A stretch of 26,144 bases of DNA from a virus: the IMG/VR virus record IMGVR_UViG_3300042453_000531, positions 1 through 26,144 of that record; one strand, written 5' to 3'. Every line of letters begins with the position of its first letter. The first letter of the stretch is position 1. Shown here one piece after another: positions 1-26,144 of the stretch. Both the position numbers and the translations under genes were made by a program. The notes under the pieces are model-generated. The model did no database searches. It had not been told where the DNA came from and saw nothing but the letters and a program-made list of their open reading frames with translations.

Positions 1-801
1 CAAACCGCAGCCAATAATACCGACATCAACAGCATTAACCTTGCAGAAGGTATGCTGCCGTCGGATGTGAATAATGCCATCCGAGAGTTGATGAAGCAGC
101 TTAAGGACTTCCAAGTCGGCGCACAGGGCGACGGCGCAACATTCTCGTCTTTGAACCTGACGACTACGGCGTTGACCGTACCCAACGGTGGTACTGGGGC
201 TACGAGCTTCACTTCTGGGGCATTGCTAAAAGGCGCGGGAACTTCTGCGGTGACCACGGCAACGGCGGGAACGGACTATGTTACCCCTGGCTCTACCAAC
301 ACCTTTACAGCCGCCCAAACCTTTCGCGCCGCAAATGCGATTCGCTCCGAGGCCGCAAGCACGCAAGACGCTATAGTTGTTGCTGGCCGCGCTGGTGGTA
401 CAAGTTCTTATGCCGTCACCCTAACCCCGGCAACACTAAGCGCAAGCCGTACCGTAACGCTGGCTGATGGCGGTGGTAATTACACAGTTGGCTACCAAAA
501 TCTTCCTGCTGTGGGAACCCAAACAGGATCTTACACACTTGCCACAGCCGATATTGGTAAATATGTCCAAGTAGGCTCTGGGGGTTCTATCACTATTCCT
601 GACGCTACCTTTGCCGAAGGCGATGTAATCTCTATCTTTAATAATACAACCGGCAACATTACAATTACTTGCTCGATTACCACGGCTTATATTGCTGGCA
701 CAGATACAGATAAATCATCTGTGACATTAGCAACTCGTGGTGTAGCAACTGTGCTGTTTATTTCATCAACGGTCTGCGTGATTACAGGTAACGTAACATG
801 A
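1..801 (+). CDS. Tail fibre protein, C-terminal part (5' truncated by window edge)
   Basis: The reading frame is open to base 1, so the protein begins outside the window; an internal ATG at 52 is probably not the start. The first visible residues carry the 'NLAEGMLPSDVNNAIRE' type motif common near the N-terminus of phage tail fibre and collar proteins. This is followed by low-complexity Gly/Thr/Ala segments ('NGGTGATS', 'GTDYVTPGS') typical of trimeric beta-rich fibre shafts, and a C-terminal beta-rich domain ending in TCSITTAYIAGTDTDKS and VCVITGNV-like strands, as in other phage fibre tips. It should form part of the receptor-binding fibre outside the capsid. Its stop overlaps the ATG of the next gene (ATGA at 798-801), so the two are translationally coupled. 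The family call is from recalled motifs; the host receptor cannot be inferred. Confidence 0.8.
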   Translation, partial: QTAANNTDINSINLAEGMLPSDVNNAIRELMKQLKDFQVGAQGDGATFSSLNLTTTALTVPNGGTGATSFTSGALLKGAGTSAVTTATAGTDYVTPGSTNTFTAAQTFRAANAIRSEAASTQDAIVVAGRAGGTSSYAVTLTPATLSASRTVTLADGGGNYTVGYQNLPAVGTQTGSYTLATADIGKYVQVGSGGSITIPDATFAEGDVISIFNNTTGNITITCSITTAYIAGTDTDKSSVTLATRGVATVLFISSTVCVITGNVT

Positions 802-1640
802 GTGGAATAAATTTGATGTTGGTTGGTGGAACTAAAATAGTTTCTCAAACCCTAGAATATCTTGTTGTTGCTGGCGGTGCTGGTGGTGGTTATGACGATG
901 GTGGTGGAGGAGGGGCTGGTGGATTTAGAACAGCTGCTGACTTTACATTTTCTACTGGCACAACATATACAGTAACTGTTGGCGGCGGTGGAGCAGGATC
1001 TACAACTGGAGGTGTTAAAGGAGCCAACGGATCAGATTCTGTTTTTGGGTCGATTACATCTACTGGCGGGGGCGGCGGAGGTCATAACTCTTCCGCTGGT
1101 GAAAACGGCGGGTCTGGCGGTGGCGGCAGCTACTGGAATGGAAGTGTTTATTACCAAGGCGGTACTGGAACGTCTGGGCAAGGAAATGACGGAGGTACTG
1201 GAACATTTCAAGCTGGAGGCGGAGGTGGTGGCGCATCTAGCGTTGGAGGAACAGGGTCTGGCAGTAATAGAGCAGGTAACGGCGGCGCTGGAACGGCATC
1301 ATCAATATCTGGATCATCAGTAACTTATGCTGGCGGTGGCGGTGGCGGGACGGAGGGCAGCCCTGGAACGGCAGGAACTGGCGGCGCTGGAGGCGGCGGC
1401 AACGGAGGAGGACCGAATGGCAACGGCTCAAACGCAAGCCCCGCAAACCGAGGATCGGGTGGGGGCGGGGGATCAGGCGGTTCTGGGCGAAACGGCGGGA
1501 ATGGAAGTTCTGGAATTGTAATTATTCGCTATGCAGATACCATTCCGGCGGCATCATCTACAACTGGATCGCCAACAATAACAATTTCTGGTGGCTATCG
1601 CATTTATGAATGGACTGGTTCCGGTTCAATTACGTTCTAA
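798..1640 (+). CDS. Glycine-rich tail fibre / adhesin-like protein
   Basis: 280 residues, extremely rich in Gly with many GGGG and GGxGG runs from about residue 28 to 235, and a conserved non-glycine C-terminus (SSGIVIIRYAD, then TTGSPTITISGG and WTGSGSITF). This layout matches the glycine-rich domain found in phage tail fibre tips and adhesins; in the S16 Gp38 adhesin, runs of this kind fold as stacked polyglycine type II helices displaying receptor-binding loops. I infer a similar surface-exposed receptor-binding role. The start overlaps the upstream fibre stop by four bases (ATGA). The glycine codons (GGN) create several long open frames in other phases, which are shadows. Gly-run length is likely variable between relatives by slippage or recombination. 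Confidence 0.75.
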   Translation: MSGINLMLVGGTKIVSQTLEYLVVAGGAGGGYDDGGGGGAGGFRTAADFTFSTGTTYTVTVGGGGAGSTTGGVKGANGSDSVFGSITSTGGGGGGHNSSAGENGGSGGGGSYWNGSVYYQGGTGTSGQGNDGGTGTFQAGGGGGGASSVGGTGSGSNRAGNGGAGTASSISGSSVTYAGGGGGGTEGSPGTAGTGGAGGGGNGGGPNGNGSNASPANRGSGGGGGSGGSGRNGGNGSSGIVIIRYADTIPAASSTTGSPTITISGGYRIYEWTGSGSITF

Positions 1641-1648
1641 GGTAAAAC

Positions 1649-2008
1649 ATGGCTCACTTTGCTCAATTAGATGAAAACAATGTAGTAACGCAAGTGATCG
1701 TTGTTAATAACAATGAATGTCTTGTGAATAGTGTTGAAAGCGAAGATGCTGGTATTGCGTTTTGTCAAAGTTTATTTGGCGGCACATGGAAGCAAACTAG
1801 CTACAACGGCAATAAGCGCAAGAACTATGCTGGCATTGGCTTTACTTATGATGCTAGCCGCGATGCGTTCATACCACCCAAACCGTTTAATTCATGGGTG
1901 CTAGTAGAGTCTACCTGCCAATGGGAGGCTCCGGTTCCGATGCCAACAGACGGTAAACGCTACTCATGGGATGAGTCAACCACTTCTTGGGTTGAGGTTG
2001 TAGCATGA
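1649..2008 (+). CDS. Conserved fibre-module small protein
   Basis: 119 residues, starting MAHFAQLDENNVVTQVIVV and containing RKNYAGIGFTYDASRDAFIPP and a Trp-rich C-terminus (SWDESTTSWVEV). I recognise this as a protein type widespread in marine and freshwater phages, usually beside tail fibre genes, without an established function. It probably is a virion or host-range accessory protein, or a fibre assembly helper; the last point is inference from position only. A ribosome site (AAGGT) lies six bases before the ATG. The stop overlaps the start of the next small gene (ATGA at 2005-2008). Confidence 0.7.
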   Translation: MAHFAQLDENNVVTQVIVVNNNECLVNSVESEDAGIAFCQSLFGGTWKQTSYNGNKRKNYAGIGFTYDASRDAFIPPKPFNSWVLVESTCQWEAPVPMPTDGKRYSWDESTTSWVEVVA

Positions 2009-2172
2009 CCACAGAAGCCACAAAACACGCCGTAGACGCCGTTTCTGTTATTACGGTAGTCGGAACCCTCGCCGAGATCCTTCCGGCCGTTGCAGCCCTT
2101 TTTACGATTATCTGGACTAGCTTTCGGATATACGAGACCAAAACGGTTCAGGGCTGGCTGAAAAAGAAATGA
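2005..2172 (+). CDS. Putative holin, small single-span membrane protein
   Basis: 55 residues (MTTEATKHAVDAVSVITV..., ending WLKKK). A long hydrophobic stretch from about residue 12 to 41 (VSVITVVGTLAEILPAVAALFTIIW) could form one or two membrane segments; the tail is basic (KTVQGWLKKK), the usual cytoplasmic end of small holins. Small proteins of this make-up, ending in a T-V-x-G-W-L-like basic tail, occur in podovirus lysis regions. It overlaps both neighbours by four bases (ATGA on each side), locking it into the lysis operon. It would insert in the inner membrane and time endolysin release. A second holin candidate lies at 3981-4487, so either could be the main holin or its antiholin. Confidence 0.65.
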   Translation: MTTEATKHAVDAVSVITVVGTLAEILPAVAALFTIIWTSFRIYETKTVQGWLKKK

Positions 2173-2612
2173 CCACAATCGCTGCTCGCGCTTCTACGGG
2201 AGAAATTGCCGCAGATAGCATGGTGAGCGGCGATGACTCCTTTTATCTCGTGCAAAAACTGAGACTTGGCAAGGGTTCCATATACGGGGCTTGCGGAGAT
2301 TGGGATAAATGCTTGAAAATGCTACAGGTTTTGGAGTCTGGGGGAGACCTCGACTCCGATACCGACGTGACCGTTCTTGAGCTTCGATCTGATGGCCTGT
2401 GGATTTACGAGGGGACCATCATACCGGCGCGTATTAAGAACGATTTTTGGGCCATAGGAACCGGAGCGAATTTCGCCATCGCAGGGATGCACTTAGGTCT
2501 GTCTCCTGCCGAGGCTGTAAAACTCGCTTGTCAGTACGACACCAGTTCACATGAGCCTATAGACGAAATGCGCTTGGGAGGGGTTCGTGGCAGGAAAAAA
2601 AATATCGGATGA
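2169..2612 (+). CDS. HslV/proteasome-like Ntn hydrolase
   Basis: 147 residues. The N-terminus MTTIAARASTGEIAADS matches the HslV/proteasome beta pattern in which Met removal exposes a nucleophilic Thr (Thr2 here), with Asp17 and Lys30 (VQKLRL) at the spacing of the family's Asp17 and Lys33. Further family features are YGACGDWD (residues 40-46) and FWAIGTGANFAIAGMHLG near 93-110, followed by a helix with EAVKLACQYD. It is shorter than bacterial HslV (about 175). Known HslV forms a dodecameric peptidase used with the HslU ATPase; no HslU-like ATPase is seen here, so the partner is unknown. It sits between a holin candidate and a phosphoesterase, an odd place for a protease. The C-terminus (RGRKKNIG) overlaps the next gene by 26 bases. 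Confidence 0.7.
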   Translation: MTTIAARASTGEIAADSMVSGDDSFYLVQKLRLGKGSIYGACGDWDKCLKMLQVLESGGDLDSDTDVTVLELRSDGLWIYEGTIIPARIKNDFWAIGTGANFAIAGMHLGLSPAEAVKLACQYDTSSHEPIDEMRLGGVRGRKKNIG

Positions 2613-3528
2613 AGCAATAATCGAGGCGTTAAAACGACTTGGCAGTCCATTGCACGCCGCCAAAGAGTTGGGAATGGATGTCACCAACGTCTACAAAAGA
2701 CGCAACTCCATTCAAAAGAACTTGGGCATTAGCCTTCCAAGTTTTAATGCAAAGCAGGAATCTGTCGTAAAGACCATCATTCCTGAAAACCGCAGGATCA
2801 TTCAGCACGAGGTACAAGATGGAATGGTATTTGTTGCCTCTGATTGTCATTATTGGCCTGGGGAAGTCACTACAGCGCATCGGGCGTTTATCGCTCTGCT
2901 CAAGAAATACAAACCACAGACCATCATCCTTAACGGGGATGTGTTTGACGGCTCTCGAATATCGCGGCACGAGCCACTCATGGGAACCAACCCACCCACC
3001 CCCAAGCAAGAAATCGAAGCCTGCCAGGACCGATTAGATGAGATACGCAACGCTAGTAAAAATGCTAGGTGCTTGTGGACTTTTGGTAATCACGATGTCA
3101 GGTTGCACCGCTATATTGCTATCAACGCTCCTGAACTCTCCGACTTCCAAGGACTTTTTGACTACTTCCCCGGCTGGCATACAGGCTGGCGAGTAGACAT
3201 CAACGAGGATGTGATCGTCAAGCATCGGTGGCATAATGGGGTACACGCAAACTATAACAACACGCTCAAGTCTGGACGCAGCATTGTTACAGGACACCTT
3301 CACCAACTCAAAGTAACCCCGTGGTCGGATTACAACGGGCGACGATACGGTGTGGATACGGGAACTCTTGCAGAGCCGTATGGTGAGCAATTTGTATATA
3401 CAGAAAGTAACCCTGTGAACTGGTGTTCAGGGTTCGCTGTGCTGACGTTCAGACAAGGAAAACTACTACCACCAGAGTTGTGCGAAGTCATTGACGGAGT
3501 GGCCTATTTCCGTGGGGAGGAAGTTTAG
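2587..3528 (+). CDS. Calcineurin-like metallophosphoesterase with N-terminal HTH
   Basis: 313 residues from a GTG start; the strong ribosome site GGGAGGGG at 2577-2584 decides this start. Residues 6-45 look like a helix-turn-helix (EAIIEALKRLGSPLHAAKEL, then MDVTNVYKRRN). The rest shows the full metallophosphoesterase motif series: D86-x-H88 (SDCH), GDVFDG at 117-122, GNHD at 167-170, and GHLH at 236-239, so both metal sites look intact. The family hydrolyses phosphomono- or diesters using two metal ions; phage members may act on nucleic acids or cyclic nucleotides, but the substrate cannot be read from sequence. The HTH suggests DNA association. It overlaps the upstream hydrolase gene by 26 bases. 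Confidence 0.85.
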   Translation: MAGKKISDEAIIEALKRLGSPLHAAKELGMDVTNVYKRRNSIQKNLGISLPSFNAKQESVVKTIIPENRRIIQHEVQDGMVFVASDCHYWPGEVTTAHRAFIALLKKYKPQTIILNGDVFDGSRISRHEPLMGTNPPTPKQEIEACQDRLDEIRNASKNARCLWTFGNHDVRLHRYIAINAPELSDFQGLFDYFPGWHTGWRVDINEDVIVKHRWHNGVHANYNNTLKSGRSIVTGHLHQLKVTPWSDYNGRRYGVDTGTLAEPYGEQFVYTESNPVNWCSGFAVLTFRQGKLLPPELCEVIDGVAYFRGEEV

Positions 3529-3540
3529 GGAGAATAAATT

Positions 3541-3981
3541 GTGAGCGACCCGATAGAATCAACACGGGCGGCATTAGGAGGTATAAAAGAGGCCATAAAA
3601 GTTGGCCGAGAGATCAAAGAAACCGCCAGGGAAGTCAATACCTTCCTTGACGAAGAAGCAAAAGCCAGGGTCGCATGGAAGCGCAAGCAGCAACAAATGA
3701 TGCGCCGTGGCGACATGGTGTGGATGGAGGCGGTGGACGAGTACCGCATCATCCGTCAAATCCGAGAAGCAGAGCAGGATATGTACCGGCAGGTTGAACG
3801 CGAGTTTGGCCGCTCTGCTGTATCCGAAGTCAAATCCCTCATCAATCAATTACGCAAAGACCACCGGGAGTTGAACGATGAGTTCTACCGCAACCGTATG
3901 CAGGCAAGACGAGAGTGGGGCGGCCTTTTGCTCGCTTCTGCAATCGTATATGGAATTCTTAAAGCAACTGGAGCTATGTAA
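3541..3981 (+). CDS. Coiled-coil protein with C-terminal membrane anchor
   Basis: 146 residues from a GTG start preceded by GGGAG at 3528-3532. Residues 1-120 are charged and helical, rich in Lys, Arg and Glu, with likely coiled coil (REIKETAREVNTFLDEEAKA; EAEQDMYRQVEREF). Residues about 127-143 (GGLLLASAIVYGILKA) form one membrane segment, so it should be tail-anchored in the inner membrane. I do not recognise the family. Its place between two lysis-type genes, and its end overlapping the next ATG by one base (TAATG), suggest a lysis or superinfection-related role. The C-terminal rather than N-terminal anchor argues against a classical Rz spanin. Confidence 0.6.
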   Translation: MSDPIESTRAALGGIKEAIKVGREIKETAREVNTFLDEEAKARVAWKRKQQQMMRRGDMVWMEAVDEYRIIRQIREAEQDMYRQVEREFGRSAVSEVKSLINQLRKDHRELNDEFYRNRMQARREWGGLLLASAIVYGILKATGAM

Positions 3982-4487
3982 TGCTATCTTTGATCTCTAC
4001 CCTTGGCGGCTTGCTAATATCTGGCTTACCGAAAGTCTTAGACTTTTTTCAAAACAAGTCTGACCAATCCCACGAGTTAGCCCTCGCCAGACTGCAAAAC
4101 GAAATGCAGTTGCAGATGGCGGCTCAAGGTTTTGCGGCCCAGGCCAAGATCGAAGAGATTCGGACAGACCAGATCGCCATGCAGTCGGAAGCCCAGATGC
4201 AAAACGCCGCGCTCGACCACGACAAAAAGATCATGGATAAGGCAAGCAAGTGGGCGGTCAACTATGTGGCTACCGTCCGTCCTACCGTGACCTACATCTT
4301 CGTGTTGGAACTGGTCCTTATCAACATGGGCCTGGTCTACTTCCTGCTGTTTAAGCAAGGACTTGGAACCCTGACCGTGGACCAGTTTATCGCCGCTACT
4401 GACCTGATCTTTTCCGAGGACGAAATGGCAATGCTTGGCGGAATCGTGGGATACTGGTTCGGGTCAAGAGGATGGAGCAAAAAGTGA
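3981..4487 (+). CDS. Putative 3-TM holin (GTA-type)
   Basis: 168 residues. Hydrophobic segments lie at about 1-20 (MLSLISTLGGLLISGLPKVL), 102-125 (TVTYIFVLELVLINMGLVYF) and 149-163 (MLGGIVGYWFGSR), separated by a charged helical stretch (30-95) and a short loop. The R-P-x-x-T-Y before the second segment and the W-F-G-x-R near the end match the 'holin of 3 TMs' family described for gene transfer agents and found in many phages. It would act in the inner membrane to release or activate the endolysin encoded just downstream. The start overlaps the preceding stop by one base; the end overlaps the homing endonuclease start. Confidence 0.65.
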   Translation: MLSLISTLGGLLISGLPKVLDFFQNKSDQSHELALARLQNEMQLQMAAQGFAAQAKIEEIRTDQIAMQSEAQMQNAALDHDKKIMDKASKWAVNYVATVRPTVTYIFVLELVLINMGLVYFLLFKQGLGTLTVDQFIAATDLIFSEDEMAMLGGIVGYWFGSRGWSKK

Positions 4488-4966
4488 CCATTGGACTATA
4501 CGCGGTTGTCAACAAAATCAACCGTAAAGCATATGTTGGAAGTTCTGATAATGTAGAACGCAGACTTCGCCATCATAAATGTTTTATCAAAAATCATAAC
4601 TTTCGTTATTACCAAGGTTATGCCGATGACGCAAAAAAATATGGTGTTGACGGTTTTGAGTTTAGGTTGCTCAAACAAACAGACACCATCGAGGAAGCCA
4701 AGGAATTAGAAACGGCATTTCTTGAGTGCTTTATTGACGATCTTTATAACAAAGCTCCAAATGCCAACGGGGCGACCGGCGTTAAACGTGATCGCGAACT
4801 CTATGTCAAAGGCGCTGCAAAACGATTGCAAAACCCTGACTACACCAAGAATTTGAGCGAAGCCTGCAAAGGCAAACGTGCGCTAATTACCTGCCCCCAT
4901 TGCGGGGTAACTGGTGGCGGTGGAAATATGCGCCGTTACCACATGGATAAGTGCAAAAAGAAGTGA
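4472..4966 (+). CDS. GIY-YIG homing endonuclease with C-terminal zinc finger
   Basis: 164 residues. The N-terminal GIY-YIG domain shows GLY at 8-10, YVGSS at 21-25 and Arg30/31, plus a downstream Glu region (EAKELETAF). A C-terminal CPHC...HxxxC motif (C141, C144, H157, C161) resembles zinc fingers of phage homing endonucleases. Such enzymes cut cognate DNA and spread by homing; here it is free-standing between the holin and endolysin genes. Base composition is AT-richer (roughly 4500-4740) than neighbours, a sign of recent arrival. An in-frame GTG at 4484, overlapping the upstream stop as GTGA and preceded by GGAG, may be the true start and would remove only four residues. Confidence 0.85.
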   Translation: MEQKVTIGLYAVVNKINRKAYVGSSDNVERRLRHHKCFIKNHNFRYYQGYADDAKKYGVDGFEFRLLKQTDTIEEAKELETAFLECFIDDLYNKAPNANGATGVKRDRELYVKGAAKRLQNPDYTKNLSEACKGKRALITCPHCGVTGGGGNMRRYHMDKCKKK

Positions 4967-5469
4967 GAACCTCTGAGAAAGGCATCCACCTGATGCACCA
5001 GTTCGAGGGGTATCGTGACAAACCGTACCTGTGCCCCGCCCATCTTTGGACGGTGGGCTACGGAGAGGTGCTCTACCAAGACCAAATTCGCCTGCCGATG
5101 GTCCGTAAGGATGGTTATACTGGCCCGATTCGCAAGGAATATTCGTTACGAGATGCAGACAACCGTACCTGGTCCAAGTCGGAGATTGAAGAACGCTTCA
5201 AAAATCTCCTCATTAGTTTTGAGCGTGGTGTTCTTCGACTTGCTCCCAATCTTGCTGGGCGTCAAGGCTTATTTGACGCTTGTGTCGCTCTTAGCTACAA
5301 CATCGGCGTCGGAGGGTTTCAACGCTCTACACTACGCCAGCGCATCCTACGAGATGAACCCCTGGATAGCATTGCTGAAGGTTTTTTAGTCTACACAAAG
5401 GGCGGCGGCAAGGAGTTACCGGGACTGGTCCGGCGGCGCAAGGCTGAGGTGGCGCTCTTCCTTGGCTAA
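4951..5469 (+). CDS. Endolysin, GH24 lysozyme (muramidase)
   Basis: 172 residues. The motif FEGYRDKPYLCPAHLWTVGYG region (18-38) is the GH24/T4-lysozyme active site; the E-x8-[D]-x5-T spacing gives Glu19, Cys28 and Thr34, so the usual Asp (T4 Asp20) is Cys here. A D20C T4 lysozyme is known to stay active, and many phage GH24 enzymes carry YxCPA. A downstream SYNIGVGGF-like motif and LPGLVRRRKAEVALF end the domain as in the family. It hydrolyses the MurNAc-GlcNAc bond of peptidoglycan. I see no signal peptide or SAR segment, so a pore-forming holin should release it. The start is GTG at 4951 or, as GTGA overlap, 4963. The 3' end overlaps the convergent gene by 54 bases. Confidence 0.88.
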   Translation: MQKEVRTSEKGIHLMHQFEGYRDKPYLCPAHLWTVGYGEVLYQDQIRLPMVRKDGYTGPIRKEYSLRDADNRTWSKSEIEERFKNLLISFERGVLRLAPNLAGRQGLFDACVALSYNIGVGGFQRSTLRQRILRDEPLDSIAEGFLVYTKGGGKELPGLVRRRKAEVALFLG

Positions 5470-5661
5470 CTCTAAAATCCGGTCTTTTAATTCGTAGGTC
5501 AGTTCAGGCCCATGCTTGAGCTCAAACTCATCTAGCCATTTCCTTCTCTGGGCTTTGGTTCTCATCTTCAGCACATGACGGGCCAGCCCCTCTATCTTTG
5601 CCTCGTGCTGGCTCATCACCACTTTTAGGATTTCTTCCCTGTTGGCCGAGAACTCAGCCAT
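5416..5661 (-). CDS. Unknown small helical phage protein
   Basis: 81 residues from ATG at 5661 (MAEFSANREEILK). The frame stays open upstream to an ATG at 5760 (114 residues), but that part overlaps the conserved end of the AP2 domain of the upstream gene in another frame, so I prefer the shorter start, which overlaps the upstream stop by eight bases. The protein is charged and helical (KIEGLARHVLKMRTKAQRRK; ELTYELKDRILELAKEERH) with no motif I can name. It is the last gene of the minus-strand block, and its 3' end lies antisense to the last 54 bases of the endolysin gene. Confidence 0.6.
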   Translation of the reverse strand: MAEFSANREEILKVVMSQHEAKIEGLARHVLKMRTKAQRRKWLDEFELKHGPELTYELKDRILELAKEERHLSLAPPDQSR

Positions 5662-6166
5662 GGCGGGCGTATTCGCCGTGTAAAAGCTCTCTTGCTGCTC
5701 GGACCGCTCTTGCCGCAGCTTTCTTAGAAGTAAACCTGCCGAGATAAGTTCTTTTGCCATTCGCGCAGACGTGTGCCTCGTAAACCCCTTTTTTTCGCTC
5801 GTAGACGCCTTTTATGTTGGTCTTGGTATGGGGGTAGCGGCGAGCGTTCCAGAGGTTCTGAGAGCAAATTACGGCCCTTAGATTGGATATTCGATTATCG
5901 GCTTTCTTGCCGTTCTTGTGATCTATCATCTCAGGGAAAACCCCATGATGGTAGAGCCATACAAGTCGGTGGGCAAAGTAATACTTTTTGTAGATGGCAA
6001 TTCGGATGTAGCCCTTGCCGGTAGGGGAACCCGCTGGTTTGCCTGCGTACCGCTTATTCCACATCTTGTAAGCGTTGACCCGCTTAAAGTCCTCCGGCGG
6101 TCTGTTGCGCCAAAACAACACCCCGCGCTTGTAGATAAACAGCCGCCTTACAAAGTCCTTATCCAC
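5654..6166 (-). CDS. HNH-AP2 homing endonuclease
   Basis: 170 residues from a GTG start. A central HNH_3-type nuclease domain spans about residues 45-110: AHRLVW (65-70), IDHKNG (81-86), Asn91 and SNLR (94-97). An AP2 DNA-binding domain follows (about 117-165: KGVYERKKGVYEAHV, YLGRFTSKKAAA, ELLHGEYA). This HNH-AP2 architecture is the standard free-standing phage homing endonuclease. It lies between the MazG-like gene (8-base overlap with its stop) and the last minus-strand gene, whose longest possible frame overlaps the AP2 end by 107 bases. Its arrival probably altered the start region of that neighbour. Confidence 0.88.
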   Translation of the reverse strand: MDKDFVRRLFIYKRGVLFWRNRPPEDFKRVNAYKMWNKRYAGKPAGSPTGKGYIRIAIYKKYYFAHRLVWLYHHGVFPEMIDHKNGKKADNRISNLRAVICSQNLWNARRYPHTKTNIKGVYERKKGVYEAHVCANGKRTYLGRFTSKKAAARAVRAARELLHGEYARHG

Positions 6167-6563
6167 GCTTATCGTAGTTCTGGATAATCCTCAACATATC
6201 CGGTGGACGCCACCCCGGGGGCTTCTTAATTTTTCCGTGGTCGTCCCGCAACACAGTCCCCAGCTCAGGATCGACTTTTCTTAAGTTTGTGATGGTGACC
6301 GCATCCCACCCCTGATCGACAGGCAAATCCATCACTCTCGCTAAACCTATCAGTACCCAAATGGTGTCACAGATGGCATCAAGGGCATCTGCTTTTGCAA
6401 GCTGCTCGTCTTGCAAATTCTCAGCGGCGTGGTAGTCCGACATCGCCTGCTCCAACTCTCCGGTCTCTTCCCGTACTAAGTCTAGGTAAAGCGAAACCTT
6501 CTTGGGGTCAGGCCCGTGTCCTGCTGCCTTCATAAAGGCGTCTACGTCGTAAAAAATGCTCAT
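6159..6563 (-). CDS. MazG-like nucleotide pyrophosphohydrolase
   Basis: 134 residues. An all-alpha NTP-PPase fold is indicated by the REETGELEQAM motif (E32, E33, E36) and the second metal motif DAICDTIWVLIG (D62, D66). The C-terminus has the DPELGTVLRDDHGKIKKPPGW-type tail seen in phage phosphoribosyl-ATP pyrophosphohydrolase-like proteins. These enzymes hydrolyse NTPs or dNTPs to NMP plus pyrophosphate; in phages they may clean the nucleotide pool or lower alarmone signalling. The ribosome site GAGGTGAG lies just before the ATG. It is part of the minus-strand nucleotide and DNA metabolism operon. Confidence 0.8.
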   Translation of the reverse strand: MSIFYDVDAFMKAAGHGPDPKKVSLYLDLVREETGELEQAMSDYHAAENLQDEQLAKADALDAICDTIWVLIGLARVMDLPVDQGWDAVTITNLRKVDPELGTVLRDDHGKIKKPPGWRPPDMLRIIQNYDKRG

Positions 6564-6571
6564 GGCTCACC

Positions 6572-6802
6572 TCAGAAGGGTAGATCATCCGGAACATCGT
6601 CAAATGTCGGCTCTGGCTTGGGCTTTTTCTCCCTCGGCTCCTGCACCTTTAGGCTTAGAAACTTACCGCTCTTGCCTTCCCGTACCCAGGCAGCAAGTTC
6701 AAATTCCTTCCCGTCCACGTTGATCTTGCCCTTGTAAGCTGGAGCCTTTTCGTTGGGCGATTCGTTCTTAAAAAGTATTCCAGAGTTGGAATAATCAGCC
6801 AT
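6572..6802 (-). CDS. Small SSB-like protein with acidic C-terminal tail
   Basis: 76 residues. The start MADYSNSGILFKN and core YKGKINVDGKEFELAAWV...GKFLSLKVQ match a common small phage protein related to DUF736, a compact beta-barrel type. The tail FDDVPDDLPF (67-76) closely resembles the acidic, hydrophobic-ended tip of bacterial single-stranded DNA-binding protein, the docking peptide for partner proteins. I therefore infer ssDNA binding; that function is not proven for this family. Context supports it: exonuclease, annealing protein and NinB are encoded nearby. An AAGGAGA ribosome site lies eight bases before the ATG. Confidence 0.6.
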   Translation of the reverse strand: MADYSNSGILFKNESPNEKAPAYKGKINVDGKEFELAAWVREGKSGKFLSLKVQEPREKKPKPEPTFDDVPDDLPF

Positions 6803-6998
6803 TTCTTTTCTCCTTCACGCGGTAAGCCGCAAAATGTTTCCCGTCCTTGTGGACCATCTTTGTCGCCACAATGTAGCCCATATTTTTTAAGTCTTTAATC
6901 CTCGCGGCCAGCCGCAAGCACCTACACCCCAAGTAAGCATCGAGCGGTGTAATCCACTTTCGCTTACCCTCTTTTAGCACCCATTCAGTCTGTGTCAT
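6795..6998 (-). CDS. Small helix-turn-helix protein (HTH_39-like)
   Basis: 67 residues. The pattern WITPLDAYLGCRCLRLAARI, then DLKNMGYIVATKMV and AAYRVKEK, is that of the small winged-helix phage family in which a 'tPldAl...cmRLaaRI.dLr..Gy.I' core is followed by a beta wing. It probably binds DNA, either as a transcription regulator or as a recombination or replication accessory. Its ATG overlaps the stop of the upstream small membrane protein (ATGA at 6995-6998) and its end overlaps the SSB-like gene by eight bases, so expression is coupled. Confidence 0.75.
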   Translation of the reverse strand: MTQTEWVLKEGKRKWITPLDAYLGCRCLRLAARIKDLKNMGYIVATKMVHKDGKHFAAYRVKEKRNG

Positions 6999-7150
6999 TG
7001 TTGCCCTCCTTTGGCAGCGATATACAGCCCCACATTCCCTAGGCTATAGCCCAAAAAAGCAATGCCCAGGCCCCAATTGTGAACCCTAAACAAATCCACC
7101 GCGACAATAAGATAAACAATTCCGATCCCCGCTATTAACCACGACGCCAT
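6995..7150 (-). CDS. Small membrane protein, 51 residues
   Basis: An ATG at 7150 opens a 51-codon frame (MASWLIAGIGIVYLIVAVD...). Two hydrophobic segments are visible: residues 3-19 (SWLIAGIGIVYLIVAVD) and about 27-45 (LGIAFLGYSLGNVGLYIAA), linked by a short charged turn (LFRVHNW), so a two-span inner-membrane hairpin is likely. The stop overlaps the next ATG (ATGA), and a GGAGGG sequence near its end serves as ribosome site for the HTH gene. The start lies inside the end of the preceding small gene (16-base overlap). Function unknown; small membrane proteins in phage early operons are often superinfection or host-takeover factors, which here is only inference. Confidence 0.6.
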   Translation of the reverse strand: MASWLIAGIGIVYLIVAVDLFRVHNWGLGIAFLGYSLGNVGLYIAAKGGQQ

Positions 7151-7242
7151 TCAAGCCACCCCGATAAAAGCATTACGGCCATGATAAACAACCAAAACTT
7201 CAGCGGCCCCAGAGATTCCCAATCCACCACAAATACGGTCAT
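7135..7242 (-). CDS. Very small single-span membrane protein, 35 residues
   Basis: ATG at 7242 overlaps the exonuclease stop as ATGA, giving MTVFVVDWESLGPLKFW... and a stop at 7135-7137. Residues about 14-29 (LKFWLFIMAVMLLSGW) form one membrane segment followed by a positive end (LEWRRG), which predicts the C-terminus in the cytoplasm. The tight coupling on both sides and preserved hydrophobic core argue that it is translated. GAGAT just before the ATG can act as ribosome site. No family recognised. Confidence 0.5.
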   Translation of the reverse strand: MTVFVVDWESLGPLKFWLFIMAVMLLSGWLEWRRG

Positions 7243-7835
7243 TGCATCTCCTTTTCTACGTTAGCCAAGAAAGCCTGAACCTTCTCTAGCATTTCGTCTA
7301 ACTCGGATTGCTTGGGTTCAAATCGCACGATAAAGAGTTGCTTGGAGTCTCGGACCCTGTTGTCAAAACTTACAAAGTCCACCCACTTCCTGCCCGTACA
7401 CAGCAGTTGGCAGATCATCTGTCGCTTGTATTGTGTTGGAACTTTGTTATCACTTCTGTAGCGCAGGTGGGTTGAGGTTCTTGGGCATTTGATTTCAATA
7501 AGTCCGTCATCTCCGACCAATCCATCAGGAGAAGCGCCAAAGAACGGGATCGTGGGGTGGAGCCAGAAGCCCGTCTGGGTGACAAAAGTCCCGGTGTGGG
7601 CTTCGTAGGCGGCGCGGGCAACGGGTTCCATTTCGGTTCCCCGCTGCATATCTGCGCTTGTGTAACTTTCTTCAACGGTCTGAGTTTCCCGCTCCGCTAC
7701 CAGTTGCCACAGTAGATTTTGGTAAGCCGCCGTTGTTTCAGCAGCACAGAAGTCATTAGCCCGTGATGCTGTCGCACATCCCAGTCTGGCTTGGAGCCAC
7801 TCTGGTGTGCCTTGAACGATCTCTTTCGAGTTCAC
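7239..7835 (-). CDS. YqaJ / lambda-type recombination exonuclease
   Basis: 198 residues. N-terminal QGTPEWLQARLGCATASR (8-25) is the typical YqaJ start; RGTEMEP (65-71), FFGASPDGLVGDDG (98-111, Asp104) and LIEIKCP (112-118, Glu114, Lys116) are the PD-(D/E)XK catalytic elements shared with lambda Exo. The enzyme should degrade 5' strands from double-stranded ends to leave 3' single strands for an annealing protein; the partner is the Sak3-type protein at 12996-13544 on the other strand. AGAGGAG eight bases upstream supports this ATG. Its first 80 bases overlap the 3' end of the upstream gene in another frame, unusually long for this phage. Confidence 0.9.
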   Translation of the reverse strand: MNSKEIVQGTPEWLQARLGCATASRANDFCAAETTAAYQNLLWQLVAERETQTVEESYTSADMQRGTEMEPVARAAYEAHTGTFVTQTGFWLHPTIPFFGASPDGLVGDDGLIEIKCPRTSTHLRYRSDNKVPTQYKRQMICQLLCTGRKWVDFVSFDNRVRDSKQLFIVRFEPKQSELDEMLEKVQAFLANVEKEMQ

Positions 7836-8166
7836 TTGATAATCTCCTCTTTGCGTTTATAAGTTCACTTTCAAGCCTGTCCACCGACATCCGCAGTCTT
7901 TGTGCCACGGTATGTTGTAAATGGTACGGATACATTATAAAGCGGGCTTTTAGGATTTTGCGGTATTTTTCTGGAAGTTTTCTGACCGCCTGTTCAATTA
8001 TTTCCCCGTCTATCATGTCCGGTTCAAGTCTGGGTTCCTCGCCCTCAAAGACATCTTCGGATTCGTAGTTGCCCTCGGCAGAGGCGGCGGTGGTGCGAAC
8101 CTCGGGGCCAACATGACCCCAGGCGCAGTACCAGGCCCAATTTTTCAGTCTTTCTTCTTGAACCAT
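7756..8166 (-). CDS. Sigma-region-4-like HTH protein, possible transcription regulator
   Basis: 136 residues from ATG at 8166; the frame is open to 8202, but that would deepen overlap with the glycosyltransferase gene. Residues about 1-15 (MVQEERLKNWAWYCAWG) match small phage antiterminator or regulator proteins. A helical C-terminal part (IIEQAVRKLPEKYRKILKAR, then HTVAQRLRMSVDRLESELI) resembles sigma-70 region 4 or ArpU/Q-like HTH domains. A role in switching phage transcription is likely but unproven; no T7-like RNA polymerase is visible, so such a factor would be needed to retune host polymerase. The last 80 bases overlap the exonuclease start in another frame, so its last about 26 residues may be non-essential. 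Confidence 0.6.
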   Translation of the reverse strand: MVQEERLKNWAWYCAWGHVGPEVRTTAASAEGNYESEDVFEGEEPRLEPDMIDGEIIEQAVRKLPEKYRKILKARFIMYPYHLQHTVAQRLRMSVDRLESELINAKRRLSSELERDRSRHTRVAPSQTGMCDSITG

Positions 8167-8828
8167 AAGTCGTAAAGCTCTGGCCGATTCTCCCGAATCC
8201 AAGGTTTCGCGGATTCTATAAGATTCTTGGCGTCAAGGCCACAAGTTTGGCTGCCCACATGGTGAACATAGGCGCGGGAGATAAAGTGCCGTTTACCGGC
8301 TTTTTGGAGGTCCAAGCAGTTCACATCGTCCGAATACCAATTCAGGGGCGGGAAGTCGATCCAGTCACTTTTCTGGATGTAGGCACAGATCGGCGCAATG
8401 ACGTCGGTCTCAATAATGGAGTTCTCGGTCTCGTAGCGAAACCAACTCATCGGTCCTTTGCCAATCCGAATGTTCTGGTATCCTCTCGCGTAGTCGCTTC
8501 GGCACGCGACCCAGCCGAGGGGGATGTTTTCACTTTTGAGTCTGGAAACGTCCTCGGATAGTGACTGCCAAGTCGTTGGGGTAAAGACAATATCGTCGTT
8601 ACAGACCACCACCTCGTCAAACTCCTGAAATGCTTGTTGCACCACAGCATTGTAGGCATCCCCAAAATTGGTCGCCGTATTATCAGAAGTGATCGTGCGG
8701 TGTCGGGGAAAGATCATCTTGGAACCCGACAGAAATACGGTCACATCCTGGGGCACATAAGCGGTCACAGAGGCCGCAAGGGTCACGAGACACTTCCCGC
8801 TGACGGTGGCGATTACGATGGCTTGCAC
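8145..8828 (-). CDS. Glycosyltransferase-like protein (GT-A fold)
   Basis: 227 residues. The N-terminus has alternating beta strands and helices (AIVIATVSGKC; DVTVFLSGS), a DEVVVCNDDIVF segment (71-82) with an NDD/DxD-type motif for nucleotide-sugar and metal binding, then a W-Y-S-D-D-V-N sequence and HHVGSQT near the end, as in family-2-like GT-A enzymes. It would transfer a sugar from a nucleotide-sugar to an unknown acceptor, perhaps modified phage DNA or host surface glycan. It sits between DNA-metabolism genes, which favours a nucleic-acid or early host target, though this is inference. Overlaps: 16 bases with the Ref-like gene, 22 with the next. Confidence 0.75.
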   Translation of the reverse strand: MQAIVIATVSGKCLVTLAASVTAYVPQDVTVFLSGSKMIFPRHRTITSDNTATNFGDAYNAVVQQAFQEFDEVVVCNDDIVFTPTTWQSLSEDVSRLKSENIPLGWVACRSDYARGYQNIRIGKGPMSWFRYETENSIIETDVIAPICAYIQKSDWIDFPPLNWYSDDVNCLDLQKAGKRHFISRAYVHHVGSQTCGLDAKNLIESAKPWIRENRPELYDLWFKKKD

Positions 8829-9094
8829 AGTTCTAAAACCTCCTCTAAAAGCTCTTGCTCGGTAAACCCGTAGTGTCGAACAAATCCCTTTGTCCCAAGG
8901 CCGTGGACGCCAGTTTTTCCGCGATGGTGTTCAGGACATAACCCGATTGTTTGAAAGTGAGAGCTTCTGCCCCATCCCTGACCGGCACGAATATGGTGGA
9001 TTTCGCATGGAGTTCCTTCGTAGCCCAACCTTCGACACACCATACAGCCGAGTTCGGCCACGCGATTGAGGTGCTTTTTTTCATCTTTGGTCAC
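8813..9094 (-). CDS. Ref-like HNH nuclease (RecA-dependent type)
   Basis: 93 residues. The pattern C17-x2-C20, EIHHIRAGQG (31-40), LCPEHHRG (52-59; C53, H56, H57), VHGLGTKGF and HYGFTEQELLEE matches the family of phage P1 Ref (recombination enhancement function), an HNH nuclease that cuts DNA within RecA filaments. It is shorter than P1 Ref and consists of essentially only the nuclease core, as in many phage homologues. Probable role: nicking recombination intermediates or D-loops. It overlaps the end of the methyltransferase gene by 14 bases. Confidence 0.8.
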   Translation of the reverse strand: MTKDEKKHLNRVAELGCMVCRRLGYEGTPCEIHHIRAGQGWGRSSHFQTIGLCPEHHRGKTGVHGLGTKGFVRHYGFTEQELLEEVLELCKPS

Positions 9095-10031
9095 CTAGAT
9101 CTTCCCATGCTGTTGCTGCCACAAGCGGTACTTGTCCATTTCCAATGGCTTTAAGTCTGTCCACCCCAGCGGCCACCCCATCAGCCACTCTACCCACATC
9201 GGGTTCAACTTTCCACCAACTTGACTCGGCAATGACTGAAAGCAATGAATACCCCGATCTCCCATCCTTTTTACAAAAGTTTCGCTCTTCTCCCCATTGC
9301 TTGTGTCGCTTGCTTTCGGTGTCAACCACATCCTTCTTCCAACCATTGTTTCCAGGTTTGGAAACCTGTTGTCTGCCCACGCTGATTCTGGGGTTATCGT
9401 TGCCGCCATCGCAGAGCAACTGCGTGGTGTTGGCCATTTCAATAATTTCTGGTTGCGTTGATTTACATTTTGGACATCCAAATTTTGTAATTCTTCCTGT
9501 TTCAAATTCGTATCCACACTTTTTGCAATAAAACACTTTTTTTCCTCCTCTAATCCAAATTCGATCACGTTGATGCGGTGCGCCGACATCGGCTGCTCCC
9601 AACACTCCCCACCGCGCATCAAACCCCATCGCGGCCAAGTCTCCAAGAACGGTTCCAAGCCCCCGAGAAGTGAGCATTGGTGAGTTTTCCACGAACACGA
9701 ATCTTGGTCGTACTTCGTGAATGATCCTTGCCATTTCTCGCCACATTCCTGATCGCTCTCCGTCAATTCCTGCGCCCTTTCCGGCTGCGGAAATGTCTTG
9801 GCATGGAAAGCCGCCAGATATGACGTCAACAATTCCTCTCCACGGTCTGCCGTCAAAGGTCTGAACGTCATCCCAAATCGGGAAACTCGGGAGAAGTCCG
9901 TCATTTTGTCTTGCGGCAAGTATGCAAGCTGCGTAAGGTTCCCACTCAACGGCGCAGACGGTTCGCCATCCAAGCAAATGTCCCCCAAGTATTCCTCCAC
10001 CAGCGCCTGCGAAAAGAGCCAACTCATTCAT
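9081..10031 (-). CDS. DNA cytosine-C5 methyltransferase
   Basis: 316 residues from ATG at 10031, which overlaps the upstream stop (ATGA) and has AGAAGGAAA just before it; a longer frame to 10076 is not needed. Motifs: ALFAGAGGG (I, 5-13), GGFPCQDIS (IV, 73-81, catalytic Cys77), FVENSP (VI, 113-118), QRDRIW (VIII, 154-159), then a recognition region containing a zinc ribbon (C169-x2-C172, C186-x2-C189), and AIGNGQVP (X, 295-302). It transfers a methyl group from SAM to cytosine in a specific sequence, probably to protect phage DNA from host restriction. No cognate endonuclease is seen. Almost the whole gene is also open in another frame of the same strand (9095-10027). Confidence 0.93.
   Translation of the reverse strand: MNELALFAGAGGGILGGHLLGWRTVCAVEWEPYAACILAARQNDGLLPSFPIWDDVQTFDGRPWRGIVDVISGGFPCQDISAAGKGAGIDGERSGMWREMARIIHEVRPRFVFVENSPMLTSRGLGTVLGDLAAMGFDARWGVLGAADVGAPHQRDRIWIRGGKKVFYCKKCGYEFETGRITKFGCPKCKSTQPEIIEMANTTQLLCDGGNDNPRISVGRQQVSKPGNNGWKKDVVDTESKRHKQWGEERNFCKKDGRSGYSLLSVIAESSWWKVEPDVGRVADGVAAGVDRLKAIGNGQVPLVAATAWEDLGDQR
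9095..10027 (-). other. Long overlapping reading frame inside the methyltransferase gene
   Basis: A 310-codon stop-free frame (MSWLFSQALVEEYLGD..., ending QQQHGKI) covers nearly all of the cytosine methyltransferase gene in a different phase of the same strand. It begins at an ATG four bases after the methyltransferase ATG. I recall proteins with the same style in phage annotation sets (SWLFSxALVEEY, SSWKTxQCSLLG, then LNPxWVEWLMGWPLGWTDLKP). That could mean a real overprinted gene, or merely that conserved methyltransferase codons give a conserved shadow. No separate ribosome site is evident. I list it as unresolved, not as a gene. Confidence 0.3.
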
Positions 10032-10324
10032 TTTCCTTCTGACCACATCTGGTAGTTGATCCGCATATTCCTGCAATCCTCTTGCGATAGGCTATAAGGT
10101 GGGTTCAGGTTTTTCGTATACATTACCGACACCAATTTCTTGCGGAATTGTTCTGGGTCAAAATCTAATAACTCTAAATAGCCGTCGCTGTGGTTGAACA
10201 AAAAATCCAGCGCATCCCTTGGTAATTGGTTCAGCATCTTCTTACCAGGTGTTTGGCAGGAATCTCGTACCGCAAGACTGACGACCGCTGACAACAATCT
10301 TTTACACGCTTCGTACTGCCCCAT
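10028..10324 (-). CDS. Unknown conserved phage protein
   Basis: 98 residues. Features: a helical N-terminus (CKRLLSAVVSLAVRDSC), a PRDALDFLFNHSDGYLELLD segment and a charged C-terminus (PYSLSQEDCRNMRINYQMW). I have the impression of a common small phage protein found beside NinB and methyltransferase genes but cannot assign a domain or reaction. It overlaps the end of ninB by 23 bases and its stop overlaps the methyltransferase ATG as ATGA, so it is surely translated with the operon. Confidence 0.65.
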   Translation of the reverse strand: MGQYEACKRLLSAVVSLAVRDSCQTPGKKMLNQLPRDALDFLFNHSDGYLELLDFDPEQFRKKLVSVMYTKNLNPPYSLSQEDCRNMRINYQMWSEGK

Positions 10325-10688
10325 AGTTTTTTGTCTCCTCAGAAAAAACTACATGATGCTCGGCTGACCACTTTATAACCTTTTCCAGATAGTCTGTAAA
10401 CTCGTTTACCCTAAGTTCTGACGTACTCGCTTCCAGCATCTTCATGCTGCCGTCGGGCAACTCCACCATCTTTTCCGGCAGAAACAACGCTCTCAGGTAC
10501 TCATGCCACATACTCGGCTCGTATGCCTTGCCAGGAACCACTTGCTCTGAGATGTCGGTCAGTATGGCCCAGTAGTAGCGGTTCTGGTCCAAGGAACGCT
10601 TGGGTTTTCTGATCTCCAACACCATGCCATCCGCAGCAGATTCCACAAGCTGCTTGGCAATATCTCTATTTTGAGATGTCAGGATCAC
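10302..10688 (-). CDS. ninB: NinB/Orf-like recombination mediator
   Basis: 128 residues. The diagnostic KPKRSLDQNRYYWAILTDIS segment (28-47), WHEYLRALFLPE and a C-terminal STSELRVNEFTDYLEKVIKW correspond to the NinB/Orf family. Lambda Orf binds single-stranded DNA and SSB and helps load the annealing protein, substituting for RecFOR. Here it would assist the Sak3-type protein at 12996-13544. Its ATG overlaps the stop of the upstream PAPS-reductase-like gene (ATGA at 10685-10688). Confidence 0.88.
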   Translation of the reverse strand: MILTSQNRDIAKQLVESAADGMVLEIRKPKRSLDQNRYYWAILTDISEQVVPGKAYEPSMWHEYLRALFLPEKMVELPDGSMKMLEASTSELRVNEFTDYLEKVIKWSAEHHVVFSEETKNYGAVRSV

Positions 10689-11413
10689 TTGATGTCATCC
10701 TCTGCCATTTGGCAAAAAATACCACACTCAATTGCTTGCTCTGCTGGGTAGTCACCAGCGTCTTTTGGAAGGTCTGTAAGCCAGATTCGTTCGCCATTGT
10801 GTTTTAAGATTTTGGCGTTAATCTTTTTTTCCATTTCTGCCATTCGGTTGAATTGGTCTGGAAAATCAACTTTGATCTTGTTCCAGTAACCAAGGCCACC
10901 TTTTACGCACCCAATACAGTTATTGTTTTGGTAGCCAAGTTTATACATTACAGGCAGTTCAATGCCAGCCCTTTGTAGAATCGCTAAACAGTCTTGTTTT
11001 GTAAGACCTTTGTCTATCAGGATAGACCATAGGTTTACATCGTTATTGGCATCTATAAAGCGATCAACTCTGTCTTGCTCTTCAACGGTGTATCCAAAAA
11101 CTTGTATGTCGCCAGGCCGCTCAAACTCCTTACGCATTTCTTTTTTGAGCAACCGTGTGCATGGAGCACCAGCTACACCAACTATATAACGAGTCTTTTC
11201 AAAAACCTCGTAAATGCTGCCCTTGTATTTCTCATTACGAATAACCTTAATTTCTTGACCAAACCATTTTTCGCAGTCGTTTTTGAACCTAAGATTATCT
11301 GGGTGCTCCTCTTGGACATGGCAATACACAATTTCTAGCGGCGTTTCTTGCAAAGCTAGTTTTGTGGCTACAGCAGATGCAGCTCCACAAGAAAACCAAG
11401 CAATCGTTCTCAT
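10685..11413 (-). CDS. PAPS-reductase-like ATP pyrophosphatase-fold protein
   Basis: 242 residues. The PP-loop is SCGAASAVA (8-16), a variant of SGGxxS; Cys85 sits in APCTRLLKKEMRKEF, and C166-x2-C169 in NNNCIGCVKGG, a cysteine set able to hold an iron-sulfur cluster. These features place it in the phosphoadenosine phosphosulfate reductase/ATP-PPase superfamily, which includes sulfate reductases, thiolation enzymes and DndC of DNA phosphorothioation. Phage members are common but of unknown role; with no other sulfate assimilation genes here, nucleic-acid or nucleotide modification is more plausible than sulfate reduction. ATGA overlaps both downstream ninB and the upstream replication-like gene. 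Confidence 0.78.
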   Translation of the reverse strand: MRTIAWFSCGAASAVATKLALQETPLEIVYCHVQEEHPDNLRFKNDCEKWFGQEIKVIRNEKYKGSIYEVFEKTRYIVGVAGAPCTRLLKKEMRKEFERPGDIQVFGYTVEEQDRVDRFIDANNDVNLWSILIDKGLTKQDCLAILQRAGIELPVMYKLGYQNNNCIGCVKGGLGYWNKIKVDFPDQFNRMAEMEKKINAKILKHNGERIWLTDLPKDAGDYPAEQAIECGIFCQMAEDDIK

Positions 11414-11790
11414 GCAGCCTTCATTGCCTGGCGCATGACTGCAACCTTAAACGCAGGAAAGGAGTCAAACTGAGATGGGTCTAGACCGAGTTCTTTTCCT
11501 TTGGCTTCGATTCCGCTTGCGGTTTCGTGCCAAGGTTTCTCGTTTACGACATCGGGCAAGACGATGGTGAGCTCATCTTCCCAACGCTCGCCGCGCAACC
11601 AAGTGGCCGGATAGGGAATAAACGCACCAGCGTTACGCATCCATTGTTCTGTTTTGCAATGCGCTTTTATGGCACTTATCAGCATCGTTAATTCTGGGCG
11701 CACATTTTTAGTTTGTTGCCATGCTTTCCTAGCGTCTGCCTTTGCTACCTTTTTCGGGTAATTCTCCCAAAACTCGTCAAAGCCGTCCAA
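11410..11790 (-). CDS. Replication initiation / DnaT-like protein
   Basis: 126 residues from a TTG start. The near-perfect AGGAGGT at about 11796-11802 (read on the minus strand) decides this start. FDEFWENYPKKVAKADARKA (4-23) and FIPYPATWLRGERWEDE (57-73) are the conserved blocks of the C-terminal domain of phage replication proteins (O-like, DnaT-like, replisome organiser), which help load the replicative helicase. There is no N-terminal origin-binding winged helix, so it is a reduced version. It is the first gene after the 390-base folded non-coding stretch. Confidence 0.7.
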   Translation of the reverse strand: MDGFDEFWENYPKKVAKADARKAWQQTKNVRPELTMLISAIKAHCKTEQWMRNAGAFIPYPATWLRGERWEDELTIVLPDVVNEKPWHETASGIEAKGKELGLDPSQFDSFPAFKVAVMRQAMKAA

Positions 11791-11799
11791 GTTTTACCT

Positions 11800-12181
11800 C
11801 CTAAAAGACAAAACAACGACCACTAGCAAAATTTACATTTTGCCAGACCTGTAAGGAGATGTATCCCGTAACAACGGTACTCTAGGTGGCCTTACCCACG
11901 ACTAGACGGATATAGCAGGTGTCGACCCTGGTCTCCGTGGCTACTTATTCCACGGCCTCTATCCCATCCCCGCCTTCTTCAACACGCTAGCGTTTTGCGC
12001 GGTCAGCGGAAATAAAAAAGCCCACATGAGTCTAGAGCGTGGCTCTTGGCATGAGCAGCATTGAAATCAATGGGACAGGTAGGAATCCAATCAACCTCAA
12101 CACCACACACGCCCCAGACTGATGCGGGCTTGTGCTCCTACCTGACTATTGTTTCCAACGGCTGCCACACCGCTGACAACG
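11800..12181 (-). ncRNA. Candidate structured leader RNA or origin region (gene-free)
   Basis: The only stretch over 300 bases without a gene. It is full of inverted repeats: 11829-11844 (GCAAAAT...ATTTTGC), 11861-11880 (GTA-CCG...CGG-TAC), 11881-11906 (TCTAG-GTGG...CCAC-CTAGA), 11917-11930, 11936-11956 (CCGTGG...CCACGG), the palindrome ACGCTAGCGT near 11983-11993, 12034-12046 (AGAGC...GCTCT), 12059-12072 (CATTG...CAATG) and a 9-base perfect pair 12076-12084/12136-12144. No short open frame with a good ribosome site was noticed. It may be transcribed on the minus strand as leader of the replication operon; a replication origin is the main alternative. Strand and boundaries are uncertain. Confidence 0.45.
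12012..12144 (-). promoter_or_regulatory. Possible attenuator with alternative pairings and U-tract
   Basis: On the minus strand, the segment 12131-12122 (AAGCCCGCAT) can pair with 12027-12018 (ATGTGGGCTT), ten pairs with one G-U, directly followed by TTTTTTATTT, a terminator form. The same segment, extended as 12134-12126 (CACAAGCCC), can pair instead with 12114-12106 (GGGCGTGTG), eight of nine, nested inside the 9-base perfect stem 12144-12136/12084-12076. The two states exclude each other, as in riboswitches and attenuators. The imperfect pair in the terminator stem is a tolerated G-U only on the minus strand. It is all from base pairing by eye. Confidence 0.4.
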
Positions 12182-12490
12182 CTAGTTTAACTCAACAATC
12201 TTGACTTGCCAACCATCTTTTAGCTTCCCCCAGCCGTGGACCTGCACCCGCCAGCCTGATCGGACCATCTCTGGGTAATACTCGTTCTCGACTATCTTCT
12301 TCTGCCGCGCTGCAACATTGCTACGGCTGGTGGTCTGGACTGCCAGGGTCTCCCCATGCCCTATTGCCAACAGGTCGATACACCCGAATAAGTCCTGCCG
12401 GATGCGGGCAAAGTGGTTCCAATGCTCCACAATCCAGACGGAATAACCCTGCTCGCGTAGTAGTTTTAGGGATCGCTGGGTAGGACTCAT
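12182..12490 (-). CDS. PD-(D/E)XK-like nuclease family protein
   Basis: 102 residues from ATG at 12490; a TTG at 12505 would add five residues but overlaps the -10 box. MSPTQRSLKLLREQGYSVWI, then IRQDLFGCIDLLAIG (Asp39) and LAVQTTSRSN (Gln52 region), match a phage family related to PD-(D/E)XK and VRR-type nucleases, with Asp kept but the usual E-x-K replaced by Q-T-T as often seen in this group. Possible jobs are Holliday-junction or branched-DNA cutting. No ribosome site precedes the ATG and the promoter places the transcript start almost at it, so the mRNA is probably leaderless. Confidence 0.65.
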   Translation of the reverse strand: MSPTQRSLKLLREQGYSVWIVEHWNHFARIRQDLFGCIDLLAIGHGETLAVQTTSRSNVAARQKKIVENEYYPEMVRSGWRVQVHGWGKLKDGWQVKIVELN

Positions 12491-12496
12491 GTTGGT

Positions 12497-12525
12497 TTTA
12501 TACAACAGTTATAAAGTGCTTGCAA
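12497..12525 (-). promoter_or_regulatory. Minus-strand early promoter
   Basis: On the minus strand, TTGCAA at 12525-12520 (-35, four of six matches), a 17-base spacer and TATAAA at 12502-12497 (-10, five of six) form a good sigma-70 promoter. Transcription would start around 12490, at the ATG of the nuclease gene, and run into the replication and recombination operon. The -35 hexamer is itself a palindrome and abuts an inverted repeat. Confidence 0.6.
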
Positions 12526-12555
12526 TCTTACACAGTTGGCGTAAGATTCTTACAC
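12524..12555. promoter_or_regulatory. Operator-like inverted and direct repeats in divergent promoter region
   Basis: AATCTTAC at 12524-12531 and GTAAGATT at 12541-12548 are a perfect 8-base inverted repeat with a 9-base spacer. The half site TCTTACAC (12526-12533) occurs again at 12548-12555, exactly 22 bases on, two helical turns. The sites overlap the minus -35 box and the likely plus promoter (TTGGCG at 12536-12541 with a weak AATACC at 12559), so one regulator could control both early transcripts. The binding protein is unknown; small HTH proteins are encoded nearby. Confidence 0.5.
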
Positions 12556-12586
12556 GGCAATACCGCCGGTCCTGAGGAGGGCAAAT

Positions 12587-12793
12587 ATGAATTACGCAGA
12601 ACGCGCATGGCTACTACCACCGTCAATGTCTATTAAAAAAGAGAAGCTGCTTACACAACTTTATAAGTGGCAAGACAAGAAAAAAGCACTAGAAAATCTA
12701 CCGACAGAATGGACGTCTGAGCAAGAGCGCGAGTACGACAACATTCTGGACGAGATCCGCTTTTTGCAAGTCGAGATCGAGGTGACACTATGA
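12587..12793 (+). CDS. Unknown small early protein, coiled coil
   Basis: 68 residues, first gene of the plus-strand early operon. The start has a strong ribosome site (GAGGAGG at 12574-12580). After a short N-terminus (MNYAERAWLLPPSMSIK) it is helical and charged (KLLTQLYKWQDKKKALENL; EREYDNILDEIRFLQVEIEV), compatible with a coiled coil. No family recognised. The first gene after an early phage promoter often encodes a host-takeover or regulatory protein, which is inference here. The stop overlaps the next ATG as ATGA. Confidence 0.6.
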   Translation: MNYAERAWLLPPSMSIKKEKLLTQLYKWQDKKKALENLPTEWTSEQEREYDNILDEIRFLQVEIEVTL

Positions 12794-12999
12794 CCGCCGC
12801 TGAATACCACCAGCAGCAACTAGAGCAACAGGAGCAGGAGGATATCGCTCATGGCATGAACCTGAATCACGGCCGTTTCGTGGGTGTTGCGCGATTCATA
12901 CGCGACAACGCAAAAAGCGAGCGTGATATCCAGGATGCCTTAAAATACATATTGAGAACGCTCGAAGATTACGAACAATTAAACAGGAGGGCGGCATGA
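12790..12999 (+). CDS. Unknown small early protein
   Basis: 69 residues. Gln/Glu-rich N-terminus (MTAAEYHQQQLEQQEQED), then a helical part (FVGVARFIRDNAKSERDIQD; YILRTLEDYEQLNRR). No known domain recognised. ATGA overlaps tie it to the genes on both sides (12790-12793 and 12996-12999), so it is probably co-translated with the annealing protein and might assist it. The end of the gene (AACAGGAGGGCGGC) provides the ribosome site for the annealing protein. Confidence 0.6.
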   Translation: MTAAEYHQQQLEQQEQEDIAHGMNLNHGRFVGVARFIRDNAKSERDIQDALKYILRTLEDYEQLNRRAA

Positions 13000-13544
13000 A
13001 TACGCTTGATTTACTGAAAGTCAATGTCAACGACCACACAGAAAAAAAGAATGGCCTGACATATCTCTCATGGGCTTGGGCTTGGCAAGAAGCAATCAAA
13101 GCTGACCCCAAAGCAAACTGGGAGGTCAAACTGTTTGGTGCGAATTACGACCAGCCGTATTGCAGGATCGGTGAAACCGCAATGGTATTTGTAGAGGTCA
13201 CAATGTTTGACAAGACCCTACCATGCCAACTGCCGGTGCTCGACCACCGCAATAAAGCAATCCCGAACCCAGACGCATTTCAGGTCAATACCGCGATCAT
13301 GCGTTGCCTGGCGAAGTGCATTGCCATGCATGGGCTTGGGCTTTACATATACGCAGGTGAGGACTTGCCTGAAGCTGACGCAGTAGACGCAACCAATTTC
13401 GTAGAACAAATCCGAGGAGCTAAAAATGTGGAAGAACTCAAGAACTACTTTGCATCTGCCTTTGCCGCAACGAAGCAAGACCCAATGGCGGTTGCTGCAA
13501 TCACCGCAGCAAAAGACGCAAAAAAGCGGGAACTGGCTGCTTGA
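12996..13544 (+). CDS. Single-strand annealing protein, Sak3/DUF1071 type
   Basis: 182 residues. The start region NGLTYLSWAWAWQEAIKADP (about 19-38), YCRIGETAMVFVEVTMFDKT, the VLDHRNKAIPNPDAFQVN block and MRCLAKCIAMHGLGLYIYAGEDLPE are the hallmarks of DUF1071, the Sak3-like group of phage recombinases. It should bind single-stranded DNA and anneal complementary strands, acting with the exonuclease at 7239-7835. AGGAGG at 12984-12989 precedes the ATG. The C-terminus is a helical Ala/Lys-rich tail. Confidence 0.85.
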   Translation: MNTLDLLKVNVNDHTEKKNGLTYLSWAWAWQEAIKADPKANWEVKLFGANYDQPYCRIGETAMVFVEVTMFDKTLPCQLPVLDHRNKAIPNPDAFQVNTAIMRCLAKCIAMHGLGLYIYAGEDLPEADAVDATNFVEQIRGAKNVEELKNYFASAFAATKQDPMAVAAITAAKDAKKRELAA

Positions 13545-13598
13545 CGGTTTAGTGTTTGTAGCGTGTTGCGTTACAGGCTACATGATACTGGTGATGCT

Positions 13599-13880
13599 AT
13601 GACAGACCGTGAACTAATGCAGATGGCGTTGGATGCGTTGGAGCAATATAAAAATGTGGTTACGTCATCAAATGACCCAAAAGATTTTGGCGGGGTTGTT
13701 GATGGCGGTAAGCCAGCCAGGAACGCAATTCAAGCCCTGCGTGACCGACTAGCAAAGCCTGATCGTGAATGGGTTGAGCTGACGAATGACGAAGTATTTC
13801 GTCTATCGGAACGCATAGAGTGTTGCAGGTATTCTATTTGTGCGGCTGAAGAAAAATTAAAGGAGAAAAATAGTGTATGA
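13599..13880 (+). CDS. Unknown small phage protein ('MTDRELMQMALDALE' type)
   Basis: 93 residues from ATG at 13599; the frame is open to GTG 13563 but the conserved beginning MTDRELMQMALDALEQYKNV points to 13599. Central NAIQALRDRLAKPDREWVEL and a Cys-containing C-terminal helix (ERIECCRYSICAAEEKLKEK). This N-terminal pattern recurs in many small phage and prophage proteins without known function. AAAGGAGAAAAA near its end is the ribosome site for the next gene, which it overlaps by eight bases. Confidence 0.6.
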   Translation: MTDRELMQMALDALEQYKNVVTSSNDPKDFGGVVDGGKPARNAIQALRDRLAKPDREWVELTNDEVFRLSERIECCRYSICAAEEKLKEKNSV

Positions 13881-14055
13881 AGCAGATCACGCAGTTCGTA
13901 TTATCCGTCTTGGGAATCGCCTTCAGCACGAGATGGCGCGATCTTATGACCCGGACCGAGACACCATCGTTGCGATATGTCAGGAGATTGAGAACTCAGC
14001 ACACGAAATCTATAAGTGGGCAAGAGGCATTGAAAGAGAGGAAGAGCATGGGTAG
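13873..14055 (+). CDS. Unknown small helical protein
   Basis: 60 residues from GTG at 13873, with AAAGGAG at 13859-13865 as ribosome site. Sequence is charged and helical (MYEADHAVRIIRLGNRLQHE; DTIVAICQEIENSAHEIYKW), acidic at the end (EREEEHG). No family recognised. An ATG at 13877 opens a competing frame, but only the later part of that frame (from 14048) resembles a real protein. The stop overlaps the next start by eight bases. Confidence 0.5.
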   Translation: MYEADHAVRIIRLGNRLQHEMARSYDPDRDTIVAICQEIENSAHEIYKWARGIEREEEHG

Positions 14056-14278
14056 AATCCTTGACCCCGATTGGTCAAAGTTTGAGTATGTTCCGGCTGC
14101 CAAGACCGATCTCAGAGAATCAATGGAACGTTACAAAAGGATGGTAAGTGGAGCGGATCAAAAGTTACATAATGTCCAGAAGGCTAGTGACAGTAGAGGA
14201 AATCATGGACAGGTTTCTAGTGGGAAAGACAACGGCTTACAGAGCACTAAACTCGCTGTTGTCCGAGGGAAAGGTTAG
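14048..14278 (+). CDS. Small protein with 'FxYVPAxxTD' motif
   Basis: 76 residues from ATG at 14048. The first 35 residues (MGRILDPDWSKFEYVPAAKT, then DLRESMERYKRM) contain a motif recurrent in small phage proteins; the remainder after residue about 37 overlaps the next gene and looks like out-of-frame sequence (Gly/Ser/Lys-rich). Probably a real gene whose functional part is its N-terminal half, or one whose end was extended by a frameshift. AGAGAGGAAGAG at 14035-14046 gives a ribosome site. Function unknown. Confidence 0.45.
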   Translation: MGRILDPDWSKFEYVPAAKTDLRESMERYKRMVSGADQKLHNVQKASDSRGNHGQVSSGKDNGLQSTKLAVVRGKG

Positions 14279-14423
14279 GCGGTATGTCAAAGACCGAAAG
14301 CGGTACTTTCGTCCCAACCATAGCCCAAATCTCGGAAGCGGCCACCAAAGCATTAGGAAAGAAATGCTGTTTCAGTTGCCAGACTTGGAAGAACTTAGAT
14401 CAGGGCTCAACACAAATTTATAA
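14148..14423 (+). CDS. Winged-helix DNA-binding protein
   Basis: 91 residues from GTG at 14148, preceded by AAAAGGATGG at 14135-14144; ATG at 14172 is the alternative. SYIMSRRLVTVEEIMDRFLV, GKTTAYRALNSLLSEGKV and a basic wing RRYVKDRKRYFRP give a clear winged helix-turn-helix (about 5-57). The C-terminal 35 residues lie over the next gene and may carry no function. A small transcription regulator of early or late phage genes is the likely role. It overlaps both neighbours by more than 100 bases. Confidence 0.6.
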   Translation: MERIKSYIMSRRLVTVEEIMDRFLVGKTTAYRALNSLLSEGKVRRYVKDRKRYFRPNHSPNLGSGHQSIRKEMLFQLPDLEELRSGLNTNL

Positions 14424-14490
14424 GAGGAACAGATGGAGATGCTTTTCGTGTCAAAAGAAATTGCGGCCATTATTGGGTTCGCAGGCTTAA
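14284..14490 (+). CDS. Small zinc-ribbon protein
   Basis: 68 residues from ATG at 14284. Two CxxC knuckles, C29-F-S-C32 and C53-F-S-C56, separated by TWKNLDQGSTQIYKRNRWR, form a zinc-ribbon; the second is followed by basic KKLR. Small phage proteins of this form (CxSCQxW...RWxCxxC) are common and probably bind nucleic acid or a polymerase, without known role. It overlaps the winged-helix gene by 140 bases and the next gene by 58 bases, each in a different frame. Confidence 0.5.
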   Translation: MSKTESGTFVPTIAQISEAATKALGKKCCFSCQTWKNLDQGSTQIYKRNRWRCFSCQKKLRPLLGSQA

Positions 14491-14540
14491 TTGTCGGGGC
14501 GATACAACTATGGAAAGGGGGTCAAAGTGAGAACAACTGA
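14433..14540 (+). CDS. Very small single-span membrane protein, 35 residues
   Basis: ATG at 14433 with AAGAGGAA (14422-14429) as a well-placed ribosome site gives MEMLFVSKEIAAIIGFAG..., ending GGQSENN. Residues about 9-27 (EIAAIIGFAGLIVGAIQLW) form one membrane segment. The 5' half lies over the zinc-ribbon gene; the stop lies 14 bases into the next gene. No family recognised; a host membrane target is possible. Confidence 0.45.
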   Translation: MEMLFVSKEIAAIIGFAGLIVGAIQLWKGGQSENN

Positions 14541-14775
14541 GCGCATTTACGAAATGGTGGCGAACGCTACCGAACCTGTAACCTTAAAACAGTTACAGGA
14601 TCAGTTAGAGCTAAAGCCAGGAATCGTGTCTGGTTCGCTTGCAAGTCTGTGTCGGGCTGGCCGACTGTCGAGGGAGAAAGTAGAAAAGACAAACGGCAAC
14701 GGACCAAAAATGCAATGGGCATACAAAACTGTTGCAATTCCGCAACAAAATAATGTAGAATCATCGGTGGAGTAG
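14527..14775 (+). CDS. Small winged-helix protein
   Basis: 82 residues from GTG at 14527 with GGGGG upstream at 14517-14521; an open frame continues back to TTG 14491 but lacks support. RTTERIYEMVANATEPVTLK, QLQDQLELKPGIVSGSLASL and CRAGRLSREKVEK show an HTH with a recognition helix around the VSGSLASL segment and a basic wing. Likely a transcription regulator closing the early plus-strand cluster. Its 3' end contains the promoter-like TTGCAA/TAGAAT pair at 14732-14761. Confidence 0.6.
   Translation: MRTTERIYEMVANATEPVTLKQLQDQLELKPGIVSGSLASLCRAGRLSREKVEKTNGNGPKMQWAYKTVAIPQQNNVESSVE
14732..14761 (+). promoter_or_regulatory. Candidate promoter at end of early cluster
   Basis: TTGCAA (14732-14737), an 18-base spacer and TAGAAT (14756-14761) form a sigma-70-like promoter inside the end of the winged-helix gene. 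It would give a leader of about 90 bases before the 17-residue gene at 14860, with the terminator hairpin 14811-14848 inside that leader. Confidence 0.4.
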
Positions 14776-14810
14776 TGCGCCCTCCTCAGCACGCTCCTTC
14801 GAGCCCCCTC

Positions 14811-14848
14811 AGCCCCCCTCGGCCACAAGCCCTGGGGGGTTCCTTTTT
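14811..14848 (+). terminator. Rho-independent terminator
   Basis: CCCCCC (14813-14818) pairs with GGGGGG (14834-14839), with an inner GGC/GCC pair (14821-14823/14829-14831) and loop CACAA, followed by TTCCTTTTT to 14848. It ends the early plus-strand transcript. The T-run is directly followed by GGAGAA, the ribosome site of the next gene. Confidence 0.65.
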
Positions 14849-14859
14849 GGAGAATCAAA

Positions 14860-14913
14860 ATGTACGGTAAGAAAAAGAAACCCACCCCCGGCAAGTACGG
14901 CCCCAAGAAATGA
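14860..14913 (+). CDS. 17-residue lysine-rich peptide
   Basis: ATG at 14860 with GGAG (14849-14852) at ideal distance encodes MYGKKKKPTPGKYGPKK, then TGA overlapping the next ATG as ATGA (14910-14913). Seven of 17 residues are Lys. The good ribosome site and the four-base coupling support real translation, perhaps mainly to couple initiation of the next gene; similar Lys-rich mini-proteins occur in related phages as far as I recall. It could bind DNA or RNA. Confidence 0.45.
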   Translation: MYGKKKKPTPGKYGPKK

Positions 14914-15263
14914 AAGGCCCCGTCATTATGATCGGGCTGCTGGGTAAGCCCCGCAAAGGCGAGAAGCCTGAAGGCGGCTTGCTAGAGCCTGAAATGGAGC
15001 TCCCCGAGGCTATGACCGACGAAGCCGTCAACCGCGAGAACAAAGCGATTGCGGTGGAAAAGGCGGCTTACGGACCTTCTGACAGCCGTACCCAGCGATG
15101 CGGCAATTGCGAATATTTCAACATGGAATACCCGACTCTGGCAAAGGGTCAAGGGTTCTGTGAGGTCTGGGAATTCGTATGCTCTGACAAGAACCTCTGC
15201 GCCGCTTGGGAGTACGAAAAGCCCGAAGAGGAAGAAGAATCAGATATGGAAGGGGAAGATTAA
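14910..15263 (+). CDS. Cysteine-motif phage protein
   Basis: 117 residues. The C-terminal half has RCGNCEYFN (C64, C67), GFCEVWEFVC (C84, C91) and LCAAWE (C97), a five-cysteine pattern like small iron-sulfur or zinc proteins (a C-x2-C-x2-F...GxC...C...C layout), followed by an acidic tail (KPEEEEESDMEGED). The N-terminus is Gly/Pro/Glu-rich. The layout is seen in small structural-region proteins of other podoviruses but I cannot name a function; a metal-binding virion or early protein is possible. Its start overlaps the 17-residue gene. Confidence 0.6.
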   Translation: MKGPVIMIGLLGKPRKGEKPEGGLLEPEMELPEAMTDEAVNRENKAIAVEKAAYGPSDSRTQRCGNCEYFNMEYPTLAKGQGFCEVWEFVCSDKNLCAAWEYEKPEEEEESDMEGED

Positions 15264-15425
15264 ATGCCGTTCAAATCCAAACAGCAGGCCAAGCTCATGT
15301 TCGCTGCCGCCGCCTCACCCAAGGTCGCCAAGGCGACTGGCGTCTCCCAGAAGGTCGCCAAGAAAATGGTCAAGGAAGTCCAATCTAGCCTTAAAAAGCT
15401 GCCCATGAAGGTCAAAAAGAAATGA
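15264..15425 (+). CDS. Small basic protein 'MPFKSKQQAKLMFAAAA'
   Basis: 53 residues: MPFKSKQQAKLMFAAAASPK, then VAKATGVSQKVAKKM and a Lys-rich end (KLPMKVKKK). I recognise the N-terminus as a common tiny phage protein located upstream of packaging genes in related phages; no function is established. Strongly basic and helical, so nucleic-acid binding is plausible. GGGGAAG (15252-15258) is a fair ribosome site. The stop overlaps the next ATG as ATGA (15422-15425). Confidence 0.6.
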   Translation: MPFKSKQQAKLMFAAAASPKVAKATGVSQKVAKKMVKEVQSSLKKLPMKVKKK

Positions 15426-15577
15426 AGCCGGTCTGGGAGAAAAAGCGTCCCAAGTCCCTCGGCAAGCCAGATCCCTTGTCCAAGAAGGAAAAGAAGTCTG
15501 CCAAGGCGATGGCCAAGTCTGCCGGGCGTCCCTACCCAAACCTTGTGGATAACATGAGAGCGGCCCGCAAAAAATGA
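15422..15577 (+). CDS. Small basic protein 'GRPYPNLVDNMRAARKK'
   Basis: 51 residues, extremely Lys/Arg rich (MKPVWEKKRPKSLGKPD; KKEKKSAKAMAKSAGRPYP), ending NLVDNMRAARKK. The GRPYPNLVDNMRAA end is a recurring motif in small podovirus proteins of unknown function. ATGA overlaps on both sides show that it is translated in series with its neighbours. Possibly a packaged DNA-condensing protein, by analogy with its charge only. Confidence 0.6.
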   Translation: MKPVWEKKRPKSLGKPDPLSKKEKKSAKAMAKSAGRPYPNLVDNMRAARKK

Positions 15578-15891
15578 AATGGGAAAAATATGATCGTGCG
15601 ACTACTCGGAAGATGGCTGAATACAATCGTGCGGGTGGTGGTGTTCGCAAGCCCGTCCGGTCAGTTGCGGGCGCAAGCACCGGCGACAAGTACGACCGAG
15701 CCAAATTCATCTACAGAAAAGCCGCCCAAGCCCTGTCTGCTGGACACCCTCTCAAAGACAAGAACGGAGAGGCTACACCCGCCGCCCTCCAGTTCAAGCG
15801 ATGGGCCGCCAAAGTCCCGCAAAACCAAGCCGACCTCCGCGAACTCAAAGCCCTCGGCGAAAGACTCAAAACCCGCTATAAACCCAAATAA
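15574..15891 (+). CDS. Conserved phage protein, function unknown
   Basis: 105 residues. MKWEKYDRATTRKMAEYNRA, GASTGDKYDRAKFIYRKAAQ, ALSAGHPLKDKNGEATPAAL and a basic helical end (ADLRELKALGERLKTRYKPK). The pattern is that of a conserved small phage protein from the same pre-packaging region; no enzymatic motif. Very basic. Start overlaps upstream stop (ATGA at 15574-15577) and its own stop overlaps the methyltransferase ATG (TAATG at 15889-15893). Confidence 0.6.
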   Translation: MKWEKYDRATTRKMAEYNRAGGGVRKPVRSVAGASTGDKYDRAKFIYRKAAQALSAGHPLKDKNGEATPAALQFKRWAAKVPQNQADLRELKALGERLKTRYKPK

Positions 15892-16391
15892 TGCACGCAA
15901 GCGCGTTACAAAGCGCAAGTGAGTTCTTTGCCAAACACCCAAGAGACTCGGCTACCGTGGTCGAGATCGGGTCACAGATCGTAAACGGCAGTCTAAGGGA
16001 TGTCTGCCCAAAACATTACACCTACGTCGGTATAGATTACACAGCAGGAAATGGCGTAGATATTGTCCTAGAGGACGAATACAAGTTTCCGCTAGAGGAT
16101 AACTTTGCCGACTTTGTGGTTACAAGCTCATGCTTTGAACACGCAGAAATGTTCTGGCTAACTTTCCTCGAAGGGCTACGAATTACAAAGCCTGGCGGGT
16201 TGTTTTACATCAACGCCCCAAGCAAGGGCGAATACCATGCCTTTCCGCAAGACTGCTGGAGGTTTTACCCAGACGCTGCTAAAGCCCTGTTAAAGTGGGC
16301 CGCAAGAAATGGTTACACTTGTGACCTGGAGCATTACGAAACGCTAGATAACCATTGGGGCGACTTCATTGCGGTGTATAAGAAAGCATGA
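15891..16391 (+). CDS. SAM-dependent methyltransferase (class I)
   Basis: 166 residues. VVEIGSQIVNGSLRD (about 23-37) is a motif I variant, YVGIDYTAGNGVD (43-55) motif II with acidic residue, then FADFVVTSSCFEHAEMFWL (post-II/IV) and RITKPGGLFYINAP (V/VI region). This is the methyltransferase type 11 fold. The acceptor is unknown; with a second related enzyme directly downstream and a glycosyltransferase elsewhere, capsule/LPS sugar or protein targets are as plausible as nucleic acid. Confidence 0.8.
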   Translation: MHASALQSASEFFAKHPRDSATVVEIGSQIVNGSLRDVCPKHYTYVGIDYTAGNGVDIVLEDEYKFPLEDNFADFVVTSSCFEHAEMFWLTFLEGLRITKPGGLFYINAPSKGEYHAFPQDCWRFYPDAAKALLKWAARNGYTCDLEHYETLDNHWGDFIAVYKKA

Positions 16392-16915
16392 TTCTTAACC
16401 TCGGCAGCGGTAAGGACTGGATGCGGGATGCAATCAACGCCGACATCAACCCCGCAAAGAACCCGGACTGGGTGCTAGACATTACAAAGGTTCCGTGGGG
16501 CGAGCGCATTTCTACCAGACACGGTGAGCATTTGGTCGAACCAGGAATGTTCGAGGTAATCATTGCCAACGATGTCTTGGAGCACATCCCAGACCTTGTA
16601 ACCGCGATGACGAACTGCAAGGAACTGTTACACGAAGATGGCGAGTTCCATATCCATGTACCGTACGATTTAAGTTACGGAGCTTGGCAAGACCCAACTC
16701 ACGTTCGGGCGTTCAACGAGAAGTCCTGGCTGTATTACACAGACTGGCATTGGTATCTCGGCTGGAAAGACAGGTTTTACTTACAAAGTATGGAGTTCGA
16801 GTTATCCGACATCGGGGTCAAAATGGCCCAAGAAGAAGGATTGGACATCAACCAGCTTGCGGTAGTCCCGCGAGCAATAGACGCAATGAGAATCATTCTC
16901 ACTAAGCAACCATGA
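16388..16915 (+). CDS. Second SAM-dependent methyltransferase
   Basis: 175 residues. ILNLGSGKDW (2-11) is motif I; AINADINPAKNPDWVLDITK motif II; FEVIIANDVLEHIPD (54-68) and LHEDGEFHIHVPYD (85-98) give motifs IV-VI, as in the methyltransferase type 11 class. The ATGA overlap with the first enzyme (16388-16391) and their similar size suggest a working pair, or an old duplication that has diverged. The substrate is unknown. The GAFEKSWLYYTDW-like aromatic stretch after the core (about 108-128) may shape the acceptor pocket. Confidence 0.8.
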   Translation: MILNLGSGKDWMRDAINADINPAKNPDWVLDITKVPWGERISTRHGEHLVEPGMFEVIIANDVLEHIPDLVTAMTNCKELLHEDGEFHIHVPYDLSYGAWQDPTHVRAFNEKSWLYYTDWHWYLGWKDRFYLQSMEFELSDIGVKMAQEEGLDINQLAVVPRAIDAMRIILTKQP

Positions 16916-17673
16916 CACCACTAGGAACAGCTTTTGGAAGGTTCGATGCGCTAAAAAGGCGCTTATACGACCTTATCCAAAATCCGTCCCTAGCCGCCCA
17001 GCAGGCTTTGGGGGGTGTTGCACAGTCAGCACAAGAGGCCCAGGCATTACAAAACCAAGCCTTTGGTAACCCGCAGCGCCCATTTCAGGTTACAGACGAG
17101 CAAGCACTAGCAAGGCTTACAGACATGATTATGGGCGGTCCCTTGGGGTTTGCTTCTGCAGGAATCGTTAGCCAAAAAATTGCCTCAAAAGCAGCATCAA
17201 AACCAGTTAAAAGGTCAGATGTTCAAGCAGAGGCAAAAAATCTTGGGTTACCTGCAACTGGCAAAACAGAAGAAATACAAGAGTTAATTAGCATTGTTAA
17301 GTCTGACCCACGTTCTTGGAGTCGAGAGCAATATGATTTAATTCGCCCACACCTTGCTATTCATCAAGACTTTAGGCCAAGTAGTGCAGAAAGGTCTGAA
17401 TCAATTATGAGAGAAGGGTTGCGTTCAGGGATGGTTGATTACTTAGAACCAATAGAAAAAGGGCAGTACAGTTATTCAAGAGGTTTAATTGGGTCTGATG
17501 CTTATTTATTTCCAAGTCAAGGATTGAAATATAAAAGTCCGACTGATCCACACCTTGCCCCAGGAAACATTCCGCTATTTAAGATTAGCCCACAAAAGGG
17601 ACAAGACATTTATGAGGCAATTGTTACAACCTCCGAAAGGCGACCAAAAAATCTTACTGGCTTGTTAGAGTAA
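16912..17673 (+). CDS. SAP-domain protein with possible ADP-ribosyltransferase-like C-terminus
   Basis: 253 residues. The first 80 residues (MTPLGTAFGRFDALKRRLYD; QALGGVAQSAQEAQALQNQA; MIMGGPLGFASAGI) follow the pattern of the N-terminus of large polyvalent or virion-linked phage proteins that often carry a toxin-like C-terminal module. Residues about 101-128 (RSDVQAEAKNLGLPATGKTE...) match a SAP DNA-binding motif. From about 150, H-Q-D-F-R, SAERSESIMREGLRSG and later YLFPSQGL are reminiscent of RNA 2'-phosphotransferase/ART folds, an uncertain reading. Base composition turns AT-rich from about 17165, implying a swapped-in C-terminus. ATGA couples it to the methyltransferase. Confidence 0.55.
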   Translation: MTPLGTAFGRFDALKRRLYDLIQNPSLAAQQALGGVAQSAQEAQALQNQAFGNPQRPFQVTDEQALARLTDMIMGGPLGFASAGIVSQKIASKAASKPVKRSDVQAEAKNLGLPATGKTEEIQELISIVKSDPRSWSREQYDLIRPHLAIHQDFRPSSAERSESIMREGLRSGMVDYLEPIEKGQYSYSRGLIGSDAYLFPSQGLKYKSPTDPHLAPGNIPLFKISPQKGQDIYEAIVTTSERRPKNLTGLLE

Positions 17674-17675
17674 TG

Positions 17676-17684
17676 TGGTAAAAT
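17676..17684 (+). promoter_or_regulatory. Extended -10 promoter before packaging genes
   Basis: TGG followed by TAAAAT (17679-17684) is an extended -10 element (five of six in the -10); no good -35 at normal distance. Transcription would start near 17691, giving a leader of about 33 bases with AAAGGA before the small terminase ATG at 17724. It is the only sizeable gap in the late region, which supports a promoter here. Confidence 0.5.
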
Positions 17685-17723
17685 AGAGACAACTTATCCC
17701 GAACAACCTAAAAGGATTCGGAC

Positions 17724-18020
17724 ATGGAAGAACCTAAACTAGGCGAAATTACGCAAAACAGAGGCAATGCTGGCAAGGGAAGGCCCCTAGGAAGCCCAAA
17801 TAAGGCCACTACGGCTGTCAGAGAGGCTATCGCTAGGATGGCTGAGGACAACGCCGAGAACTTCGTAGGATGGCTAAATCAGGTCGCTACGAGCAACCCT
17901 GAAAAGGCGTGCGATATTTACCTGAAGGCCATCGAGTACCACATTCCCAAACTGGCTCGGACAGAAGTCACGGGCGCAGAGAACGGACCGCTCACCATTA
18001 AGGTGGTGACGGGGATATGA
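17724..18020 (+). CDS. terS: Terminase small subunit (putative)
   Basis: 98 residues. NRGNAGKGRPLGSPNKATTA (about 12-31) followed by AVREAIARMAEDNAENFVGW, AIEYHIPKLARTEVTG and a short beta end is the typical form of small terminase-like proteins of podoviruses, which bind the packaging site and regulate the large subunit. The basic GKGRPxGSPNK start is probably DNA binding. It is followed, unusually, by a methyltransferase gene and only then by TerL. The stop overlaps the next ATG (ATGA at 18017-18020). Confidence 0.7.
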   Translation: MEEPKLGEITQNRGNAGKGRPLGSPNKATTAVREAIARMAEDNAENFVGWLNQVATSNPEKACDIYLKAIEYHIPKLARTEVTGAENGPLTIKVVTGI

Positions 18021-18592
18021 ACATAGAACACTACAATTCGGTGTTCGGTAGATATTTACAGGTAGACCAGTCTAGTCTTGTAACGGGCGCAATTTATCTA
18101 GGAAACAATTACGCCAAAGCAAATGACTACTACGGAGGCTATCAAGGAAACTATCTCAAGCGTATTCGTGCTTTGTTTCCAGAAGCAAAGGATGTGTTAC
18201 ATCTTTACGCTGGGAATCTAGACGATACTGAGCTACCTGGCGACAAAATAGATATCAACCCACAAAGGGAAGATATTGTTTACGGTGACGCAAGAGAATT
18301 ATCTAAGTTTGTAAGCAAGCAATACGACCTAATTGTTGCCGATCCTCCTTATGGCGAGGAAAGGCTCAAAGAGTATCAACAAAGATATGGCTGTAAGGCA
18401 GAAAGCCTAAATGTTAAACAGGTATTTAGAGAGATGTATAAAGTTACAAAACCAAACGGGCACGTTGTTTGGTTAGACTGGCAAAGACCTTTTTATCGTG
18501 GAATTGAATGGAAAGAAGTTGGTGCAATTCTTTACCGAGGAAGCACAGGCCATAAAGATAGAAGTATTAGTATTTACAGGCGAGTTGCATGA
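18017..18592 (+). CDS. DNA adenine/cytosine-N4 methyltransferase-like protein (DPPY)
   Basis: 191 residues. A catalytic DPPY motif at 109-112 within YDLIVADPPYGEE, a SAM-binding-like VLHLYAGNL (60-68) and acidic DKIDINPQ (76-83) point to an amino-methyltransferase of the N6-adenine/N4-cytosine class, followed by a MYKVTKPNGHVVWLDW strand typical of the fold. AT-richer than TerS and TerL around it. Inserted between the two terminase genes with four-base overlaps on both sides (18017-18020, 18589-18592). It could mark DNA for packaging or simply protect it from host restriction. Confidence 0.75.
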   Translation: MNIEHYNSVFGRYLQVDQSSLVTGAIYLGNNYAKANDYYGGYQGNYLKRIRALFPEAKDVLHLYAGNLDDTELPGDKIDINPQREDIVYGDARELSKFVSKQYDLIVADPPYGEERLKEYQQRYGCKAESLNVKQVFREMYKVTKPNGHVVWLDWQRPFYRGIEWKEVGAILYRGSTGHKDRSISIYRRVA

Positions 18593-19845
18593 CCGAGGTT
18601 CTCCTTGAAACCGGATATAAGCCAAGAAGCCAGCAACGAGAGATTCACGATGCGGTGGCAGAACACAGGTTTGTGGTGGTTGTCGCTCACCGACGCATGG
18701 GTAAAACTGTGGCTGCGCTTAACCAGCTTATCCACTCAGCCCTCCAATGCGACAAGCCAGACCCAAGATTTGCCTACATTGCACCAACTTACGGACAGGC
18801 CAAGCGGGTTGCCTGGGACTACCTATGCAACTTCACGCGACCGCTCGAAGCCACGGCGAACATCTCGGAGCTAAAGGTTGACTTCTACGGACGACGGATA
18901 CAACTTTACGGCTCGGACAATCCTGACAGTCTTAGGGGCCAGTATTTTGACGGTGTTATTCTTGACGAGATCGGTGATCAAAACCCAAAGATATGGAACG
19001 AGATTGTCCGTCCTGCTCTCGCGGATCGCATGGGTTGGGCGCTATTTTTAGGAACGCCAAAGGGTGCTAACCACTTCAAAGACTTCCGAGACCGAGCAGA
19101 AAAAGAACCGGGATGGAAGTTACTTGAGTTCAAGGCTTCGCAGACGAGCATACTTCCGGAAGTTGAACTGCTCGCTGCCAAGAAAGAAATGGGCGAGGAC
19201 AAGTACGCCCAAGAATTTGAATGTTCCTTTGCGGCTGCGGTCGAAGGTTCATATTACGCCGCTTTACTTAACGCTCTCCCGACCGAAAGATTTAAGGAAT
19301 TTGCGCGGGACGATCTCTGTAAGACATATACGGCGTGGGACTTGGGTGTTGGTGATTCCACGGCCATCTGGGTCTGCCAGGTCGCGGGGCAAGAGCGTCG
19401 CTTATTTGATTTCGTGGAAAACCACGGAGTCGGCCTCGACTGGTATGTAAACTGGATCAAGAAGAACGGTTATACACAGGCAGAACACATCCTGCCGCAT
19501 GACGTAGAGGTCAGAGAACTGGGAACCGGAAAGAGTCGGAAAGAGGCTTTGCAGGACTTGGGACTAAACATCACTGTCTGCCCGCGAATCGGTGTAGACG
19601 ATGGGATACAAGCCGTCCGTAGGATGATTCCGAACTGCTGGTTCCACCCGAATGTAAAGCAGGGACTAGACGCGCTGCGTAACTATCGCCGGGAATACGA
19701 CGAGAAGCGTAGCGTGTTCTACGATAAACCGCTCCATGACTGGAGCTCACACGCTGCCGACGCATTTAGATACTTGGCTGTTGGCATGAACCAAACCTCA
19801 AGCTGGGGCAAGCCAATCACTCCAAACGTGAAATGGATCGTATAA
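18589..19845 (+). CDS. terL: Terminase large subunit
   Basis: 418 residues. Walker A VVAHRRMGKT (31-40), Walker B FDGVILDEIGD (120-130) with the catalytic Glu, LGTPKGANHF (154-163) coupling motif, then the RNase-H-like nuclease with YTAWDLGVGDSTAIW (247-261, Asp251) and a C-terminal Asp in WSSHAADAFRYL. The enzyme translocates DNA into the capsid with ATP and cuts concatemers. Its length (418) is at the short end of the family. The stop is followed at one base by the portal gene. Confidence 0.95.
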   Translation: MTEVLLETGYKPRSQQREIHDAVAEHRFVVVVAHRRMGKTVAALNQLIHSALQCDKPDPRFAYIAPTYGQAKRVAWDYLCNFTRPLEATANISELKVDFYGRRIQLYGSDNPDSLRGQYFDGVILDEIGDQNPKIWNEIVRPALADRMGWALFLGTPKGANHFKDFRDRAEKEPGWKLLEFKASQTSILPEVELLAAKKEMGEDKYAQEFECSFAAAVEGSYYAALLNALPTERFKEFARDDLCKTYTAWDLGVGDSTAIWVCQVAGQERRLFDFVENHGVGLDWYVNWIKKNGYTQAEHILPHDVEVRELGTGKSRKEALQDLGLNITVCPRIGVDDGIQAVRRMIPNCWFHPNVKQGLDALRNYRREYDEKRSVFYDKPLHDWSSHAADAFRYLAVGMNQTSSWGKPITPNVKWIV

Positions 19846-19846
19846 G

Positions 19847-21904
19847 ATGAATGAAGAAACCCTAAAAGGCATACTCGAAGATGAGATAGACAACGCGATT
19901 GGCTATCTAGAAACCGAGACCACAGAATCTCGCCGCAAAGCTATCGAGTATTACAACGGCGAGGAGTACGGCAACGAGGTCGAGGGTCGGTCGCGCATTG
20001 TGACCCGCGAGGTGGCCGAAGCTGTGGACGGTGCTATGCCTGCGCTCATGCGTGTCTTTACCGCTTCCGAAGAGACTGTTGTTTTTGAACCACACGGACC
20101 GGAAGATGTAGACGCCGCAGAGCAAGCCACCAAGATGTGTAACTGGGTGTTCATGCGCGATAACCCCGGCATCTCAATCCTGCACACCATGATCAAAGAC
20201 GCCTTGCTCTCCAAGACAGGAACCGTCAAGGTCTACTGGAAAGACGAGACCGAGGTCAACACCGAGAAGTACGAGAACCTTTCTGCCGAAGAGTTGGCAC
20301 TCTTGCTTGCCGATGAGCAGTATGAAGTCGTCAGCCAAGACCAGCGCCAGATTGGGGAAATCCCTGCCCTGCCGACACCGGAAGAGATCGCGCTTGCCCA
20401 GCAGACCGGACAGCCCCCGATGCCCCGCATGGAGCCGGTGTTTGCCTACGATGTAAAGATCAAGAAGATGGACAAGAAGGGTCGGGTGGTCATCGAGAAC
20501 ATCCCGCCCGAAGAGTTCATCGTCAGCAAGAAAACCATTCAACTCAAGGATTCCCCGTTCTGCGCCCACCGCCGCTTGGTGACCCGCTCGGAACTCGTGG
20601 CAATGGGGTTTGATAAGGACGAGATCTATAACCTTCCGTCTTACGAAGATCTGACCTACACGCCAGAGCGCGTGGCTCGTTACTCCAATGGCGAGCAACC
20701 GGATGACGACAGCCTGGACCCGTCCATGCAGTTGGTGGAGACCTTCGAGGCATACATTCGGGTGGACTACGACGAGGACGGCATTGCCGAATTGCGTCGT
20801 GTCATCTACGCCGGAATGAACATTTTGGAGAACGAGGAGATCGACTACCTCCCGTTTGCCTCCATCTGCCCGATTCCGCTGCCGCACAAGTTCTTTGGAC
20901 AGTCGCTGGCCGACCGGACAATGGATCTCCAGATCATCAAGTCCACGCTGACCCGTCAGATTCTCGACAACCTGTACCTGACCAACAACGCTCGGGTCGT
21001 GGCTGTAGACGGACAGGTCAACCTAGACGACCTGCTGACCGTTACTCCGGGTGGTGTGGTACGGGTGAAAAACCCTGCCGCCATCCAGCAGTTGCCCGTC
21101 CAAGCAGTCGCAGGGCAGTCCTTCCCGATGCTGGAATACATGGACAACATCCAAGCCAAGCGCACGGGTGTTACCGAAGCCTCGCAGGGATTGGACCCCA
21201 ACATTCTGCAAAACACCACGGCTACGGCAATTGCGGCCATGCAGAACGCCTCGGCTGGAAAACTGGAACTGATTGCCCGTATCTTTGCTGAGACCGGCAT
21301 CAAGGACATCTTCCGCAACATCCTGCACCTGCTCTGCAAGTACCAAGACAAACCCCGGGTCATCCGTTTACAAGGCAAGTTTGTGCCGATGGACCCCCGC
21401 GAGTGGGATACCGAGTACGACGTTACCATCAACGTGGGTCTCGGAACCGGGACCAAGCAAGAGCAGATGGCGATGCTTGGGATGGTGCTCCAGAAGCAAG
21501 AGCAGATCATTCAGCAGTACGGACCCGCAAACCCGCTGGTGTCCGTTGGGCAGTACCGGCAGACGCTAGGCAAGTTCATCGAAGCTGCTGGGTTTAAAGA
21601 CTCAAGCCGGTTCTTTAAAGAAATTACGCCAGAGATTGACGCTCAACTGTCTCAGCCAGCGCCGCAACAGCAGGGTGCTGACCCCATGACCCAAGCAATC
21701 ATGGCCCAAGCTCAGGCTCAGATTCAGGCAATGATGGCAAAGGCCGAAGCCGACATCCAAGTCAAGCGTGACAAAGCGATGGCCGATATTGCAATCGCGC
21801 AGGAAAAAGCCGCCGCAGACATTCGGCTTAAGCAAGAACAGTTCGCCGCAGAGACAAGACTCGAAGCCACCAAAATTGGCATGAACATCGCTCAAGGAAT
21901 GTAA
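19847..21904 (+). CDS. Portal protein (P22-like)
   Basis: 685 residues. N-terminal helical part (MNEETLKGILEDEIDNAIGY; RRKAIEYYNGEEYGNEVEGR), the core VEGRSRIVTREVAEAVDGAM, IKDALLSKTGTVKVYWKDET, DSLDPSMQLVETFEAYIRVD and SICPIPLPHKFFGQSLADRT, and the middle TRQILDNLYLTNNARVV place it in the P22-type portal family. The C-terminus from about 620 is a long Ala/Lys/Glu coiled coil (MAKAEADIQVKRDKAMADIA). It forms the dodecameric ring through which DNA enters. The start follows terL by one base. Confidence 0.92.
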   Translation: MNEETLKGILEDEIDNAIGYLETETTESRRKAIEYYNGEEYGNEVEGRSRIVTREVAEAVDGAMPALMRVFTASEETVVFEPHGPEDVDAAEQATKMCNWVFMRDNPGISILHTMIKDALLSKTGTVKVYWKDETEVNTEKYENLSAEELALLLADEQYEVVSQDQRQIGEIPALPTPEEIALAQQTGQPPMPRMEPVFAYDVKIKKMDKKGRVVIENIPPEEFIVSKKTIQLKDSPFCAHRRLVTRSELVAMGFDKDEIYNLPSYEDLTYTPERVARYSNGEQPDDDSLDPSMQLVETFEAYIRVDYDEDGIAELRRVIYAGMNILENEEIDYLPFASICPIPLPHKFFGQSLADRTMDLQIIKSTLTRQILDNLYLTNNARVVAVDGQVNLDDLLTVTPGGVVRVKNPAAIQQLPVQAVAGQSFPMLEYMDNIQAKRTGVTEASQGLDPNILQNTTATAIAAMQNASAGKLELIARIFAETGIKDIFRNILHLLCKYQDKPRVIRLQGKFVPMDPREWDTEYDVTINVGLGTGTKQEQMAMLGMVLQKQEQIIQQYGPANPLVSVGQYRQTLGKFIEAAGFKDSSRFFKEITPEIDAQLSQPAPQQQGADPMTQAIMAQAQAQIQAMMAKAEADIQVKRDKAMADIAIAQEKAAADIRLKQEQFAAETRLEATKIGMNIAQGM

Positions 21905-23641
21905 ATGGCAACATATACCGACCAACAGATTTCGGATTACATCTCCCAATCCGGGATTACAGGCAACTATCAAGAGATTGCTCGCCAAGCCGCTAATGCC
22001 GGTGTTTCTGCCGAGCAGATGGGTCGTGTTCTTGGTTTTAAGCCGTCTGATGTAGTGGCGTACACCTCCAACATTGGGGTAAACCTTCCGACCTCCCGCG
22101 CAACTCGTGAAGAGGTCGTTACAGACGCTTATCTGAACCAGTACGGTCGTGCGCCTACGGACGCAGAACTTGAGGGTGGCGTCAATTTCTTGGCTGGAGG
22201 AGGTAGCGTCCAGCAAGGAACCGGAAACCTATCGCGCTCGCTTGAAGGCTACAACTACGATGTTCAGGACATTACGGCGGCGTTCCGTCAGGTCTATGGT
22301 CGCAACCCCACACAAGATGAGTTTGTAAAAACTGCCTCTAGCCTAGGATTAGATAATGTAAATCGTAATATCTTGCAATTTGATTCCTACCAAGACGCAT
22401 TGGTCAATGAGGTACTGCAAAACAATCTGCGGGCAAACCCAAACAACCCAGATGCCGCTTACCAATCCACAATCCGTCAGGCATTAAAAGAAGGCGTGAC
22501 CGTAGATCAACTGGCACGCGCTACCGGATTTGGTGCAGATGTAATTCAAAAGTATGCCGCCGCAAACCAATTAGGCCAGCTTCAAACCTACGAGGCTTTG
22601 CGGGCTGCGAACCCGTTCCGCACCTCGGCCACGGTTGCCGCCATTGAGTCTGATCCTTATGGTGGACGATTTGCTACTGTAAATCCATACACCACAGAGG
22701 GCATCAACCTCTCAAAAACTCGAGCTGGCGATTTTGTCCAATATACAAGCCCCGTCACCCGGCAACCATTAACGGTACGGTTTGAAAACGGGCAACTTAC
22801 AGTTCAGTCCGGCGAGCAAGTAATGCAGGGCGACAACGCAACACAAGCCATCGCAAGATCGTTTGCTGCTGGAACTTTGACTCAGCCTGAATATGACCAA
22901 ATGGTCAGAGACTTGCGGGGCGCTAGGTCAATGACCGAGGTCTACGACGCTTTATCAAAACCGCAGGCACAGGTTGTTATGGACCCCAAATATGGTTTCC
23001 AAGTGGGTCAAGGAAAAACCTTGGCAGAAGCACAAGCAAATGCTGTTCCAATCCAAAACCTTGTAAACCAAGTCAATCTGGGCGTAATGCCCGGCGTATC
23101 TACAATCCAAAAGTTAGCCAAGACACAAGGCGTTCCATATGTTTACACGCCAGAGATGTTTGGGATGCAGACCAATGCGCGTGGCGGGTTTGACTATACG
23201 GCCACACCAACCTTCTCAACAACACAAACGCCTGGACAAGTGGTCACGCAACAGAATTTCGGCCAAAACCTGCAAAACCTAGTTAACAAAATAACCAACC
23301 AGTTTGGTCAGGTATACGATGTAAGAACCCCATTGTCGGGCGGCTATTACTCTGAGCGCGGGTTCGAGCCTACATTTACACCGATTGGAACGGCCCCAAC
23401 CTTCCGCTCCGGTGTTGCTGGCTATGTTCCGCAAGCCGAGTTGCCGCAAGGCTTCCAGTTTGGAACCAATCAGGTGGTCGCCCCGACCCCAGTATTTACG
23501 CCAGGCAAGTTCAATTTAAGTCAGATGCAAAACATGGCAAATATGGGCGAAATTAGGAACAACGCAATTATTGGCTATTCGGCAGACGGACAGCCAATTT
23601 TTGCCGCTCCTGCTGCCCCCTCTGATGGAGGCAATGCCTAA
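21905..23641 (+). CDS. Virion-associated protein of unknown role
   Basis: 578 residues, placed between portal and scaffold. Two copies of a YGRxPTxxE motif (80-88 and 131-139, 51 residues apart) recall DUF4214-like repeats, and a helical block (AGVSAEQMGRVLGFKPSDVV) recurs in degenerate form later (EGVTVDQLARATGFGADVIQ). C-terminal part is Gln/Asn/Thr-rich with low complexity (TTQTPGQVVTQQNFGQNLQN). A structural, possibly internal or ejected, protein is the likely role from position alone. The ATG follows the portal stop directly (TAAATG). Confidence 0.6.
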   Translation: MATYTDQQISDYISQSGITGNYQEIARQAANAGVSAEQMGRVLGFKPSDVVAYTSNIGVNLPTSRATREEVVTDAYLNQYGRAPTDAELEGGVNFLAGGGSVQQGTGNLSRSLEGYNYDVQDITAAFRQVYGRNPTQDEFVKTASSLGLDNVNRNILQFDSYQDALVNEVLQNNLRANPNNPDAAYQSTIRQALKEGVTVDQLARATGFGADVIQKYAAANQLGQLQTYEALRAANPFRTSATVAAIESDPYGGRFATVNPYTTEGINLSKTRAGDFVQYTSPVTRQPLTVRFENGQLTVQSGEQVMQGDNATQAIARSFAAGTLTQPEYDQMVRDLRGARSMTEVYDALSKPQAQVVMDPKYGFQVGQGKTLAEAQANAVPIQNLVNQVNLGVMPGVSTIQKLAKTQGVPYVYTPEMFGMQTNARGGFDYTATPTFSTTQTPGQVVTQQNFGQNLQNLVNKITNQFGQVYDVRTPLSGGYYSERGFEPTFTPIGTAPTFRSGVAGYVPQAELPQGFQFGTNQVVAPTPVFTPGKFNLSQMQNMANMGEIRNNAIIGYSADGQPIFAAPAAPSDGGNA

Positions 23642-23872
23642 TTGGACAAAGCTGCAAGAGCGCAGAATTTACTGACCGACGAGTTTTTTACAGATGTTGT
23701 AAAAACGCAACGCGAGTTGTATATTTACAACATTGTCAACAGTAGTCCTGAACAGGTGGACGAGCGTGAATCCGCTTACACCAAGCTTCGGGCGCTGGAT
23801 GAATTTATCGCCACCCTTGAATCCTTGGCTAAACAGCCCGAGGTGGAAAAGAAGCGATGGAAGGTTTTTTAA
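23642..23872 (+). CDS. Unknown small virion-region protein
   Basis: 76 residues from TTG at 23642, directly after the upstream stop; GGAGG at 23626-23630 is the ribosome site. ARAQNLLTDEFFTDVVKTQR, NSSPEQVDERESAYTKLRAL and DEFIATLESLAKQPEVEK form three helices, the pattern of a small protein frequently found between portal and scaffold genes in related podoviruses. No function is known; a capsid-assembly helper is possible. Confidence 0.6.
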   Translation: MDKAARAQNLLTDEFFTDVVKTQRELYIYNIVNSSPEQVDERESAYTKLRALDEFIATLESLAKQPEVEKKRWKVF

Positions 23873-23889
23873 TTTACTAGGAGTCACAA

Positions 23890-24840
23890 ATGGACGACAG
23901 CAACCCGCAAGGGACTGCCAAAACCGTAGACCAAGCCGCAGCACAGATTTTTGGGATGCTTGATCCGCAACAGCCTGAAGAGGGCCAAGTTGAGGAAGTA
24001 GCAGCAGAAGAGACCGCAGAATATGTGGAATCCGAACCCGAGGAAATGGAAGCCGCATCCGAGGAAGCCGTAGAAGCAGAAGAGCCACCCCGCTACCGTG
24101 TCAAAGTTGACAACGAGGAAGTGGAGGTTACGCTTGATGAGCTTTTAAAGGGCTATTCTCGAACTTCGGACTACACCAAAAAGACGCAGACTCTAGCCGA
24201 ACAGCGTAAGCAAATAGAAGCTGAACGCCAACGGATAGACGAGGCCGCCAAACTGCGTGACCAGTACGCCCAAAGGCTAGGTGTCATCGAACAGATGCTC
24301 AATTCACAGCCGGAGGAAAACCTCGCCGAACTCAAGGAAACCGACCCGATTCAATACACGATGAAGGTCGCCGAAAAGATGGAGCGAGAGAAGCAACTTG
24401 CGGTAATCCGTCAAGAACGACAGGCGATTGCAGCACGACAGCAAGCGGAGCAACAGGAGCAACTGAAACGACATCTTTCGTCGGAAGCCGATAAATTAAA
24501 GTCGGCCATCCCTGACATGGCAGATGAAGTCAAGGGCGAAGTTATCCGTAAGGAAATTAAAGACTTTGCGAAATCTATCGGGTTCTCAGACCAAGAACTC
24601 GCGCAAGTCTACGACCACCGCGCTGTGCTGACGCTGTATGAGGCGATGCAATGGCGCAAGTTACAGCAGGGCAAGGTTCAATCTTCTAAGAAGGTTTCTG
24701 AAGCCCCCAAAATGCTCAAGCCGGGCACGACTGGTAAACAGACGACGGCAGAGCAGGATGCAGTTAAAAAGCTACAGCAACGGCTCTCCAAGACTGGAGA
24801 TCGCCGGGATGCTGCCCGATTATTGGAAAAATTCCTTTAA
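23890..24840 (+). CDS. Scaffold protein
   Basis: 316 residues. Acidic N-terminus (EEGQVEEVAAEETAEYVESE; many Glu to about 75), a conserved RYRVKVDNEEVEVTLDELLK segment (about 76-95) with GYSRTSDYTKKTQTLAEQRK, a long coiled coil (about 100-205), and a basic C-terminal region (GTTGKQTTAEQDAVKKLQQR). The YSRTSDYTKKTQ motif is characteristic of scaffolds or internal proteins preceding SU10-type capsid genes. It guides coat assembly and leaves or is internal. AGGAG at 23879-23883 precedes the ATG. Confidence 0.85.
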   Translation: MDDSNPQGTAKTVDQAAAQIFGMLDPQQPEEGQVEEVAAEETAEYVESEPEEMEAASEEAVEAEEPPRYRVKVDNEEVEVTLDELLKGYSRTSDYTKKTQTLAEQRKQIEAERQRIDEAAKLRDQYAQRLGVIEQMLNSQPEENLAELKETDPIQYTMKVAEKMEREKQLAVIRQERQAIAARQQAEQQEQLKRHLSSEADKLKSAIPDMADEVKGEVIRKEIKDFAKSIGFSDQELAQVYDHRAVLTLYEAMQWRKLQQGKVQSSKKVSEAPKMLKPGTTGKQTTAEQDAVKKLQQRLSKTGDRRDAARLLEKFL

Positions 24841-24850
24841 GGAGTAAGAA

Positions 24851-25804
24851 ATGACTGTCCCCTCAAATACCTACCTGCGCTACACCTCGATTGGTGTACG
24901 CGAGGATCTTTCTGATGTTATTTATAGCATCAGCCCCACCGACACGCCCATCATGTCGTCTATCGGCAAAACCAAGGCTACCAACACCCTGCACGAGTGG
25001 CAGACCGACAGCCTGGCCGCTGCTACGACCAACAACGCCCTGATCGAAGGTGATGACGCTACCGCTGCTTCCCTGTCGCCCACGGTTCGTCTGACCAACT
25101 TTACACAGATCGTTGGTAAAACTGTTCAGATCTCCGGTACGCTGGAAGCCGTTGACAAGGCAGGACGTAAGTCTGAGAAGGCTTATCAGCTTGCCAAAGC
25201 ATCGAGCGAGATCAAGCGTGACATCGAGACCATCCTGACCGCCAACCAAGCCAAGACCAACGGTACGGCTACCTCTGGCGCTCGTAAGATGGGTTCGTTG
25301 CTGTCATGGATCACGACCAACGTCAGCAAAGGTTCGGCTGGTACGAACCCGACCGGCGACGGTTCCGATGTACGTTCCGACACCACAACCCGCACTTTCC
25401 TTGAGTCCATGCTCAAAGAAGTGGCCCAGGAAATCTTCACCGAAGGCGGCACGCCCAAGATGCTGGTTGTTCCTCCTGGCCTGAAGGCTACGGTATCGGG
25501 CTTCCCCGGTGTTGCAGAGCAGCGTTATGTGACCGGCGCAGAGCCGACCACGATTGTTGCTGCCGCTGGTGCATACCTGTCGGACTTCGGTCTCATCTCC
25601 ATCGTGCCGGATCGCTTTATGCGGACGACCGATGCGCTGATGCTTGATCCTGAGTACGCAGCCCTGGCTTACCTCCGTCCGTTCCAGACCAATGATCTGG
25701 CTAAGACTGGTGACTCTGAAAAGACCCAGATCCTTGCCGAACTCACGCTGGAAATGCGGAATGAGAAGGCTCATGGCGGTATCTTTGATATCAAAGCAGC
25801 CTAA
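24851..25804 (+). CDS. Major capsid protein (SU10-type)
   Basis: 317 residues. VREDLSDVIYSISPTDTPIM, then SSIGKTKATNTLHEWQTDSL and LTNFTQIVGKTVQISGTLEA match the SU10-like major capsid family (HK97 fold), ending ELTLEMRNEKAHGGIFDIKA. Several hundred copies build the icosahedral head. Codon use is unusually even and G+C-rich, as expected for the most highly expressed gene. AAGGAG at 24838-24843 gives a strong ribosome site. A perfect terminator follows at 25818-25847, limiting read-through to the genes behind. Confidence 0.95.
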   Translation: MTVPSNTYLRYTSIGVREDLSDVIYSISPTDTPIMSSIGKTKATNTLHEWQTDSLAAATTNNALIEGDDATAASLSPTVRLTNFTQIVGKTVQISGTLEAVDKAGRKSEKAYQLAKASSEIKRDIETILTANQAKTNGTATSGARKMGSLLSWITTNVSKGSAGTNPTGDGSDVRSDTTTRTFLESMLKEVAQEIFTEGGTPKMLVVPPGLKATVSGFPGVAEQRYVTGAEPTTIVAAAGAYLSDFGLISIVPDRFMRTTDALMLDPEYAALAYLRPFQTNDLAKTGDSEKTQILAELTLEMRNEKAHGGIFDIKAA

Positions 25805-25817
25805 AGTGTTGTAGAAT

Positions 25818-25847
25818 CGGGGGTGGGCCAGTCCCACTCCCGTTTTT
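25818..25847 (+). terminator. Strong Rho-independent terminator after capsid gene
   Basis: CGGGGGTGGG (25818-25827) pairs over ten positions (one G-U) with CCCACTCCCG (25833-25842), loop CCAGT, followed by TTTTT (25843-25847). It ends the capsid transcript; GGAGAA, the ribosome site for the next gene, directly follows the T-run. TGTAGAATC just before the stem is repeated at 14754-14762. Confidence 0.85.
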
Positions 25848-25856
25848 GGAGAACAA

Positions 25857-26144
25857 GTGTTAAAACTTGGAACTGAAGTAGTCAACGGCGAAGTTAGAAC
25901 CACCTACGCAGATGGCGAAGGAAACCTAGTCGTCAAAGCGCAAACAAACCTTACCCCAATCATCGAGGCCAACAAAGCGGCCTATAACTCCACAGACGAG
26001 CGAACACGATGGGGAGAACTTAGCAGGGTTGCAGAAATACCATTCGCAGTCATAGAAGATCTAAACAAGCAAGGCATTATGCGCGGCTTTGTTGTGCTCG
26101 ACCAAAAGCGCATGAAGGCGTGGCTAAATAATCCCGATAATCGG
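25857..26144 (+). CDS. Post-capsid structural-region protein, 3' truncated
   Basis: 96 codons visible from GTG at 25857 (ribosome site GGAGAA at 25848-25853), open to the window end. Visible protein: LKLGTEVVNGEVRTTYADG, LTPIIEANKAAYNSTDERTR, WGELSRVAEIPFAVIEDLNK, KRMKAWLNNPDNR. The L-x-R-V-A-x-I-P...D-L...W-L-N-x-P-x-N-R pattern is typical of a small protein following the capsid gene in podoviruses with SU10-type capsids; function unknown, possibly head completion. Confidence 0.65.
   Translation, partial: MLKLGTEVVNGEVRTTYADGEGNLVVKAQTNLTPIIEANKAAYNSTDERTRWGELSRVAEIPFAVIEDLNKQGIMRGFVVLDQKRMKAWLNNPDNR

Follow-up and report, generated by a model that had tools for sequence, protein, structure and literature searches.

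Small phage RNAs such as c4 of P1 (Rfam family RF01695) and CI of P4 act by premature termination to regulate operons for replication or for an antirepressor. The locus described here, part of a 26,144-base virus record that we analysed over its whole length (the window), differs from both in fold and gene order and has no Rfam match. The wiring that we propose for it would be shared with IsrK of prophage Gifsy-1, where one promoter gives a short terminated RNA and a long read-through RNA that pair with each other (PMC4825925). However, the downstream genes differ, no sequence relation is expected, and, unlike IsrK, the short form here is a pseudoknotted three-way junction of ~164 nt. The put element of HK022 (PMC9378689), which binds RNA polymerase, is ~70 nt long, has two stem-loops and lies before the terminators that it overrides. 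It is likewise a phage early-operon RNA element near a promoter, but its size and topology differ, and in our locus the terminator precedes the second RNA, module B. GOLLD and ROOL are large pseudoknotted phage RNAs of >600 nt, often near tRNA islands and of unknown function (PMC12286853), whereas the two RNAs here are ~164 and 190 nt, match nothing in Rfam and come from a window in which no tRNA was found. STAXI (PMC2864571) is a short pseudoknot that occurs in two or three copies next to genes whose products handle DNA; our locus also has pseudoknots adjoining such genes, but its folds are single, larger and unrelated. Finally, Rfam family RF02932 occupies the slot of module B in sister phages and resembles it in size and in being rich in pseudoknots, but its sequence and helices differ, and the stretch 11700-12300 gives no match to its model (threshold 49.4 bits) on either strand at E values up to 10.

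The gap and its homologues

The window has the gene content of a phage, with genes for an SU10-type major capsid protein, portal, terminase, scaffold and endolysin as well as a RecE-like exonuclease, a Sak-like annealing protein, NinB, a short single-strand-binding protein and DNA methyltransferases. Among those of its proteins that were scanned, we found neither a helicase nor a DNA polymerase. Two probable homing-type endonuclease genes lie at 4472-4966 (GIY-YIG-like; phrog_314 and others) and 5654-6166 (HNH; phrog_99). An initial annotation had described a gene-free stretch rich in inverted repeats between a nuclease-like gene and a TTG-started replication gene, and this description holds. 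The gap measures exactly 391 nt (11791-12181) between the minus-strand genes 12505-12182 and 11790-11410, it contains no open reading frame of at least 40 aa on either strand, and most of its repeats are helices of two separate RNAs. The small upstream gene (12182..12505, minus strand), which owes the name nuclease-like to that annotation, has no Pfam or PHROG match. We rejected it as a constant partner of the locus, since other phages carry in its place a phosphoesterase-like gene, a gene labelled RusA-like on our own reading of its sequence, or another gene. The downstream gene (11410..11790, minus strand) has a Shine-Dalgarno sequence, AGGAGGU, at 11796..11802 and a TTG start, and encodes a 126-aa replication protein (phrog_270, profile positions 178-253 of 383) that matches only the C-terminal part (~75 residues) of phage replication initiation proteins. 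Its AlphaFold prediction, a moderate helical model with a mean pLDDT of 78, settled nothing.

Folded as RNA, the gap gave a z-score of -3.8 on the minus strand and -3.1 on the plus strand, and each strand was more stable than all 100 of its shuffles. To collect homologues, we used both flanking proteins as queries against viral contigs, which gave ~160 loci with 51 unique gap sequences. When the window's gap was compared with these by blastn, its positions 1-183 and 182-391 had different relatives. Comparison of the sequences establishes not one folded RNA but two, module A (~12177-12014) and module B (~12004-11814), both on the minus strand, which is that of the replication gene; A has promoter and terminator signals, the order is A, B and then the operon, and A and B are exchanged among phages. 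The feature begins within the 3' end of the upstream gene, where the promoter lies (12212-12184). The earlier suggestion of a structured phage RNA, which homologues lacking conserved pairing were expected to overturn, is instead strongly supported by the compensatory changes that they contain. Neither module was matched in an Rfam cmscan of 11700-12300 on both strands at E values up to 10; nothing in the window reached gathering level, the sole match at relaxed E was a chance microRNA (E 3.1), and neither RNA is present in Rfam release 15.

Module A, an RNA with a terminator and a variable pseudoknot

Module A is an RNA of ~164 nt (12014..12177, minus strand) that would run from the inferred +1 (GUCAGCGG) to the end of a U-run. 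Its promoter is of the sigma70 type: the -35 box TTGGCA (12207..12212) lies within the 3'-terminal part of the nuclease-like gene, and 17 nt separate it from the -10 box TAAACT (12184..12189), which ends 6 nt before the 5' end of the module. In relatives, the 5' end of module A likewise falls exactly 6 nt past a sigma70-type -10 box, and TTGAAC is found at the -35 position. In 83 unique loci, the mean promoter score is highest at one fixed offset, where it reaches 8.35 of 13 against a background of ~4.4.

Near its 5' end, module A can form the hairpin P1 (12156..12175), read from the sequence as CAGCGG (12175-12170) paired with CCGUUG (12161-12156). The terminator stem S0 (12130-12108 with 12041-12019) holds an arm, S1 (12103-12058), and a small conserved hairpin, S2 (GCUCAUGCCAAGAGC, 12056-12042), in a three-way junction, and the U-run of the intrinsic terminator follows (12014..12019); all of these features are on the minus strand. 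Among copies of the A2 core motif, which were found without using the U-run, 71 of 72 are followed by five or more T residues. The module on its own folds with a z-score of -4.8. In A4-type modules upstream of B (L163, L166, L178, L182 and L199), the first hairpin, GCAGAUUCGACUCCUGC, resembles a tRNA T-arm.

The repeat that the initial annotation had listed as 12076/12136 proves to be a 9-bp pseudoknot helix formed by CAGGTAGGA (12144-12136) and TCCTACCTG (12084-12076). In the minus-strand RNA, its strand x (CAGGUAGGA, 12136..12144) pairs with x' (UCCUACCUG, 12076..12084) in the apical region of the S1 arm. At least seven Watson-Crick pairs link x and x' in 92% of 64 unique A2-type copies, compared with 2.5% when strands from different phages are combined. 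With 51 distinct pair sequences in A2, the helix differs in almost every phage while its self-complementarity is kept. In A1, the window's class, the longest x/x' run averages 7.1 against 5.1 in shuffles, and it reaches 9 in the window itself; the small A1b and A4 classes behave like A1, and pairing in A3 is weak.

Module B and the exchange of modules

Module B is an RNA of ~190 nt on the minus strand (11814..12004). At its 5' end is an H-type pseudoknot, PK1 (11971..12000), in which the pairing of GCGC (12000-11997) with GCGU (11987-11984) is crossed by that of CGCU (11992-11989) with GGCG (11974-11971). The multi-branched body (11856..11970) is closed by GGGAUG (11970-11965) and CAUCUC (11861-11856) and contains helices at 11964-11908, 11955-11935, 11930-11916, 11905-11882 and 11877-11866. 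In a second pseudoknot, PK2 (11851..11895), the hairpin loop GUAAG (11895-11891) pairs with CUUAC (11855-11851), the strand that follows the closing helix, and a tail hairpin (CUGGCAAAAU...AUUUUGCUAG, 11823..11846) forms the 3' end. The model, built on an alignment of 24 window-type sequences, comprises 45 pairs in nine helices, with two pseudoknots. Because the structure was proposed on this same alignment, the 95.7% paired is an inflated figure, and the double changes are the independent part of the evidence. Double changes occur at 24 of the 45 pairs, including four of the five in PK2 (helix 8), and fill 125 cells, in a count where related rows enter repeatedly, against 34.8 in shuffles; none of 500 shuffles reached 125, and shifting the partner by 1-3 columns gave at most 15. 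As a nested fold, module B alone is modestly stable (z -1.95), as expected when pseudoknots are left out. The strand is given by 65 G.U cells against 13 A.C cells, which indicates the minus strand.

The same pairs bear on whether the conserved helices might instead work as folds of single-stranded DNA, a possibility raised at one time for the STAXI motif. Genes for DNA-handling proteins lie nearby, and G.T pairs on the minus strand would be tolerated in DNA too; however, the fixed-offset promoter, the U-run terminator and the many G.U pairs all point to RNA, and we hold this explanation to be highly improbable. We give still less credence to a self-splicing intron or self-cleaving ribozyme, with which the size and the pseudoknots would be compatible: no Rfam intron or ribozyme family matched at E values up to 10, the region interrupts no gene, with the replication protein beginning only beyond it, and the flanking genes differ among phages.

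When the homologues were clustered on the sequence past the terminator, several A types were found with several unrelated B types in many combinations; by this comparison, A and B types recombine freely. Three B classes are large, with 35 members (including the window's B), 34 members (RF02932) and 31 members. A pattern search for the most conserved hairpin of the window's B found 51 contigs. The exact window-type B motif occurred in none of 84,980 bacterial and archaeal genomes, and the B covariance model, run without a positive control, had no match in 399 Burkholderiales genomes. Searching named phages by blastn with the region, with RF02932-type B and with T-loop-type B returned nothing useful and no cultured phage with the cassette. 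Members of the third class, which follow the A terminator (L006, L011, L140) and have no Rfam match, carry two T-loop-like hairpins, one like GGUGCAAAUCC of cobalamin riboswitches and the other (ACGGUUCAAGUCCGU) like a tRNA T-arm. In a 41-kb phage (L276, from position 1282 onward), an A2-type module is followed in slot B by a much larger, structured-looking region seen nowhere else. A 40,443-base contig (G012; loci L127, L145, L305 and L306) carries a replication-gene cassette close to either end: one consists of module A with another B class and the other of window-type B without A. Genome permutation or a join made in assembly may explain this record.

In sister phages, RF02932 (Betaproteobacteria-1) fills slot B, between A and the replication gene, with eight matches in 20 loci at 70-81 bits. 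The window's B shares this position, which alone confers no membership. The initial annotation's statement that the RNA matches no named class is thus correct for the window's own sequence but does not extend to the slot, which holds a named family in sister phages. The family was reportedly described in a 2017 paper; our literature search found no paper on it. Of 399 Burkholderiales genomes, six had an RF02932 match that reached an E value of 0.001, and four had one that reached the cut-off. These chromosomal copies are not beside replication genes, and several have no co-directed gene close behind, suggesting that this slot-B RNA, at least, may act alone. Read by eye, RF02932 (L003:3245-3363; L323-L327) has an apparent pseudoknot absent from the Rfam consensus structure, whose 5' strand precedes GGCGAAG (for example CAAGG, CAGGG or CGUGC) and whose 3' strand follows the 5' half of the second helix (CCUUG, CCCUG or GCACG), with compensatory changes between chromosomal copies. 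Large genes lie near some of the Burkholderiales copies (L327, L328, L324), one of them encoding 882 aa with a Walker-type ATPase motif near the start, and the surroundings may be mobile or defence islands.

The chromosomal copies outside replication contexts would suit a model in which B, perhaps together with A, works in trans as an independent phage RNA (for example, in counter-defence or takeover) whose position only secures early transcription. So would the several unrelated RNA classes that fill one slot, and so would the variety of the first gene after B, which may be the replication protein, a small ORF, or an HNH or other nuclease gene and which implies that B is not adapted to a particular start codon. 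On the other hand, every window-type B for which enough sequence is available precedes a same-strand replication gene, L206 (1.3 kb) being the sole exception, and we saw no terminator where B ends at its 3' side. We consider this model unlikely. Across A-B copies with at least 2.2 kb of downstream sequence, 69 of 76 are followed on the same strand by the replication gene, 0.2-1.6 kb away.

Probable read-through and proposed control of the replication operon

The first 7-9 nt of module A are complementary to the sequence right after the U-run, a pairing that we call the clasp, P0. In the window, its 5' strand is the first 8 nt of the transcript (GUCAGCGG, 12170..12177, minus strand), which overlap P1, and its 3' strand is CCGCUGAC (12002..12009, minus strand), just past the terminator, so that the two can pair only in a read-through RNA. 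Across A types, P0 averages 7.3 pairs against 4.7 in shuffles, and its strands vary in compensatory fashion (GTTGGAAGT/ATTTCCAAC, ATCGGAAGT/ATTTCCGAT and ACTGGAAGT/ATTTCCAGT), such changes occurring also inside the A2 type. At least six pairs form in only 81% of copies, with the other 19% below six, and within A2 the test is not diagnostic (7.3 in cis, 6.8 swapped) because both strands are conserved and swapped strands pair almost as well. P0 as the inverted repeats of a transposon end was rejected on account of the single-base compensatory changes within one A type. Its 3' strand lies beyond the terminator, and selection on this strand would mean either that A and the following sequence are sometimes one RNA or that A acts on that RNA in trans. 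Judged by the compensatory changes in P0, a read-through RNA appears to be in use.

Action in trans would make module A a small RNA like IsrK, controlling copy number or superinfection: the 5' end of the short form (GUCAGCGG) would pair with CCGCUGAC on the long form and switch replication-gene expression on or off. Such a role would fit the module's own promoter and terminator, the target complement on the long form that travels with module A, the x/x' helix that differs in nearly every phage, as specificity elements do, and the use by IsrK of short and read-through isoforms from one promoter (PMC4825925). However, P0 complements are alike within A2, so that specificity in trans would be weak, and the diversity of x/x' is equally expected of an unconstrained structural helix. 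We think this role unlikely.

We prefer to read the locus as a two-isoform, two-part structured leader of the replication operon, made up of a short terminated RNA and a read-through leader, and we would give this reading about an even chance. It fits the promoter, the terminated RNA, the clasp, the second structured RNA and the replication operon, and IsrK of Gifsy-1 (PMC4825925) offers a functioning precedent. Transcription from the locus's own promoter, located where the upstream gene ends, would produce a minus-strand RNA from ~12177, which by default would end at the intrinsic terminator (~12014) as the ~164-nt pseudoknotted module A. Polymerase that reads through, or that arrives from upstream in a terminator-resistant state, would make a longer RNA whose first nucleotides could pair past the terminator (P0), closing A as a sealed domain, and this transcript would run on through module B into the replication gene. 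Module A would then gate expression of the operon, and B would be the folded 5' leader of the read-through RNA. We infer, in this leader model, partial or regulated termination, formation of P0 in cis and a purpose in controlling expression of the replication gene; together, A and B probably control when that gene is switched on. Phages without A exist in which B lies close behind a promoter-like site or an upstream gene (L145, L154, L159), as expected if A is an inserted gate. Against the leader model count the limited P0 pairing, the variety of the first gene after B and the chromosomal RF02932 copies away from replication genes.

An attenuator leader had been among the possibilities raised initially, and it is supported in part: a promoter and then an intrinsic terminator stand before the replication operon, the proposed target of regulation. 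P1 and P0 compete for one 5' strand, but neither touches the S0 stem, and inspection by eye revealed no classical antiterminator that competes for a strand of that stem.

The replication protein itself invites another explanation, in which the locus is a transcription-dependent origin in the style of ColE1 or the T4 R-loop: the structured transcript would prime or open the origin, and the RNA would stand in for the DNA-binding half absent from the 126-aa protein. The match of this protein to only the C-terminal ~75 residues of phage initiators, the lack of a phage helicase or polymerase among the scanned proteins and a GC-skew minimum at 12454 are in keeping with such an origin. However, we rejected the skew as origin evidence, since it tracks the direction of the genes in each of the ten genomes examined, and the chromosomal copies of RF02932 are not at replication genes. 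An origin here strikes us as very unlikely.

Structured phage RNAs that serve as leaders or small RNAs are a kind already known. To our knowledge, and within the partial literature searched, an exchangeable two-module arrangement with a variable self-complementary key has not been described. We suggest only tentatively, and with more doubt than confidence, that freshwater phages share an undescribed modular RNA control cassette, in which an exchangeable pseudoknotted terminator RNA, A, with a hypervariable self-complementary key, would be joined by the P0 clasp to one of several unrelated structured B modules. The two would jointly determine whether the replication gene is expressed; they might define RNA-based groups for superinfection or incompatibility, or form an origin primed by transcription in place of the missing DNA-binding half of the initiator.

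In summary, our study contributes at least two strongly covarying RNA classes that are absent from Rfam. It also gives the Rfam orphan RF02932 a setting: in aquatic phages, this RNA stands ahead of the replication operon and is paired with a terminator RNA. It is unusual for RNA modules to be exchanged so freely, and this makes their function testable by reporter. If control of replication is indeed what these modules provide, an RNA switch would sit at a central decision of phage growth.
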